Part shown: positions 1 through 64,000 of the stretch, in pieces
How the letters are laid out: every line of letters starts with the position of its first letter
Position numbering within the stretch: position 1 is the stretch's first letter
NCBI RefSeq assembly: GCF_000013405.1
Contig: NC_007759.1
Location: 2,791,001 to 2,855,000 of the forward strand
Origin: Syntrophus aciditrophicus SB
GTDB lineage: Bacteria; Desulfobacterota; Syntrophia; Syntrophales; Syntrophaceae
Length of the DNA: 64,000 bases
Reading direction: 5' to 3'
Notes under the pieces: model-generated
What the model was told of the DNA's origin: nothing
Databases searched by the model: none
Seen by the model: the letters and a program-made list of their open reading frames with translations, nothing else
Program-made: the position numbers and the translations under genes

Positions 1-832
1 CGCCCTCGGCAATGATATCCAGGGCGGCGGCGATATCCGTCACCATCGCGGTACCCACCAGGGCTACATTGCGCCGAAAGAGCGGATCCGGAATGAACCC
101 CGCTGTGGGACCCACGACGGCAACGGCGGCCTCCTTCGGAACGAGACGGAGAAGATGTTCGATTGTACCGTTGGCAACGGCCGCCCCGGTGAATACGGCA
201 GTCTCGCACTGCGCAATGGTTTCCGCCGTCTGTTCCGGGGACAGAAATTCACCGCAGGCCAACTCAACTTCAATTTGACTGTCCTTCTTCCGGTCAATGA
301 CCTTGATTTCGCTGACCCCCATTTTTTTAAAACGTTTCAGGAGAGGCACGATCGCCCCCACCATGCATACCCGCCGACCAGTAAACAGATGCGACACATC
401 CGACAGGTCATCGCTCTTCTCAAAGTCATAGCGCCCATCCTGGAAAAACGGCACGGAAAGCGCATTGATCGCGGCCAGGCGAATGACATCGGCAAAGGGA
501 CTGGGTATTTTACCGGAGATGACCACGTCGGCACTTTTTCCGCGAATGGCAGACGGGCTTCCTCTCAGGATGCGCCGGCTCGCATTCCTGATCGTTTCAG
601 GCGGGGTGTAGGCCACGCCTCCGCAGCCATTGGAAAGTTTGACGCCTGTAAAAAAAACGCCGACCACCAGTCTTTCGATGAACAGAGACTCGATGGCGCC
701 GCCATAATAATCCCGGAGAATATTTTCGGCTTCATTAAGGATCGATGCGGAATTTCCTCCGCCGGAAGGACCCCGCATGGCATCCCCTGCCGCGGTCTCG
801 TCATGATTGTTCAACGGTTCCAATGATTTCAT
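1..832 (-). CDS. DUF4213/DUF364 protein (putative heavy-metal chelation family), 3' end outside window
   Basis: I translated the minus strand from an ATG at 832-830. The frame stays open for 277 codons to the window edge, so the C-terminus is missing. The N-terminal half (about residues 35-110) has the DUF4213 pattern, with LVVGVFFTGVKLSNGCGGVA and an AIRGKSADVVISGKIPSPFA segment. The second half has the Rossmann-like DUF364 pattern, including VCMVGAIVPLLKRFKKMGV and VVGPTAGFIPDPLF. The family is thought to bind metal or a metal cofactor from structural work; its real substrate is unknown. An AGAGGA ribosome-binding site lies about ten bases before the ATG. Overlapping ORFs on both strands are shadows. 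The family call is recognition from memory; the reading frame is certain. Confidence 0.85.
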   Translation of the reverse strand, partial: MKSLEPLNNHDETAAGDAMRGPSGGGNSASILNEAENILRDYYGGAIESLFIERLVVGVFFTGVKLSNGCGGVAYTPPETIRNASRRILRGSPSAIRGKSADVVISGKIPSPFADVIRLAAINALSVPFFQDGRYDFEKSDDLSDVSHLFTGRRVCMVGAIVPLLKRFKKMGVSEIKVIDRKKDSQIEVELACGEFLSPEQTAETIAQCETAVFTGAAVANGTIEHLLRLVPKEAAVAVVGPTAGFIPDPLFRRNVALVGTAMVTDIAAALDIIAEG

Positions 833-916
833 AAACTTCAATCCTCTGATTTCGAGCAGAATTTGCGTATTGATTCCGGCCTTCTCGACCGGACCCGCCG
901 GTCATGCCTGATCCAG

Positions 917-940
917 ACATATGTTAATTTTTATATATGT
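917..940. promoter_or_regulatory. AT-rich inverted repeat, possible operator
   Basis: Outer arms ACATAT and ATATGT are perfectly inverted across an A/T-rich centre, so the whole 24 bases read nearly the same on both strands. The repeat sits just downstream of the predicted -10 box of the DUF364 gene, where a repressor would block transcription. The A/T alternation recalls metal- or molybdate-responsive operators, but no specific regulator can be assigned. Confidence 0.4.
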
Positions 941-949
941 TGCGGAAGG

Positions 950-976
950 CTTATATCACAAAATACATAATGTCAA
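950..976 (-). promoter_or_regulatory. Sigma-70-like promoter for the DUF364 gene
   Basis: On the minus strand a perfect -35 TTGACA (976-971) is followed after 15 bases by TATAAG (955-950). The spacing is shorter than the ideal 17. The 5' leader to the ATG at 832 would be about 110 bases. Confidence 0.45.
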
Positions 977-1121
977 GCCTGTACCTTGATTTTTTCATCA
1001 AGAAAAAAGTCGTCGTCCCGAACAAACTGGATCGCCGGGGATTGATTCTCTAATAAATCAGCAGCATTCAAGTTGATGGATATGTACAGGGAGCGCCGTC
1101 CGGAGGGCATAAACCAAACCG

Positions 1122-1631
1122 ATGAAATCACAGCAGGGCAAAACATCCATATCGCGCCACTTCCGTCCAAATTTGGACCTTCACCATTCACCATGGGTAG
1201 GACGTACGGCGGTAAAACTCACGGAACCGGCTGCGTCCACAGCTGTCAGGATGAACAGCTCAGTGCTCTTAATTAATGGCAGCAATGGTTGTCATGATTT
1301 GTTTCAGATTATTGGTCTGAAAGACAAGGACTTCGAATTATCGATCGATTACCGCGGCGGATGCTGGTTGGATGAAGATTATAAATCTACAGACGATAGT
1401 GTGAATGTTTGTATTGCGGATACTGGAGCTATAGGGGAAATTTTGCGAAAAAAAGAAGACTGCGTGTATTTTAACTCCCCGAAGGCTCCAGTCGGCAAAG
1501 TGGGAATGTCCTGGAAGATCGTGGGCTTTTACCTCCCTCCGTACGATATGATGGGAAAATGGAATGAGAAAGGGGGGGGGAATTCGGGGATAAAAAAAGC
1601 CTCCGGATTTCCGGAGGCTTTTATCGTTTGA
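1122..1631 (+). CDS. Unrecognised ORF, possibly frameshifted at a G tract
   Basis: An open frame of 169 codons that I cannot assign to a family. The part after the internal ATG at 1251 looks protein-like: mixed hydrophobic and charged residues, three cysteines, and a KAPVGKVGMSWKIVGFY stretch. The first 43 residues look less convincing, so 1251 is an alternative start, although neither start has a good ribosome-binding site. The region is richer in A/T than its neighbours. Near the end the frame crosses nine consecutive G bases (1572-1580) and then reads through a transcription terminator, which is abnormal. Losing one G would create a TAA stop at 1591-1593, just before the stem. It may be a phase-variable gene, a decayed gene or a chance ORF. 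Confidence 0.3.
   Translation: MKSQQGKTSISRHFRPNLDLHHSPWVGRTAVKLTEPAASTAVRMNSSVLLINGSNGCHDLFQIIGLKDKDFELSIDYRGGCWLDEDYKSTDDSVNVCIADTGAIGEILRKKEDCVYFNSPKAPVGKVGMSWKIVGFYLPPYDMMGKWNEKGGGNSGIKKASGFPEAFIV
1592..1622 (-). terminator. Rho-independent terminator of the FecR-OmpA operon, bidirectional
   Basis: A stem of about 12 base pairs (AAAAGCCTCCGG at 1595-1606 pairing with CCGGAGGCTTTT at 1611-1622) has a four-base loop. On the minus strand the stem is followed by seven T residues, so it should stop the OmpA-lipoprotein transcript about 110 bases after its stop codon. On the plus strand a shorter T run follows, so it could also end the ORF on that side. Confidence 0.85.
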
Positions 1632-1732
1632 GATGAGCGGTCTGAAACAGGCTGCCGCTGTCGCTGAATTTGCGGATGCTCTTTCAGAATCCTGAAGGCT
1701 CCAGCCCGGCTTCCTTTTCTGCCTTATCGACG

Positions 1733-2347
1733 CTAACGGACGATTACTTCAACCCGTCTGTTCCTCGGTTCCGCAACCCCTTCCGCGGTTTTCACGAGGG
1801 GATTGGCTTCCCCGTGATAATCCAACTCGATGGCATCAGGATGTACACCTTTCACAACAAGGTATTTCTTGACACTCAAGGCTCGTTTTCGGGAAAGAAT
1901 ATAGTTTTTCTCGTCCGTCCCCACCCTGTCCGTATGGCCGATAACGCTGATATCCTCTGATTGCCGGGAACTGATGGCTTCATGAGCGGAATTGAGAACC
2001 TTCAGCGACGGTATGTTCAACTCGAAGCTGTTGGTTTTGAAATACAGGATGAAGGTCAAAGGCTTTTCCGGAAGCGCGGCGAGGACGTCCCCGAAAATCC
2101 GATGGATCTCCTTATCATCCATCACGGAGGCCGGGGATACAGGAGCTGTGGCTTCGTCATGGACTTCCGCCATCTGTCCCGCCTGTGTCATGATTTGTGC
2201 TCCACCCTTATTCTGAACGGTGATTTCCCCTACTTTTCCATCAGGGTCGGGGATGAGAATGACCCGGGTTCTGTGGGCAGGCGCGCAGGCAGCGAAAGAA
2301 AGCAGCATGAATGCACTGGCCAGAAGAATCAGGGATGAGAATTTCAT
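1733..2347 (-). CDS. OmpA-family lipoprotein
   Basis: A 204-residue protein with a type II signal peptide ending in the lipobox LSFAAC, so it should be lipid-anchored, probably in the outer membrane. The C-terminal half (about residues 95-204) is an OmpA/Pal peptidoglycan-binding domain with the VIGHTDRVGTDEKNYILSRK motif and a terminal RNRRVEVIVR. The middle is a short linker without a recognised domain. Its ATG overlaps the stop of the upstream FecR gene by four bases (ATGA), so the two are translationally coupled. The likely role is tethering a surface or periplasmic FecR-domain partner to the cell wall; this role is inferred from the pairing. Confidence 0.9.
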   Translation of the reverse strand: MKFSSLILLASAFMLLSFAACAPAHRTRVILIPDPDGKVGEITVQNKGGAQIMTQAGQMAEVHDEATAPVSPASVMDDKEIHRIFGDVLAALPEKPLTFILYFKTNSFELNIPSLKVLNSAHEAISSRQSEDISVIGHTDRVGTDEKNYILSRKRALSVKKYLVVKGVHPDAIELDYHGEANPLVKTAEGVAEPRNRRVEVIVR

Positions 2348-2799
2348 TTTTTGTCCGCCCCTTCGACCTGCACCAGGAAGTGTGTTCCCCGAATGCCGAT
2401 GGTCGCCGCGGGCGTTTCAAAGCGTACGGACGCCGGGGAAAGTTTCGCGATAACGCCTGAAAGGTAGGCAGCGGTTCCTCGGAACATCCGGGTCACAATG
2501 GAAAGTTTTCCCTGAGACGGGGCGAAGAGAAATTCATCAACGGCAATCTCACTTCGGGGTCCGAGAGAAAGGGTGGTGTTATCCCTGAAGATGACGCCCA
2601 TTGTTCCATCGGGACCGGTCCTGAGAAGATCGCCGGGATAAATCCTGTCGTGTTGTTTTACCTGGATCGCCTGCTGCTGCCTCACAATAAACGCCGTTCC
2701 CTTGAAAGTCTTGACTCTCGCTGCTTCGCCTTCAGCAACGGCCATGGCCGGCGTACTGAGAAGCAAGATTAAACAGAATACGCAAACAAAGTACCTCAT
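2344..2799 (-). CDS. Secreted FecR-domain protein
   Basis: A protein of about 151 residues with a Sec signal peptide (MRYFVCVFCLILLLSTPAMA) followed by a complete FecR domain. Visible hallmarks are the RIYPGDLLRTGPDGTMGVIF strand and ETPAATIGIRGTHFLV. The start at 2799 is preferred because AAGGGG lies eight bases before it; an upstream TTG at 2805 is badly spaced. Classical FecR proteins are anti-sigma factors with a cytoplasmic N-terminus, which this one lacks, and no ECF sigma gene is nearby. It is therefore likely a secreted, non-signalling member of the family. It is first in a two-gene operon with the OmpA lipoprotein. Confidence 0.87.
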   Translation of the reverse strand: MRYFVCVFCLILLLSTPAMAVAEGEAARVKTFKGTAFIVRQQQAIQVKQHDRIYPGDLLRTGPDGTMGVIFRDNTTLSLGPRSEIAVDEFLFAPSQGKLSIVTRMFRGTAAYLSGVIAKLSPASVRFETPAATIGIRGTHFLVQVEGADKK

Positions 2800-3221
2800 G
2801 GACAATTCCCCTTCGACCTTTGCAATCTGCTAAAAACTTGCCTTACTTTAAAAAGTACAGGAAGAATACCGCACGAGACCAACAATGAACAGATATGAGA
2901 CGTCGCAGGAAGTAGAAGAATTTGCATTCTGTTATCAAGATGTTATCCCCTTGGGACAGAATTGCCCTTACGGGGAAATACCTTAACCATTCAGAAAGTT
3001 CGCAATCTTTTTATATCAGCGAAAAATAAAAAGCAAACAATTTTAATTTCATACTGAAAAAATTGATAAAGTTTTACCTGGAAGGATACCATTTTTTTCT
3101 CTTTTATAACTCCAGAACAGAGTCTATCCAGTTTACCGATGTATTGCTTGCAAAAGGATTCGGGGGCGTATAGACTTCCCTGCGCAATGACATAAGAGGT
3201 AAAATAGAGGTAAAACCCTGT
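2800..3221. other. Intergenic region between divergent FecR operon and dgt
   Basis: No convincing gene lies here. The region is A/T-rich and must hold promoters in both directions, but I see no textbook pair of boxes. Just before dgt the 11-base unit AGAGGTAAAAT/C occurs twice in tandem (3195-3216), giving two AGAGGT ribosome-binding-like motifs. Confidence 0.5.
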
Positions 3222-4424
3222 ATGACAGCCCGGGAATTTCTTGAAGCAACGGAAAAGGAAAAGCTTGCCCCCTACGCGACGCGGAGCGCCGACAGCGCGG
3301 GACGGACGCTTCACGGCGATGAACCTGACGATTACCGCACCTGCTTTCAGCGGGACCGGGATCGCATCCTCTACTCCAAGGTCTTCAAGGATCTTCAACA
3401 CAAAACCCAGGTTTTTCTGATCAATGAGGGAGATTTTTACCGGACGCGTCTCACCCATACCCTGGAAGTGGCCCAGCACGCAAGGACTTTCGCCCGCGCC
3501 CTGCGTCTCAACGAAGACCTCTGTGAAGCCATCGCCTACGCCCACGATCTCGGGCATCCCCCTTTCGGTCACTCCGGCGAGGAAACCCTGAACGACCTGC
3601 TGAAGGATGACGGCGGCTTTGAACATAACATCCAGAGTCTCCGGGTTGTGGATTTTCTGGAAAAGCGATATCAGCGCTACGACGGCCTGAATCTCTGTTT
3701 CGAGACCCGGGAGGGGATCGCCCGCCATAATACAACCCACGATCATCCCGACACGCCTCCGGAATTTCAGAATTATTCCCAGGCATCCCTGGAAGCCCAG
3801 GTCGTCAACATCGCCGACCCCCTGGCCTACTGCGCCCACGATCTGGAAGACGCCCTCAACGCCGGTTATCTGCGCATGAAGGACCTGCGCAACATGGAAA
3901 ATCCCCTGGTCAGGCGCGTTTTCGAACGCTGCAGTTCCAGGTATCCCGACTTCCTCAAAGCCGATACGGTTCTCCAGTCCCGCATCCTTGTCCGGACGCT
4001 GATTGAAGAAGCCAACATCGCCGTTATCAGGCAGACATCCAGAAATATCGAGCTTTACGGAATTTCATCGGTCGAAGAGGCTCGGAGCCTCCCCGAAGAC
4101 GTCGTGGCCGCGCCCGCCGGGGTCTGGAAAAACTTTGACGCCCTCAAGGCTTATCTGTTTGAAAATGTCTATCGGAAACCACAGGTGTGCATCATGAATG
4201 AAAAGGGGAAGCTCATCATCCGGAGAATCTTTCATCACCTGGAAAAACGCCCGGAAATGCTGCCCGGAATATTCAAGACCCGGTTTGACGAGGCGGCGGA
4301 TTCCTCCGGAAAACGACGGGTGCTGGCGGATTATATATCCGGCATGACGGACCGTTACGTCATGGATCTGTACATGATGATGTTTGAACCCTATGAAAAG
4401 GTCATGTTTGAATTCCGGGAATAA
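3222..4424 (+). CDS. dgt: Deoxyguanosinetriphosphate triphosphohydrolase-like protein (HD superfamily)
   Basis: A 400-residue HD-domain enzyme that hydrolyses a deoxynucleoside triphosphate to nucleoside and triphosphate, controlling dNTP pools. The N-terminal RTCFQRDRDRILYSKVFKDL and the KTQVFLINEGDFYRTRLTHT segment are typical of bacterial dNTPases. Metal ligands are visible: His79 (RLTHTLEV), the His108-Asp109 pair (AYAHDLGHPPFGHSG), and a later Asp in VNIADPLAYCAHDLED. Length fits the shorter dGTPase subfamily. The substrate could be dGTP or several dNTPs. The stop overlaps the following cupin start (TAATG), so the pair is an operon. Confidence 0.92.
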   Translation: MTAREFLEATEKEKLAPYATRSADSAGRTLHGDEPDDYRTCFQRDRDRILYSKVFKDLQHKTQVFLINEGDFYRTRLTHTLEVAQHARTFARALRLNEDLCEAIAYAHDLGHPPFGHSGEETLNDLLKDDGGFEHNIQSLRVVDFLEKRYQRYDGLNLCFETREGIARHNTTHDHPDTPPEFQNYSQASLEAQVVNIADPLAYCAHDLEDALNAGYLRMKDLRNMENPLVRRVFERCSSRYPDFLKADTVLQSRILVRTLIEEANIAVIRQTSRNIELYGISSVEEARSLPEDVVAAPAGVWKNFDALKAYLFENVYRKPQVCIMNEKGKLIIRRIFHHLEKRPEMLPGIFKTRFDEAADSSGKRRVLADYISGMTDRYVMDLYMMMFEPYEKVMFEFRE

Positions 4425-4759
4425 TGGCAGATATTACAGTCAAGAATCTTTTTGACGGGATTCCGGAGTCTCTCGCGGAGGAAAAAATCGACGGACTCCT
4501 GGAAACATCCGCCTTCCGGGTTGAACGGATCGTATCCCGGGGACAGGCCTCGCCCCCGGGATACTGGTATGATCAGGAGGAGCAGGAGTGGGTTCTGCTC
4601 CTCAGCGGAAGTGCGGGATTGAAATTTTTTGGACAGGATGCCTTGACCATTCTGAAGCCGGGAGATTCTCTTTTGATTCCCGCGCATGCCCGGCACCGGG
4701 TGGAATGGACCGACCCGGCGCAGGATACGGTCTGGCTGGCTTTCTTTTTTTCCGGCTAA
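4424..4759 (+). CDS. Small cupin-domain protein
   Basis: A 111-residue single cupin. The second half has the barrel pattern LLLSGSAGLKFFGQ, then LTILKPGDSLLIPAHARHRVEWTD, containing the conserved G-D-x-x-x-I-P-x-x-x-x-H motif. Members often bind a metal and small molecules, but no substrate can be named. It starts one base inside the dgt stop codon and converges with the Tim44-like gene on the other strand; the 3' ends overlap by four bases. Confidence 0.85.
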   Translation: MADITVKNLFDGIPESLAEEKIDGLLETSAFRVERIVSRGQASPPGYWYDQEEQEWVLLLSGSAGLKFFGQDALTILKPGDSLLIPAHARHRVEWTDPAQDTVWLAFFFSG

Positions 4760-5739
4760 CTTTCCTGATTGACGGCGGAAAGCCGCCAGGGATTGTTGCC
4801 CGTCGGCCGGGTGAATGTCCAGAATTCCACAAACTTAACGGGTTCCGTTCTGCTTCCGGAAACCACTTCTCCCGATGCCTCATCGATCGTATAATCCAGC
4901 AGGTTGGCATAAAACTTCACGGTAATAAAGTCCTGCCCACCCTCCTGCCAGGCTTCGGTAATATCCACGGAACGGACGGCAATGTTGTCCAGCTTGTTGA
5001 TTCTCTTTTTCGCGCGCAGCGTTTCAGCATCCTGTTGAATCGTTTTGCAGACCTCATCGGTCAACAGATTCCGGACGCCGGACATGTCCCGACCGGCCCA
5101 GGCACCCTGAATCTGGAAGAAGTGATCGAGAACGGAATCCTTGAAGCGCCTTTCATCGAACTGATAATCCATCTGCCGGATGGCATCCAGCCCGCCACCG
5201 CCTTCATAGCCTGATGCGGGCGGAATGTCCTGAATCGGGGGGGCATAGGAACCGGGATTGAAGGCGTCCCTGTTCGCCATGCCGCCGTAGGCCATTGGGG
5301 AACTCATGGCGGTCGCCGCCTGCCGCCGCTTCTTGAGAAACCAGTAAATTCCATACAGAATGGCGCCGATCAGCAGGATATCCATCAGACCGATTCCCCC
5401 ACCCAGACCGCCTGCGCCGCCGAATCCCAGACTGCGGAAAAGAAATGCGCCGGCCATGCCGCCCAAAACGCCCCCGGCGAGACTTCTCATGAAACTGCCA
5501 CCAGGCTGTGATTGTGTCGTGTTGTAGGGTGAAGGTCGGGAAGGGGTGTTATAGGATCGTGAGTCCTGATAGGAACGGGACGGAGAGCCTGGCGAACTGC
5601 TGAAGGAACGGGATCCACGGCTTCCGAAAGACCGTCCGCCACCGACGCGCGCTTCGGCCTCCAGCGAAACGAAATAGAACATTGCAAAGAACACGGCAAG
5701 AAGAATGAGCCCCTTTTTCCTATTACTGCAACTATTCAT
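4756..5739 (-). CDS. Tim44-like domain membrane protein
   Basis: Start chosen at 5739, where GGAGGACTAAG precedes the ATG; a longer frame from 5772 has no such site. An N-terminal hydrophobic signal (KKGLILLAVFFAMFYFVSLE) is followed by a low-complexity Gly/Ser/Arg linker. Then come one or two membrane-spanning glycine-rich segments (GGVLGGMAGAFLFRSLGFGG and MDILLIGAILYGIYWFLKKR). The C-terminal 150 residues are a Tim44-like/MlaC-type fold with the FFQIQGAWAGRDMSGVRNLL core. Bacterial relatives are anchored in the inner membrane with unknown function. It is monocistronic, with its own promoter. Confidence 0.88.
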   Translation of the reverse strand: MNSCSNRKKGLILLAVFFAMFYFVSLEAEARVGGGRSFGSRGSRSFSSSPGSPSRSYQDSRSYNTPSRPSPYNTTQSQPGGSFMRSLAGGVLGGMAGAFLFRSLGFGGAGGLGGGIGLMDILLIGAILYGIYWFLKKRRQAATAMSSPMAYGGMANRDAFNPGSYAPPIQDIPPASGYEGGGGLDAIRQMDYQFDERRFKDSVLDHFFQIQGAWAGRDMSGVRNLLTDEVCKTIQQDAETLRAKKRINKLDNIAVRSVDITEAWQEGGQDFITVKFYANLLDYTIDEASGEVVSGSRTEPVKFVEFWTFTRPTGNNPWRLSAVNQES

Positions 5740-5763
5740 CTTAGTCCTCCTTTTTCTTTCCCT

Positions 5764-5778
5764 CCGGAACAATTCCGG
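5764..5778. promoter_or_regulatory. Perfect 6+6 palindrome in the leader of the Tim44-like gene
   Basis: CCGGAA and TTCCGG are exactly inverted around a CAA centre. The element falls a few bases downstream of the predicted transcription start of the Tim44-like gene, so it could be an operator or a small RNA hairpin. No regulator is suggested by the neighbourhood. Confidence 0.3.
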
Positions 5779-5788
5779 ATTGCCCTGA

Positions 5789-5815
5789 ATAGTATTTCTT
5801 TCTCGAGCTTGTCAA
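5789..5815 (-). promoter_or_regulatory. Sigma-70-like promoter for the Tim44-like gene
   Basis: On the minus strand TTGACA (5815-5810) is followed after 15 bases by TACTAT (5794-5789). Both boxes are near consensus, although the spacing is short. It lies between malQ and the Tim44-like gene, implying separate transcription of the latter. Confidence 0.4.
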
Positions 5816-5869
5816 CACCTTTCCCCTTACACGCTCCAAGAACGCGAAAAGATACGGCAATTCCTCTAC

Positions 5870-7375
5870 TCACAGACGGCCGTAAAGTTCCGTCATCTCC
5901 CGAAGCCGCTGAATAATCTCCGGGGTCAGGGATTCCGGAAGAAACCGCCATTGCCAGTTCCCCCCGAGCCTTCCCGGCAGGTTCATCCTTGCCTTTTCAT
6001 CAAGGCCCAGAATGTCCTGCAGGGGGAAAATGACCAGTTGCGCCACGCTCATCATGGCCAGCCGAATCACAGCCCAGTGCACATGGGAAACCGTCACCCG
6101 GTGTCCCAGATAGCGAAACAGCCGCTTTTTGTCCTGACGCGTCGCTTCTCTGCTGAACCAGCCCCGGACCGTATTCAGATCATGTGTTCCGGTGTAAGCG
6201 ATTGTATTTTGAGGAAAATTATGAGGCGCGCAGGGGTTGTCCGGCAGCGAATCGTCAAAGGCGAAAAGTACCGGCCTCATTCCCGGAATTTCATAGCGGG
6301 TCATGATTTCCCGCATATCCGCGGAGGTCGCACCCAGATCCTCAGCGATGATGGGCAGACAGGGGAAGGTTTTGAAGAGCTGCCGGAAAAAATCTTCCGC
6401 CGGCGCTTTTTTCCACTGACCGTTGACTGCCGTTTTTTCTCCGGCCGGCACCTCCCAATAGGAAATAAACCCCCGAAAATGGTCAATCCGCAAAAAATCG
6501 CAGCATTGAAAGCCCTGACGGAGACGGTTCATCCACCAGAAATAGCCGGTTTCCTTTAAGATGTCCCACCGATAAACAGGGTTTCCCCAGAGCTGGCCTG
6601 TTCGGGAAAAGAGATCGGGAGGCACGCCGCTTACGGCCAGGGGTTTTTTTTCTTCCGAAAGTTTGAAAAGCTCCGGATGAGCCCAGACATCCGCACTGTC
6701 ATAGGCCACATAGATCGGCAGGTCTCCAATCAGATGGATTCGCTTCCGGCGGCAGTATTCTTTCAGGGAAAGCCACTGCCGGAAGAAAAGATATTGAAGA
6801 AATTTCTCCCTGGCGATGGGCAGGGCCAGTTTTTTTCTGATTTTCTTCAGCGACGCCGGCTTTCGGTCCCGCAGTTCCGGCGGCCAGGTCTGCCAGGTCC
6901 CGTAGGGGAATTCCCTTTTCAGCGCCGCAAAGAGTGCGTGATCGTCAAGCCAGAAGGCCTGCTCTTCGCAGAAGTCCGTCCAGCGACCACTGCGCACCCT
7001 GCCCCGACTCCGAAACCGTTCAAAGGCCAGGCCGAACAGGCGCTCTTTGAACGCCGCCGCCTGTTCATAATCTACAGGATCTGAAGAAAAGCACGGCGCC
7101 TCCTCAAGTTCCGTCAGGGTCAGCAGACCGTCCCGGCACAGAAATTCCGGACTGATCAGCAGGGGATTGCCGGCAAAGGCGGAATAGCTGCTGTATGGAG
7201 AATGTCTGTGAATGGCAAGCGTGGGAGAGAGAGGAAGGACCTCCCAGAAACTCTGGCCGGCTTCGGCGAGGAAATCGGCAAACCGGTACGCCTCGCCGCC
7301 CAGATCGCCGATCCCGTAAGGCGAAGGCAGGGATGTCACATGGAGCAGGATGCCGCTTCCTCTTTGCTTGATCAT
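5870..7375 (-). CDS. malQ: 4-alpha-glucanotransferase (amylomaltase, GH77)
   Basis: A 501-residue enzyme, full length for the family, that moves maltodextrin segments between glucans in glycogen or maltodextrin metabolism in the cytoplasm. The N-terminus RGSGILLHVTSLPSPYGIGD is the GH77 signature. Catalytic segments are visible: FLRIDHFRGFISYWEVPAGE with the nucleophile Asp, PIIAEDLGATSADM with the acid/base Glu, and AYTGTHDLNTVRGWF with the third Asp. It begins at an ATG close to the amino-terminal signature. No other glycogen genes are next to it; a link to glucose-1-phosphate supply for the trehalose and glucosylglycerate genes further right is only a guess. Confidence 0.95.
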   Translation of the reverse strand: MIKQRGSGILLHVTSLPSPYGIGDLGGEAYRFADFLAEAGQSFWEVLPLSPTLAIHRHSPYSSYSAFAGNPLLISPEFLCRDGLLTLTELEEAPCFSSDPVDYEQAAAFKERLFGLAFERFRSRGRVRSGRWTDFCEEQAFWLDDHALFAALKREFPYGTWQTWPPELRDRKPASLKKIRKKLALPIAREKFLQYLFFRQWLSLKEYCRRKRIHLIGDLPIYVAYDSADVWAHPELFKLSEEKKPLAVSGVPPDLFSRTGQLWGNPVYRWDILKETGYFWWMNRLRQGFQCCDFLRIDHFRGFISYWEVPAGEKTAVNGQWKKAPAEDFFRQLFKTFPCLPIIAEDLGATSADMREIMTRYEIPGMRPVLFAFDDSLPDNPCAPHNFPQNTIAYTGTHDLNTVRGWFSREATRQDKKRLFRYLGHRVTVSHVHWAVIRLAMMSVAQLVIFPLQDILGLDEKARMNLPGRLGGNWQWRFLPESLTPEIIQRLREMTELYGRL

Positions 7376-7518
7376 ATCCGGCTGTCAACCTCCTCTTGCT
7401 GTTTTTGTCCTGATGGATATGTATCTAAAAGATTTTTTCTCCTTTCGTCAATACCTCACTCTGTACGCTTTATTTTCCAGAAAGGAATACAAAGGGCGCT
7501 TCCATAACAAATCGTTAT

Positions 7519-7547
7519 TTGACATCCGCATGCAGGTTCAATATTTT
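7519..7547 (+). promoter_or_regulatory. Consensus sigma-70 promoter for the cysteine desulfurase gene
   Basis: TTGACA at 7519-7524 and TATTTT at 7542-7547 are separated by exactly 17 bases. This leaves a leader of about 78 bases before the ATG at 7632. Confidence 0.6.
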
Positions 7548-7631
7548 ACAGGGCATAAAAAAAGCCCCCTTGATCATCCGGAATAACAAACATCCCGTTA
7601 CTTTCGGAAAGCGGTTTCAGGAAAGGACTCA

Positions 7632-8807
7632 ATGCATTCAAACAACGTCATCTATTTCGATAATGCCGCCACATCCTGGCCCAAACCGGAGGAAACCCTC
7701 CAGGCCATGGAGCACTACCTTCGCCATGTCGGCGGAAACCCGGGCCGGTCCGGACACAGGCATTCCCTGGACGCGGCGCGGATTGTCATGAATGCGCGGG
7801 AAGCCGTTGCCGAACTTTTCGGAATACAGGACGCTTTGAATGTGGCTTTCACAAAAAATGCCACAGAAGCGCTGAACCTGGCAACCCGGGGACTTCTCCA
7901 TCCCGGCGATCATGTCATCACCTCCAGCATGGAGCACAATTCAGTCATGCGGCCGCTCCGGGCCCTGGAAAAGGAAGGGCTGGAACTGACCGTCATTCCC
8001 TGTTCATCCTCGGGCGAGCTGGATCCGGCTGATCTTCTGCCGGCCATCCGGCGCAATACGCGCGCCGTTTATCTGACTGCCGCCTCCAACGTGACGGGAA
8101 CGCTCATGCCCCTGAAGGAGGTCGGCATGCTTACCCGGGAAAAGGGTTTGATCTTCTGTGTAGATGCCGCACAGGCCGGGGGGTCCTTCCCGCTCGATGT
8201 AACGGAACTGGGCATCGATCTGCTTGCCTTTACAGGGCATAAAGCGCTTTACGGCCCTCAGGGCACGGGAGGACTGTATATCAGGGAAGGGCTGGAAAAG
8301 GACATCCGCCCGCTGATGATGGGAGGAACAGGCAGCCGGTCCGAGTTTGAGGAACAGCCCGATTTCCTGCCCGATAAATTTGAAGCGGGCACACCCAATA
8401 CAGTCGGTCTGGCCGGACTGGAAGCCGGAGTTCGCTTCGTTCTTCGCCGGGGCGTGGCATCGATTCGAGCTCAGGAACAGGAACTCGCGGGACACTTGAT
8501 GAATGGACTCAGGACCGTTCCGGGGCTCACCCTGTATGGGCCGGAGATCCCGTCACGAAAAATCGCCGTCGTCTCCTTCACGGTCGAAGGACTGTCTCCC
8601 GCGGAAATTGCCATGGCTCTTGACGAGCAGGATATGATCATGTCCCGTCCCGGATTGCACTGCGCACCGTCGGCCCATAAAACTCTCGGCACATTTCCCG
8701 TGGGAACCACCCGATTCAGTCTCGGGGCCTTCAATACGGCCGAGCAGGTGCAAACCGCCGTGAAAGCCGTCGCCCGTCTCACAGCGACGGCGCGCCGGAA
8801 GGGTTAG
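7632..8807 (+). CDS. Cysteine desulfurase family protein (class V aminotransferase fold)
   Basis: A 391-residue PLP enzyme expected to release sulfur (or selenium) from cysteine (or selenocysteine) as a persulfide. The N-terminal YFDNAATSWPKP signature, the ASNVTGTLMPL and FCVDAAQAGG motifs and the PLP lysine in FTGHKALYGPQGTGG (about Lys204) are present. A candidate active-site cysteine is in RPGLHCAPSAHKTLG (about Cys344). It is closest to the stand-alone family found beside yedF rather than IscS or SufS, and no scaffold genes are nearby. YedF starts 111 bases downstream on the same strand, which suggests joint sulfur or selenium trafficking. Confidence 0.92.
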   Translation: MHSNNVIYFDNAATSWPKPEETLQAMEHYLRHVGGNPGRSGHRHSLDAARIVMNAREAVAELFGIQDALNVAFTKNATEALNLATRGLLHPGDHVITSSMEHNSVMRPLRALEKEGLELTVIPCSSSGELDPADLLPAIRRNTRAVYLTAASNVTGTLMPLKEVGMLTREKGLIFCVDAAQAGGSFPLDVTELGIDLLAFTGHKALYGPQGTGGLYIREGLEKDIRPLMMGGTGSRSEFEEQPDFLPDKFEAGTPNTVGLAGLEAGVRFVLRRGVASIRAQEQELAGHLMNGLRTVPGLTLYGPEIPSRKIAVVSFTVEGLSPAEIAMALDEQDMIMSRPGLHCAPSAHKTLGTFPVGTTRFSLGAFNTAEQVQTAVKAVARLTATARRKG

Positions 8808-8918
8808 CCCGCGCGGGGCAGTATTTCGAGGATCACGTTCCTGCCGGTAAGCTGAATTTTCATCATTTCAGCTCATGTCAACGCCTTTTACAGAACGCAG
8901 CAAAGGAGGACAGCAAAC

Positions 8919-9554
8919 ATGACGGAAACCATCGACGCCCGGGGGTTGGCCTGCCCGCAGCCGGTCATTCTCACGAAGAAGGCCCTGGAGCATTGTGACT
9001 CGTTGACGGTCAGGGTAGACAACATCGCCGCTTTGGAAAACGTGAAACGCATGGCAAAGTCGCAGAATTGCCGGGTAACCGTAAAGCAGGCTCAGGACGG
9101 AACCTGGACCCTTGAGTTGACCCGGGAAAGCGGCGCGAAGGAAGTTGAGGAAGGATCGGAACTTCAGGATATCGTCTGCGATGTGGCGGGAAAGGAGGAG
9201 TCCGAACCATCGCTTTCCGGCCCCAGCGTCATTGTGATTTCCTCCGATTGCATGGGTCAGGGCGATGACGAGCTGGGACGCCTGTTGATGCGCGGTTTTT
9301 TTCACACCCTGCCCCAGCTCGACCGACGGCCCGATATGATCATCTTTTACAATACCGGCGTGAAGCTGACTGTAAAGGGTTCCGAGGTTCTGGAAGATAT
9401 CGGACAACTGGAGCAGGCCGGAGTGGAAATTCTGGTCTGCGGGACCTGCTTGAATTTCTTCAATCTGACCGATCAGCTCAGCGCGGGAAAGATTTCCAAC
9501 ATGTACGACATCGCCGACGCCCTCACCACGGCGGGCCGCCTGGCCAGGCCCTGA
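8919..9554 (+). CDS. yedF: YedF family sulfurtransferase-like selenium metabolism protein
   Basis: A 211-residue two-domain protein. Residues 1-75 form a TusA-like domain with the persulfide-carrier motif DARGLACPQPVILTKKAL (CPxP). Residues 100-205 form a DsrE-like domain with VIVISSDCMGQGDDELGRLL and a second conserved cysteine region (VEILVCGTCLNFFNL). The fused family is usually found next to selenium genes; here the neighbour is a cysteine desulfurase, and no selD or selA is in the window. AAAGGAGG precedes the ATG. It converges with cobO, whose stop is only two bases away. Confidence 0.92.
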   Translation: MTETIDARGLACPQPVILTKKALEHCDSLTVRVDNIAALENVKRMAKSQNCRVTVKQAQDGTWTLELTRESGAKEVEEGSELQDIVCDVAGKEESEPSLSGPSVIVISSDCMGQGDDELGRLLMRGFFHTLPQLDRRPDMIIFYNTGVKLTVKGSEVLEDIGQLEQAGVEILVCGTCLNFFNLTDQLSAGKISNMYDIADALTTAGRLARP

Positions 9555-9556
9555 GG

Positions 9557-10087
9557 TCAGTATTCCACGCCTTTCTCGGAAGGCCGTCCCGCCGTCATCG
9601 CGTGTTTGAAACAGGTCATGATCGTGACCGTGTCGGCCAGGGAGAGAAGCGACTCCGGAGCGTCCCGCCCTGTCAGGACGATCGTCCGGCAGGAACCGGC
9701 CTGCCGGACAACTGAAATGACCTTTTCCTCGGTCAGAAGATGCAGGGCAATCGCATTGCAGATCTCATCCAGGACGATCAGGTCATACTGATCCGAAAGG
9801 ACCGCTTCTTCGGCAAGCAGGAGTCCCCGTTCGGCAGCCTGCCGGTGCCGGGAGTATTCAGCACTGGATTCGGGCGGGACGAACCCCAGACCGGTCTGGA
9901 TCAGCTCCACGCCGGGAAGATGACTCACGGCGGCCGCTTCCCCGGTCGTCGGATCAGCCTTGATGAACTGGATGATCCTGACCCGCATCCCGTGCCCGCA
10001 TGCCCTCAGGGCCATCCCCAGGGCAGCCGTCGTCTTCCCCTTGCCTTCCCCTGTAAAAAGGAGAATCCGTCTTTTCTGACTGGTCAT
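9557..10087 (-). CDS. cobO: Cob(I)yrinic acid a,c-diamide adenosyltransferase (CobA/CobO type)
   Basis: The enzyme attaches the 5'-deoxyadenosyl group to the corrinoid cobalt in B12 synthesis or salvage. The start at 10087 (MTSQKRR) is preferred because it places the P-loop FTGEGKGKTTAALGMALRA close to the N-terminus, as in the family. An upstream extension of 63 residues is Pro/Arg-rich and reads into the intergenic hairpin. Other motifs are VRIIQFIKADPTTGE, LIVLDEICNAI and IVLTGRDAPESLL. At 176 residues it has the expected size. No other cobalamin genes and no recognisable B12 riboswitch are seen here. Confidence 0.93.
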   Translation of the reverse strand: MTSQKRRILLFTGEGKGKTTAALGMALRACGHGMRVRIIQFIKADPTTGEAAAVSHLPGVELIQTGLGFVPPESSAEYSRHRQAAERGLLLAEEAVLSDQYDLIVLDEICNAIALHLLTEEKVISVVRQAGSCRTIVLTGRDAPESLLSLADTVTIMTCFKHAMTAGRPSEKGVEY

Positions 10088-10140
10088 TTTCCAATCCCTC
10101 TGCTCCCATCGCCCCGATGGTCCGCACTGAAGAAAGACAG

Positions 10141-10170
10141 GCCCCTCCTCCGGCGATGAGCAGAGGGGGC
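10141..10170 (-). terminator. GC-rich hairpin after the giant FecR gene
   Basis: On the minus strand GCCCCCTC pairs with GAGGGGC across a 15-base loop, about 25 bases past the stop of the 1591-residue gene. It is followed by a pyrimidine-rich but not pure T stretch. It is a possible intrinsic terminator or attenuator ahead of cobO. Confidence 0.35.
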
Positions 10171-10193
10171 GCCTGCCGGGTTGTAAAGCCGGA

Positions 10194-13100
10194 TCAGGGG
10201 GCGGCTTTGACTGTTCCGGCTCCGGTTCCACTGAAAGAACCGGAGCCTGTGCCATTGTAAGAACCCGCAGCGCCACCCTGGAACTGAACGTTCCCTGTAT
10301 AGCCGCCGTTCAAGCTGCCGCCGCCGTTCACCGTCGCGCCCCATTTGTTGCTGTCCCAGCGGACAGGCGTGAAACTGGCCGTTATGCTCCCCCCGCCCGT
10401 TGAATTCAAGGTTATCGATTCATTCAAAGCCGGGGCGGCCGTATAGGCGCCACTGACATTCTTCGTCGCCCAGAGCTGGGGAGCGTCTCCCGTTGACCGG
10501 GCATAGAAGTTGACATTATTCATCTTTACATCAAGATTGTTTCCTTTTCCCTCTAAATTTACACTCCCCACCTGAATGCAGGGGATATTCAAAGCCTCAA
10601 GAGCGGCTATTCCCGTAACCGTACTTGCCATATCGACGAGCTTGCCCGTTTCCATCCAGGCACCTGTGGAAACGGCCTGCCAGGTTGATGTCGCCACCGG
10701 ATCAAAGGCGCCGTGAATATCAAGGGCCAGGATGTCGGCGCCGCCCTGCTGCAGATCGATGCGCGCTCCCGCGTTTGCTCCTTCAAAATTCCCTCCCTTG
10801 TCCGGACTGAAAAGCCCGTCGTTTTGTGTATAGGACAGAAAATACATCTGTCCAGTCATATTATTGTCCGGCAGATAGCTGAAATTCAGCTCAAAATTTC
10901 CCAGAGGCGTCGTTGTCATATCATAAGATCCGCCCTGACTGGTCTGAACAATGCCCCAGGCCGGCCTTCCACCGGGATTATTGGGATCATCGACATACAG
11001 CGCCGGATGGTCAATGTATGACGTTCTGATCCTCAGCACCCCGAGATGGACCTGACCGCCGGCAGCCGTCGTTGCGGAAGGCATATCTTCATCGCAATAG
11101 CTCCTGTAGCTGTCAAAGGTTCTGATGATGCCATATTGATCATCACGGAATTGAGTGGCGTCCATATTGGAAATTTCCGATGCCAATGGAACCGGCAACC
11201 AGGTTCCCTCCGCCTCCCAGGCGTTAAGCTGCAAGCAGGCGCTTCCAGTCAGCGAGCCTTTCAGGATGCCCGCGTTATGGCTCGGATCGGCATAGAGTGC
11301 GGCGATGGAGCCCTTCAGGCTGCTTTCCCATGGGGAATCCGCGCTTCCCCTGTTGTGAACACACCCGCCGAGCGTGCCGAAATAGGCACCACCAAGCGGC
11401 GAGGTTGTATTCTCATAAGAGTTCAGGGTGATTCTCGGATCAAAGCTGACAATGTTTCCGGAGAATATTGAAGGCGCCGTTTCCCTGTTTTCGGTGTCGA
11501 ATTCACCGAGAAATGTAATCCCCGTTTCCGTGGATGTCGTCCAGAGATCGCTTTTGAGCCCGCCCATGATGCCTTCCACGTGGTCGTAGTCAAAGATAAA
11601 TTCACTGGCACTGCCGGCATGCACCCATGATTCGGCCGGTGCGGTCTCAAGAGCGGCAAGGCCGCCTTCCGTGTAAAAACCACCGTCCGAATAGACATAA
11701 TCGCTTATTCCCTCCTTCGTCCAGACATCCACCCTTCCGTCCGTATAATTTTTCTGCACAATCGTGTTGTTGGCTGCATCCTCAAAACAGGAATGCCCGA
11801 ATCGCTGTGCGCCATTTACGGGATGATCATCGCTGTAACTGTAGTTGTATACGGAACCGTCGCCATATTCATAACGACCTCCCCTTATATGCCGTACGAT
11901 GTAACTGCGGCCGTCAATCCCGCTGCTGTAGTGGATATCCGCCGTTTTTTCCCAAATCCCCATGGAGTCGGCCGACCAGATCCCATTAGTCGATCCTTCA
12001 CTGTCCGGGATATAGGAACCCAGCAACTGGCCGTTCTTCAGGATGCCCATTCTGGTGTAGGTCATGAATTTTCCGTATTCCCCGTCCATGTAAGCAGAAA
12101 CACGACCGCTTCTCCAGGTCGAAGCAGTTGAGGGAATATCAGCCAGCCAGAGGCCGGCATCGGCAATCCACGAGGCTGATCCGTTCTGATAAAATCTCCC
12201 GAATTCACCGCTTCCAAACAGACCGGCCCGCCAGGCGCCGGGATCATGCGGATTCTCATACTTGTTATCCAGAGCAAAGGACAGCGAGTAAATTCCCCAG
12301 TCCTCGCCTCGGATGGACATCGTCCCGCCATAACCGTACCAGCCGGAGAGGAAACCGGAAGAGGAAGAACTCCCGACAAAACCGCCTGCCGCGTTATCCA
12401 GAAAAATATAATTCTGGAACAGGTTGACGTTCGCGGCCTCGAGCAGGTCCTCTGCAGAAATGTGTTCTTTTGTTCCGTTTGTTTTCCAGATCGGATGGAT
12501 CGCTCCATCCGCTTCCCACATGCTGATTTCCGGGTAGTGGCTTCCCGTAAAGCTTCCCCTCAGGATACCCGCGGCGTTGTCCGGATCAATGTAGAGGCCG
12601 TAAAGAAATCCCTCGAGACCGTTCTGTGCGCCGCCGATCCGCCCTGAAATGAACCCGCTGTAAGCCCCGCCGTCAGGCGTCGTTCCGCCGGGTTGATCTT
12701 CACGCCAGCTGTCAAAACTCAAGCTGAAGCCTGTGGGTAAATCCTGCTCGATTATGGGAACTGCGGATTGATACTCTCCCATTAACACGATATCTGCGGC
12801 TGAGGCGGTCCAGAGGTTTTCCGCTCCCCCCATAATGCCCTTCATGGCGCCGGTACGCACGATTCCGCTTGATGACCAGGATTTCTCCGTAATCTTGCAG
12901 GCGCCGTCAGTAAAGGATGACAGGAAATACGACAGATTTCCCTCCGGAGGATCGGCCTCAAGATTCAGACTTTCACCGGTTGTCCCCCCCTCCACGATCC
13001 GTTCCAGACCGTCTCCCCGTGACCATTTGACATATTGTCCATTCGGTAGGTACTCATATTCCGCATCGTCAGCACCGCTGTTTTCCAGTTCTTCGAACTG

Positions 13101-14969
13101 TCCACCCCTGCCTCCCGCCACGTTGTCACCGGAAAAGTATCCATACCGATATGATAAAAAGTCTTCACTGCTGTCCAGTCTCTTTTCGTACTCGATCTCG
13201 TGAACGGCGCCTGCGGTCAAAGACAGGATCGGACCACCAAGAAGGCTGGTAAACGCCACGGGAACCTCCGTATATTGCCCGATTCCCTGGCTGCTTCCCT
13301 GCCAGACGCCGTTCGGGGTGTGAAATGCTCCTGTAAAGCTGCCGGTACCGATGCCCATTCTGTCCGCCGAGAGGTAATGGAACAGGGACGTTCCGATGAG
13401 ATCGGCACCGGCAACCGAACCGGCGGCGCTGCTCAGCCAGCAGGTATGATCGACTTCCGAAAAATTCCCGGCATCGATCCTGAAGGAAGCACCGATGGGA
13501 ATGCCGGCTCCCTGATAATTCAAGATCCAGCCGCCCCAGTTCTGACCGGAAATACCGGCTACCTCGCCGTTGGTCATCTCCCCGAAAGAGGATTCGCCAA
13601 AACCGGTCAGTCCAACGTTTCCGGACACGGCATAACGGCTCAAATCAAAGGACTTATAAACGGTGGATGTATTTCCCGCCTCGTCCGTACCTTTAATGTC
13701 CAGGGTAAAAAAACCTGTTTCATATCCATTAAGATCAAAACCGAAAGAGGGATTCACCACCGCATAATCACCTGCCGGGGTAATCCCCGTCTCATGGATT
13801 CTGTATGCATACCGTATTGAAGTTGCATCCGAACCTGAAAGATTAATCTGGATATGAGTCCCGTCGGCGTCGACCGGGGCAGCCGATTCCGGCATAACGG
13901 AAATCACCGGTGCTGTTGTATCCACAGGTTTTTCCGCATGTTTTTCTACAAGGTTTGAAATATCGGTCACCGGATCTGTCGTCAGACTGCTGCTTGCCTC
14001 CGGCGCTGAGGTTAACGAAGATGAAGGCGGAGCAACCGGCACGGATGCGAAGGCGCCATCCAATGTGTCAGCTTCGGGATTGAACGAAGAGTCCGGCACA
14101 GTCCCGCCAAAACCGCCGATTGCCGGGCTCCCGTCGCTCTCTGTTCCTGACGTTGCCGAAAGACTTCCCGGGGCTGTTGCCGAAGCTGCTTCCTGAGTGG
14201 CGCCGTCCGGTGAGTCCGTTATCGTGGAAACATTTGATTGGGGCTGTGCCGCTGTTCCGGAAGAGGACTCCGATTCGCTCTGCGTTGCGCTGCCAGAAGA
14301 GGTTGTCTGCTCAGTTCCTTTTGCCGGTTCCGTATCCTTCAGATGCTGCCCCATCTCCATCGCTGTCGCGGGCCGGACAACGGGCGGCTGGTCGGGACCG
14401 GCCGCCAGCATCGTCTGATTGGCGGCAATCGACTGGATATGCTGCGGCTGGTTATGGCTGTATCCGTATCCCGCACCTTCCCTGAAGGTAGCGCCGGTAA
14501 TTCCATTCTGATGATAACTGACAAAGTCGGTCCCCCGAACGCCGCAGACCGCCGTCGGGGTATGAATTTCATATTTGAGATTCCGGGAAAATCCTGTGGA
14601 ATGACGCGCGTTCAGGACCATATTGCGCACTTTGCCCCGGTAAAGATTCAGGATCTCCTTCCGCTGATTCTGCTCCACCAGATATTCCGTAATCCGGAGC
14701 CGCGTATTTTCCGCAAACCGCACGATGTTCCCGTCAAGAAAGGTCACCTCGCACTTTGACTTGCTCTTGGTGCGGATGATATCGCCCACCTGCACCGGCT
14801 CTCCGACGGAAACGCGCTTCGCCGCCTTTCCGGGCACAGTCACATCCACATTGCCTTCAACACCTGTAAATTTACCGACCTGCGCCGCCGGAGACGAATC
14901 GGGGATGAAGGCGATCAATGCGAGGATCAATAAAACGAATCGAATCGGAACCAACCATCCTGTTTTCAT
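10194..14969 (-). CDS. Giant secreted FecR-domain protein with long repeats (1591 aa)
   Basis: A Sec signal peptide (residues 1-29, ending SSPAAQ) precedes a FecR domain at about 30-170, with PVQVGDIIRTKSKSKCEVTF and HTPTAVCGVRGTDFVSYHQN. A Ser/Thr/Pro/Ala-rich, probably disordered linker spans about 200-350. An Ig-like segment opens with DTTAPVISVMPESAAPVDAD (about 350-440). The remaining 1150 residues are rich in Gly, Trp and aromatic residues and contain two copies of a unit about 420 residues apart (GIMGGAENLW and GIMGGLKSDLW). The last 30 residues are almost only Gly/Ser/Thr. It has no membrane anchor and no ECF sigma partner. It lies 50 bases after the TPR/barrel gene in one operon. A surface or exported adhesin-like role is inferred. 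Confidence 0.85.
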   Translation of the reverse strand: MKTGWLVPIRFVLLILALIAFIPDSSPAAQVGKFTGVEGNVDVTVPGKAAKRVSVGEPVQVGDIIRTKSKSKCEVTFLDGNIVRFAENTRLRITEYLVEQNQRKEILNLYRGKVRNMVLNARHSTGFSRNLKYEIHTPTAVCGVRGTDFVSYHQNGITGATFREGAGYGYSHNQPQHIQSIAANQTMLAAGPDQPPVVRPATAMEMGQHLKDTEPAKGTEQTTSSGSATQSESESSSGTAAQPQSNVSTITDSPDGATQEAASATAPGSLSATSGTESDGSPAIGGFGGTVPDSSFNPEADTLDGAFASVPVAPPSSSLTSAPEASSSLTTDPVTDISNLVEKHAEKPVDTTAPVISVMPESAAPVDADGTHIQINLSGSDATSIRYAYRIHETGITPAGDYAVVNPSFGFDLNGYETGFFTLDIKGTDEAGNTSTVYKSFDLSRYAVSGNVGLTGFGESSFGEMTNGEVAGISGQNWGGWILNYQGAGIPIGASFRIDAGNFSEVDHTCWLSSAAGSVAGADLIGTSLFHYLSADRMGIGTGSFTGAFHTPNGVWQGSSQGIGQYTEVPVAFTSLLGGPILSLTAGAVHEIEYEKRLDSSEDFLSYRYGYFSGDNVAGGRGGQFEELENSGADDAEYEYLPNGQYVKWSRGDGLERIVEGGTTGESLNLEADPPEGNLSYFLSSFTDGACKITEKSWSSSGIVRTGAMKGIMGGAENLWTASAADIVLMGEYQSAVPIIEQDLPTGFSLSFDSWREDQPGGTTPDGGAYSGFISGRIGGAQNGLEGFLYGLYIDPDNAAGILRGSFTGSHYPEISMWEADGAIHPIWKTNGTKEHISAEDLLEAANVNLFQNYIFLDNAAGGFVGSSSSSGFLSGWYGYGGTMSIRGEDWGIYSLSFALDNKYENPHDPGAWRAGLFGSGEFGRFYQNGSASWIADAGLWLADIPSTASTWRSGRVSAYMDGEYGKFMTYTRMGILKNGQLLGSYIPDSEGSTNGIWSADSMGIWEKTADIHYSSGIDGRSYIVRHIRGGRYEYGDGSVYNYSYSDDHPVNGAQRFGHSCFEDAANNTIVQKNYTDGRVDVWTKEGISDYVYSDGGFYTEGGLAALETAPAESWVHAGSASEFIFDYDHVEGIMGGLKSDLWTTSTETGITFLGEFDTENRETAPSIFSGNIVSFDPRITLNSYENTTSPLGGAYFGTLGGCVHNRGSADSPWESSLKGSIAALYADPSHNAGILKGSLTGSACLQLNAWEAEGTWLPVPLASEISNMDATQFRDDQYGIIRTFDSYRSYCDEDMPSATTAAGGQVHLGVLRIRTSYIDHPALYVDDPNNPGGRPAWGIVQTSQGGSYDMTTTPLGNFELNFSYLPDNNMTGQMYFLSYTQNDGLFSPDKGGNFEGANAGARIDLQQGGADILALDIHGAFDPVATSTWQAVSTGAWMETGKLVDMASTVTGIAALEALNIPCIQVGSVNLEGKGNNLDVKMNNVNFYARSTGDAPQLWATKNVSGAYTAAPALNESITLNSTGGGSITASFTPVRWDSNKWGATVNGGGSLNGGYTGNVQFQGGAAGSYNGTGSGSFSGTGAGTVKAAP
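11187..11577 (-). repeat. Coding repeat copy 2 in the giant FecR protein (approximate limits)
   Basis: Encodes GIMGGLKSDLW ... GGAYFGTLGG ... LYADPSHNAGILKGSLTGS ... LNAWEAEGTW. It matches copy 1 upstream in order and spacing, although the DNA has diverged, so the duplication is old. Confidence 0.6.
12487..12842 (-). repeat. Coding repeat copy 1 in the giant FecR protein (approximate limits)
   Basis: Encodes GIMGGAENLW ... GGAYSGFISGRIGG ... LYIDPDNAAGILRGSFTGS ... ISMWEADGAIHPI. The distance to copy 2 is about 1265 bases (about 420 residues), which sets the period of the long repeat. Confidence 0.6.
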
Positions 14970-15019
14970 TATTTCGACGAACCTCCTGCCTGAATCTTCT
15001 TTACGCGCGTGGATACGAA

Positions 15020-16633
15020 TTAGAACCGAAACTCGAATCCTCCCATATACACATCCTTCCTGTACTCGTTAGCCGGCATATTGGCGTTGCAGTGGGTGTG
15101 AGAATACTGGACAACCAGACTGGCATGCTTCCAGAACTCCCAGGCCAGCCCCGCCGAACCCGTATAGGTCTCATCGCGGCGTTTCGCGTATTTTTCCTGA
15201 AAGACGCTGCCCACACTGACAAGGTAAGGCTGGTCATGCCTGTATTGCTGAAAAAAGGCGCTCCCTGCGATCTGCAGGCTGAGAGGCCCGAAACGTTCGC
15301 TCAACTCCGCCGACAGCAGGGGAACGCTCAAATTGGCGGAAAGCCGATGGCCTTCATTTTCCCACCAGTCACCTTCCGCGTCATCCCGGTTGAAGTCATA
15401 TTTCAGATTGAAAAAGCCATTTCCGGCAAACAGCCAGATCCAGCTCAGATATGCCCGGGGGCCCACGGCATCGCGGATGCCTTCATCGTTGTCCACTTTC
15501 TGATTGAAGTAATCCTTTTTATCGTAACCGGCAAAGACCTCCAGGATATGATTCGAATTGACAAGGAAGCGCACCGCCGGACCGGCGGTGAAATAATCGA
15601 GATAATGTTTGTAGCCGGGATCGGAGTTCGCCTGGGGATTGGGATCGGGATCCGTCCTTAACAGGACGTTGGTGTAACCGGCCGTCAGGCTGACCACGAA
15701 GCGCCCGAAATTGTATCCGGGAGAAAGGGAAACGCTGTTGGCCATGGAGTTATGAGAATGGGAGTGTTTCTGATTGATGTTGGAGGCAAAGGCATACTGG
15801 GCGTTAAAAAGCCAGGGCCCCTGAAGCCTGGGAACAAAGTCGAGGCGGGCGGATGTGTTGAGCGTCGCGCTTTCTTCATCGGTGATATCCCCCGCGATAG
15901 CTGCGTCAACCGGCCTGGAAACGAGATTCGTGTCGTATCCGCCGAAAATACCGACCGTCAACCGGACAGGCCGCTCCAGATACAGCCGCTGTTCGACCAT
16001 ATCCACATACTGCCGGGCAAAGCCGGCCAGATCCGAGGCTGGATCCCTTAGAACGGTCGCCTTGAGACGCTCCTTCGCCTTTTCCAGTTTGTTTTCCTTG
16101 ATATAACAGACGGCACTCTGAAAATCAGCGGCCTGGGCAAGAGTGGGATCGAGCTGTTTGGATCGCTCAAAAGCCGAGACGGCCTCCTGATTGGAATTTT
16201 CGCGGGTCAGGATCAAACCTTTAAGGAAGGCAAGCCGGGCCGGGGCAATGGCTTGTGCTTCGGCTGCCCGGATCCATTTTTTGGCGTCTTCCAGCCGGCT
16301 TAGCCGATACAGGACATCTGCCAGTTCGAGATAAGCCTCCCTGACCGGAGGAGAAAGGGTGACTGCATCCTGAAGAGAAACCGCCGCTTTCTCATAATCC
16401 GGCAGCTGTTTACAGGCCATGCCAAGAAAAAAGGCCGCGACCGACGAACGGGGCTCCCGCTCCCGCGCTTTACCCAGGAGCTCCACCGCCTCTTCGTAAT
16501 TCTCCTGCCGATACTGCTCGATCCCCGTCCGCAGAGCGGAAGATCCCTCATCCAGGGCATAGGAAGCGTGAAAAGAAAAAGGAAACAACCAGAAAACAAA
16601 TGACAAAAGCAGATTCAAAATCCATCTTTTCAT
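15020..16633 (-). CDS. TPR-repeat outer-membrane beta-barrel protein (Slam-like architecture)
   Basis: About 537 residues from the start at 16633, where GAAAGGA is nine bases away; an ATG at 16642 is too close to that site. After a signal peptide (ending HASYALDEG), residues 30-225 form TPR helices (GIEQYRQENYEEAVELLGKA and similar repeats). From about residue 230 the sequence alternates as a transmembrane beta barrel, with strands such as VRLTVGIFGGYDTNLVSR, and ends in the outer-membrane signature GGFEFRF. The TPR-plus-barrel layout resembles surface lipoprotein assembly modifiers (Slam) and related DUF560 proteins. It precedes the giant FecR gene by 50 bases and may help to display it. The Slam relation is architectural only. 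Confidence 0.8.
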   Translation of the reverse strand: MKRWILNLLLSFVFWLFPFSFHASYALDEGSSALRTGIEQYRQENYEEAVELLGKAREREPRSSVAAFFLGMACKQLPDYEKAAVSLQDAVTLSPPVREAYLELADVLYRLSRLEDAKKWIRAAEAQAIAPARLAFLKGLILTRENSNQEAVSAFERSKQLDPTLAQAADFQSAVCYIKENKLEKAKERLKATVLRDPASDLAGFARQYVDMVEQRLYLERPVRLTVGIFGGYDTNLVSRPVDAAIAGDITDEESATLNTSARLDFVPRLQGPWLFNAQYAFASNINQKHSHSHNSMANSVSLSPGYNFGRFVVSLTAGYTNVLLRTDPDPNPQANSDPGYKHYLDYFTAGPAVRFLVNSNHILEVFAGYDKKDYFNQKVDNDEGIRDAVGPRAYLSWIWLFAGNGFFNLKYDFNRDDAEGDWWENEGHRLSANLSVPLLSAELSERFGPLSLQIAGSAFFQQYRHDQPYLVSVGSVFQEKYAKRRDETYTGSAGLAWEFWKHASLVVQYSHTHCNANMPANEYRKDVYMGGFEFRF

Positions 16634-17162
16634 GCAGAACATCCTTTCTATCGATCAGGTCGTTCCTGAACTCTCCTGTTAACTGAAAATTCATTGAGCA
16701 TGCTGAATCGTGAGGAATCGCTTCGTTCCCATTTTCAGTCACTCTGGAAAGACCCTTGCCTGCGACAATGCTGAAGAGCGGGGCGGCACTGTGCCGGGCA
16801 TAAGGTTTTTCTGTCGCCGGCTTACAACTTTATTACGATATAAAATACCAAATGTCTCAGCGTACATATATTTTTTGTGGCGTTTATTCTCACTTATGAT
16901 ATTGTCTGTCAACTTTTTTGTAGATTTCTATTTTTAATTGGGTGATTTTTTAAATACAGGAAGCTGAAATCATGCTGACCGGCAGAGACATGAACTTCTC
17001 CAGGGTATTGAGCGATTACAGCACAGCCCCTGGAACGTGAGGCTTCTTCAGCAATGACCTCTCCAAAAAAATGGGGAATAACTTTAGCTTTCAAGCCATG
17101 CCTTAAAAGACAGGAAAAGGAGCGGCAAGAGGTAACCGTCATGAATGCAAAGGATCAGGAGT
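16634..17162. other. Intergenic region between divergent barrel and sensor-kinase genes
   Basis: About 530 bases, A/T-rich around 16820-16960. Short ORFs on either strand here look like chance. No clear promoter boxes, repeats or known RNA motif were recognised. Divergent promoters must lie within it. Confidence 0.5.
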
Positions 17163-20012
17163 ATGACTGTGAAAATTCCCTTTGAGGAAATGTTTAAAAA
17201 GGAGTCGCTGTTTCGAGAACTTTTTGAAAGCTCCGGCAATGCGCTGATTCTGCTGGAGTCCGGCATCTTCCGCCACTGCAATCTCCGCGCCCTGCGTCTC
17301 TTTGGCTTTGATGACAGAGAGGAGCTTCTCCACACCCCGCCGTCAAAAATATTCCCTGAAGCTCACTCGGCTGTCATGAAATCGGACAAAGCCTGGAGCG
17401 ATCAGCTCCGGAATGCATCGGAAACGGGATCGGCTCATTTTGAAACGCTCTGCCAGCGCAGGAGCGGGGAACAATTCGCCGCCGAGGTGCTGATCTCCGC
17501 GCTTTCTTATGAGGGCGGAAGAATCCTGCAGGTCTCTGTGTGCGACATTTCAGCACGTCGCCGGACGGAAGAAGCACTGCTCGAATCGCATAAGCAGTTC
17601 AAGGGTATTATTGACTTTTTCCCCGACGCGGTACTGGCCATCGATACGGAAGGGAAGGTGATCGCCTGGAATCGCGCCATGGAACAGATGACCGGAGCAC
17701 CCGCCGGCGAGGTTATCGGCAGGGGAAATTATGAACACGGCTTTCAAATTTACGGAACCCGGCGACCCATCCTTGCCGATCTCGTGCTGAATCCCCAGGA
17801 AGATATCGAACGCGCCTATCCCCGTTTTTACCGCAAAGGCAATTATCTGATCAGTGACACCAGCTCTTCAAAACTGAGCGATACCCTGGGGAAGGATTAT
17901 TTCACTTCCGTAGCGGCCACGCCTCTGTATGACGATGAAGGAAAAATCATCGGGGCCATCGAATCAATCCGTGACATTTCCGACCGTCGGCTGGCCGAAC
18001 GCGCGCTGGCTGAATCTCAGCGTCGGTTTAAGGATATCATCGACTTCTTTCCGGATGCGATCCTGGCTGTCGATATCGAAGGCCGGGTCGTCACCTGGAA
18101 CCATGCCATGGAACAGATGACCGGCATTCCCGCCGAAGAGATGCTGGGAAAAGGAAATTACGAATACGCTCTTCCTTTCTATGGAACCCGGCGACCCATC
18201 CTGATCGATCTGGCCATGCGCCCCCAGGAAGAAATCGAACACCATTACGTATCCATTCATCGCGAGGGGAACCGTCTGCTTGGTGAAACCTACATTGCCA
18301 ATCTGCATGGCGGAAATATTTTTTTATCCGGTACGGCAACAGCCCTCTACGACAGCAAAGGCAGGATGATCGGGGCCATCGAGTCGCTGCGCGACATTTC
18401 GGATCGCAAGGCGACGGAGGTGGCACTGCAACAGGCGAAGGAAGCAGCCGATGCCGCCAATCGCTCAAAAAGCGCCTTTCTGGCCAACATGAGCCATGAA
18501 CTGCGCACTCCTCTCAACGCAATCATCGGTTACAGCGAACTGCTGCAGGAGGAGGCGGAAGAAGCCGGAGTGAACCACTTTATCTCCGCCCTGGACCGCA
18601 TTCACTCCGCGGGCAAACATCTCCTGGGACTGATCAACGACATCCTGGATCTGTCCAAAATTGAAGCAAGCAAGATCGAACTCTATCCGGAAACATTTTC
18701 CGTGTCGGAGATGATCGAAAGCATAGTGAAAATCGCCGATCCCCTGGTAAAGAAGAATGGGAACATCCTTATCGTGAAAGGCTGCGAAACCGGAGGAGAA
18801 ATGCATGCCGATCTGACCCGCCTGAGGCAGTGTCTGTTCAATCTTCTCAGCAACGCCGCGAAATTCACGACCAGCGGTGTCATCACCCTGACCGTTTCAC
18901 GTACTCAGGAAGCGGAACAGGAGTGGATGAACTTCAGTCTGCATGATACCGGCATCGGCATGACTCCTCAGCAGATGGAACGGCTTTTTCAAACCTTCAC
19001 TCAGGCCGATTCATCAACCACACGTAAATTCGGCGGCACCGGGCTGGGGCTGACCATCACCCGCAACTTCTGCCGACTGATGGGCGGCGATATTACCGTG
19101 GAAAGTGAATACGGCAAGGGGTCCCTTTTCACCATCCGTATTCCGGCTGTCACTGCGGCCGGACCGGCAGAAGCTGAAGAAATGCCGGCAACGGACCCTC
19201 TGATCGACCCGGCGGGCGCAAATGAACGGACAGTGCTGGTCATTGACGACGACCCGGCTGTTCGTGATCTCCTGCAACGGTTTCTGTCCCGGGAAGGCTA
19301 TTCCGTCGCCTGCGCCGCGGGAGGGGAAGAAGGCTTGCGGCTCGCCCGCGAATTACACCCGGAAGCCATCACGCTGGATGTGGCCATGCCGCACATGGAC
19401 GGCTGGACGGTCCTCTCCGCGCTGAAGACAGACAGAGAAACGGCGGATATCCCCGTCATCATGCTGACCATAGTGGATGAGAAAAACCTGGGCTATGCCC
19501 TGGGAGCGACCGAGTACCTGCTCAAACCCCTGGACAAGGAGCGCCTGCTGATCGTCTTGAAGAAATGCACTCCAGATGCCGGTCGGCTGGTGCTGGTCGT
19601 GGAAGACGATGAAGCAACCCGTTCATACCTTCGACGGATACTGACGCAGGGCGGCTGGAATGTCGTAGAAGCGGAAAACGGCCTGACAGGACTGGAATGC
19701 CTCAGGGAGCATCGACAGGAGAACCTGCCGCAGATCATTCTTCTCGATCTCATGATGCCGGAGATGGATGGTTTTCAATTTATTCATGCACTGCGCAGCC
19801 GGGATGAATGGAGGGTAATCCCTGTGATTGTCCTGACGGCAAAGAACCTGACCTTTGAGGAAAAGCGCCTGCTGGAAGGTTGTGTTGCAAAAATCCTTCA
19901 GAAAGGCTCCCTGTCCCGTGAAGAGCTGCTGCGGGAAGTCAGCGGCAGGTTGATGGAATTGAAACAGGACGGCAAACAGGAATCTCAGAACGGATCGATC
20001 CGATCGAAATAA
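17163..20012 (+). CDS. Hybrid sensor histidine kinase with three PAS and two receiver domains
   Basis: About 949 residues with no membrane segment, so a cytoplasmic sensor. Order: PAS1 (about 10-125), two near-duplicate PAS domains (about 140-265 and 280-405), HisKA with phospho-acceptor His in [20 protein letters not shown], HATPase with [20 protein letters not shown] and [11 protein letters not shown]1 ([19 protein letters not shown]) and REC2 ([19 protein letters not shown]). All catalytic boxes look intact. Start chosen at 17163, preceded by AAGGATCAGGAG; an ATG at 17145 in the same frame is the alternative. A CheY-like gene and a REC-GGDEF gene follow closely, so the output is probably phosphorelay to cyclic-di-GMP. 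Confidence 0.93.
17593..18420 (+). repeat. Tandem duplication of a PAS module inside the sensor kinase
   Basis: Two units about 425 bases apart encode almost the same protein: [18 protein letters not shown] versus [18 protein letters not shown], both followed by AMEQMTG, GNYE and YGTRRPIL, and both ending GAIES-[IL]-RDISDR. This indicates a fairly recent internal duplication. Confidence 0.85.
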
Positions 20013-20047
20013 AATTTACAGACAGGATGAAAAAGGAGTGGAGTCCG

Positions 20048-20434
20048 ATGGCCAAATTATTGATTGTGGAAGATAACGAGATGAACCGTGACATGCTGAC
20101 CCGCCGGCTGGAACGCAAAGGCTTCACCACCGTGGTGGCGGTTGATGGCGTTGAGGGGATCGCCATGGCCCGCTCCGAAGCACCGGATCTGATCCTGATG
20201 GATATGAGCCTGCCGGTCCTGGATGGGTGGGAGGCAACGCGCCGATTGAAGGCCGCACAGGAAACCCGCACCATTCCCATCATCGCTTTGACGGCCCATG
20301 CCATGGAGTCGGATCGGGAAAGGGCGCTCCGGGCCGGCTGCGATGAATACGACAGCAAGCCCATCGAATTTCCCCGTCTGCTGGAAAAAATTGCCGCCCT
20401 GCTTGATTCGTCGGGAGGTAAAGGTTATGATTAA
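20048..20434 (+). CDS. Single-domain response regulator (CheY-like)
   Basis: A stand-alone receiver of 128 residues from the start at 20048, where GTGGAG lies just upstream; the ATG at 20027 gives a 7-residue extension. Acidic pocket KLLIVEDNEMNRD, phospho-acceptor Asp in ILMDMSLPVLDGWEATRRLK, conserved Thr in IIALTAHAM and Lys in YDSKPIEF are all present. It resembles the phosphotransfer receivers that serve hybrid kinases. It sits 35 bases after the kinase and overlaps the next gene by eight bases, so the three genes form one operon. Confidence 0.93.
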   Translation: MAKLLIVEDNEMNRDMLTRRLERKGFTTVVAVDGVEGIAMARSEAPDLILMDMSLPVLDGWEATRRLKAAQETRTIPIIALTAHAMESDRERALRAGCDEYDSKPIEFPRLLEKIAALLDSSGGKGYD

Positions 20435-21923
20435 TTTGTTGACCACTCAAAACCTTGTTATTGGAAAATCACCTCAGGCAATCCTGGCGCACATCCGTCA
20501 CGAGTTACGTGGCCCGATCAACGCCATTCTCGGTTACAGCGAGATGTGGCTGAATGATGATTCCCTCCGGGCCATTCCAAATCTGCACGCCAATATGGCA
20601 AAACTGCATGCAGCCGGACTGCAGTTGCGATCTCTGATCCGCGACATACTGGATCCGGCGAAGCACGACGGAAGGAAGGAACAGGACGTTCGGGATCTGG
20701 GCGTGATTCTGCGCCACGCGTTCCGCATGCCGGTGTGGGCGATTCTGGGCTATAACGCCATGTTGACGGAAAACAAAGCTGAGACGGTTGATCGGGCAAC
20801 GGAATTTCTCGCTGATCTGCACCGTATCGAGGATGCAACCCAGCGCCTGTTTACTCAGGCGGATATGATCGCCACGACCGGCTGTCTGCCTGTCGATCAA
20901 ACCATCTATAAGCCGTCTAAAGAACTGAGGGTCCAGCTGCAGACCATCGTGGCGAGATTCCGTTCCGCCAGACATCCCCGGTCGCAATACGCCGCCGCTG
21001 AGAAAGGAAAGATCCTTGTTGTTGATGATGACACAGCCAACTGTGATCTGCTCTCCCGCCAGCTTGACCGTCTGGGTTATTCGGTGACTGTGGCACAGAA
21101 CGGCATCATCGCCCTCGACCTGCTTTCAACGCAAACCTTCGACCTGGTGCTTCTCGATATCCTCATGCCGGTCGTGAGCGGGATCGAAGTCCTGAAATGC
21201 CTGCGCTGCGCCTGGTCCATCGCGGAATTGCCGGTTATCATGGTCACGGCCCGGGATCGCAACGACGACATCGTGTCCGCGCTGGATTGCGGAGCAAATG
21301 ACTATGTGGCAAAACCCTTCTCACTGCCCGTGGTTCTTGCGCGGGTGCGCACTCAAATGATGCTGAAGCAGACGGTTGCCGACCTGGAGAATTTAAACCG
21401 GAAGCTGGAAAAGCTGTCCCTTCATGACGGATTGACCAATATCCCCAATCGGCGATGCTTTAATGAAACCTTTGAACGCGAACAGCTCCGGACGAGACGG
21501 AACGGGATGCCCCTTTCCCTGATTCTGCTGGATGTCGATTTCTTCAAACGGTACAACGACACTTATGGACATGAGGCCGGCGATCAGGTTCTCTGCCGGG
21601 TGGCGGATCTGCTGGTCTCAGCGACCGACCGCGGAGGAGACATGGTCTTCCGCTACGGCGGGGAGGAATTCGTGATCCTTTTGCCGGAAACCCCGGCTGC
21701 CGGGGCAAGGTTCGTGGCGGAACGGATTCATTCGGCGATTCAGCAGCTGGCCATTCCTCACCTGACCTCCACCGTCGCCCATCACCTGACCGCCAGCATG
21801 GGTATTGCCACCGCCACGCCTTCAGACAAGGAAAGCTATTACACGCTTTTCGAAAGGGCCGATTCTCAGCTTTACAAGGTGAAAGCCAGCGGACGCAACA
21901 GCCTGCGCCAGTCGCCTGACTGA
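20427..21923 (+). CDS. Receiver-GGDEF diguanylate cyclase with histidine-kinase-type N-terminal segments
   Basis: Start at 20427 (MINLLTTQN), preceded by GGGAGG; this gives 498 residues. Residues 15-60 resemble a HisKA helix pair (HIRHELRGPINAILGYSEM), and a second degenerate copy follows (LRHAFRMPVWAILGYNAM). There is no HATPase domain. A receiver domain spans about 190-310 (KILVVDDDTANCD, LLDILMPVVSG). It is followed by a GGDEF domain with LTNIPNRRCFNETFEREQL and the active GGEEF signature (YGGEEFVILLPETPAAG), so it should make cyclic di-GMP. The HisKA-like region may let it dimerise with, or be phosphorylated by, the upstream kinase. Confidence 0.92.
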   Translation: MINLLTTQNLVIGKSPQAILAHIRHELRGPINAILGYSEMWLNDDSLRAIPNLHANMAKLHAAGLQLRSLIRDILDPAKHDGRKEQDVRDLGVILRHAFRMPVWAILGYNAMLTENKAETVDRATEFLADLHRIEDATQRLFTQADMIATTGCLPVDQTIYKPSKELRVQLQTIVARFRSARHPRSQYAAAEKGKILVVDDDTANCDLLSRQLDRLGYSVTVAQNGIIALDLLSTQTFDLVLLDILMPVVSGIEVLKCLRCAWSIAELPVIMVTARDRNDDIVSALDCGANDYVAKPFSLPVVLARVRTQMMLKQTVADLENLNRKLEKLSLHDGLTNIPNRRCFNETFEREQLRTRRNGMPLSLILLDVDFFKRYNDTYGHEAGDQVLCRVADLLVSATDRGGDMVFRYGGEEFVILLPETPAAGARFVAERIHSAIQQLAIPHLTSTVAHHLTASMGIATATPSDKESYYTLFERADSQLYKVKASGRNSLRQSPD

Positions 21924-21994
21924 CAAACGTTCACAAAGAATCCGGTTCAGCTGAACGACGGCAGCCTTCCCGAAGCTTGCTCCCGCTGGGACCA

Positions 21995-23476
21995 TCAGGC
22001 TTCTCCCTCGTCGTTCGGCATCTGCCGCATCAGCATCTCTCGGACTTCGGGCAAGGTTCTCTCTCTGGCAAGAACCATGAGAACATCTCCCTCTTCCAGG
22101 ACGGTGCCCCCGCTTGGCACGAGAAAGCTTCCACCGCGGTTTATGAGCACAATGAGGGTCCCACGGGGAAGCCCCAGTTCCACAATCGGCTCTCCTGCAA
22201 TTGCCGACCTGAAGGGGACGACAAACTCGACGAGCTTCGTGTCGACCCCCTCCACCGGCGCGTACTCGATGGGATATTGCCGCTTCGGTTGAAGGGGTGC
22301 ATCGAGTCGCAGGAAGCGGGCAACAACGGGAATGGACCAACCCTGAAGCAGGGCTGAAGTAAGGACAATGAAAAAAACGATGTTGAAAATCATCTCCGCT
22401 TCCGCTATCCCCGCCAGCAGGGGAAAGGTTGCCAGAACAATGGGGACGGCTCCCCGCAAACCAACCCAGGAAACAAGAAGCTTTTCTCGCGACTTAAGCC
22501 GCGAAAAAAGCAGTGAAAACATCACACCCGCGGGACGCGCTATAAACATGAGGAAAAACGAACAGGCAAGGCCGACCCAGATCACAGGGACGATTCTGGA
22601 AGGGAAGACCAGCAGACCGAGGGAGAGAAACAGGGCGATCTGGCTGAGCCAGGCAAGTCCATCAAAAAATCGCATCAAACTTTTCTTGTGAACGAACTCG
22701 CTGTTGCCCGCAAGCAATCCCGCGAGGTAAACAGCAAGAAATCCGCTGCCTCCGGCAGCCGTAGTCGCACTGAAAATGAATGACGCCGCCGCCATGGCAA
22801 AAACGGGATAGAACCCTTCGTATTGGGATTTCAACCGATTGAGCATCAGGACCATCATTTTTCCGAAACCAAGGCCGGAAACAACACCGAGTCCCATTTG
22901 AATAACAAAGAGAAAAGCAATGGAACCGAATGACGTCCCCGAAATGGTCATTATCTGAATGATGCCGATAGTAAGAAAAACCGCCATGGGATCATTGCTG
23001 CCTGATTCAAGCTCAAGCAGGGGCTTGAGTTGGCCCTTGAGGCTGATGCTCTTGGATCGGAGCACTGAGAAGACTGCAGCGGCATCAGTCGATGAAACGA
23101 CCGCCCCGAGAAGCAGTCCGCTGAGGAGTGAAAATTTCAGAACGAAAACAGCAAACAAACCGAAAGTAATGGCGGTAAGAAAAACACCGAGCGTGGCAAG
23201 GCTTAATGACTGCCAAATGGCAGGTTTGACTTCAGGCCAACCTGTATCGAGGCCCCCCGCGAACAGGATGAAGACTAAGGCAATGACACCGATGGATTGA
23301 GCCAGATAGGCATCGTCAAAATAAATGCCGCCCGGCCCTTCTGAACCGGCCAACATTCCGATGCCTAAAAACAGCAACAGAACAGGCACGCCGAAATTTT
23401 CGGAGAGTCTTGCCACGCCGATGCTGATGATAATAAGGAACGACCCTATCAGTAGAATATATTCGATTGGTATCAT
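21995..23476 (-). CDS. Potassium/proton (CPA1-type) antiporter with TrkA-C domain
   Basis: About 493 residues from the ATG at 23476; a longer frame from a TTG at 23587 is less likely. Roughly twelve membrane helices form a Na+/H+ exchanger domain, with the FAGGLDTGWPEVKPAIWQSL, VVSSTDAAAVFSVLRS and ELESGSNDPMAVFLTIG motifs typical of the NhaP2/CvrA group (the ND pair is in SGSNDP). The C-terminus (about 400-480) is a TrkA-C/RCK-type regulatory domain. It should export K+ or Na+ against protons across the inner membrane. It is divergent from the Kef-type antiporter at 23887. Confidence 0.93.
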   Translation of the reverse strand: MIPIEYILLIGSFLIIISIGVARLSENFGVPVLLLFLGIGMLAGSEGPGGIYFDDAYLAQSIGVIALVFILFAGGLDTGWPEVKPAIWQSLSLATLGVFLTAITFGLFAVFVLKFSLLSGLLLGAVVSSTDAAAVFSVLRSKSISLKGQLKPLLELESGSNDPMAVFLTIGIIQIMTISGTSFGSIAFLFVIQMGLGVVSGLGFGKMMVLMLNRLKSQYEGFYPVFAMAAASFIFSATTAAGGSGFLAVYLAGLLAGNSEFVHKKSLMRFFDGLAWLSQIALFLSLGLLVFPSRIVPVIWVGLACSFFLMFIARPAGVMFSLLFSRLKSREKLLVSWVGLRGAVPIVLATFPLLAGIAEAEMIFNIVFFIVLTSALLQGWSIPVVARFLRLDAPLQPKRQYPIEYAPVEGVDTKLVEFVVPFRSAIAGEPIVELGLPRGTLIVLINRGGSFLVPSGGTVLEEGDVLMVLARERTLPEVREMLMRQMPNDEGEA

Positions 23477-23886
23477 GTAATCAGTTGAGAACGATGCGTT
23501 GAGAAGTATGCCATGGACCGGGAAATAAGCATTTTCGACCGGACTGCATTGCCATGGTCGATTGATTGCTTCAAGAGAATCTGCCAATCAGAAACGGCCA
23601 TCAGCCGCCGTTCTAAATAACAGATAACCAGGGAATCCACCATCTTTATTATCTGCGCGGAACAGCTCATCGAACAAGTGAACTTCCCTGAAGATTTAAC
23701 ATGGAAAAATCCGGCAAAAAACTTGTGAACACTTGAAATAAATGATAATTTTTATTTTTTTATTTAAGGAAATCATCTGTGACAGAAAAATTGATATTTG
23801 CCGTACCAGAGCACGGCCTGCATATTCAGGAAGGTCTCCCCTGCCCTCAACCGCCGGGATCAACGATGGGACGGAAAGCATAAGCA
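23477..23886. other. Intergenic region between the two divergent antiporters
   Basis: About 410 bases without a supported gene. A T-rich stretch lies around 23745-23766. It contains one reasonable plus-strand promoter (listed separately); the promoter for the minus-strand antiporter was not identified. Confidence 0.5.
23723..23751 (+). promoter_or_regulatory. Possible promoter of the Kef-type antiporter gene
   Basis: TTGTGA (23723-23728) and TAATTT (23746-23751) are separated by 17 bases in an A/T-rich stretch. The leader to the ATG at 23887 would be about 130 bases. Confidence 0.35.
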
Positions 23887-25872
23887 ATGGGCATAGCGGC
23901 GGACATCATTATCATCGTCATCGCCTCTCTGGCCGGCGGACTGGTGGCCAAACTCTTCCGGCAGCCGCTGATCCTGGGCTACATCCTGGCTGGCGTCGTC
24001 ATCGGACCGCATACCGGCGGCATTGCCGCATCCAGCGTCCACAATATCGAAAAGCTTGCCGAGATCGGCGTTGCCCTCCTGCTGTTTGCCCTGGGACTGG
24101 AATTCTCTCTGCAGGAATTGAAACCCGTCCGTAAAATAGCCCTCATCGGGACGCCCCTGCAGATTATCCTGACGCAGGCCTTCGGGTTTGCCCTGGGCGC
24201 CTGGTGGGGATTGGACTGGCAGTCCGCTCTCTGGTTCGGGGCATTGATTTCTCTCTCGAGTACGATGGTCGTCCTGAAAACCCTGATGAGCCAGGGGTGG
24301 ATGGGCACGCTTTCCAGCCGCGTCATGATCGGGATGCTCATCGTTCAGGATCTTGCCGTTGTCCCGATGATGATCATTCTGCCGGAACTGAGTCACCCGG
24401 AAACAGGCTTGCCCCTTCTGGCCCTGTCCATCCTGAAGGCCGCGATTTTTCTTTTCCTGATGATCTTTCTGGGCACGAATCTCATCCCGAGGCTTCTCCG
24501 TTACATTGCCGGATGGAATTCCAGGGAGCTGTTTCTTGTTTCCGTGGTCACCATCGGCCTGGGCATCGGCTACGGAACGTACTGGTTCGGTCTGTCTTTC
24601 GCCTTCGGCGCCTTTATTGCGGGCATGGTTCTCAGCGAATCGGATTACGGTCACCAGGCCTTAAGCGAGATCATCCCTCTGCGGGACATCTTCGGCCTTC
24701 TCTTTTTTTCCTCCGTCGGCATGCTTCTGGACCCGGTTTTTTTATGGACCCATGCCACGACGATTTTACTTCTGATCGTTCTCGTGATTGTCGGCAAAGG
24801 GCTCATTTTCGCCGGATTGAGCAGGCTGTTTCAATACCGCAACGTCATCCCCCTCGCTGTTGGGCTGGGGCTTTTTCAGGTGGGAGAATTCTCTTTCTTG
24901 CTGGCCCGTGTGGGCCTTAACACGAATTCAATCAGCACGGAGCTTTATTCTCTTGTCCTGAGTCTGACCGTCTCCACCATGTTCCTGACGCCGTTCCTCT
25001 CCAGCCTGACCCAGCCAATCTATTCCTTTTTCAGGGCCCGGGCAAAACGGGAACCCCTGCAGACCATCAATCTGCCGAAATACGGTCTTTCGGATCATGT
25101 GGTCATCGCGGGAGGCGGCCAGGTGGGGCAGAATATCGCAAGAATTCTGGAACAGTTCGATGTGAAATTCGTGCTCGTCGAGGTTGATTTTCACCGGTTT
25201 GAGCAGTTGAAAGCCTTGAGCTATCCCTGCATTTTCGGCGATGCCGGCCAGGCGATCGTACTGGAGGCGTCAAAGATCCGCAAGGCAAAGCTCCTGCTTA
25301 TTACCGCTCCGTCTGCCCTTGTTTCTCAAACGGTTGCGACTCATGCTCATGTCATTTCTCCCGACCTGAAAATCATGGCCCGGGCAATCAGTATCGAACA
25401 CATGAAAACCCTGCATTCCCGCGGAGTTTACGAAGTGGTTCAACCGGAGTTCGAGGCCAGCCTGGAATTCACTCGTCAGGCCCTGCTGCATTTCAAGGTT
25501 CCGCCGGATCGAATCCAGCAGTTCATGGACGCGGTCCGTTATGAACTTTATGCCCCGCTCTATGATGCCGACAGTTCCTATCGCACCCTTTCGCAACTGC
25601 AAAGCGCCTCCCGGCTGCTGGATCTGAACTGGCTTTCACTCCCGGAGGAAAGCCCTCTGATCGGCCATTCCATTGAAGAACTGCGAATTCGCACTATGAC
25701 CGGTGTTTCGATCGTTGCCGTAATCCGGGCGGCAGCCCTCTATCCGAATCCCGCGCCGGACTTCGTATTCAAGGATCAGGATCTGATCGGCATCCTGGGT
25801 GAGGCGGCACAACTGCAGGCCTTCGAAGAATGGACAAAAGGAAATCCCGGTCATTCTCCTCTGGCGGCTTGA
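23887..25872 (+). CDS. Kef/YbaL-type (CPA2) cation:proton antiporter with RCK domains
   Basis: 661 residues. The first ~385 are a CPA2 exchanger of about 12-13 helices, with [36 protein letters not shown] and [14 protein letters not shown] TrkA-N Rossmann domain (about 400-520) binds nucleotide through [21 protein letters not shown] TrkA-C domain ends the protein (about 575-650). The architecture matches YbaL/KefB-like potassium efflux systems. The gene is monocistronic with a weak ribosome-binding site, and is divergent from the CPA1 antiporter. Together with Trk at 56.5 kb it gives the window matched K+ uptake and efflux. Confidence 0.92.
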
Positions 25873-26389
25873 GGACTTTGACACCTGAGTCCGGCAACGG
25901 AGTTCCTCCGGCATATTCAAAAAGTGCTGGAGAGTGGTTTAAGTTCGGATAATCAATAAAAGTTGATATAAATAACTCATTATTTTATTTCACTATTTGT
26001 AATTTTCTGATAAAAATTAATATACTGGAAATTCCAAAGGGAGATAAAACCGGGCTACAAAATCTCCGCAAGAAATGAAAGAGAAAACCATGCTCCGGAC
26101 CCTTCCGGCGACCCCAATGATTTTCGGCTCCCGCCTGTGATCAACGCTGCACTCCCCTCCGCCGACTTCTCTTTATCTTTCCCCTCATCGCCGCCGTGAT
26201 GACCCGGATTATCCAGGGAAAAAGGATTATCGCAGCCATCTGTCCCCTTGCCGGAAACGGTGAGACTTCTGGAAGGAGGTGGTCGGCACTCAGTAAAGAT
26301 TATTCCTGATTTGAGAATGATGCCGTCAAAATAGAAAAATTCACGCAACCAGCCGTTTCATCAAGAACCGACAGAAAGGAGCAACCGCC
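25873..26389. other. Intergenic region before the SYLF lipoprotein gene
   Basis: About 515 bases. The first third (25940-26040) is very A/T-rich. An open frame on the minus strand (26055-26348) has an unnatural composition and no recognisable domain, so I do not call it. AAAGGAGCAACCGCC is the ribosome-binding site of the following gene. Confidence 0.5.
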
Positions 26390-26956
26390 ATGAAAAAGAA
26401 AAATATCCTGATCCCCGGTCTGGTCATTCTGATGCTGCTTGCCGTTCTCGCGGCCTGCGCGCCGGCGCGCATTCATTCAGGCTCCAGTGCTAAAGAGATT
26501 GATTTAAACGTCGATGCCTCGCTGGACCGTTTTACTAGGGATGTCAAAGGGGCATCTGAGTTTCTTGCGTCTGCCAAGGGTGTCCTCATTATACCCAAGG
26601 TGATCCAGGGCGGGTTTTTCGTCGGAGGGCAGTATGGTGAAGGCGCCCTGAGAATCGGCGGGAAAACCATCGATTACTACAGCCTCGCCGGCGGCTCTTT
26701 CGGTTATCAGATCGGAGCCCAGCAGAAGGACATCATGCTGGTCTTCATGGAGGAAGAAGCCCTGAATAAATTCCGCGCCAGCACAGGCTGGCAGGCCGGC
26801 GTTGATGGCACGGTGGCTATGGCCAACATAGGCATCGAGGGATCCATAGATACCACAAAAATTAAAGATCCGATTGTCGGGTTCGTCTTCGGCCAGAAAG
26901 GTCTCATGGCAGGCGTATCGATTTCGGGCTCGAAATTCACGAAGCTGACACGATAG
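26390..26956 (+). CDS. SYLF (Ysc84-type) domain lipoprotein
   Basis: A 188-residue protein with a lipoprotein signal (LAVLAACAPAR) followed by a complete SYLF domain. Visible landmarks are SAKGVLIIPKVIQGGFFVGG, GEGALRIGG, YYSLAGGSFGYQIGAQQKDI and a C-terminal GFVFGQKGLMAGVSISGSKF. The family binds lipids in eukaryotes; bacterial members are periplasmic lipoproteins of unclear role, possibly membrane- or stress-related. A good Shine-Dalgarno site precedes the ATG. It is monocistronic, with a hairpin terminator about 150 bases downstream. Confidence 0.92.
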   Translation: MKKKNILIPGLVILMLLAVLAACAPARIHSGSSAKEIDLNVDASLDRFTRDVKGASEFLASAKGVLIIPKVIQGGFFVGGQYGEGALRIGGKTIDYYSLAGGSFGYQIGAQQKDIMLVFMEEEALNKFRASTGWQAGVDGTVAMANIGIEGSIDTTKIKDPIVGFVFGQKGLMAGVSISGSKFTKLTR

Positions 26957-27449
26957 AACCCGTCCAGGGAGGCATAAAAATACCGCCGCTGCCGGAAACT
27001 CAACCCCGACCGACTGGCACCGGAAAGGAAGAAAGGCTGAAGGGTCAAATTTTCCTTTCTGACAGAGAATTCGGATTATCGCCGTTTCGTCATCAGAGTA
27101 TTTAAAGCAAGAGAGGAAAAGGCATTTCCACAGGAAGCCCGGATGCCTTTCCCTCTCTTTCATTATGCTAATTTCAGTTTGACAATGAACCCGTTTCCAA
27201 ACCCGCTCATGGAAATGCCGACTATGGATTTACCGCCTGATCAAGGATGATCACCTCTTATAGGTTTCTTTCTATTTGAGAAGTGCGGTTTACACTGTTT
27301 CCGACTTTCTACCGAAAACATATTCATAAAGAGAGGTTACGTGAGACTGTAATTTACCTGATCGACATCTTTTCTCTTATTCCCTGACTCCTTGTCAAAT
27401 ATCAAAAACCGGATTACGCTCACGCTCTTGTCCAGAAAGGATTTTTAAA
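26957..27449. other. Intergenic region between convergent SYLF gene and gpgS operon
   Basis: About 490 bases containing one long hairpin (27110-27158). A short minus-strand open stretch around 27177-27243 could be read as the tail of a degraded protein, but it is too short to identify. Nothing else is recognised. Confidence 0.5.
27110..27158 (+). terminator. Long hairpin, probable terminator of the SYLF gene
   Basis: Two 16-base arms, AGAGAGGAAAAGGCAT and ATGCCTTTCCCTCTCT, pair with one mismatch around a 17-base loop and are followed by TTCATT. The T run is short, so termination may be imperfect or processing-related. Confidence 0.55.
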
Positions 27450-28661
27450 TCAAAGGGAATTGTCCAGTCTGACAGCCTCCGTCAGGTGGTCGGAAAAATC
27501 GGGAATGGCCGCCCGAACTCGAACCCAGGCGGGAAGCATGGGGATTCCCACGGGATTCCGGGTGTATTCTTCCGTCGCAATTTGCAGGGAGCTGACGAAG
27601 ATTTCAGCCGCCTCGATCTCCGCGTGCCTGTCGTGGATCAATCCGTTGATCATGGCCAGAGCGTGATACTTTTCGATGGCGATCCGGGATTCTTCTATGT
27701 AAGCTGTATAAAGGGTTCGGAAAAACGACTGGCTCATGAGAATGCCGTCCTGGCTCAGGATGCGGAAAAGGGCCGCGGCAATGTCGGTCGCCATGCGGAT
27801 CAGCCCGGTTTCCGGCTGGGTTTTGTCCAGGACCTGATGCTTATGCTCATAGGATTCGGTAATTTCCACCTGGCAGATGCGATTGGCGGAAGTGCGCTGA
27901 TACACTTCGCTCAGGAGGGAAATCTCGAGCCCCCAGGTCGGCGAAACGCGAATGCCCCGCGCCAGAGAACTGATCAGGGCGAATTCACCCGAAAGGGGAT
28001 AGCGGAAATTGCCGAGGTACTCCAGAAAGGGATTGTAGGTGAGGATCCGCTTCAGCGTCCGGATCAGGGGAATATAGAAAAGACGGGTGGCCCTGCCATA
28101 GAGACGGTCTCCCACCCGCGCGTAATACCCCTTGCTGAATTCCAGGTCGATGGCAGGATGAACGACCGGATAAACCAGGCGGGCGAGAAAATCCCTATTA
28201 TAATTCAGAATATCCGAATCGTGCAGGGCGATGGCGTAAACATCTTCATCGGCAAGAACATATCCCAGAGTCATCCAGACGGATCGTCCCTTTCCGGGTC
28301 GTTGAATGTCAAAATCATTGGCCGCCAGTTCCCGATACAATTCCTGCATCCGCGGGCCGTCGTGCCAGACCACATGGACCTCCGTGGGAATAACGGACAT
28401 CAGTTCCCTCGCCCGCTGGAATTGCCGCTCATCCGCTCTGTCCAGCGACAGGACGATTTTTTTGAGGTAGCGGACCTGTTTCAGCTCCTCGATAATGACT
28501 GGCATGGAGGGCGTTTCAAATTCGGAAAACAGGGCCGGAAGAAGGAGCACCGTATGGCGCTTTCTGGTAATCGCCACCAGTTCCTCATCGATTTCTCCAG
28601 GAGGCCTCTCCTTCAACCTCTGCAACGTGGTAATCATACCGTGCTGATAGAAATCAGCCAT
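27450..28661 (-). CDS. gpgS: Glucosyl-3-phosphoglycerate synthase-like glycosyltransferase (GT81)
   Basis: 403 residues with a GT-A fold. It should transfer glucose from an NDP-glucose to 3-phosphoglycerate, the first step to the compatible solute glucosylglycerate. Evidence: the N-terminal DFYQHGMITTLQRL motif, GKGRSVWMTLGYVLADEDVY, the metal-binding LHDSDIL, and the acceptor-loop RYPLSGEFALIS with WGLEISLLSEVY. These match the GpgS/MpgS family from memory. It is last in a minus-strand operon, one base after the second glycosyltransferase. Mannosyl-3-phosphoglycerate synthesis is the main alternative, but the sequence looks more like GpgS. Confidence 0.85.
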   Translation of the reverse strand: MADFYQHGMITTLQRLKERPPGEIDEELVAITRKRHTVLLLPALFSEFETPSMPVIIEELKQVRYLKKIVLSLDRADERQFQRARELMSVIPTEVHVVWHDGPRMQELYRELAANDFDIQRPGKGRSVWMTLGYVLADEDVYAIALHDSDILNYNRDFLARLVYPVVHPAIDLEFSKGYYARVGDRLYGRATRLFYIPLIRTLKRILTYNPFLEYLGNFRYPLSGEFALISSLARGIRVSPTWGLEISLLSEVYQRTSANRICQVEITESYEHKHQVLDKTQPETGLIRMATDIAAALFRILSQDGILMSQSFFRTLYTAYIEESRIAIEKYHALAMINGLIHDRHAEIEAAEIFVSSLQIATEEYTRNPVGIPMLPAWVRVRAAIPDFSDHLTEAVRLDNSL

Positions 28662-28662
28662 C

Positions 28663-29922
28663 TCATCTTCCTCCTTTCTGTTTCCAGATTTTGACCATAT
28701 AGTCCTTCAGGCGCTCGAAGGCTTCGGCCTGAACCTCGAAATGGGCCTCCGCCTCCGCCGGACTTTTATCCCGCAGTTCATTGACCAGAGAGGCGACGCG
28801 CCCGTAATAGAGGGGCGCCAGGGTGTCCAGGACCTTGAAACGCTGCCGCGGTGTGGCGTGGAATGCCCCGGCGTAGCGGTAAACCGTGCGGACCCACGTA
28901 TCAATAGGCAGGAAGAACTGATCCCCTGAATCGACTTCTCCCAGTTTGCGGACGATTTCATAATCTTGTTCGTCGATGATATTCCGCCAGACCGTACCGA
29001 AATTTTGCAAACCAACCTTGAAGTATTCGATGAGGTTTTCCTGAGAGATATCAAACGCCGGCGGCTCCTGCCCGACAAACTCCCCCAGGGAGGGAACATC
29101 CCGGGATCTGCGGATCTTCAGCCAATAGTCCTCATACCGCTCCATCAACTGGAAGGTGGTCCCCACCACCTGACGGAACATGGGCCCCAGGTCCGCAGAG
29201 GGATCCTTCTGCCCGTGGATCTTGGCGCCGAGTTTCGCCTGGCAGATCCGGAACCCGCCGACGATGGCCGAGGTCGTCATCCAGATGTCGACCCCGAATT
29301 TGGCCACATCCGTTTCCCAGACATCCTGTTCTAGATAGAATTTGATCAGTGCCGGCGACACCCCGAAATCCCCACCGATGGGTTGCCGGATCTTTTTCCC
29401 ATACAGGGCCCTTGTCAGGTTATAGGCAATCGTGTTGGTGATGGTTCCATCCAGCTTGAAGCGTTTGTAGTCGGGAGCGACAAAATCGTAGCCCTCGATG
29501 ACCGGATCCAGAATATTCCGGATCCATTCCGGCGTTATGGAAAGCAGGTCGGAATCGAAGACCGCGATGGCCCGGGCCTTCAGGAAGGAGGCGACTTCAA
29601 AAACAGCCCGCAGGCCGGAACCCTTGCCGTGGCTTCCCCGGTAAACGGTCACGACGCTCTCGATATTATAGGATTTCGGATCGATCGCCCGGGCCAGATC
29701 CCGGGTATCGTCCGTAGAGCCCCCATCGGAAACCATGACCAGGGCCTTCCTGTCCCGATAGTAGCGATCCAGTCCCGAGATGATGATTTGAACAACCTGG
29801 GCGATGGTGTCGCCGCTGTCGTAGGAGGGAACGCCGATGACGATATCGGCGGTTCCGAGCTGTTCGATCTTTGTTCGGACGTGCGGCCTTAACGCCGTGG
29901 AAAATCGTATTGCCGTGCTCAT
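28663..29922 (-). CDS. GT-A glycosyltransferase resembling mannosylglycerate synthase
   Basis: 419 residues. The N-terminal 240 are a GT2-like GT-A domain: DIVIGVPSYDSGDTIAQVVQ, VSDGGSTDDTRDLA, a GKGSGLRAVFE loop and the DxD in AVFDSDLLSITPEWIR. IRQPIGGDFGVS and the following VDIWMTT parallel the acceptor-site motifs of mannosylglycerate synthase (GT78) and GpgS. A helical C-terminal extension of about 170 residues follows. It overlaps the glycerate kinase by four bases and is almost touching gpgS. A likely role is adding a second sugar to glucosyl(phospho)glycerate, for example making mannosylglucosylglycerate, or making mannosylglycerate directly. The donor and acceptor are inferred from neighbours only. 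Confidence 0.75.
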   Translation of the reverse strand: MSTAIRFSTALRPHVRTKIEQLGTADIVIGVPSYDSGDTIAQVVQIIISGLDRYYRDRKALVMVSDGGSTDDTRDLARAIDPKSYNIESVVTVYRGSHGKGSGLRAVFEVASFLKARAIAVFDSDLLSITPEWIRNILDPVIEGYDFVAPDYKRFKLDGTITNTIAYNLTRALYGKKIRQPIGGDFGVSPALIKFYLEQDVWETDVAKFGVDIWMTTSAIVGGFRICQAKLGAKIHGQKDPSADLGPMFRQVVGTTFQLMERYEDYWLKIRRSRDVPSLGEFVGQEPPAFDISQENLIEYFKVGLQNFGTVWRNIIDEQDYEIVRKLGEVDSGDQFFLPIDTWVRTVYRYAGAFHATPRQRFKVLDTLAPLYYGRVASLVNELRDKSPAEAEAHFEVQAEAFERLKDYMVKIWKQKGGR

Positions 29923-31235
29923 GATCCGTTACCTCCAATCAGCAAGATGGCTATATCCATGACATTTGTTCCGGTCGGGCCGGTGACGATCAGCCCTCCG
30001 GTCTGTTTGAAAAATCGGAAGGAATCATTCCGCTCCAGAAAGTCGTCGATGGAAAGACCGAGCTCCCCGGCACGCTTCGATATTTCCGCATCGGCCAGCG
30101 CCCCCGCGGCCTCGGTGTTGCCGTCGATGCCGTCCGTCCCGGCGCTCAGCAGAAGCAACCCCGGGATATTGCCGATCTCCTTCAGAGCCGCCAGGCACAG
30201 TTCCTGATTCCGTCCCCCTTTCCCGTTTCCCCGGACTGTCACTGTCGTCTCTCCACCGAAAAGCAGACAGACAGGGAGGTTCGAAGATTCACGGGTCTGC
30301 CTGATCTCTCTGCCGAGCGCGATGAGAGCCTTCGCAACGTCCCGCGCCTCTCCATGAAGGCGGGATGTCATAATCCATGTTTTCATCCCGAGAGATTCCG
30401 CCTTCATCTTCGCTTTTTTCAGGGCCTTTCGATTGCTGCCGATCACGAAATGGTCGATGCGGGGGTTCTCCTCCTTCGGCGTTTCTTCCTGTTCCCCGGC
30501 TCGCGTCCTTTCCATCAGGTTCCGAACGACCGGGGGCAGCTTTTCCCATAGACCATACCGGGACAGGATTTCGCAGACATCCCTGCCGGAGGATCGGTCT
30601 TTATAAAGCGGGGCGGAACCGATGGTCTCCAGGTCGTCCCCGATGACGTCGGAGATGACCAGAACGACCCCCCGCGCCTTTGTCATTCTCCCCAGCCGTC
30701 CGCCCTTGATCAGGGACAGATGCTTTCTTACCGCGTTCATCCCGTCGACCGGCACGCCCGCCCGAAGAAGCAATTTCGACGTTTCCTGAAGATCGGCTAT
30801 ACTCAACGGGGGAAGCGGCTTCTCGATCAGGGCGGAAGTCCCGCCGGAAAGAAGGTAGATAAAAAAGTCGTCCTCCGACAGCCCGGCAAGGCCCTTAATA
30901 ATCATTTCCGCGGCGGCGGCGCTTCGGGAGTCGGGAATTGGATGAGAACCCACAACGACGCGAATCCGATCCAGTTGCCCCTCGACGTTGGATACCACCA
31001 CCCCGCCGGCAATCCGGTCTCCCAGGGCTTCCACCGCCGCTTTTGCGGAGCCGACGGAAGCCTTGCCGCTTCCAAAGACGAAAAGATTCCGCATGCCTGC
31101 GAGAGGATATCCGCGGTTCGCAACAATCAGCTCGTCTCCCAGAATGGCCAGGTTTTCCCGAATAAGGCTCTCCGGGAGCACCGCTCTCAGCGCCTCGGAA
31201 AAGATCTCAGATGCGGTCTGTCTGAAAAAGTTCAT
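29919..31235 (-). CDS. Glycerate kinase (MOFRL/GckA-TtuD type)
   Basis: 438 residues, full length for the type II glycerate kinases that usually form 2-phosphoglycerate from D-glycerate and ATP. Motifs: FVFGSGKASVGSAKAAVEAL, VVGSHPIPDSRSAAAAEMII, LLSGGTSALIEKP, a lysine-containing VRKHLSLIKGGRL, and the MOFRL domain (LLFGGETTVTVRGNGKGGRN, then SAGTDGIDGNTEAAGA). Its 5' end overlaps the phosphatase gene by 29 bases, and its stop overlaps the next start by four. In this operon it probably recovers glycerate released when glucosylglycerate is broken down; the GH13_18 phosphorylase at 42.2 kb would release it. Confidence 0.93.
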   Translation of the reverse strand: MNFFRQTASEIFSEALRAVLPESLIRENLAILGDELIVANRGYPLAGMRNLFVFGSGKASVGSAKAAVEALGDRIAGGVVVSNVEGQLDRIRVVVGSHPIPDSRSAAAAEMIIKGLAGLSEDDFFIYLLSGGTSALIEKPLPPLSIADLQETSKLLLRAGVPVDGMNAVRKHLSLIKGGRLGRMTKARGVVLVISDVIGDDLETIGSAPLYKDRSSGRDVCEILSRYGLWEKLPPVVRNLMERTRAGEQEETPKEENPRIDHFVIGSNRKALKKAKMKAESLGMKTWIMTSRLHGEARDVAKALIALGREIRQTRESSNLPVCLLFGGETTVTVRGNGKGGRNQELCLAALKEIGNIPGLLLLSAGTDGIDGNTEAAGALADAEISKRAGELGLSIDDFLERNDSFRFFKQTGGLIVTGPTGTNVMDIAILLIGGNGS

Positions 31236-32031
31236 CGAGAATTCTCCTCATTGCCTCGTTCCATCCCCGACAGCCGGATTCCCTGGCCTTCACGAGTCCA
31301 GGCAGGGAAACGTCCAGAAAACCCCGTTCCGCATGGGGGATGAGAACGGGAATGTCCACAGTCTGCAGCAGAGGCAGATCGTTCTCACTGTCGCCGATCC
31401 CGATGGCGATGTGCCCGCCGCCATCGTTGCGCCGATAGATGTCCCGAACGCCGCGCACGGCAGCCCCCTTGTCCTGCCCGGCGCCGATGAGGTGATAAAA
31501 CCTTCCGCCGCGGACAATTTTCATCCCCTTCTGCTTCACCAGACCCTCCAGCGCAGGAAGATCCTCGACGGATTCCAGCAGAAAGGGTTCCGAGAATTCC
31601 CGGACCTTCGCCCGCCGCGCCTCGGCAGTGGAGAGCCCCGTCAGCCAGGCGACCTCTTCAGGAGAAAGATCGCCGTAGCCGGTGATTTTGAAGCGGCTCT
31701 TCATCGTCACGAAGACGCCGCGAATCCGATCATAGGGAACCCCCAGGGCCAGAACGACAAAATCCCCGTCCTTCAGGCATTCCCCGGAAAAAGAGAAGCC
31801 ACGGTAATTCCCCGGAAAGAAGATTCCCCCGCCGTTCTCCACAATAAACGGCTCCCGTATCCTCATCGCATCCTGAAGACGCTCCACCTCGCTGCGCGTC
31901 TTGCTGGTCACAAAAATCAGGGGAATACGCGCCTCCCGGAGCCTGTCCAGCGAAGGCCGGGCTCCTTCGAAGGAGTAGTCGTCGTGATTCAGCAGGCTGC
32001 CATCCAGATCCGTAAAGATGATGATTTTCAT
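31207..32031 (-). CDS. HAD phosphatase of the mannosyl-3-phosphoglycerate phosphatase family
   Basis: About 274 residues from the start at 32031; a 13-residue longer frame would run into the DUF389 stop. HAD motif I (IIFTDLDGSLLNHDDYSF) opens the protein, motif II lies in LIFVTSKTRSEVE, and motif IV is GIGDSENDLPLLQTVD. The VENGGGIFFP and YHLIGAGQDKGAAVRGVRDI segments are typical of MpgP/GpgP enzymes. It should remove phosphate from glucosyl-3-phosphoglycerate (or the mannosyl derivative) made by the downstream synthases. It starts four bases after the DUF389 stop, within a six-gene operon. Confidence 0.9.
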   Translation of the reverse strand: MKIIIFTDLDGSLLNHDDYSFEGARPSLDRLREARIPLIFVTSKTRSEVERLQDAMRIREPFIVENGGGIFFPGNYRGFSFSGECLKDGDFVVLALGVPYDRIRGVFVTMKSRFKITGYGDLSPEEVAWLTGLSTAEARRAKVREFSEPFLLESVEDLPALEGLVKQKGMKIVRGGRFYHLIGAGQDKGAAVRGVRDIYRRNDGGGHIAIGIGDSENDLPLLQTVDIPVLIPHAERGFLDVSLPGLVKARESGCRGWNEAMRRILDELFQTDRI

Positions 32032-32035
32032 ACCG

Positions 32036-33679
32036 TCACGATCCACTTTCCGGCGCAGGGGTAAGAACAATTTTTACCGCAGGCCTTCCGGCTGCTTTCG
32101 CCGCGATGTTTTTTCTTATCTGCGAAGGGGCGACACGGCATTCCGTGCTCAGGAAGGCTGCAAGAGCCGCGGCCCGTTCGTTGGCTAAACGGATCCGTTC
32201 CTTGTATGGAATGTTCGCTTCCGCGATCGTTTCCAGCACGACATGAATCCGGTCATTGCGCCCGAAGGCATCCTTCAGGGGTTCCAGTTCTTTTTTCATT
32301 GACTCCGTCAAGTTTACAGACTTTGCATCAAAAAAAAGAACAGGGACAAAGGGAACCGTTTCCACGCTGAGGCGAACCGGCGTATTCAGCGAGGAACTGA
32401 AAAATTTTTCGAGCCACGTCAATTCCTCATTCGACAAGGGGGAATCCCGTCTGATCTTCAACCTGAGCAGCACCGAGGAGTTCTTATCCTGAAAGGCCAC
32501 GGAGAAATCCGTAATTTTAGACGGCGAAAGAAGGTCTTCCGCCCTGGCGGACGCCTGACGGATCACTGGAAGAATGCTGTTCCGCGCTTCCCGAAGGATT
32601 TCCGCTGACGGCTTTGGAGGAACCATCACAGTTCTGGTTTGCACTTCCGGCGGAATCAATCCCTTGGGCATCACCTTGACCTGCTCGACATGAAGCAGGG
32701 CCTTTCGTTTCAGGATGTTGCCAATATTCCTTTCAGCCTGTTCCAGTTCGTTTTCCTTCATATAATCGACCGTATTGACGACGGCTTCGATTTCCAGCCG
32801 GCGTTCCTCCCCTTCGAAAAATTGGAACGTGACGAGTCGAGAACGTTTTTCCCGGTTGAATTCCTGCTTTAACGAGTTTTCAATATTCTTTTTCAACTTG
32901 ATCTCGGACACGCCTTTGGAGAGGGTATAAACCAGCGGAGCGGAAATCAGCAGAAGAACGGAGGAAAGCAGAACAAGACGGCGCTTCAATTTTCTGGCGT
33001 CTTCATCGTCTTTCAGACCGGGACGAAACCCGTAGAGATAAAAAACAAGGCAGGTCGAGAGAACAATGGCGACGAAATTGGTAAAAAAGAGAAAAAAGGC
33101 GCCTGAGGCAATCGCGAAGTATCCGTTCCCAATGCCGAACCCCGTCACGCTCAGAGGAGGAATGACGGCGGTGGCGATGGCCACTCCGGGAACGATCGTC
33201 AGATAGTTCTTCTTCGTGCAGATGGCAGCGGCTCCTGCCGTTCCGGAAAGAAAGGCGATCAGCAGATCGAAGATGTTTGGCGTCGTTCGGACGCTGATTT
33301 CCCGGGTAACTTCATCGAGGGGGGATAGATAGGAAGCCAGGGCGGCGACAAAGACCGTTAAAAGTACACTGATGATGATCTTTCGAAGAGATTTCTCCCA
33401 GACGAAAGAATCCCCCGTGATGAAAGCGAAACCAAAGCTCAGAATTGGACCCATGAGCGGCGAAATCAGCATGGCGCCGATAATGACGGGGGCGCTGTTG
33501 ACCAGGAGACCGCTGAGGGCGATGAGGTTGGCCAGCGTGAGGATCGTAAAAAACCCGACCGAGATCTCCACTTCGCCGTAAATGTTTTTCGTGATCTCCT
33601 GTTGATTGACAGCGGGGACCATGCCGCGCAGCCGGCGGTTGATTCGATATTCCATTCTTTTCAACAGATTGCCGTCCAT
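32036..33679 (-). CDS. DUF389 membrane protein with a C-terminal OmpA-like domain
   Basis: 547 residues. The N-terminal 250 form a DUF389 membrane unit of about six helices, with VNSAPVIIGAMLISPLMGPI, FLSGTAGAAAICTKKN and IATAVIPPLSVTGFGIG. The remaining ~300 residues are soluble. The last 120 resemble an OmpA/MotB peptidoglycan-binding fold (NLTESMKKELEPLKDAF, then RIRLANERAAALAAFL). The function of DUF389 is unknown; the extra domain suggests contact with the cell wall. It lies between a P-type ATPase (11 bases upstream) and the osmolyte genes, so a role in sensing or transport during osmotic stress is plausible but unproven. Confidence 0.85.
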   Translation of the reverse strand: MDGNLLKRMEYRINRRLRGMVPAVNQQEITKNIYGEVEISVGFFTILTLANLIALSGLLVNSAPVIIGAMLISPLMGPILSFGFAFITGDSFVWEKSLRKIIISVLLTVFVAALASYLSPLDEVTREISVRTTPNIFDLLIAFLSGTAGAAAICTKKNYLTIVPGVAIATAVIPPLSVTGFGIGNGYFAIASGAFFLFFTNFVAIVLSTCLVFYLYGFRPGLKDDEDARKLKRRLVLLSSVLLLISAPLVYTLSKGVSEIKLKKNIENSLKQEFNREKRSRLVTFQFFEGEERRLEIEAVVNTVDYMKENELEQAERNIGNILKRKALLHVEQVKVMPKGLIPPEVQTRTVMVPPKPSAEILREARNSILPVIRQASARAEDLLSPSKITDFSVAFQDKNSSVLLRLKIRRDSPLSNEELTWLEKFFSSSLNTPVRLSVETVPFVPVLFFDAKSVNLTESMKKELEPLKDAFGRNDRIHVVLETIAEANIPYKERIRLANERAAALAAFLSTECRVAPSQIRKNIAAKAAGRPAVKIVLTPAPESGS

Positions 33680-33690
33680 GGAAACCTTCC

Positions 33691-36375
33691 TCAGTTCCGG
33701 TTGGTATAGCGCTTCTCAACACCTACAATCAGCATGACCAGAATCGATACGGCCAGGATTCGGATCCAGGACCCGATACCGATGGGTGCACTCTGGAAAG
33801 CGGTGTTCATAACCGGCACATACGTGAACAGGATCTGCAGAACCACCATGACGGCGCATCCGCCGAATATCCAGGGATTGGAAAAGAATCCGATTTTAAA
33901 GACGGATTTCGTCAGCGACCGGCAGTTGAAAAGATAAAAGAGTTCCACCATCACGAACAGATTGACGGCCACTGTCCGCGCCTCCGTGATTTCCGCTCCT
34001 GAGGCCAGTTCCCATTTGAAGAGTCCGAAGGCTCCAAGAACCATCAGACCTCCCACCATCAGCATCCTCCGTATAAGCATCGGGGTTAAGATGGGCTCCG
34101 CAGGCAGCCGGGGAGGACGATCCATGATGTCCCACTCCTTTGGCTCGAAGACGAGCATCAGGCCGAGCAGGACGGCCGTGGTCATATTGATCCAAAGAAT
34201 CTGAACCGCGAGGATGGGCAGCAAGGTCCCCAGAAACACAGCCGCCAGGATCACCAGTCCTTCACCGATGTTGGTGGGCAGGGTCCAGACGATGAACTTG
34301 GTGAGGTTGTCAAACGTCCCGCGGCCCTCCTCCACAGCGGCCTCGATGGAAGCGAAGTTGTCATCCGTGAGCACCATATCTGCGGCCTCCTTGGCGACAT
34401 CGGTGCCGGTGATTCCCATGGCGACGCCGATGTCGGCACGCTTCAGCGCAGGAGCGTCGTTGACCCCGTCGCCGGTCATGGCCACGATATGACCATTGGC
34501 CTGAAGGGCCTCCACAAGGCGGAGTTTCTGCTCAGGGGCAACCCGGGCATAGACGGATACATCTTCAACGGTTTCAAGCAGTTCCGTATCGCTCATATCC
34601 GCCAGTTCCCGACCTGTAACCACCTTCTCCGCGTGAGCGAGGCCGATCTGACCGGCGATGGCCGAGGCCGTGAGTGCGTGGTCGCCGGTAATCATCTTGA
34701 CGCGTATTCCGGCGCTGTGACAGTTTCTGACCGCTTCCACCGCTTCTGCCCGCGGCGGATCGATCATGCCCTGCAGGCCCAGAAAAATCATGCCCTCAGC
34801 CACATCCTCATGGAAGATTTTCTGTTTTTCTTCCGGAAGCTCCATCCGGGCAAAGGCCAGGACGCGCAAGCCTCTGGCAGCCATGGCTTCCACGGCGTCC
34901 AGGATCGCCCCCGTATCGAGATTCGCCGGTTCCCCATCTGATGAAAGAACTCTCCGACACCTCTCCAGCATGGCTTCAACCGAACCTTTTGCATACACGA
35001 CATGCCCCCCTTCCGGAGCGGCATGGAGGGTAGCCATGTACTGGTGCTCGGACTCGAACGGGATGCTATCGAGGCGCGGCCATTTTTCGTTTATCTCCCG
35101 GTCGGAGAGACCACCTTTGGCGGCCGCCGCCAGCAGAGCGCCCTCGGTGGGGTCGCCCTGAACGGTCCAGCGTTCCTCCTTTTCGACAACCAGGCTGTCG
35201 TTGCACAACAGGCCGCACCGGAGGCATTCCGTAAGTGCCACAGGAAAATCACCAGGAACTTCTCCGGCAGACGTCAGGATTTTGCCGGCAGGTTCGTAGC
35301 CCCCGCCGGTTACTTTGAATAAGGCCGAACCCGCCATAATCTCCTGGACGGTCATCTGGTTTTCCGTGAGCGTCCCCGTCTTGTCCGAACAGATGACCGT
35401 TGTGCTGCCCAGTGTCTCAACCGCGGGAAGCTTGCGGATAATTGCCTGCTTGCGGGCCATCCTCGCCACACCGATGGCCAGCGTAATGGTCATGGCGGCG
35501 GGCAGTCCCTCGGGAATGGCGCTTACAGCCAGGGCCACGGCCGCCATGAACATGTCGAGGGCGCTCTGCCCCCGAAAAACCCCAACACCAAATGTAACCG
35601 CTGCCAGAGCGAGGATGACATAGAGGAGAACCTTGCTGAACCGGGCAATCTTCCGAAGCAGAGGCGTCTCCAGCTCCTCCGTGGTGGCGAGAAGCTCGGA
35701 AATCCGGCCCACTTCCGTGGCATCTCCAATTGCGACCACAATGCCAACCGCCTGCCCGTAGGTAACCAGGGAAGACCCATAGACCATATTTCTCCTGTCC
35801 GCCAGAATCGTATCATGGGGAAGGATCTTATCGCATTTTTCCACGGCCACGGACTCTCCCGTAAGCGCCGATTCATCGACATGGAGATCCCGAACCGAGA
35901 TCAGACGCATATCGGCGGGAACCTTATCGCCGGACTGAAGAAGAACGATATCGCCGGGCGCCACTTCAGCCGAAGAAATCCGCCGCTTCTCACCCGAACG
36001 CAGGACCGTGGCCTCAGTAACCATCGTCCTGGCAAGTGCCTCCATGGCCTTGACGGCCTTGGACTCCTGGAGAAAACCGATTATGGAATTGACGAGAACC
36101 ACCCCGAAGATGACCCCGGCATCGACCCATTCCTGAAGCAGAAGGGTGATCACGGTGGCAGCCAGGAGGATATAGACCAGAGGCTGGTGAAACTGGAGGA
36201 GGAAACGAAGCAGCGGGCCCTTCCCCTTCTTCGTCGTCAGAACATTGTAGCCGAATTGTTCACGCCGGTGATCGACCTCGAAGAGATCAAGTCCCTGATC
36301 CTTATTGCCGTCCAGAAGATCGATCACTTCCTCGGCCGGAAGGTAGTGCCAGTGGCGCCCGATCAGATTGTCCAT
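33691..36375 (-). CDS. Cation-transporting P-type ATPase (Ca2+/PacL-like, P2 group)
   Basis: 894 residues, full length. The actuator motif LTGESVAVEK, the phosphorylation site CSDKTGTLTENQ (Asp331), MITGDHALTASAIAGQIG and GDGVNDAPALKRADIGVAMG are all intact. Helix 4 carries AIPEGLPAAMTITLAIGV, and helix 6 carries ILWINMTTAVLLGLML. The pattern is that of Ca2+- or Na+-type P2 pumps; the transported ion cannot be fixed from sequence. It is the first gene of the operon that continues through DUF389 to gpgS, an unusual link of an ion pump with osmolyte synthesis. Confidence 0.93.
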   Translation of the reverse strand: MDNLIGRHWHYLPAEEVIDLLDGNKDQGLDLFEVDHRREQFGYNVLTTKKGKGPLLRFLLQFHQPLVYILLAATVITLLLQEWVDAGVIFGVVLVNSIIGFLQESKAVKAMEALARTMVTEATVLRSGEKRRISSAEVAPGDIVLLQSGDKVPADMRLISVRDLHVDESALTGESVAVEKCDKILPHDTILADRRNMVYGSSLVTYGQAVGIVVAIGDATEVGRISELLATTEELETPLLRKIARFSKVLLYVILALAAVTFGVGVFRGQSALDMFMAAVALAVSAIPEGLPAAMTITLAIGVARMARKQAIIRKLPAVETLGSTTVICSDKTGTLTENQMTVQEIMAGSALFKVTGGGYEPAGKILTSAGEVPGDFPVALTECLRCGLLCNDSLVVEKEERWTVQGDPTEGALLAAAAKGGLSDREINEKWPRLDSIPFESEHQYMATLHAAPEGGHVVYAKGSVEAMLERCRRVLSSDGEPANLDTGAILDAVEAMAARGLRVLAFARMELPEEKQKIFHEDVAEGMIFLGLQGMIDPPRAEAVEAVRNCHSAGIRVKMITGDHALTASAIAGQIGLAHAEKVVTGRELADMSDTELLETVEDVSVYARVAPEQKLRLVEALQANGHIVAMTGDGVNDAPALKRADIGVAMGITGTDVAKEAADMVLTDDNFASIEAAVEEGRGTFDNLTKFIVWTLPTNIGEGLVILAAVFLGTLLPILAVQILWINMTTAVLLGLMLVFEPKEWDIMDRPPRLPAEPILTPMLIRRMLMVGGLMVLGAFGLFKWELASGAEITEARTVAVNLFVMVELFYLFNCRSLTKSVFKIGFFSNPWIFGGCAVMVVLQILFTYVPVMNTAFQSAPIGIGSWIRILAVSILVMLIVGVEKRYTNRN

Positions 36376-36848
36376 AGTTCTGCGCTCCTTTCAACTCTTA
36401 AGAGGTTGGGAAAACAGGATGTTCAGAACTCTTTTTATTATAACACGATATGAAGTTTGAAAAATTGACTTGTCGTTAAAAAACCGGCTACACTGAACCC
36501 TGATTATGATAATGGCATAGAATGTGATGAAGGTATTTGAATATTAATCTTTATATTACAGAATATGGTTTTGTAAATCAACTTCTCTATATGCCTCCCG
36601 GCCGTTTCCGTCGTTTAACGGGCGGTTTCCCTCGGCGTTGAAATCGAAAGAAAACAATCTCTCTTCCGTCCCTTCGTGTCCCTCTTTTCTTTCATCCCGA
36701 AAGCGTCGCTTCTTCTCCATCTACAGAATAATCTATCGAATATCTTATCTTTTTCTGTTTTTTCTTGACATGGCCCTTGAAATCTTTATTTTCCTACAAG
36801 AATTATTCTAACATGAAATGTTTCTACTGAAATGATCCATCATTAAAC
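36376..36848. other. Promoter region between the ATPase operon and ablAB
   Basis: About 470 bases, very A/T-rich, with no gene. It holds a TTGACA box (36765-36770) and the MarR-type palindrome near 36800, whose layout matches the region before marR at 49.7 kb. The divergent ATPase operon promoter should also be here but was not pinpointed. Confidence 0.6.
36765..36813 (+). promoter_or_regulatory. ablAB promoter with MarR-type operator
   Basis: TTGACA at 36765-36770 is followed 24 bases later by TACAAGAATTATTCTAACA (36795-36813), whose core AGAAT-T-ATTCT is a perfect palindrome. The same TTGACAT plus TACAAGAATAATTCTTACA arrangement precedes the marR gene at 49694-49744. The -10 box is not clear; the operator would overlap the transcription start. 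Confidence 0.6.
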
Positions 36849-37010
36849 TTGGGAGGGAAAACGCCTGCAAATATCGAATATCAAGTTATGCGCGCTTTGC
36901 GTTCTGTCGTCCGGACAGTGGACTTTAAGCAATTCCACAAAATACATGTTCCCCCGCCAACAAAGTCATCGTTCGTAAAGCGCGAACATCCCGAAAAGAA
37001 AGGATTCCGT
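36849..37010 (+). pseudogene. Vestigial 5' fragment of a marR-like gene in the ablA leader
   Basis: In the ablA frame this DNA encodes [23 protein letters not shown], which matches the start of the MarR protein at 49772 (YEYRIMRALRRVIRAVHIHSKK). The nucleotide match is strong between about 36867 and 36943 and then ends. It has no plausible start codon with a ribosome-binding site of its own. It is a remnant of a duplicated marR gene with its promoter, now acting as leader DNA for ablA. Confidence 0.7.
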
Positions 37011-38309
37011 ATGCTGACTCAATCCCAGCACAAAATACTCAATGAAATCGATGGAAGTTCGGTCCGCAACTGGAAGGATTGGAAGTGGCAGTTGAGACAC
37101 TGCATAAAAGATCTGGACACGTTCGAGACACTTCTTGACATCCGCTTGCCGGAAACCCTGCGCCGGCAGTTCAAATTGATCGTCGAAAAATTTCCCATGT
37201 CGATAACGCCTTATTATCTCTCCCTGATTGACACGGAAGATCTGGAAAATGATCCGGTTTTCAAACAAAGCTTCCCTGCAATCAACGAATTGGATGTTCA
37301 GTCAACGGACATGTCGGATCCTCTGCATGAGGATCGGGACAGCCCGGTACCGGGTTTGACACACAGGTATCCGGACCGTGTTTTGCTGCTGATCAGTAAC
37401 ACTTGTGCCATGTATTGCCGTCACTGCACAAGAAAGCGCCGCGTGGGCGATCGGGATACAATTCCCAGCCGTGAGCAGATCATGAAGGGAATCGAATACA
37501 TTAGAGACACACCGCAGGTCAGGGATGTCCTTTTAAGCGGTGGTGATCCCTTTCTCCTGTCGACGGATTACCTTGACTGGATTCTCATCGAATTGAAGAA
37601 GATCGAGCACGTCGAAGTCATAAGGATCGGAACACGTACGCCTGCCGTACTTCCCTATAGAATTACCGATGAACTGGTTGAAATGCTGAAAAAACATCAT
37701 CCTCTCTGGATAAACACCCATTTCAACCACCCCAGGGAATTAACGGCCTCTTCAAGAGCCGCCCTCAGAAAACTTGCAGATGCCGGGATACCCCTCGGCA
37801 ATCAATCGGTTCTGTTGTCTGGGGTCAATGACTGTCCCCGGATCATGCGTTCCCTGGTCCATAAACTCGTCGCTAATCGTGTCCGGCCTTACTATCTCTA
37901 TCAATGCGATCTGTCCGAAGGGCTCAGTCATTTTCGAACTCCCGTAGGAAAGGGAATTGAAATTCTCGAAAGCCTGATAGGCCACACAAGCGGCTTCTGC
38001 GTTCCGACCTATGTGATCGATGCCCCGGCCGGTGGAGGAAAAATTCCGGTCATGCCGAACTATCTCATCTCCTGGTCCACAAACAAGGTGGTTTTACGGA
38101 ATTATGAAGGAGTCATAACCACTTACAAGGAACCCGATTCTTACGAACCCACTTTCTGCGACCGGAACTGCAAGGACTGCAACCTCCAGCTCTCACTCGA
38201 AGACGCGGGTGAATTCCGTGCCGTAGGCATAGAAAAACTGCTGGCCGACTACGACGACACCATTGCCCTGGTTCCCAGGAATAACGATCGCCACAGGAGA
38301 AGAGGATGA
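37011..38309 (+). CDS. ablA: Lysine 2,3-aminomutase of the N-acetyl-beta-lysine pathway
   Basis: A 432-residue radical-SAM, PLP-dependent enzyme that converts L-lysine to L-beta-lysine. Start at 37011, preceded by GAAAGGATTCCGT; the frame is open further upstream only because a marR fragment is fused in phase. The Fe-S motif [16 protein letters not shown] supplies Cys132, Cys136 and Cys139. [35 protein letters not shown] and [20 protein letters not shown] are typical KamA segments. Its stop overlaps the ablB start (ATGA). Together the pair makes N-epsilon-acetyl-beta-lysine, a compatible solute of methanogens and some bacteria. It is likely controlled by the MarR-type operator upstream. Confidence 0.93.
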
Positions 38310-39169
38310 ACTCCTTCGTAAAAAATTCTCTGCCGGACCGGATAGAAAAGCTTCCCTGCGGCTCAGTCATCCAGCATGGTCCATACAATGAGCGGATATA
38401 CCTGCTGAAAGTGGGAGGCGACGCCACAGGGCTTCTCCCTTTCGTTCTGGTTGCAATGGCAAAGGGATACGGTTATTCGAAGATATTTGTCAAAGTTCCC
38501 ACAGGCTTCTCAAAAAAGTTTTCCCGGGCGGGCTATGTCGAGGAGGCCTCCATCCCCGGATTGTACAACGGCTCAAATACAGGAACGTTCATGGGGTATT
38601 ATCTGAAAGAGCAGCGTGCCTCCGAACGGGAAGCGGCAACTCTGGATGCAATTCTTCATCTTGCAATCAGCAGATCCGAATCACCTGTGACGCCACTGGA
38701 TGCAAAACGGTTCATAATCCGCAGCTGCACGGAAAGCGATATCGATCAAATGGCTGCCATCTATCGGACTGTTTTTCCCACCTATCCGTTTCCGATTCAT
38801 GACCCCGCGTATCTGCTCGATACGATGCGGAGCCACGTCGCTTATTTCGGTGTCGAATCGGACGGGAAACTGGTGGCGCTCTCTTCCGCTGAAATGGACA
38901 AGTCCGCTCAAAATGTAGAAATGACTGATTTTGCGACACTTCTTCAATGGCAGAGAAGCAGTCTGAGCCTGCATCTGCTTGCCCGCATGGAAAAAGAGAT
39001 GAAGCAGGAAGGAATAAAAACGGCGTATACCATTGCCCGTGCCATGTCCCCGGGAATCAACGTTACATTTTCCAGACTCGGCTATGCCTATGGAGGAAGA
39101 TTAAAAAACAACACCAATATTTCCGCGCAAATCGAGAGCATGAACGTCTGGTACAAAAAACTCTCTTAG
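38306..39169 (+). CDS. ablB: Beta-lysine N-acetyltransferase
   Basis: A 287-residue protein of AblB architecture: an N-terminal region with the family mark [20 protein letters not shown], then a GNAT domain from about residue 135 ([20 protein letters not shown]). The GNAT part carries [20 protein letters not shown] and ends [20 protein letters not shown]. It acetylates beta-lysine on the epsilon amino group, completing the osmolyte. Translation is coupled to ablA by a four-base overlap. The start lies just after AGAAGAGG. Confidence 0.93.
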
Positions 39170-39245
39170 TTTTTCAATTTATTCCGTTCCATTTAACTTC
39201 GATGCAGTCTGTGGAACCTTATCCCCGCCAGAAAGAGGAAGGTTT

Positions 39246-39302
39246 ATGTACGCAAAGGCATCTGAATTGCTAAAAAACATCCGGTTGCAGGCACTGCTGA
39301 TC
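39246..39302 (+). repeat. Duplicated mscS 5' end forming the start of mltB
   Basis: The first 19 codons of mltB (MYAKASELLKNIRLQALLI) correspond to the first 19 of the MscS gene (MYAEISELLKNIPVQALAI, 45106-45050). Many codons are identical at DNA level, including TACGCA and TCTGAATTG-TAAAAAACAT. MltB proteins do not normally start this way. Confidence 0.7.
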
Positions 39303-40544
39303 ATCCTCAAGGCCCGAAAATTATCCGTTTGCTTCCTTCCGTTTGCCGCCTTCCTGCTCGCGTTGCCGTCCCCAAACGCGGTTGCCGATAATGCAGGTTC
39401 AATGAAGCAGTTCCAAAAATGTCTGTCACGCCTCGAAAATACGGCCATCGAAAGCGGCGTTTCTTCTCAAACCGTGAAATCGGCGCTGGAAAGTATACAG
39501 TGGCTCGAGGACGTGATCAGAGCCGATCGCAGCCAGCCCGAGTTCCATTTGACCTTCTGGCATTACCTGGAAAGTCGTGTCACCGATGCCCGCGTCGAAC
39601 GCGGACGTGAAATGTACCATGCGCATTACAACCTGTTGCACAAAATTTACCTGCGCTATGGCGTACCCCCTCATTACCTTGTCGCCCTCTGGGGCATGGA
39701 AACGAACTACGGCAGCAACTTCGGTTCCGTGCCACTTATGAGCGCGCTGGCAACACTCGCATGCGGCCGGCGGCGCAGTAATATGTTCACCCGCGAGTTT
39801 ATCAGCGCGTTACTCATCCAGGAAAACGGCGCGATGGATCTCGCCCGTTCAAAAGGATCGTGGGCCGGCGCGATAGGCCATATGCAGTTCCTGCCCTCAA
39901 CCTGCCTCAAGCACGCCGTCGACTCCGACAAGGACGGCAGGATAGATCTGTTCGGCAGCCTGCCGGATGCGTTCGCTTCAGCAGCAAACTACTTCCATCG
40001 ATCCGGCTGGAAAAAAGGAAAGCGTTGGGGCCGTGAAGTGCTGATCCCGCTCAATTTTAATTACGTGCTTGCTGGTCTCGGAACGAATAAAAGTGTGAAC
40101 GAATGGCGCGCGCTCGGTTTGGTTGACGCCTCTGGTGAACCTTTGCCGGAGTCCGACATCGAGGGCTCTCTTCTGCTGCCGATGGGACATAATGGTCCGG
40201 CGTTTCTCGTCTACCGGAATTTCCACATCATCAGGAAGTGGAACGCCTCGATCAGTTTCGCGCTTGCCGTCGGTCACCTCGCCGATCGCATCGCCGGCAT
40301 GGACGGGCTGACCACAAAATGTCCAGACCATCTGCGCCCCCTGTCCACAGCGGAAGTCAGAGAAATCCAGGAATGGCTGAACCGCCTGGGTTATGAGAGC
40401 GGAGAGGTGGACGGTCTCGTCGGCCGCCGGACACGAGCCGCAGCACGCGCCTTCCAGGCCGAAGCGGGGTTGCCGGCGGACGGCTATCTGACGCACGAAT
40501 TGATGGAAATGTTGCAACATGCGGAAAGGAATCGGGCTTTTTAA
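39246..40544 (+). CDS. mltB: Lytic murein transglycosylase B with peptidoglycan-binding domain
   Basis: 432 residues. The catalytic SLT_2/MltB domain (about 60-355) has the active-site Glu in ALWGMETNYGSNFG, and KGSWAGAIGHMQFLPSTC, SDKDGRIDLFGSLPDAFASA and GWKKGKRWG. A PG_binding_1 domain follows at the C-terminus (EVREIQEWLNRLGYESGEVD, RRTRAAARAF). It cleaves peptidoglycan with formation of 1,6-anhydro-muramic acid. The signal peptide core (LSVCFLPFAAFLLALPSPNA) is preceded by an unusual 19-residue leader copied from mscS. It lies 76 bases after ablB. Wall remodelling during osmotic change is a reasonable role in this setting. Confidence 0.92.
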   Translation: MYAKASELLKNIRLQALLIILKARKLSVCFLPFAAFLLALPSPNAVADNAGSMKQFQKCLSRLENTAIESGVSSQTVKSALESIQWLEDVIRADRSQPEFHLTFWHYLESRVTDARVERGREMYHAHYNLLHKIYLRYGVPPHYLVALWGMETNYGSNFGSVPLMSALATLACGRRRSNMFTREFISALLIQENGAMDLARSKGSWAGAIGHMQFLPSTCLKHAVDSDKDGRIDLFGSLPDAFASAANYFHRSGWKKGKRWGREVLIPLNFNYVLAGLGTNKSVNEWRALGLVDASGEPLPESDIEGSLLLPMGHNGPAFLVYRNFHIIRKWNASISFALAVGHLADRIAGMDGLTTKCPDHLRPLSTAEVREIQEWLNRLGYESGEVDGLVGRRTRAAARAFQAEAGLPADGYLTHELMEMLQHAERNRAF

Positions 40545-40600
40545 GGACAGGACATGATTTTTCAATAAATTTTTTTAAAATTACAATGAAGGAGGCAGCA

Positions 40601-42094
40601 ATGGACATTCAAGGCATGTTCGAACAGATTATTCAGTCACTTGGCAATTATGTCCCCAACATTCTCGGAGCATTGGCCATTCTCATCGTAGGCTGGTTGC
40701 TTGCGCTCATCGTCTCGGCTGCTGTAAGAGGGATTCTCAAGCGGACGGATTTTGACAACAGAATCGCGGGGAAAATTTTCGGGGATCAGGCTGTCAAAAC
40801 GATGAATCTGGAGGTCGTTGTCGCCAAAGTATTCTACTACATCATCATGCTCTTTGTTTTGCTGGCTTTCTTCCAGACACTCAAACTGACGATTGTGACC
40901 GAACCCATCAACAATCTGCTCAATCGCTTGTTTGCCTATATCCCACAGTTCATCGGCGCGGTGGTTCTGCTGTTGATCGCCTGGATTTTAGCCAGCATGG
41001 TGCGGTTGGCATCAGTAAAAATCTTACAGACCGCGAGACTGGATGAACGCCTGGGAGCAGCGGAAGAGGGTCGCCGCTCCTTTGCAAAGACTCTGGGAGA
41101 TGCTCTTTACTGGCTTATCTTTCTGTTATTCCTGCCTGCCATTCTGGACGCCTTAATGCTGTCGGGATTATTGCAGCCTGTGCAGGCAATGCTGGATAAA
41201 CTGCTCGGATTTCTGCCGAACATACTTGCAGGCGCCGTTATCATACTGGTTGGCTGGTTTGCAGCCCGGCTGGTAAAGCGAATCGTAACGAACCTGCTCG
41301 CTGTCACGGGCATTGACCGGTTGAGTGAACGGCTTGGAATGGACACGGTGCTGGGCGAACAGAGGCTCTCAGGTGTCCTGGGTTGGATTGTTTACGCGCT
41401 CATCATTCTTCCCGTTGCCATTGCGGCCCTGAACGCTCTGGCACTGGATGCGCTGACCCGGCCCGCCAGCGATATGTTGAATCTTATCCTGAGTGCGATT
41501 CCCAATATCTTTGCCGCAGCGATCGTAATCATCATCGCGTACGCGGTCGGAAACATGGCCGCGACACTCATCACCAACATTCTGGTCAAGATTGGATTTA
41601 ATCGAATCCTTCCGTTGATCGGCATCGGGAAAGAACCTGAAAAAGGTCAACGAACTCCCGCCCAGGTGGTCGGCACCATCGTGCTGGCAGCCGTCATGAT
41701 TTTCGCAGCCATGGAGGCGGCCAATCTGCTCGGTTTTGAAATGATGGGAACGCTGGTTTCCGGCTTCCTGGTGTTCGCGGGACAGATATTACTTGGCCTG
41801 GTCATCATTGCAATAGGCATGTATGTGGCAAACCTCGTTGCTGAACTCATTCGATCCAGCGGTGTGATGCATGCCCGCTTCCTGGCTCTGGTTGCCCGCA
41901 TAGCCATCCTGTTGCTGGCAGGAGCCATGGGATTGGCGCGCATGGGACTTGCGGACGAAATCATTTCGCTGGCATTTGGCTTACTGTTCGGTTCCATTAT
42001 GGTGGCTGCAGCGATCGCTTTCGGAATAGGGGGACGGGATTTTGCGGCAAGGCAACTCGATTCCTGGAGCAAAGCTTTACAAAAGGAAAAGTAA
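40601..42094 (+). CDS. CmpX-like membrane protein with repeated mechanosensitive-channel TM helices
   Basis: About 497 residues from the ATG at 40601, preceded by AAGGAGG. It is almost entirely membrane-embedded and contains four or five copies of the TM_helix (PF05552) unit: VPNILGALAILIVGWLLALI, IPQFIGAVVLLLIAWILASM, LPNILAGAVIILVGWFAARL and IPNIFAAAIVIIIAYAVGNM. It lacks the MscS beta domain. Relatives such as Pseudomonas CmpX influence envelope stress and cyclic-di-GMP-linked traits; direct channel activity is not established. It follows mltB by 56 bases and ends at a strong terminator. Confidence 0.88.
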   Translation: MDIQGMFEQIIQSLGNYVPNILGALAILIVGWLLALIVSAAVRGILKRTDFDNRIAGKIFGDQAVKTMNLEVVVAKVFYYIIMLFVLLAFFQTLKLTIVTEPINNLLNRLFAYIPQFIGAVVLLLIAWILASMVRLASVKILQTARLDERLGAAEEGRRSFAKTLGDALYWLIFLLFLPAILDALMLSGLLQPVQAMLDKLLGFLPNILAGAVIILVGWFAARLVKRIVTNLLAVTGIDRLSERLGMDTVLGEQRLSGVLGWIVYALIILPVAIAALNALALDALTRPASDMLNLILSAIPNIFAAAIVIIIAYAVGNMAATLITNILVKIGFNRILPLIGIGKEPEKGQRTPAQVVGTIVLAAVMIFAAMEAANLLGFEMMGTLVSGFLVFAGQILLGLVIIAIGMYVANLVAELIRSSGVMHARFLALVARIAILLLAGAMGLARMGLADEIISLAFGLLFGSIMVAAAIAFGIGGRDFAARQLDSWSKALQKEK

Positions 42095-42128
42095 ACACTA
42101 CGCCCTGAGGTGTCGACAATCCAGTGCA

Positions 42129-42181
42129 GAAAGACTCCTGAACAGGTCCCGGGCTCTGCCCGAATTGCTCAGGAGTCTTTC
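42129..42181. terminator. Bidirectional terminator between convergent genes
   Basis: Thirteen-base perfect arms GAAAGACTCCTGA (42129-42141) and TCAGGAGTCTTTC (42169-42181) enclose a GC-rich loop that can itself pair. It sits between the CmpX-like gene and the GH13 gene on the other strand. The T runs are short, but the stem is long and exact. Confidence 0.75.
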
Positions 42182-42243
42182 TTGATTTACGATAGACAGG
42201 GCGGGTGAATTTCAGCCGCAATGTTCTTTTATTCAAGGTTCGT

Positions 42244-44154
42244 CTATTTCCGGATGGGTTTGAGCCAGAGGATCCCATATGGTTCGAGAACAATCTTAAG
42301 GTTATCCTTCAGGGCTTCCCACGGCATTTCACTTAGAAGATCCTCCCAGTGCCGTTCCTTCGCCCCCGCGAGAGAAAGTGGAACATCCAGACTGACTTGC
42401 TTATCCGTCACATTGGTTATGGCGAGGAGGTGATCCTTCCCTTCAGGTGAAGACCGCACGACGGCAAAGACGTCCGGCGACAGAAGCAAGATCTTTTGTA
42501 ATCCGCGGGGATGAAAAGCTCTTTGCTGTGTTCGCACGAGATAGAGTCTGCTGCTGTGAAAGCGAAGAAGAGACAATTTTGAATTGGGATCAGCCAACTC
42601 CCTTGCCACATCTTCGCTGCTGATGAACCCACGGTTCACATCCCGTTTGACCCCCGTTCTATCAACCCGTTGATGGTCGTTGGCCGTCCCCATGAAGCCA
42701 TGAACATAGATACCCGGAACCCCCTGAATGACAAGGGCGATGCTGCGCGAGGCAACGTACCGCTTCACCTGCCCCGCCATGTCTGTCAGGTCACGATCAT
42801 CATTGATGGCACTCCACCACGTGCTGTTGATCTCATAGGGTTCCCGGGTCAGATCTTCCGCCGTCTTATAGGAAATATATGCCCCCCGATCACCTGCCGT
42901 CCTGATGAGAAAGGCGACTTCTTCCCAGGAGAGGATCTCCTTGGCGCCCATCAACCCGATACCGTCATGTGTATCGAGAATGTTGAAGAAGGTCGCCATG
43001 TCAGACGGAGGCTTGATGCTCGCGGCCCACCTGGAAATGGCACGGCTGTCTCCCCTGTAAAAGGTGTGCAGGACAAGGGCAGGAAGGGCAAAGTTGTAGA
43101 CCATGTGCGCTTCATCACAGCCATCGCCGAAATAGGAGATATTCTTCTCATGGGGCATGTTGGTCTCCGTTACCAGCGCCACACCGGAACCAACGCTGTC
43201 TACCACGTCGCGAAGAAGCTTCACGACCTCATGAGTCTGCGGCAGGTTGACGCTTTCGGTTCCGGGTTCCGCCCAGATATAAGTGACTGCATCCAGACGA
43301 AGGATATCCGCCCCGTTTCTTACATAAAAAAGTAAGCTGTCCAGCACCTGCAGCAGAACTTCAGGATTCCGGAAATTGAAATCGATCTGATCCTCGGAGA
43401 AGGTTGTCCACACCCATTTCGATCCGTTGATGGTATCGAATCTCGTGAGGATGTCCGATGTCCTTGGACGGAAAATTTTCCTTCTTTGATCAGGTGTAAG
43501 GTCATCGGCGGAATCGTAAGCGATGAAGAAATCCAGATAACGGGCATTTCCATTGAGGAATTCTTTGAACAGTTCGCTCCGCGAGGACACATGGTTGAGG
43601 ACGGCATCGAACATCAGATCATAGCGGCGCTTTTTCTCCCGGATATCCGCCCAGGATCCCAGTTCCGGATCGACCAGTTTGAAGTCCACAACGGCAAAAC
43701 CGCGATCCGAAGAATAAGGAAAGAAGGGAAGGATATGAAGCGTATTGATGATGTCGCAGATGTATGTGTTCACGAAATGATGCAGAGTCGAAAGCGGAGT
43801 TTTTTGCCGGCCTTTGACGATATCTCCATACGTGATCAGGATCATATCCTTCTCAGAAAAACGCTCTATGGGATCGTAGTCCTGTTCTTTTTCGATCATC
43901 TCCGGAGGTTTGTGCGCGTAGTGCACTTTCAGGATTCGTTCCAGTTCCGGCATGTATGCGTTGGCCAGCTTCTCTCCAAATAGAAACCGGAGTCTGCCGT
44001 GTATGCGCCTGCGCGTGTCCGGGGCCAGCTCGTAGAGTGGCCTTGTATAATCCGGTTCCGGATCGTAAAACGTGCGCTTTCTTGGATAATCGGTGTACGT
44101 TTCGACTCTTCGTCTCTTTTTCATCCCGTTTATTGCCCGTTCGCTTCTTTTCAT
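42244..44154 (-). CDS. GH13_18 sugar phosphorylase, probably glucosylglycerate phosphorylase
   Basis: 636 residues. The GH13 triad is visible: nucleophile Asp288 (DILRLDAVTYIWAEPG), acid/base Glu330 (ALVTETNMPHEKN), and Asp397 (NILDTHDGIGLMGA). IINTLHILPFFPYSSDRGFA and GSWADIREKKRRYDLMFDAV are signatures of subfamily 18 (sucrose phosphorylase and relatives). It is clearly longer than classic sucrose phosphorylase (about 500), closer to glucosylglycerate phosphorylase (about 560-580) with an N-terminal extension. The glucosylglycerate operon and glycerate kinase lie nearby. The expected reaction is glucosylglycerate plus phosphate to glucose-1-phosphate plus glycerate. It follows mscS by 25 bases in one transcript. 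Sucrose or glucosylglycerol remain possible substrates. Confidence 0.8.
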   Translation of the reverse strand: MKRSERAINGMKKRRRVETYTDYPRKRTFYDPEPDYTRPLYELAPDTRRRIHGRLRFLFGEKLANAYMPELERILKVHYAHKPPEMIEKEQDYDPIERFSEKDMILITYGDIVKGRQKTPLSTLHHFVNTYICDIINTLHILPFFPYSSDRGFAVVDFKLVDPELGSWADIREKKRRYDLMFDAVLNHVSSRSELFKEFLNGNARYLDFFIAYDSADDLTPDQRRKIFRPRTSDILTRFDTINGSKWVWTTFSEDQIDFNFRNPEVLLQVLDSLLFYVRNGADILRLDAVTYIWAEPGTESVNLPQTHEVVKLLRDVVDSVGSGVALVTETNMPHEKNISYFGDGCDEAHMVYNFALPALVLHTFYRGDSRAISRWAASIKPPSDMATFFNILDTHDGIGLMGAKEILSWEEVAFLIRTAGDRGAYISYKTAEDLTREPYEINSTWWSAINDDRDLTDMAGQVKRYVASRSIALVIQGVPGIYVHGFMGTANDHQRVDRTGVKRDVNRGFISSEDVARELADPNSKLSLLRFHSSRLYLVRTQQRAFHPRGLQKILLLSPDVFAVVRSSPEGKDHLLAITNVTDKQVSLDVPLSLAGAKERHWEDLLSEMPWEALKDNLKIVLEPYGILWLKPIRK

Positions 44155-44179
44155 GCCTTTTATGATGCTTCCAGACAGG

Positions 44180-45106
44180 TTATTCCCGGAAACGCGGCAT
44201 ATTCTGCGTTGCTTCCACCAGTTTCAGTTCGAAGGGCCTGCTCGCCTCACCAAAATAGACCGTGCTGTGCGGGAAGGGGATTTCGATGCCCCGGGCATCG
44301 AAGGCATACTTGATCCGGCGTAGAAATTCCCGGCCTACGAACCACTGCTGCAGGGGATTTGTTTTGATGCGGCCCTTGATGACAACGGATGAATTGTCCA
44401 GCTTGTCCACGCCGAAAATCTCCACGGGCTCGATAATCAGCGGGCCGTACGTTTCATCACTCTGGAGGCCTTCACCCACTTCCCGGATGACGCCGACGAC
44501 CTGGTCGGTGTCTTCCTTGTAGGCAACCCTCAGGTTGAAGACATAGCCGGACCACGTTTTGCTCATATTGCTCAGAGAGGTCACCGTGCCGTTGGGAAAC
44601 ACATGGACAACCCCTTCCAGGTCGCGGAGCACGATGGTCCGGAAATTGAGTTGCTCCACCAGCCCTCCTGTCTTGTTCACAATGGCCACGTCGCCGACGC
44701 GCACCTGATCCTCGAGAATGAAGAAAAAGCCGGATATGACATCCCGCACCAGGTTCTGGGCGCCGAAACCTACGGCAAGTCCCACAATACCGGCGCTGGC
44801 AAGAATGGGGCCGATTTCAAAACCGACCTCCTTGAGAATGGTCAGCACCACCACGATTCCCAGCGCGATCATCAAAGCCTGCCTGATGAGATGGGTAAGG
44901 GTTTCTGCCCGCCTGGAGGATTCTTCCGTGAGTTCCCCGGCAAACCGGCTTTTCTCCAGCAGATGAACCTTCATCTTGTTGAGCATCTTTTTAAGAATGG
45001 CGAAAACGATCCAGGCCAGGACAAGAATGAGCACAATACGAACCACACCAATGGCGAGCGCCTGCACCGGAATGTTTTTTAACAATTCAGAAATTTCTGC
45101 GTACAT
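44180..45106 (-). CDS. mscS: Small-conductance mechanosensitive channel, MscS family
   Basis: 308 residues with two or three N-terminal helices, a pore helix ASAGIVGLAVGFGAQNLVRD and the MscS beta domain (LEDQVRVGDVAIVNKTGGLV, then HVFPNGTVTSLSNMSKTWSG). A C-terminal alpha/beta domain ends GIEIPFPHSTVYFG. It should open when membrane tension rises, releasing solutes on osmotic downshift. GGAGGAGG precedes the ATG. The GH13_18 gene follows 25 bases later. Its first 19 codons recur at the start of mltB. Confidence 0.94.
   Translation of the reverse strand: MYAEISELLKNIPVQALAIGVVRIVLILVLAWIVFAILKKMLNKMKVHLLEKSRFAGELTEESSRRAETLTHLIRQALMIALGIVVVLTILKEVGFEIGPILASAGIVGLAVGFGAQNLVRDVISGFFFILEDQVRVGDVAIVNKTGGLVEQLNFRTIVLRDLEGVVHVFPNGTVTSLSNMSKTWSGYVFNLRVAYKEDTDQVVGVIREVGEGLQSDETYGPLIIEPVEIFGVDKLDNSSVVIKGRIKTNPLQQWFVGREFLRRIKYAFDARGIEIPFPHSTVYFGEASRPFELKLVEATQNMPRFRE
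45050..45106 (-). repeat. mscS 5' end, source-like copy of the mltB leader
   Basis: Partner of the repeat at 39246-39302. Here the segment is a natural part of the MscS N-terminus and continues into its first membrane helix, so this is likely the original copy. Confidence 0.65.
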
Positions 45107-45428
45107 ACAACCTCCTCCATCTATTATTGTTTCCTTTTACCAGTAAAATTCCCATTGCCTGCAGGTATTCGCAATTTCTTCGCTACTTGTCCTTTTTTTC
45201 GCATTCTTTGTCCAATCTTTATTATTCGTCAAGGAACGAAATTAATTTCTGAGGTTTTCCACTTTCACAAGAGTATGGATCCAGCCGAACGGCAAGAGCC
45301 ACTCAGAATCACCGCTGCTTCGGCTTCTGTTTCCTCCACCGATTCTTTACCGGTCACTGATTAATGTGGAGTGCAAAAAAAGAAGACGGAATAGTCTGTG
45401 ATCTGTGTGTGGGATAGGAGGGGAACCT
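45107..45428. other. Intergenic region between otsA 3' end and mscS
   Basis: About 320 bases with no supported gene. On the minus strand a TTGACG box near 45226-45231 could belong to the mscS promoter, but no good -10 follows. No terminator for otsA was recognised. Confidence 0.4.
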
Positions 45429-46940
45429 TCAGGCAGGTCTGTTGTTCATCTTTTCCGAATCCCCGTTCGGCGAGGGGACAAAGAACTCAGCCTGTGGAAA
45501 ATCCTTCAGGTTCTGAGCGATGCCTGCCTGCAGGAAAGAATTGACCCACTTGATAATATCGTGCTTCCTGATGGATCGTCTGAGCCTTCGCATCCGAATC
45601 TGGCGTTCTTCATATTCCATAACGAAGGCGGTATGGATCGTATCCGCCACTTGCCGCCTGTCATAGGGATTGACCAGGAGCGCATCGTGGTAGAGCTGGG
45701 AAGCGGCGCCGGCAAATTCACTCAGAATAAGGACGCCTTTTTCCTCGATATTGCTCGCGCAGTATTCCTTGGCGATGAGGTTCATCCCGTCTTTCAACGG
45801 GGTAACCAGTGCAATCTCGCAGGTTTTGTAATAAGCGAGAAGTTCCTGGCGTGGCAATGATCGATATACATAATGGATCGGCATCCAGCCGATCTCGGTG
45901 AATTTCCCGTTGATCTCTCCCACGATGCGCTCGATCTCCTGTTTGAGATTTCCATATTCTTCCACGCCCACCCGACTGGGAACCACGACCTGGATCAAAG
46001 TGACCTTTTTGCGCATGTCCGGATAGCAGGCCAGGGCATGTCCGAATGCCAGCAGGCGCTCGGGAATGCCCTTGGTATAATCAAGGCGGTCCACACCCAG
46101 GATCAGTTGTCTGTTGGGAAGGTTGGAATGGAGGATCCATGCCGCTTCAGCCACTTCATCGGTTCTGGCAAGCTCTTCGAACTCGTTGAAATCGATGCTG
46201 ATGGGAAATGCTCCCACGAGAGTTTCCCTGTCCGGCAGAAGAATTCTGCTCATATATCTTGATTTCATGACCTTGTAACGGAAGAGGGCACGCACGCACC
46301 CGATGAAATTCCGCAGATCTCTGACGGTCTGAAAACCAATCAGATCATATGCCAGAAGCGCCTCCAGGATTTCGAACCGCCAGGGAAGCTTAAGGAAAAT
46401 ATCGAGGGGGGGAAAAGGAATGTGGAGAAAAAAACCTGTCCGGCGTTTAATCCCCAGGCGTTTAAGCTCCCTGCCGACCAGGATGAGCTGGTAGTCCTGA
46501 ACCCACACGTAATCGCTCTCTTCCGTGTTCTGAACGACGGCCTGCGCGAATTTCCGATTTACCTGTTCATAGCACGTCCAGTAAGCGGGATCGAACCGAC
46601 ACCGCGAAAAGAGGTCGTGGAACAGAGGCCAGAGGACCTCGTTGGAAAAGCCGTGATAGTACTTTTTCACTTCGTCTCGCGACAGATTCACCGGCTTCAG
46701 GGAGTAACCCGTCTCCCGGGTCCCCCGTGAAAGCAGATCCGCAAGGAGAGGGCCTGCCGGGGTTTCCTCGGCATTTGTGCCGACCCAGCCGATCCATATC
46801 CCGTCACGATTTTTGAGGACAGGCCCCAAGGCCGTCACCAGCCCCCCCGATCCCGGTTCAATCTCCCATTTTCCCCGTTTCGCTTTTTTCAGAACGATGG
46901 GGAGACGGTTCGATATCACGGCTAACCTTCGCGTTTCCAT
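45429..46940 (-). CDS. otsA: Trehalose-6-phosphate synthase (GT20)
   Basis: About 503 residues from the start at 46940, preceded by GGAGGAGTGAC. It makes trehalose-6-phosphate from UDP- (or other NDP-) glucose and glucose-6-phosphate. Family motifs: LAVISNRLPIVLKKAK, EPGSGGLVTALGPVL, VWVQDYQLILVGRELKRLG, GFFLHIPFPPLDIFLKLPWR, LGVDRLDYTKGIPERLLAFG and SEFAGAASQLYHDALLVNPY. The gene overlaps the otsB 3' end by 19 bases and is last in the trehalose operon. Confidence 0.95.
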   Translation of the reverse strand: METRRLAVISNRLPIVLKKAKRGKWEIEPGSGGLVTALGPVLKNRDGIWIGWVGTNAEETPAGPLLADLLSRGTRETGYSLKPVNLSRDEVKKYYHGFSNEVLWPLFHDLFSRCRFDPAYWTCYEQVNRKFAQAVVQNTEESDYVWVQDYQLILVGRELKRLGIKRRTGFFLHIPFPPLDIFLKLPWRFEILEALLAYDLIGFQTVRDLRNFIGCVRALFRYKVMKSRYMSRILLPDRETLVGAFPISIDFNEFEELARTDEVAEAAWILHSNLPNRQLILGVDRLDYTKGIPERLLAFGHALACYPDMRKKVTLIQVVVPSRVGVEEYGNLKQEIERIVGEINGKFTEIGWMPIHYVYRSLPRQELLAYYKTCEIALVTPLKDGMNLIAKEYCASNIEEKGVLILSEFAGAASQLYHDALLVNPYDRRQVADTIHTAFVMEYEERQIRMRRLRRSIRKHDIIKWVNSFLQAGIAQNLKDFPQAEFFVPSPNGDSEKMNNRPA

Positions 46941-47755
46941 GTCACTCCTCCGGATAATCCCTCCGGGGCGAGAGCGGCCCATCCCCGGAGAAAGTCTTTA
47001 ACTGCCTGAATATCAGGAAGGAACCCTGATGCGGATGTGGGTGCGTCGGGATGACCGACCCGAATTCCTATCCCCCGTCCTTTGAGAAATCTGAATGCGT
47101 CTTCGTCGGTTTCATCGTCCCCGATGTAAACGGAGAAGGCGTCGTCAGGCTGACGGGAAAGGATGATCTGCAGGGCGCTTCCCTTGTCCATGCCGGGGCA
47201 CCGAAGCTCCACCCCGCCGTTGAACCGTCTCACTTCAAGGTTGTGCGCGAGGGCAATGGGCGTCCAGTTTTCCATGGCCCACCCCTCCATGGACAGTGCC
47301 TCATTTTCCGGCTGGCCGCGGGTATGGAGAGCAAGAGCGGCTATTTTGGCTTCGAGCCGAGAAATCAATCCCCTTCGGAAACCGGTATCCAAAGCCCTGT
47401 ATAGACCTTCGCGCTGAACGTAAAGAGGTTTCCGTGTCTCCAGGGTCCCATCGGGATAGCGGAACTCGTATCCATGGCTTCCGACCATCATGATGCCCGG
47501 TATGTCGAGAAGCCTTGTGAGCTCCGACAGAGGCCTTCCCGAAATCACGGCAACGGCGCCGTTGGTTCTGTCCCGAATTTGTACAATAAGCTCCGGTATT
47601 CCGGCCATGGGACGGGCCATCATCCGCGAAACATGAAACGGGGCAACAGTTCCATCATAGTCCAGTGCGAGAAAACCCACCCGTGCGGATCGAAGTTTCC
47701 CCCAGAACTCCGGAACGCCGCCGATGGCTATGGGAAAAACAGGAACTGTATTCAA
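46922..47755 (-). CDS. otsB: Trehalose-6-phosphate phosphatase (HAD)
   Basis: 277 residues with HAD motif I in FLALDYDGTVAPFHVSR, motif II in AVAVISGRPLSELTRLLD, the substrate-cap segment MVGSHGYEFRYPDG, and motif IV SVYIGDDETDEDAFRFLKGR. It removes phosphate from trehalose-6-phosphate to give trehalose. The start overlaps the TreT stop by four bases and the end overlaps otsA, so the three enzymes are translationally coupled. Confidence 0.94.
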   Translation of the reverse strand: MNTVPVFPIAIGGVPEFWGKLRSARVGFLALDYDGTVAPFHVSRMMARPMAGIPELIVQIRDRTNGAVAVISGRPLSELTRLLDIPGIMMVGSHGYEFRYPDGTLETRKPLYVQREGLYRALDTGFRRGLISRLEAKIAALALHTRGQPENEALSMEGWAMENWTPIALAHNLEVRRFNGGVELRCPGMDKGSALQIILSRQPDDAFSVYIGDDETDEDAFRFLKGRGIGIRVGHPDAPTSASGFLPDIQAVKDFLRGWAALAPEGLSGGVTWKREG

Positions 47756-48987
47756 GAGGTTTCGATCCTTTCCTTGTTCTCGAACATGATGGCATGCATC
47801 AGGGTAAGATGTTCACGCAGATGCCGCGTAATCAGGAAATTCTCCAGTACGAAATTATGGGCCTTTTCACCCATTTCCTTCAGTTTATCCCGATGTTTCA
47901 GAAGATAGCGGATACGAAGTGCCGCGCCCTCGGGCGAAGTAACGAGAAAGCCGGTATGGTGGTCCACCACCTGAAGTCGAATTCCTCCCACATCACCTCC
48001 GATTACCGGTTTGCCCTTCCACATCGCTTCCGTGACAGTGAGACCGAAACCTTCCTTAGTGGATTTCTGAATCACGATATCGGAAATCCTCTGAAATGCA
48101 TTGATCGTCCTGTGATCATCGCTGGGCAGAAGAAGGACATGGATATCCTCGTCATCTCCTGCGTACTCTTTGACCCAGCGGATCATTTCCTCACCTTCAG
48201 GGTCATCGGTGGCTCCGCCGCCTGCAAGAATAAGTTGAATCGGGGAATATTCCTTGACCAGCCTGTAGGCCCTGATGACCCCAATGGGATCCTTGAACCG
48301 GTCGAAGCGGGATACCTGAGTGATGATGGGCCGTTCCGGATCGAGCCCCCACTTATAATGCATGGCGGCGAGTTCATCCTCTTCCAGTTCTATATTCTTC
48401 TCACTCAGGGGATCGATGCTCGGCGCCACAAGATAGAGAGGGTGAGGCAACGGCTGGGCAAATTCGGAAAGCGACCATATGCTCGCAGAGTATGGTTCAA
48501 GGAAGTTCCGCAGATATTTCCAGATCGGCCGGAAGGGTCGACTCGCATCGATGTGGCAGCGCCATATCCATTTTCCCCGCCGGTCGGGAATGAAACGCAG
48601 AAGTGCTGCAGGCTGCGGATCGTGGATAAAGACGATATCAGCCTCTTCCAGATTCGTTCTTAGAGACTCCGCGTTCATTTCATTGACCCGTTCATATTCC
48701 GTCAGATAATCGGGATGCAGTTCGCCTCTTTTGCCCTGAAGCCCATTGTGCATGAGCTTTGTGCACTGGAAGAACAGATCGGTTCCGGTGATGACTTCCC
48801 ACCGCGCGTCGATGCCCAGCTCCTGCTTCAGGGGGATGAGCCGATGCAGGATCTCCGCAACCCCTCCGCCCTCCCGTGTGGAATTGACGTGAACCACTTT
48901 CAAACCCTGGAGATGCTCTCCAAGCTGCTGGAGATGATGAATGACGTCCTCGCCGACGATTTGAGCGTACTGTTCCAGCAGTGTCAT
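47752..48987 (-). CDS. treT: Trehalose glycosyltransferring synthase (TreT-like, GT4)
   Basis: 411 residues with a GT-B fold. TreT joins NDP-glucose and free glucose to trehalose in one reversible step. The N-terminal VVHVNSTREGGGVAEILHRL, the GIDARWEVITG segment, FIHDPQPAALLRFIPDRRGK, RCHIDASRP and the C-terminal ITQVSRFDRFKDPIGVIRAY and KSTKEGFGLTVTEAMWKGKP match TreT/trehalose phosphorylase-like enzymes. Having this next to otsAB gives two independent routes to trehalose. It is preceded by the DUF5752 gene with a two-base gap. Confidence 0.88.
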   Translation of the reverse strand: MTLLEQYAQIVGEDVIHHLQQLGEHLQGLKVVHVNSTREGGGVAEILHRLIPLKQELGIDARWEVITGTDLFFQCTKLMHNGLQGKRGELHPDYLTEYERVNEMNAESLRTNLEEADIVFIHDPQPAALLRFIPDRRGKWIWRCHIDASRPFRPIWKYLRNFLEPYSASIWSLSEFAQPLPHPLYLVAPSIDPLSEKNIELEEDELAAMHYKWGLDPERPIITQVSRFDRFKDPIGVIRAYRLVKEYSPIQLILAGGGATDDPEGEEMIRWVKEYAGDDEDIHVLLLPSDDHRTINAFQRISDIVIQKSTKEGFGLTVTEAMWKGKPVIGGDVGGIRLQVVDHHTGFLVTSPEGAALRIRYLLKHRDKLKEMGEKAHNFVLENFLITRHLREHLTLMHAIMFENKERIETS

Positions 48988-48989
48988 GA

Positions 48990-49649
48990 TCAGCCCCGTC
49001 TTTCTTTTACGTATGCGGTGAAGACACGTTCCAGCTCATCCCGAAGTTCACGGAGTGTCGTGAAATACGGGTCAATGCCTGCAATGCGCGAAGCGAGTTC
49101 CTGATGCTCCTCCTCCAGCCCCATGATCCATTCGCTGAAATCATTCTTGAAATGCGGTGTTCTCCGGCGCGCGTCAATCATGTGATAGAAGATGGTCCCC
49201 GGTGACATGTGGACAATATGCGTGCTCAGTTCATCGATTGTCGAAAACCGCCTGCCCGTATCGAAAACCACGATCTGGGAGCGTACAAAATGGAATCCGT
49301 GAGAAGGAATGACCCATGCGAGAAGCTCATTCTCATCGAGCCGTTCTTCAATGACCTCGATGAGTTCTCTGCGAAGTTCATTGAGATCCCCGAAATCGGT
49401 CGGATCTATGACGGCAAGTCGCTCAGCCAGAGTTTTGTCGTGGAGACTCCGCCATGACCAGATGGCAAAATCATTCTGGTATTGCGGATCGTCAAACCTG
49501 GCCCTCAGCAGGCCGCCCCAGAAATGATAATAGATGCAGCCCGTCGGGATGGCCGCCAGTTTTTCCTTTAGCTCACGGAGCGTCTGTACATATTCTCCCG
49601 TTGCCACGGCAATGAGGGCACAGTCTTTTACAGCGAATGGGTCAACCAT
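48990..49649 (-). CDS. DUF5752 family protein with an internal duplication
   Basis: 219 residues, no signal or membrane segment; function unknown. Two halves (about 20-108 and 128-216) are homologous. PTGCIYYHFWGG parallels SPGTIFYHMIDA, YQNDFAIWSW parallels FKNDFSEWIM, and AERLAVIDPTDFGDLNELRRE parallels ASRIAGIDPYFTTLRELRDE. Each half has the tyrosine/histidine YH pair and the NDF-W pair, which could form one site per half. It is the first gene of the trehalose operon, divergent from marR. A regulatory or carbohydrate-binding role linked to trehalose is guessed only from position. Confidence 0.8.
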   Translation of the reverse strand: MVDPFAVKDCALIAVATGEYVQTLRELKEKLAAIPTGCIYYHFWGGLLRARFDDPQYQNDFAIWSWRSLHDKTLAERLAVIDPTDFGDLNELRRELIEVIEERLDENELLAWVIPSHGFHFVRSQIVVFDTGRRFSTIDELSTHIVHMSPGTIFYHMIDARRRTPHFKNDFSEWIMGLEEEHQELASRIAGIDPYFTTLRELRDELERVFTAYVKERRG

Positions 49650-49693
49650 GGGTATGACTCCTCAAATGGGCAGCGTGATTTCATTGTTTTCTC

Positions 49694-49744
49694 TTGACAT
49701 ATCCTCTAAAACTCATTAGTCACGTACAAGAATAATTCTTACAC
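49694..49744 (+). promoter_or_regulatory. Promoter and MarR-type operator of marR and the divergent trehalose operon
   Basis: TTGACA at 49694-49699 is followed by a 21-base near-palindrome (49724-49744) with core AAGAAT-A-ATTCTT and matching outer GT/AC ends. It lies in the 122-base gap between the marR and DUF5752 starts, so one bound regulator could act on both. A close copy precedes ablA. Confidence 0.65.
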
Positions 49745-49771
49745 GAATTACTTTACCAGAAAGGATTGATC

Positions 49772-50266
49772 GTGACAACTGAAAGTGAAAATATTTACGA
49801 ATATCGGATAATGCGCGCTTTACGTCGTGTTATCCGGGCAGTGCACATCCATTCCAAAAAATTGAACTCAGAGTATGGACTGACAACGCCTCAACTTTTA
49901 TGCCTGCACACATTGGCTGAGTCAAATCGAATGACCCTCACGGATCTCGCCAGAACGGCAAATCTCGGAATCAGCACGGCAAACGGCATCATCGACCGCC
50001 TGGAGACCAAAAAATATCTTACTCGGACGAGATGCGCGGAAGATCATCGTAAAGTGTATCTGGAGATTACCCCAGCCGGAAGAGAAATTGTTTCGAAAGC
50101 ACCGTCCCTGCTTCAGTACAAACTTTCCGCATCATTGGCGCAACTCCCCGAAGCTGAGCAGACAACCATAGCAGAATCCCTTGAGCGGGTCGTAAAACTC
50201 ATGGAAGCTGAAAAACTTGATGTATCCGCAAACCTGTTCACCGGTGAACACAGTTACAGCAGATAA
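49772..50266 (+). CDS. MarR-family transcriptional regulator
   Basis: 164 residues if read from the GTG at 49772, which has AAAGG seven bases upstream; a TTG at 49766 is too close to that site. The winged helix is clear: LTTPQLLCLHTLAESNRMTL, DLARTANLGISTANGIIDRL for the recognition helix, and the wing TRTRCAEDHRKVYLEITPAG. MarR dimers bind short palindromes, and an excellent candidate overlaps its own promoter. A second copy of the site and a fragment of this gene lie before ablA, making the ablAB cluster a likely target. The ligand is unknown. Confidence 0.92.
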   Translation: MTTESENIYEYRIMRALRRVIRAVHIHSKKLNSEYGLTTPQLLCLHTLAESNRMTLTDLARTANLGISTANGIIDRLETKKYLTRTRCAEDHRKVYLEITPAGREIVSKAPSLLQYKLSASLAQLPEAEQTTIAESLERVVKLMEAEKLDVSANLFTGEHSYSR

Positions 50267-50329
50267 GCCGGGAGCCTCAACCACTTTTCAGATAATCAGC
50301 ATTATTCTGCAGGTATGCAGAGAGGTCTC

Positions 50330-51616
50330 ATGAAAAAAGCATTGATACTGTCTGTTGTTGTCTTCATCATTGTTTCCATCGTCGGCCCCACGGCTTTCCT
50401 GACCATTCCGGCCGATCTAAATCTCCTGGAAGAGAAGGAGGAAGAGGGAAATGATCAAGTCCGCATTTCAGAGTCGAAAGAGTTTCATGAAGTCAAAGGA
50501 AAAATCAGAGAAGGCGAGACCCTTTTTGACATTTTCAAAAAATACGGGCTTCATCCGGGCGATCTTTTCAGTTTGAGAGAAGCGTCGGCCGATATTCATA
50601 AGCTCCGTAATCTGCGGGTAGATCAGCCTTATCGGATTCTCTTCGACGCGGACAAGCAGATAAACTCCTTCACGTACTGGATAGACGACGATACGATCCT
50701 GAATATTACGTGCGGCGAAAACGGTTTCTGCGCGGAAAAAATCCCCGTTTCCTACGAAAAAAGGACAGAGCAACTTGCCGGGGTAATTAAGGACAATCTC
50801 ATTTCCTCGCTGAGCCAGGACAAAGAATCCCTTATGCTCGCCCTCGATCTTTCCGATATCTTTGCCTGGGACATCGATTTTGCCACAGATATAAGAAAGG
50901 GCGACACCTTCAAAGTCGTCGTGGAGGGATTGTACCTTAACGGGGAATTCAGGAAATACGGAAGAATTCTTTCCGCCGAAATCGTCAACAAGGGAGAACC
51001 ATACCACGCCTACCGCTTTGAAGATGAAGAAGGCGTGGATTATTATGATGCAGCGGGCAGGTCTCTGAAAAAGGCTTTTCTGAAAGCGCCCCTGAGTTTC
51101 AGACGCATCAGTTCGAATTTCTCCCGGGGGAGATACCATCCGATCCTCAAGATTACCCGACCGCACCACGGGATCGACTACGCAGCGCTTCAGGGTACTC
51201 CTGTTTCGTCGGCAGGTGATGGAACGGTCGTTTTTGCCGGCAAAAGGGGACAGTACGGCAATCTCGTGATTCTGAGGCACCGCAACGGGTACACGACCTA
51301 TTACGGCCATTTGTCGAAAATCAACAGCAATGTGAGAAAGGGAGTTCGAATAGCTCAAGGTTCTCTGATAGGAAATGTCGGGGCGACGGGGCTCGCGACG
51401 GGTCCACATCTCCATTACGAGATGCGGATCAACGACAGGCCCGTAAACCCGCTCTCGATAAAGATTCCCCGGGGCAGGACCATCACCGGGAAATCGATGG
51501 CTGAATTTGCCCGCGTTAAAGCCGCCATGGATATTGAACTTGCATCCGTTTCTTCCTCGACATTCCTGGCTTCCCAAAAGGGCACGCCCGAAAAGGCAGT
51601 CAACAACGGAGGATAA
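50330..51616 (+). CDS. M23-family peptidoglycan metalloendopeptidase
   Basis: About 428 residues from the ATG at 50330, preceded by AGAGAGG. An N-terminal signal anchor (LILSVVVFIIVSIVGPTAFL) is followed by an OapA/LysM-like region (KIREGETLFDIFKKYGLHPG) and a second domain. The LytM catalytic domain is at about 265-380, with zinc ligands in RPHHGIDYAALQGTPV and TGPHLHYEMRIND. It resembles MepM-type DD-endopeptidases that cut cross-links so that the wall can grow. It follows marR by 63 bases, possibly in the same transcript, and converges with menA. Confidence 0.92.
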   Translation: MKKALILSVVVFIIVSIVGPTAFLTIPADLNLLEEKEEEGNDQVRISESKEFHEVKGKIREGETLFDIFKKYGLHPGDLFSLREASADIHKLRNLRVDQPYRILFDADKQINSFTYWIDDDTILNITCGENGFCAEKIPVSYEKRTEQLAGVIKDNLISSLSQDKESLMLALDLSDIFAWDIDFATDIRKGDTFKVVVEGLYLNGEFRKYGRILSAEIVNKGEPYHAYRFEDEEGVDYYDAAGRSLKKAFLKAPLSFRRISSNFSRGRYHPILKITRPHHGIDYAALQGTPVSSAGDGTVVFAGKRGQYGNLVILRHRNGYTTYYGHLSKINSNVRKGVRIAQGSLIGNVGATGLATGPHLHYEMRINDRPVNPLSIKIPRGRTITGKSMAEFARVKAAMDIELASVSSSTFLASQKGTPEKAVNNGG

Positions 51617-51680
51617 CCACATGACAGAGCAGATCGGGAGTTCCTGATCCTGCTTGCTGAGCGAGAATTTTTCTTCCGGC

Positions 51681-52565
51681 TCAGAGCAGTCCCGCAATGA
51701 GAATGATGCCATTGATGAAGTAAAAGATGCGGACATATTTCCCGTAGTCATCAAGTTTCACCCAATCGCGGGTCGCCAGGGCAATCTTGCGGAGTTTGAT
51801 CGGTATCGGGAGCGTCAGCAGTGTGCACCACGCGACCGGGGAAAGATATCCGACAAGAGCGAGGATGGCGACGCTTCCGTAGATTCCCATCCAGAGGGCC
51901 ATCAGAAGGTTCAGGGCGCCTTTTCTCCCCAGACGGACGGCAAGGGTCCTCTTGCCTGTCGCCCGGTCCGTGTCGATGTCGGGAAGATTCTGATAATTCA
52001 TGATCAGGGCGACGCTCAGCCCGATGGGAAGTGTAATGGGAAGCGCCGTCCAGTCCACCCGCCCCAGGAGAACCCAGGCGGTGCCCAGAACCATCACCGG
52101 CCCCATGTTGACCCCGACGAAAAGCTCGCCCAGACCGTGGTAGCCGTAACGAATCGGCGGCGCCACGTAAAAGAGGCTGCTGAAAAAGGCGAGACTCATC
52201 AGTGGAACAAGGGCCCACAGTTTAAGAGTCCAGGTGAGATAGAACCCGATCATGGCCGCGACAGAATACAGGAGGATGATGGCTCTCCCCAGCTCGGCCA
52301 CACTTATTTTCCCTTCCTGAAGCACACGGGACCCGCCGATGGACTTCCCGGCATCGGTTCCCTGGATATGATCGAAGTAGTCGTTGGAAATGTTCGTCGC
52401 GAAATGCACCAGAAAGCACGCCAGGAGAACAAGTAGAAATGTCGGGACCGAAAGAGCGCCCTGGCGGCCTGCCAGAACCGCCCCGACGGTCAGCGGGATC
52501 AGGGTGGCAACAAAGAACGGCGGACGGCTGGCCTGCACCCAGGCCTTCAATTTTTCCAGATTCAC
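51681..52565 (-). CDS. menA: 1,4-dihydroxy-2-naphthoate polyprenyltransferase
   Basis: 294 residues with eight or nine membrane helices of the UbiA family. The first Asp-rich motif is NISNDYFDHIQGTDAGKSIG, and the second is NYQNLPDIDTDRATGKRTLA. The N-terminus WVQASRPPFFVATLIPLTVG is typical of MenA. It attaches the prenyl chain to dihydroxynaphthoate, giving demethylmenaquinone. It ends the menC-menE-menH-menA cluster, eight bases after menH. Confidence 0.93.
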   Translation of the reverse strand: MNLEKLKAWVQASRPPFFVATLIPLTVGAVLAGRQGALSVPTFLLVLLACFLVHFATNISNDYFDHIQGTDAGKSIGGSRVLQEGKISVAELGRAIILLYSVAAMIGFYLTWTLKLWALVPLMSLAFFSSLFYVAPPIRYGYHGLGELFVGVNMGPVMVLGTAWVLLGRVDWTALPITLPIGLSVALIMNYQNLPDIDTDRATGKRTLAVRLGRKGALNLLMALWMGIYGSVAILALVGYLSPVAWCTLLTLPIPIKLRKIALATRDWVKLDDYGKYVRIFYFINGIILIAGLL

Positions 52566-52573
52566 GTGTCTAC

Positions 52574-53425
52574 TTATTCCTCCGATATTGAAACCGCCTC
52601 TGCATTCTCTTCCCCGCTTTCATCCTCCAACAGCCGCTGAAGGGCGCGGATGATCCGCTCGGGAAACTGGCTGTGAATGTCGTGGGAGGCGCCGCGAAAC
52701 ACAGTCAGGCGCATTGCGGGGATTTTTTTCTTCATTGTTTCCGCGGCCCCGGCATAGGCTTCATCCCTCTCTCCGCAGAAATAGAACAGCGGGAAAGGCT
52801 GGCCCGTGAGGCGCTCCGCAAAACTGGGGTGGTTCCCGACGCTCAGAATCTTCAGGGCGAGGCGGAGTTCCTCGACGTCGTTGTCCCGCTTTTCCCGAAG
52901 AATCCGCTGCAGGACAGGCGTGCCCTGAAGCGTGCAAAACAGGGGCAGACGATGCCACCCTTCCAGAAACGCCGCAAGATCCTTATCCGTCCGGACATCA
53001 GCCAGCAGGATCGAATCGCGGAAATAACGCCACAGCCTTTCCTCCGGATCGGCAATCCCGAAAGAAGCCGACTCGAGGACGAGCCGCTCGATCCGCTCCG
53101 GCGCGAGGAGGGCGACATTTTGTGCAACCCGGCCGCCCATGGAGTATCCGTAGAGGCTGAACCGGTTGATCCCCAGGGTGTCCAGATCCCGCAGGATGAG
53201 GCTGGCCGCGTCTTCAAAGGTTTTCAGGGCTTTCAGAGAATCGCTGCAGCGCAACAGTGACCTGCCATGGCCGGGTAAATCGAAGGCAATGCAGCGGTGT
53301 GTTCCGCCAAGGGCCGCCGCAAGCGCCTGAAGGGATCTGCCGTTTCCCATGAAACCGTGGAGAAAGATGAAAACACCGCGATCCGGGCTTCCGAATTCCT
53401 CGCAACTCAGGACCGTTGCCGTCAT
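52574..53425 (-). CDS. menH: SHCHC synthase-like alpha/beta hydrolase of menaquinone synthesis
   Basis: 283 residues. HGFMGNGRSLQALAAALG, AFDLPGHGRSLL and the nucleophile elbow YGYSMGGRVAQNVALLAPER match MenH, as do the catalytic Asp region (FYFCGERDEAYAG) and the terminal His in GASHDIHSQFPE. MenH removes pyruvate from SEPHCHC to give SHCHC. It overlaps the menE start by four bases. The identification rests on fold and position between menE and menA. Confidence 0.87.
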   Translation of the reverse strand: MTATVLSCEEFGSPDRGVFIFLHGFMGNGRSLQALAAALGGTHRCIAFDLPGHGRSLLRCSDSLKALKTFEDAASLILRDLDTLGINRFSLYGYSMGGRVAQNVALLAPERIERLVLESASFGIADPEERLWRYFRDSILLADVRTDKDLAAFLEGWHRLPLFCTLQGTPVLQRILREKRDNDVEELRLALKILSVGNHPSFAERLTGQPFPLFYFCGERDEAYAGAAETMKKKIPAMRLTVFRGASHDIHSQFPERIIRALQRLLEDESGEENAEAVSISEE

Positions 53426-54873
53426 CTGCCGCCTCCCCCCTCCTGCCCGGCCATCTCCCCGGCCCGTTTCGTGAGGGTCGCCCGGCTGTACTTCATCTTG
53501 CCCCTCCTGTCCTGCGGGTCCAGGCGGAGTATCCGCTTCGGGACCTTGTAGCCGGGCAAACGCGTTTTCAGGGCCGCAAGAAGCACCGCCTCATCGAAAG
53601 GGTCCGACATCTCGACGAACGCCCAGGGCACCCTTCCGAATTCCCCGTGAGGAACCGGAACCACAATGGCGGTCGCGACGGAATCCATCGCCAGCAGGGC
53701 ATTTTCGATCTCGAAGGGAGAGATGTTTTCGCCTCCGGAGATGAAAATCCCGTCTTTTCGTCCCAGGACCACCAGATTTCCTTCCGGATCGATGCGGCCG
53801 GCATCGGCGGTCCGAAAAAAGCCGTCTGCCGTGGCATGGCTTCCCGACGGATCATGAAGATAGCGGGAAAAGAGGGTTTTTCCTCCCAGCAGGATCGTCC
53901 CGTCTTCGCCGATCCGGACGTCCCGATAGGCAAGGGGACGGCCGGCCGTGAGATACGATTTCCGGTCCGCGTCCCGAGCAACGCCGGTAACCTGGGCGCA
54001 GGCTTCCGTGGACCCGTAGGTCGGCATCACGGGAATTCCCAAATCCAAGGCCTTCTCGATCAGCCAGGCCGGCGAGGGCGCGCCGCCCAGCATAACCGTC
54101 TTCGCCTTTTGAAGGATCCGGACGATGGCATCGGAAGCCAGAAAGCGGATGAGCTGGGTCGGGACAAGAGAAAGGACCGAAGGCCGATGGATCAGCACCG
54201 CGGCTTCGATTCTTTTCAGGCTCTCGGGAAGGATGGACGCGCTGCCGGACAGCAGGGTGCGGACCCAGATCAGGATCCCCCCCACGTGGAAAAGGGGCAG
54301 GCTGAGGAGCCAGCGGTCCGTCGGCTCCATCCCGATAAAAGCGTTGGTTCCCAGGGCGCTGTAAATGTAATTTCCTACGGTATGGACAATGCCGCGAGGC
54401 TTTCCCGTCGACCCCGAGGTGAAGACGGCGCCGGCCTCCCGGCCGAAAGGAATCGGCGGCCATGACTCGGGTTGAGCAACGACGGAGGAAGACTGCAGGA
54501 GCCTGGCGGGACGGAGAACGGCAATCTTTACGGAGGGCGGTACATCGCCGGACGTTATCAGAACATCCAGAGGGGCCGCCTCCACCAGGCTTCCCAGGGG
54601 CGCCTTGAAATCGAGGGGAAGATAGAGAAAGCCCATCACCCAGGCCGCGAGAAAAAGATAGAGATGCAACTCGCCGTTTTCCGCATGCAGGGCCACGGAG
54701 TCGTTCTGGCGGACACCGGCCTCTTTCAGGTGAAAGATCACCGCCCGGAGGCGCTCCCGGATTTCTCCGAATGTCCGGATGCCCGAAGGCGTCACCAGCG
54801 CCGGATTGTTCCGGTATTCCTCAAAGAGGCCTTCCAGGTAAATCGTCTCATTGGCCAGGAACGACGTCTTCAT
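53422..54873 (-). CDS. menE: O-succinylbenzoate-CoA ligase
   Basis: A 483-residue ANL-family adenylating enzyme that activates o-succinylbenzoate with ATP and CoA. The P-loop AVFTSGSTGKPRGIVHTVGN, MPTYGSTEACAQVTG and FFRTADAGRIDPEGNLVVLG are clear. The C-terminal domain has GRKDGIFISGGENISPFEIE and the catalytic lysine region RRGKMKYSRATLTK. Identity as MenE follows from size and the flanking menC and menH, each overlapping by four bases. Confidence 0.92.
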   Translation of the reverse strand: MKTSFLANETIYLEGLFEEYRNNPALVTPSGIRTFGEIRERLRAVIFHLKEAGVRQNDSVALHAENGELHLYLFLAAWVMGFLYLPLDFKAPLGSLVEAAPLDVLITSGDVPPSVKIAVLRPARLLQSSSVVAQPESWPPIPFGREAGAVFTSGSTGKPRGIVHTVGNYIYSALGTNAFIGMEPTDRWLLSLPLFHVGGILIWVRTLLSGSASILPESLKRIEAAVLIHRPSVLSLVPTQLIRFLASDAIVRILQKAKTVMLGGAPSPAWLIEKALDLGIPVMPTYGSTEACAQVTGVARDADRKSYLTAGRPLAYRDVRIGEDGTILLGGKTLFSRYLHDPSGSHATADGFFRTADAGRIDPEGNLVVLGRKDGIFISGGENISPFEIENALLAMDSVATAIVVPVPHGEFGRVPWAFVEMSDPFDEAVLLAALKTRLPGYKVPKRILRLDPQDRRGKMKYSRATLTKRAGEMAGQEGGGGR

Positions 54874-55997
54874 CGGACTTTCTCCCGGATGCAGTTTTCG
54901 TTCATCGACGCCCCTCCGAACAGCAGCCTGCCGGGGATTTCCAGTTTCCCACGGGAAATTTCCGGAGATGGCAGCAGGATGTCGGCGGAGAGATACCGCA
55001 GCGTATCCAGCCCGTGGGCCGTTTCGGATCGAAGACCGGCAAGGCTGGCAAAAACGCCCAGGACAGCCAGGGTCACACCGGTATTGAAGGCGGAGCTGAG
55101 GATAGTCCGGATGCCGGTTTTTTCCGCTTCCCGGACAAGCCGGGCAAAGGCATGCAATCCCATGAGTCGCCCGGGCTTCAGAATGATCGCCCGGACGGCC
55201 GGGGCCAGTCCGGACAGGCGCGGTTCCTCCTGATCGAGAACACGCCCCAGGGATTCATCCAGGGCCAGCGGCCAGGGAACATCGCCCGCCCTTCCCATCT
55301 CCTCCTCCGGCAGGGGTTCTTCCACATACTCCACAGGAAGCTCGCGCAGCGCCTCGAAATAGTTCCGGTACACCGCAGGCGTCAGATTCCGGTTGCCGTC
55401 CAGGCGCAGGGCGATCCCCGGCCCCATCCCACCCGCAAGCCTGCGGATCTGCCGGATTTCCTCCTCTGCCGGAAGCCTGCCGATTTTGATCTTAACAGTT
55501 GCAGCCCCGCTGTCTTTGAGCTTCCGAATCTGCATGTCCAGACGGCCCGCTGCCGCTTCAGGGATAAAAAGGGCGTTGACGGGAATCCTCAGAGGCTCCT
55601 CCATAAGGAGGCCGCCCGAAGCAGGACGTCTCTTCCTGCCGCACTGAAGATAAAGGCCCATCAGGGCGCTTTCCACGCCGAACAGGGTATGGGCGGACCA
55701 CGACGACACCGGAACGTCGATAACGCCCAGCAGAGGGTCCGCAATCTGAAACCGTTCATAATCAAGGGGCGCGTCATTCAGGGTCCTCCGCACCGGCGGG
55801 ATGTCCCGAAGGCATCGTTCGAGCGTCACGGAATCGAATCCGGGCAGAGGCGCGATCTCTCCGTAAGCACACCGGCCTTCGCCATCGGTCAGAGCGAGAA
55901 GCAGCCCTTCCCGGTCATGCAGAACTCTCCCGCCGACATTGACCGGTGCGGTCATGGGAATAGAAAATCGATAGATATCAGTGCGGATGATCTTCAT
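54870..55997 (-). CDS. menC: O-succinylbenzoate synthase (enolase superfamily)
   Basis: A 375-residue enolase-superfamily enzyme that dehydrates SHCHC to o-succinylbenzoate. The KxK catalytic pair is in ATVKIKIGRL, and metal ligands are in ALRLDGNRNLTP, VEYVEEPLPEEE and LALDESLG. A further lysine is in RAIILKPGRLMGLHAFARL. It is the first gene of the cluster. menF, menD and menB are not in the window and must be elsewhere. Confidence 0.9.
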   Translation of the reverse strand: MKIIRTDIYRFSIPMTAPVNVGGRVLHDREGLLLALTDGEGRCAYGEIAPLPGFDSVTLERCLRDIPPVRRTLNDAPLDYERFQIADPLLGVIDVPVSSWSAHTLFGVESALMGLYLQCGRKRRPASGGLLMEEPLRIPVNALFIPEAAAGRLDMQIRKLKDSGAATVKIKIGRLPAEEEIRQIRRLAGGMGPGIALRLDGNRNLTPAVYRNYFEALRELPVEYVEEPLPEEEMGRAGDVPWPLALDESLGRVLDQEEPRLSGLAPAVRAIILKPGRLMGLHAFARLVREAEKTGIRTILSSAFNTGVTLAVLGVFASLAGLRSETAHGLDTLRYLSADILLPSPEISRGKLEIPGRLLFGGASMNENCIREKVR

Positions 55998-56535
55998 TGT
56001 TATAAAGATAAAGCTCTTCAGCCCCCTTTGACATCAGGGAAGCTTTACAGATCATGAAGCAGAAAAAAGGATGCCGATTCGTTGAAGAATTCAGATTCTG
56101 CTTTCGCAGGAAGGGAGAATAGGAAAAACGCGTTACCGTGTCAATGAAAAAGGGGCTGCAACTGTGGAAGATCAGTACGGCGCGGAAATTATTACAGGGT
56201 CAATGCCATTGATCAGGAAACCCCATTTACCTGAGAATCCGGTCTGTAATGTTCAATGCATTGTAACCCCCTTTTCCGGAAACCATGGACACCGAACGTC
56301 ATGATTGCTTAGTGTAATCAACCGGTCTGTCCGCAGCTGCCTGGATGAATTCACTCAAGAGACATAACCACATTTTGCCGACTCGTTTATCGGGTTTTTC
56401 TTGACACTTGAGGCCCATCCTCTTATGCTCCCTTCCGAAAATCGACGTCTTTATCGACTCAGTTTTTTCTGAGAAGATGTCATCATGAACGATATTCTCC
56501 GGACAGGCGAAGCCTTGTCGAAGGGCATCTGAACC
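55998..56535. other. Intergenic region between divergent menC and trkA
   Basis: About 540 bases. I see no gene, repeat or RNA motif that I can support. Short overlapping ORFs here extend from the antisense of trkA. Promoters for both directions are expected but none stands out. Confidence 0.5.
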
Positions 56536-57882
56536 ATGCGGATCATTATTGTCGGAGCTGGAGAGGTGGGTTCCCATCTGAGTGAGAGTCTCTCCCTCGA
56601 AGGCCATGAGGTTGTGCTGATCGATCGGAACACGGAACGGATCCGGTATCTGGAAAAGAAGCTGGACGTGCTGACCATTGTCGGAAACGGCGCTTCGGCG
56701 CAGGTTCTGGAGCACGGAGGCATCAAGGATACCGACCTCTTCATCGCCGTAACCGATATCGATGAAGTCAATCTGGTGGCTTCCATCCTCGCCCGGGAAT
56801 ACCATGTGAAACATCGCGTGGCCCGTGTCCGCAACGAGGAATTCCTTTCCCCGGGGTCTCCGCTCAATGAAACTCGATTGGGTCTGGATCTGCTCATCAA
56901 TCCGGACCGGGTCATGGCCGAGGAAATCCTGAGGCTTGTCGATCTCTCCGAGGCCTTCGATTTCTTTGAATTTGCCGACGGCCAGGTGGTTCTGTTGGGA
57001 TACCGCATCAAGGAAAATAATCCGATCTGTGGCCTGACCATGCAGGAACTCGGGGAAATCCGAGGAATCTACGATTTCGTGATCGTTTCCATCCTTCGGG
57101 GCAATCAGGCATTGATCCCGCGCGGCCCCGATGTCATCGAGGCCGGCGACAGCATCTACCTGACAGCCCGTCGTTCGGAAATCCCCAACGTGGAGTACCT
57201 CCTGAATCTTTCCAGCAAGGCCCCCAAACGGATTTTCATCATTGGAGGCGGACGGGTGGGTTCTCTGGTGGCCCGGCAGATGGAAAGCCGTCGGGTCGAT
57301 GTCCGCCTCGTCGAGAAGGATTCTGACCGCTGCCAGAAGTTATCCGAGGTTTTAGAAAAAACCATTCTTCTGAATCTGGACGGCATGGATTCAAGAGAAT
57401 TGCTGGAAGAGGGCATTGACCGCGCCGACCTGGTCATTGCCGTCACCGGCGATGACGATGTAAATATCCTGTCAAGCCTGCTGGCAAAGCACCATGGCAC
57501 GGCCAAGTGCATAACCCGCATCGACCGCCCGGACTTCATCCCTCTGCTGGAAAAACTGGGGGTCGACATGGCCCTGAGCCCCAGACTGCTCGCCGCCGGC
57601 ACCATTCTGAAGTTCGTGAGGCGCGGCTCAATTCGCGCGGTGGCCAACATCCTGAGAGTCGATGCGGAAGTTCTGGAAATGGTCGTGCCCGACAAGCCGC
57701 ATTTCCGGCAACAGCCGATCAGGAAATTAAGGTTCCCCGACAGAGCGATCATGGGGGCGGTCGTCCGCAAAGACCGGGTGCTGATTCCCACCGGCGACAC
57801 GATTCTGGAACCGAAGGATGATGTCATCATCTTTGCTCTCCACGATGCGATTCCGGAAGTGGAACTCTTCTTCGAGCCATGA
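56536..57882 (+). CDS. trkA: Trk potassium uptake regulatory subunit TrkA
   Basis: 448 residues made of two TrkA-N/TrkA-C pairs, the usual TrkA layout. The first NAD-binding motif is MRIIIVGAGEVGSHLSESLS, the second is IFIIGGGRVGSLVARQMESR, and the C-terminal TrkA-C domain ends the protein. It forms the cytoplasmic gating ring of the TrkH channel and senses nucleotides. The stop overlaps the trkH start (ATGA). Confidence 0.95.
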   Translation: MRIIIVGAGEVGSHLSESLSLEGHEVVLIDRNTERIRYLEKKLDVLTIVGNGASAQVLEHGGIKDTDLFIAVTDIDEVNLVASILAREYHVKHRVARVRNEEFLSPGSPLNETRLGLDLLINPDRVMAEEILRLVDLSEAFDFFEFADGQVVLLGYRIKENNPICGLTMQELGEIRGIYDFVIVSILRGNQALIPRGPDVIEAGDSIYLTARRSEIPNVEYLLNLSSKAPKRIFIIGGGRVGSLVARQMESRRVDVRLVEKDSDRCQKLSEVLEKTILLNLDGMDSRELLEEGIDRADLVIAVTGDDDVNILSSLLAKHHGTAKCITRIDRPDFIPLLEKLGVDMALSPRLLAAGTILKFVRRGSIRAVANILRVDAEVLEMVVPDKPHFRQQPIRKLRFPDRAIMGAVVRKDRVLIPTGDTILEPKDDVIIFALHDAIPEVELFFEP

Positions 57883-59366
57883 AAACCGGGACGGTCCTGC
57901 ACATCCTCGGCGGATTGCTGCTGTTTCTGTCGGCCGCCCTCCTTATTCCCACCCCGTTCAGTTATTATTATCAGGACGGCCAGATCGCCTCTTTTCTCTG
58001 GTCGGCCCTGATCACCGCTCTTGCCGGTTTCCTGCTGCGCAGCCTTTTCGTCCCGGAAGGCGACCTGGGTTTTCGGGACGGATTTGCCATTGTCACCCTC
58101 GGATGGCTGGGAGCTGCCTTTTTCGGCGCCCTGCCCTTTCACTTCTCCGGGGAATTTTCGGGCTTTCTGGATTGTTTTTTTGAATCCATGTCCGGCTTCA
58201 CCACCACCGGCTCTTCGGTCCTGGAAAAAGTGGAGGTGCTGGCTCCCAGTACTCACTTCTGGCGAACCTTCATTCAGTGGCTGGGAGGCATGGGAATCAT
58301 CGTCCTTTCTCTGGCCATCCTGCCCGTCCTGGGCATCGGGGGAATGCAGCTTTTTCAGGCGGAGGTTCCAGGACCTACCAAGGACCGCCTCTCACCCCGG
58401 ATCCGCGATACGGCGCGGATACTCTGGGCGGTGTATCTTCTCCTGACCCTTTTTGAAACAGGGCTGCTCATGGCCGGGGGGCTCTCGGCATTCGATGCCC
58501 TTTGCCACTCCTTTGCCACTCTGGCCACCGGGGGATTTTCCCTGTACACTCCCAGTATCGGCAAGTTCAACAGTCTGTGGGTGGAATGCGTGGTGGCGTT
58601 CTTCATGTTTGCCGCGGGCGTCAATTTCACCCTCCATTATTACGTTATGCAGGGACGGGGTTCCGCCTATTGGAAAAGCGATGAGTTCCGTTTTTACCTT
58701 TTCCTGACCCTGCTGGCCACGGCCCTGCTCACCGTTTTCAACTTTGCGGGCAAAGCCTACGGGAGCCTTGGGGAAAGCCTTCGCTACAGCCTTTTCCAGG
58801 TCTGTTCAATCATGACCACCACCGGGTTTGCCACAGCTGATTTTGACCAATGGCCTTATGTGTCCAGGTTTCTGCTTGTCTGCCTGATGTTTTTCGGAGG
58901 GTGTGCCGGCTCGACGGCAGGTGGGATTAAGCATGTGCGGGTTCTGCTCCTTTGGAGGCACTTCAGATTACAGGTGTTCCAGTTGCTGCACCCCAAGGCG
59001 GTCAAGGCCGTCAAACTGGACGGGACAAAAGTCGCCCCGGCGGTCATGCAGGCCGTCCTGGGTTTCTTTTTCCTCTATATTGGCGTGTTTGCCTCGGCCA
59101 GTATGGCGGTCTGCGCCCAGGGCGTGGATTTGATCACCGCCGTCAGCGCCGTGGCCACCACCCTGAACAACATCGGCCCGGGCCTGGGCGGAGTTGGTCC
59201 CATGGCGAATTTCGGAAACCTGCCCGACTTCTCCAAACTGGTCCTGTCCGTCTGCATGCTGGTCGGCCGGCTTGAGTTGTTCACCGTGATGGTCCTCCTT
59301 TTCCCCTCCTTCTGGAAGGAAACCCGGAAACCGCTCTGGTTCTGGCAAAGGAAGAAATTAAAGTAA
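57879..59366 (+). CDS. trkH: Trk potassium uptake channel subunit TrkH
   Basis: A 495-residue inner-membrane protein with the four pseudo-repeats of Trk/Ktr/HKT channels. Selectivity loops are visible: ESMSGFTTTGSSVLEKVEVL, ATLATGGFSL, SIMTTTGFATADFDQWPY and ATTLNNIGPGLGGVGPM. RLELFTVMVLLFPSFWK closes the protein, as usual. Partner of TrkA; imports K+, the first response to hyperosmotic shock. Confidence 0.95.
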   Translation: MKTGTVLHILGGLLLFLSAALLIPTPFSYYYQDGQIASFLWSALITALAGFLLRSLFVPEGDLGFRDGFAIVTLGWLGAAFFGALPFHFSGEFSGFLDCFFESMSGFTTTGSSVLEKVEVLAPSTHFWRTFIQWLGGMGIIVLSLAILPVLGIGGMQLFQAEVPGPTKDRLSPRIRDTARILWAVYLLLTLFETGLLMAGGLSAFDALCHSFATLATGGFSLYTPSIGKFNSLWVECVVAFFMFAAGVNFTLHYYVMQGRGSAYWKSDEFRFYLFLTLLATALLTVFNFAGKAYGSLGESLRYSLFQVCSIMTTTGFATADFDQWPYVSRFLLVCLMFFGGCAGSTAGGIKHVRVLLLWRHFRLQVFQLLHPKAVKAVKLDGTKVAPAVMQAVLGFFFLYIGVFASASMAVCAQGVDLITAVSAVATTLNNIGPGLGGVGPMANFGNLPDFSKLVLSVCMLVGRLELFTVMVLLFPSFWKETRKPLWFWQRKKLK

Positions 59367-59608
59367 TTGAAATGATTTCAGCCGAAGAGAATTCTCTTTT
59401 TGAAAAGGCTGGCTTCTTCAGTTCTTTGCCGCTTTGTTTCTTCCTGTAGTCGTTCATTTTGAATTTTCTGAAATGATGCAGGACTTCAAATACAAAGCCT
59501 TGAAGGAATTCTTGAATTAGGTGATTGAATTCCGGTTGAAATTTGCAATTCCCTTCCAGTCAATTTTCACAGTGGGAGTCTTCCGAGTGGGCATATCTGA
59601 AGATTATG

Positions 59609-60892
59609 TTATTTCCTCCCGGCACCTACCGTAGCCCGATTCGCTGTGGCAATTGCCTGATGGGCCAGATCGACGGACCGGCCAAGGGTATTCAATACCT
59701 GGGAGGGATTATGAAACCCCATGCTGTTTTCCGCCGACACGATATCCCAGTACCACTGAGCCCGGCGGAGCAGTTCCCGGGCCTTATCCAGTTCTTCCCC
59801 CTTGACGTCGGCCGCAGCCGCGGCCCTGGCAATCGCCTCGTGGGCCTGACTCACCGTGGTTCCCGCCCTCCGCTGCATATCCCAGACATGGCCCTGCGTC
59901 GTCTTCACCCGGGACAAAAGCCAGGCTTCGGTCTGTGTATGACAGGTTCGGCAGGATGCTTCCACGGTCCGCATGGGACTTGTCACCCAGTGGCTTGAAT
60001 ATTTCCGCCCACCGTCTCTCATGAAGGGCATATGGCAGTCCGCGCAGGCCACACCCGCCATTCCGTGCGTCCCGGTACTCCAGGTCTCGAAATCAGGATG
60101 CTGGGCCTTGATCATCTTGGTCTGGGAATCGGGATGCACCCAGTCCTGGACGAATCCGGCAGGCTTTGCGGCATAATAGTCGTAAATCTGTTCAGGCTGA
60201 AGTCCCTTACCCCACGGAAACACGACATGAAATGTCTCCGGCTCGAAATAGTATTCCACATGGCACTGGCCGCAGACATAGCTGCGCATCTCCTTATTGG
60301 AGGCCTTACTGACGTCGATGCCCCTTTTGGCCATGGCCTCGATGAAAGCCGGATTCATGACGCGCAGGTTCATCGTCTTCGGATCATGGCAATTGCTGCA
60401 CGTGATCGGATGCTTCAGGAGGGGAAGGAGTTCCGCCAGGGGCATCTTCGCATAGGCCCATCCCTTTTCCCTGAAGATATCTCCGAGCTGGGCTGTCTTG
60501 CAGGTCATGCAGGCCCCGGTGGTCTTCGGCGTCACGCGTTTCGTTTCCCGGAGATCCTCTACGGCATAGGGATGACCACGATCCTCCGTATAATCCTTAC
60601 TGAACCCATACCCCTTGAAGTTCATGAGATTCGCCGGCTCCATGAGCGCCTTCTGAACCTTCTCACTTCCGCCGAAACCTGTCGGAGAAGGAGCCATTTC
60701 CCGATTCTTCAAATAACTCCGGTATTCCAGGGGATAGAATTTCCCCCATTCCGCCGGGTCATGGACGCCTTCAGGGATGCTTACCCCCTTGATCTGGTCC
60801 TCAGGTTGAAAAAGCCAGACACGTGCCCCGACAACCAGGACAAGCAGAATGACAACCGCAATTCCGGCAGATAAGATCTTTTTATTAATCAT
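59609..60892 (-). CDS. nrfA: Ammonia-forming cytochrome c nitrite reductase NrfA
   Basis: A 427-residue pentaheme enzyme reducing nitrite to ammonium in the periplasm. The catalytic heme has the special CMTCK motif; the others are CSNCH, CGQCH, CADCH and CRTCH, in that order. The Ca2+-site and active-site residues are seen in CGQCHVEYYFEPETF and MIKAQHPDFETWSTGTHG. An uncleaved-looking N-terminal helix (GIAVVILLVLVVGARVWLF) suggests membrane anchoring. Its ATG overlaps the nrfH stop, forming the nrfHA operon. Confidence 0.97.
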   Translation of the reverse strand: MINKKILSAGIAVVILLVLVVGARVWLFQPEDQIKGVSIPEGVHDPAEWGKFYPLEYRSYLKNREMAPSPTGFGGSEKVQKALMEPANLMNFKGYGFSKDYTEDRGHPYAVEDLRETKRVTPKTTGACMTCKTAQLGDIFREKGWAYAKMPLAELLPLLKHPITCSNCHDPKTMNLRVMNPAFIEAMAKRGIDVSKASNKEMRSYVCGQCHVEYYFEPETFHVVFPWGKGLQPEQIYDYYAAKPAGFVQDWVHPDSQTKMIKAQHPDFETWSTGTHGMAGVACADCHMPFMRDGGRKYSSHWVTSPMRTVEASCRTCHTQTEAWLLSRVKTTQGHVWDMQRRAGTTVSQAHEAIARAAAAADVKGEELDKARELLRRAQWYWDIVSAENSMGFHNPSQVLNTLGRSVDLAHQAIATANRATVGAGRK

Positions 60893-61350
60893 GGTACAGC
60901 CCTCCCTGTTGGAATTCCCTGACCATGAACAAGGTCGCGGTGACAGGCGGTACAGTTTCCCGGAGGCTGCCGGATCATAAAAGTGTTCTCCACTGTAGCC
61001 CGATGGCAGCGCAGGCAGTTCCCCTCGGCAATTTTCCTGCCTTCTTCGGACAGCGAAATCGCCGCCGGGTAATCCTTCAGGCTTTCGTGATAAAAGTCCA
61101 GCAGACCCGCTTTGGCTTTATAGGTGAATCTGGTAAAGGCGCCCGCATCCGGCATGTGGCATTCGATGCAGGCGAACGATTTATGCATGGAATGCTGCCA
61201 TTCCCGATGAGCATCGCCCATGCTGTGACAGCTCGCACAGAATTCCGTGCTTCCCGCGTAATGATAGCCGGCTGCCGTCAGGACGGCAAGAACGACCCCC
61301 GCGAGAATACCGGCGGCAAGAAGGGATATCGTTTTCCTGTGTGTACCCAT
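60889..61350 (-). CDS. nrfH: NrfH, tetraheme quinol dehydrogenase subunit
   Basis: A 153-residue NapC/NirT-family cytochrome with one N-terminal helix and four heme motifs: CASCH, CIECH, CLRCH and CTACH. It takes electrons from menaquinol and passes them to NrfA. It is divergent from hcp across a 264-base region that contains an HcpR/FNR-type site. Confidence 0.96.
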   Translation of the reverse strand: MGTHRKTISLLAAGILAGVVLAVLTAAGYHYAGSTEFCASCHSMGDAHREWQHSMHKSFACIECHMPDAGAFTRFTYKAKAGLLDFYHESLKDYPAAISLSEEGRKIAEGNCLRCHRATVENTFMIRQPPGNCTACHRDLVHGQGIPTGRAVP

Positions 61351-61486
61351 ATTCGTCGAAGTTTGCTTCTATACGTTGGTTTATGTTGACACGGTAAAAC
61401 GATACGAATGAAACGCTATGTTTTTTTATAATAGTTTATTCCCATCGGGTCAATCAAGAAAGCTTTCCCTAAAAAATTCCTTGCTC

Positions 61487-61500
61487 TTGATCCAAGTCAA
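61487..61500 (+). promoter_or_regulatory. FNR/HcpR-type operator before hcp
   Basis: TTGATCCAAGTCAA is a 14-base dyad of the CRP/FNR class, close to the TTGAC-N4-GTCAA pattern described for HcpR, the nitrosative-stress regulator of hcp in anaerobes. It lies 114 bases before the hcp ATG and 136 bases from nrfH, so it could serve both. Confidence 0.65.
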
Positions 61501-61614
61501 GGAGAAAATGTAAACATTATGAGGTAATGGCCCCAGAAATCAAGGGGGCTTTCAGGAAGTTTTTCCCCCATGACAAAAAAATTCACGATCCCGGCAGGGA
61601 AAAGGAGGAAGAAC

Positions 61615-63243
61615 ATGTTTTGTTTTCAATGTGAGCAGACGGCAGGTGGAACAGGATGCACGAAAGGCGGCGTATGCGGGAAAACGCCGGAAGTGGCGGC
61701 TCTGCAGGATCTTCTGATCTACGAGCTGAAGGGGCTGTCCCTGGGCGCCCTCGAAGCGGACAAAGTCGGTATCCACGACGAGGAAGTCGACCGCTTTACG
61801 GTTGAAGCGCTCTTTTCCACCCTGACCAATGTGGATTTCGATCCCGACCGTTTCGTCGTTCTTCTGAACCAGGGTGTGAAGCTTCGCGAACAGCTCAGGG
61901 AAAAAGTGAAAAAAGCCGGAGGAAAGGCTGACATCGCCGACGAGTCAGCGCTTTTCCAGCCTGCGGCGACGCTGGAGGGCCTGGTCGCCCAGGGCGATAA
62001 AGTGGGCATCAAATCCGATCATCAGGCCGATCCCGATGTGCTGGCCCTGAAGGAACTCCTCATCTACGGCATCAAGGGGGGCGCGGCCTACGCCGATCAT
62101 GCCCGCATCCTCGGGAAAACCGATGCGGCAATAACGCGGTTTCTCTACGAAGCCCTGGCCGCTACGCGCAATGCAGCACTGGGAGTCAACGATCTGGTTT
62201 CCCTCGTGCTGAAATGCGGGGAGATCAACCTCAAGACCATGGAACTCCTCGACGCCGCCCACACGGAAGCCTATGGACACCCCGTTCCCACCGCCGTTCC
62301 CCTGGGGGCAAAGAAAGGGAAAGCCATCCTCGTTTCCGGACACGATCTCAAGGATCTGGATGAACTCCTGCAACAGACCGCCGGAAAGGGGATCAACGTC
62401 TACACCCATGGAGAGATGCTCCCCACTCACGGTTATCCGGGGCTGAAGAAGCATCCCCATTTCTACGGCCATTACGGGACGGCCTGGCAGAACCAGAAAA
62501 AGGAATTTGCCGCCTTCCCGGGCGCCATCCTCATGACGACCAACTGCATCCAGAAACCCGCGGAGTCCTACCAGGACAACATCTTCACCGCCGGACTCGT
62601 GGGATGGCCGGGGGTCACCCATATCGCCGACCGGAACTTCACTCCCGTAATCGAGAAAGCCCTGGCCCTGCACGGATTTCCGGAAGATGTTCCCGGGAAA
62701 TCGGTATTAGTCGGTTTCGGCAGGAATGCCGTTCTCGGCGTGGCCGACAAGGTCATCGAAGGCGTGAAGAGCAAGGCCATCCGCCATTTCTTCCTGGTTG
62801 CGGGCTGCGACGGCGCCAAGCCGGGACGGAACTACTACACGGAGTTCGTGGAAAAGGTTCCGAAGGACTGCGTGGTCCTTACCCTGGCCTGCGGAAAATT
62901 CCGCTTCTTCGACAAGGATCTGGGAGACATCGGCGGCATTCCCCGGCTGCTCGACATCGGCCAGTGCAATGACGCCTACTCGGCCATCGCCATCGCCGGG
63001 GCGCTCGCCAACGCCTTCGGCTGCGGGGTGAACGACCTGCCCCTGTCCATGGTTCTCTCCTGGTACGAGCAGAAGGCCGTGGCCATCCTCCTGACCCTGC
63101 TCCATCTTGGAATTCGGGATATCCGGCTGGGGCCCAGTCTTCCGGCCTTCGTCACCCCCAACATCCTGAACGTCCTGGTGCAGAACTTCAACATCATGCC
63201 CATATCGACACCTGACGAGGATCTGAAAGCGATCCTCGGTTAA
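61615..63243 (+). CDS. hcp: Hybrid-cluster protein (hydroxylamine reductase / NO reductase)
   Basis: About 542 residues from the start at 61615, preceded by AAAGGAGGAAGAAC; an ATG at 61570 adds a basic 15-residue tail unlike the family. The N-terminal cluster motif has Cys3, Cys6, Cys15 and Cys21 (CFQCEQTAGG, then CTKGGVCGK), the class of obligate anaerobes. Hybrid-cluster ligands are in MLPTHGYPGLKKHPHFYGHY, TTNCIQKP, VAGCDGAKPGR and LACGKFRF. Hcp detoxifies NO or hydroxylamine in the cytoplasm. Divergent from nrfHA; a cupin gene follows after 17 bases. Confidence 0.96.
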   Translation: MFCFQCEQTAGGTGCTKGGVCGKTPEVAALQDLLIYELKGLSLGALEADKVGIHDEEVDRFTVEALFSTLTNVDFDPDRFVVLLNQGVKLREQLREKVKKAGGKADIADESALFQPAATLEGLVAQGDKVGIKSDHQADPDVLALKELLIYGIKGGAAYADHARILGKTDAAITRFLYEALAATRNAALGVNDLVSLVLKCGEINLKTMELLDAAHTEAYGHPVPTAVPLGAKKGKAILVSGHDLKDLDELLQQTAGKGINVYTHGEMLPTHGYPGLKKHPHFYGHYGTAWQNQKKEFAAFPGAILMTTNCIQKPAESYQDNIFTAGLVGWPGVTHIADRNFTPVIEKALALHGFPEDVPGKSVLVGFGRNAVLGVADKVIEGVKSKAIRHFFLVAGCDGAKPGRNYYTEFVEKVPKDCVVLTLACGKFRFFDKDLGDIGGIPRLLDIGQCNDAYSAIAIAGALANAFGCGVNDLPLSMVLSWYEQKAVAILLTLLHLGIRDIRLGPSLPAFVTPNILNVLVQNFNIMPISTPDEDLKAILG

Positions 63244-63260
63244 AGAGAAAGGAGATTGTC

Positions 63261-63596
63261 ATGGAAGGAGAGAAAAAAGAAAAAGAGAAGGGAATCCCCT
63301 TCAACCTGGATGCCGAGGTCGCTTACGCGGACGGATCCATCGTCAGCAAAACCCTTCTGAACAGGGATGTCGGCAATATCACGCTATTTTCCTTCGATGC
63401 CGGCCAGGGGTTGAGCGAACACACCGCCCCCTTTGACGCCGTCGTCTATATCCTGGACGGAGAAGCGAAGATTACCCTGTCGGGAAAACCGCACGTCGTT
63501 TCCGCGGGGAACATGCTGATCATGCCCGCCGAAGCTCCCCATTCCCTCATGGCGGAAAAGCCGTTCAAGATGCTGCTGATCATGATTCGGGGATAA
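63261..63596 (+). CDS. Small cupin protein in the hcp operon
   Basis: A 111-residue single cupin_2 domain: GQGLSEHTAPFDAVVYILDG gives the first metal motif, and VSAGNMLIMPAEAPHSLMAE the second. The N-terminus is unusually Lys/Glu-rich (MEGEKKEKEKG). GAAAGGAG precedes the ATG. Co-transcription with hcp suggests a function in the nitrosative-stress response, but the substrate is unknown. It is not a close copy of the cupin at 4424. Confidence 0.88.
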   Translation: MEGEKKEKEKGIPFNLDAEVAYADGSIVSKTLLNRDVGNITLFSFDAGQGLSEHTAPFDAVVYILDGEAKITLSGKPHVVSAGNMLIMPAEAPHSLMAEKPFKMLLIMIRG

Positions 63597-63726
63597 CGGA
63601 TACAGATAATTTCTGATTGAACAAATATAAGTCTGCATCAGTCCTCACCCATGACCACCTAAGGGTTTACGCCATCGTCACGAGGACGTAATCTTAACAG
63701 GAAGCCTCGAAAGGAGGAACATCACA

Positions 63727-64000
63727 ATGAAAAATGTATCAAGTTTAGCTCGAATGTCTTTGCTCGTCATTATGGTAACGTCAATAGTTCTAGGAATTTA
63801 CAGCTTTGCCGCCGCTCACTGTGATACGTTGGATGGGCCGGTCATTCAAGACGCCCGTAAGGCGCTGGAGACCAAAGATGTAACGCCGATCCTTAAGTGG
63901 GTAAAACAAAAAGATGAAAAAGCTGTTCATGCGACCTTTGCCAAGGCGCTGAATGCCAAGGGCAAGAAAAATGCTGATGCGGCGGAGATAAAATTCTTTG
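63727..64000 (+). CDS. DUF6448 family secreted protein, 3' end outside window
   Basis: The frame is open from the ATG at 63727 (AAAGGAGG upstream) to the window end, giving 91 codons. A signal peptide (SLLVIMVTSIVLGIYSFAAA) precedes AHCDTLDGPVIQDARKALET and VTPILKWVKQKDEKAVHATF, the hallmark of the DUF6448 family, whose function is unknown. The conserved His-Cys after the signal cleavage site might bind a metal or heme. It may belong to the hcp transcription unit or have its own promoter in the 130-base gap. Confidence 0.8.
   Translation, partial: MKNVSSLARMSLLVIMVTSIVLGIYSFAAAHCDTLDGPVIQDARKALETKDVTPILKWVKQKDEKAVHATFAKALNAKGKKNADAAEIKFF

Follow-up and report, generated by a model that had tools for sequence, protein, structure and literature searches.

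A TPR-barrel gene and a FecR-headed giant gene recur as neighbours in three bacterial phyla, with features of a type XI-like export pair

Why should the gene of an outer-membrane barrel stand directly before that of a giant secreted protein whose head is a FecR domain, when no sigma factor gene lies nearby? An earlier note on a 64,000-nt stretch of the Syntrophus aciditrophicus SB chromosome (NC_007759.1, positions 2,791,001 to 2,855,000; hereafter the window) had described a Slam-like TPR-barrel gene followed after 50 bases by the gene of a 1591-residue FecR protein, and had suggested that the two may form an undescribed surface display or two-partner export system. The coordinates, Pfam and AlphaFold2 agree with this gene description. 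Both lie on the minus strand, the barrel gene at 15020..16642 and the giant gene at 10194..14969 (1591 aa; ORF and Pfam), and the gap from the former to the latter is exactly 50 bases. From the stop at 15020, the barrel frame extends to a first ATG at 16642 (540 aa). A further ATG in frame, at 16633 (537 aa), is the likelier start, its AAGG being better placed. The giant gene is preceded by AGGAGG.

The barrel protein consists of a periplasmic TPR domain (15977..16549, residues 32-222), with Pfam TPR matches at residues 38-206, and a 14-strand beta-barrel (15023..15967, residues 226-540). The structure prediction that the earlier note had called for (AlphaFold2, 61 homologues; mean pLDDT 93.5) placed the TPR helices at residues 32-222 and 14 strands at residues 226-539, and the protein ends in a C-terminal Phe (...GGFEFRF), as in BAM-inserted barrels.

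The search for conserved pairs, set in advance as the test on which the proposal should stand or fall, found the pair widely kept. In a first survey of both proteins in 100 genomes of the same order as S. aciditrophicus, the barrel and FecR genes stood side by side, in that order, at the surveyed loci and in many families. A scan of 84,980 species genomes then yielded 80 loci, distributed over Desulfobacterota (Geobacter and Geomonas among them), Nitrospirota and Omnitrophota. Geobacter sp. OR-1 and Geomonas paludis are two carriers of the pair. Altogether, a FecR gene lay directly downstream of the barrel gene at 102 of 110 distinct informative loci, with a median gap of 35 nt. Among the eight exceptions, two (L094 and L222) had the barrel preceded by a giant or FecR-type gene, and the remaining ones had at most 2.5 kb of sequence downstream of it. 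The distances among barrels and among FecR heads were correlated (r 0.79, a value reached by 0 of 1000 permutations), as expected for partners inherited together. The pair was absent from the three other Syntrophus species searched, and is thus not essential to the genus. That the two genes are chance neighbours, or that the FecR protein is an ordinary anti-sigma regulator, has a negligible probability: these genomes contain many FecR domains, but the adjacency count by itself refutes chance neighbourhood, none of the eight neighbouring genes tested, between 4.7 and 23.6 kb of the window, encodes a sigma factor, and the giant begins with a signal peptide, not with a cytoplasmic anti-sigma domain. 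This fits the claim that FecR is here a secreted module. No published account of such a pair was found in searches of the open literature, which reach few subscription papers and preprints.

To which known proteins is the barrel related? The nearest solved barrel structure was CymA (Z 22.4, 3.1 A over 271 residues), followed by OmpG (Z 20.2), both of which are 14-stranded porins. When the barrel protein was used for a profile search of PDB, TPR matches crowded out the rest. SlipAM (PF04575) was matched by 23 of 61 barrel homologues (E<0.01) and TPR_Slam by 38 of 61, and seven FecR-paired homologues (G309, G242, G190, G265, G300, G231 and G366) passed the curated SlipAM cut-off with 31-45 bits over the barrel; 14 control genomes gave zero SlipAM matches. 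Since homologues match SlipAM while the window protein itself does not, the latter is, judged from sequence, a remote relative of Slam/DUF560 at the superfamily level and no textbook member, and the label Slam-like is upheld in this sense. In full-length Foldseek searches, the top matches of the window protein were BcsC (E 7e-13) and PelB, both of them polysaccharide-exporting TPR-barrels. This counts against protein export and would suit a glycan exporter of the BcsC/PgaA type, with the FecR giant as an accessory matrix protein. We regard this as very improbable, as the barrel has 14 strands against the 16 of the BcsC barrel, no glycosyltransferase was found among the window neighbours tested, and what recurs beside the barrel is a protein that carries a signal peptide itself. 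TPR domains are common in polysaccharide exporters, as the authors of the type XI work point out (PMC8406197).

The giant starts with a predicted Sec signal peptide that has no lipobox cysteine (14886..14969, residues ~1-28), followed by a FecR domain (14370..14882, residues ~30-200; Pfam match at residues 64-160, E 9e-12) and a Ser/Thr-rich linker (13935..14357, residues ~205-345). The Ig-like region claimed earlier stands in part: a weak stretch is present at residues ~350-445 (13635..13922), where Big_13 was matched by 3 of 36 relatives, but the window giant itself has no Pfam match there. Downstream, a family HMM located one partial and two full copies of a ~300-aa beta module, at residues 442-582 (13224..13646, E 3e-9), 702-1023 (11901..12866, E 2e-53) and 1127-1443 (10641..11591, E 1e-27), the latter two being visible in the fold model as well. 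The repeats were detected neither at the DNA level by TRF nor by self-BLAST, and the HMM alone revealed them; the long repeats are thus real, as the earlier note had it, but too diverged for these two methods. The protein ends in a conserved C-terminal domain (10197..10970, residues 1334-1591), whose unique end cap (residues 1444-1591) comprises the last eight strands. A first alignment of giants (A3), in which module copies were mixed with the C-terminal domain, was discarded for another (A4).

The model of residues 600-1591 (pLDDT 81.7, pTM 0.86) consists almost wholly of beta structure and closes with eight strands. Fold searches returned no trustworthy match, scattered viral ones included (Foldseek E>5e-3 against PDB; VIA Z<7), an absence of clear relatives that is no proof of a new fold. 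TbpB was among the weak matches (Z<5), and a TbpB-type barrel had no Pfam match in the giant by sequence. Likewise, no RTX or type I secretion family was matched in the giant, no two-partner secretion family in either protein, and no TPS-type beta-helix passenger in the giant.

Among the relatives, partners range from FecR-only proteins of ~250 aa up to 2808 aa, with as many as seven of the ~300-aa modules in the middle. The shortest (247-275 aa) consist of FecR and a Pro-rich tail, whereas large partners follow a common plan: a signal peptide with the FecR head comes first, modules fill a variable middle part, and a C-terminal domain of ~260 aa comes last. Partner types of 564 and 615 aa combine the FecR head with the C-terminal domain. 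The FecR head is the sole part common to all partners. As a family profile, its first half matched region I of the ice adhesin MpAFP (5ix9, E 9e-5), which we take to be the retention region of that protein. The retention_LapA family was matched by 47 of 54 heads below its cut-off (E 4e-6, 27 bits vs 50), and the second half of the head weakly resembled a putative anti-sigma protein of solved structure (E 0.12). All 54 heads tested matched Lsa33, at scores far below the NCBIfam cut-offs. The Leptospira FecR lipoproteins Lsa33 and LipL45 also carry a FecR head outside the cytoplasm and are annotated as surface adhesins, but they are small (models of 310-391 positions).

The C-terminal domain is shared by giants of three phyla, forms the very end of the partners that have it (479-2808 aa), and has no relative in Pfam or PDB. 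DUF2807 was rejected as its identity, the match being weak and limited to one of 30 members. The domain was found in 23 of 395 phylum genomes, and all 23 fell among the 53 of 395 that have a barrel (hypergeometric 6e-23, with relatedness ignored). Giants with both FecR head and C-terminal domain that are unlinked to any barrel also exist (L205, L206, L049), which suggests that one barrel serves several cargoes in trans.

From the pairing, anatomy, remote homology and co-occurrence described above we infer export, docking and adhesion, and favour with somewhat better than even confidence the reading that the pair is a dedicated outer-membrane exporter with its own cargo, resembling type XI (Slam/DUF560) systems. 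The giant would cross the inner membrane through Sec and lose its signal peptide, and Skp would then keep it from folding in the periplasm. The TPR arm would then recognise its partner through the FecR head, proposed for this part since every partner has one, and the C-terminal domain of large partners may provide another signal or nucleate folding. The repeat region would pass through the 14-strand pore and fold outside as a chain of beta modules, while the FecR head would stay periplasmic as a plug and anchor, like the apparently related LapA-type module.

The step assigned to Skp draws on neighbour genes and on Slam biochemistry: Slam moves unfolded TbpB and requires Skp (PMC9090332). In about 15 distinct loci an Skp/OmpH gene stands next to the pair, at times 9-92 bases behind the giant. 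Across the 53 fully sampled loci (one of them entered twice, its barrel frame being split), Skp stood beside the pair in 9 of 33 that have the C-terminal domain vs 0 of 20 that lack it. Genomes carry 1-3 Skp copies, most of them one, and at those Skp-bearing pair loci that were read the surrounding genes are unlike the usual skp locus. These neighbours, the restriction of the C-terminal domain to barrel genomes and the silence of the type XI papers, which do not mention FecR in their main text, all fit the earlier idea of an undescribed export or display pair, of which passage to the surface is the inferred part. Against export, the window barrel lies below SlipAM, the giant has neither a TbpB-type barrel by sequence nor a clear fold match, no Skp gene adjoins the pair in the window genome, and partners of 247-275 aa have no obvious passenger.

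The pair shares with type XI outer-membrane proteins (Slam and NilB; SlipAM PF04575, TPR_Slam PF24575) the N-terminal TPR and C-terminal 14-strand barrel, a neighbouring cargo gene, a remote homology seen through homologues, and the Skp link. It differs in that the window protein stays under the SlipAM threshold and the cargo is a FecR giant with its own C-terminal domain rather than a TbpB-type barrel protein, and its carriers (Desulfobacterota, Nitrospirota and Omnitrophota) fall outside the discussion in the T11SS cargo papers. The LapA/MpAFP RTX adhesins are likewise giant repetitive beta proteins with an N-terminal module that appears homologous to the first half of the FecR head, and c-di-GMP-type regulators lie near some relatives of the pair; however, the pair has a Sec signal peptide and a TPR-barrel, not a type I exporter, and no RTX C-terminus was found in it. 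Two-partner secretion (FhaC/FhaB) also joins a barrel gene to a giant exoprotein gene, but there the barrel has POTRA instead of TPR and 16 instead of 14 strands, and the exoprotein a TPS domain instead of a FecR head. We also weighed a broader proposal, namely a separate multi-phylum outer-membrane system in which FecR is the address tag and anchor read by the TPR-barrel, the C-terminal domain marks giant cargoes, and one barrel also serves cargoes encoded elsewhere; to this we give slightly less than even credence.

What the displayed chain does may be read from neighbouring regulators. The gene after the barrel encodes a VpsT-like LuxR regulator in ten loci, mainly of Desulfobacterales, eight of which also have a PilZ protein, and CHASE2-cyclase genes occur in 26 loci at a looser setting and within 1.5 kb of the pair in 12 of 53 fully sampled loci. 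Because of the VpsT-like and PilZ genes between the two genes of the pair in Desulfobacterales and of the CHASE2-cyclase neighbours, the displayed chain probably serves as an adhesin or in the biofilm matrix, with second messengers controlling it.

The same cyclase genes bear on a different reading, in which the FecR protein sits in the periplasm on the TPR-barrel and signals surface conditions to a CHASE2 adenylate/guanylate cyclase, the giants being elaborated periplasmic or partly threaded sensors. The cyclase adjoins pairs with FecR-only partners too (L125, L128, L151, L221), L210 and L221 show barrel-FecR-cyclase runs, and a Burkholderia biofilm operon combines a LysM-FecR protein with a CHASE2 kinase (PMC5192318). 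That BiofilmReg operon resembles the pair in its secreted FecR protein beside a CHASE2 sensor and in its biofilm role, but has neither TPR-barrel nor giant, and its CHASE2 is on a kinase. As the window has no CHASE2 gene and most giant-type pairs have none close by, and as a sensor does not readily account for giants that reach 2808 aa, carry a barrel-dependent C-terminal domain and have Skp genes beside them, we judge this reading unlikely. The short FecR-only partners and the CHASE2 neighbours nevertheless leave some probability to sensing, and export and sensing may each hold in different branches. A version with two jobs, in which an ancestral barrel and short FecR protein served as a sensor or gated pore and giant lineages reused it as an exporter by hanging cargo on the FecR head, accords with the span of partner sizes, which has short FecR-only proteins at one end and 2808 aa at the other, and with Skp neighbours occurring solely with C-terminal-domain giants while CHASE2 occurs with both partner kinds; a single export role with small cargo would fit as well, and we hold this version to be less probable still than sensing. 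If dedicated export is right, Slam-type export would reach beyond Proteobacteria, for the most part host-associated and marine ones, to bacteria of three phyla that are largely uncultured, many secreted FecR proteins would gain a role in docking and anchoring rather than anti-sigma signalling, a new cargo domain would be defined that is usable to find further giant surface proteins, and there would be a pointer to how syntrophic and metal-reducing bacteria may build contacts and biofilms.

Several further features of the loci were recorded. A VpsT/CsgD-like regulator gene, mostly with a PilZ gene, lies between barrel and FecR giant at L084, L085, L089, L092, L093, L101, L104, L108, L111 and L137, the sequence ending before the giant at L089 and L104. 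CHASE2-adenylate/guanylate cyclase genes, in either orientation, are at or near the pair at L136, L139, L144, L125, L128, L151, L210, L219 and L221. In the window, a hybrid PAS histidine kinase, a lone receiver and a receiver-GGDEF protein are encoded divergently upstream of the pair (17145-21923, plus strand), and control of the pair by c-di-GMP through these genes is possible. A riboswitch upstream of the pair was dismissed, the window having no Rfam match beyond rivX at E 0.29; at 13 relative loci Rfam gave only tRNAs, and promoter and terminator scans stayed near chance.

The window holds a second FecR context, a short FecR-like secreted protein of 153 aa (2344-2805, minus strand), whose gene is followed by that of an apparent OmpA-type C-terminal protein (1733-2347). 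Tandem FecR giants, two behind one barrel, occur at L060:4899-10287 and also at L122. At L120:13403-19751, the pair is followed by genes for a 264-aa secreted protein, STN-like by eye and with no Pfam match, and for a 1810-aa protein with carboxypeptidase-regulatory-like repeats. At L056:1494-8458, L059:7663-10678 and L043 (barrel 4688-6620), the giant or the barrel is split into overlapping frames, which may reflect frameshift, phase variation or assembly error. Finally, a second small FecR protein of 254 aa is encoded just upstream of the barrel at L088:8886-9650 and L145:8695-9459.
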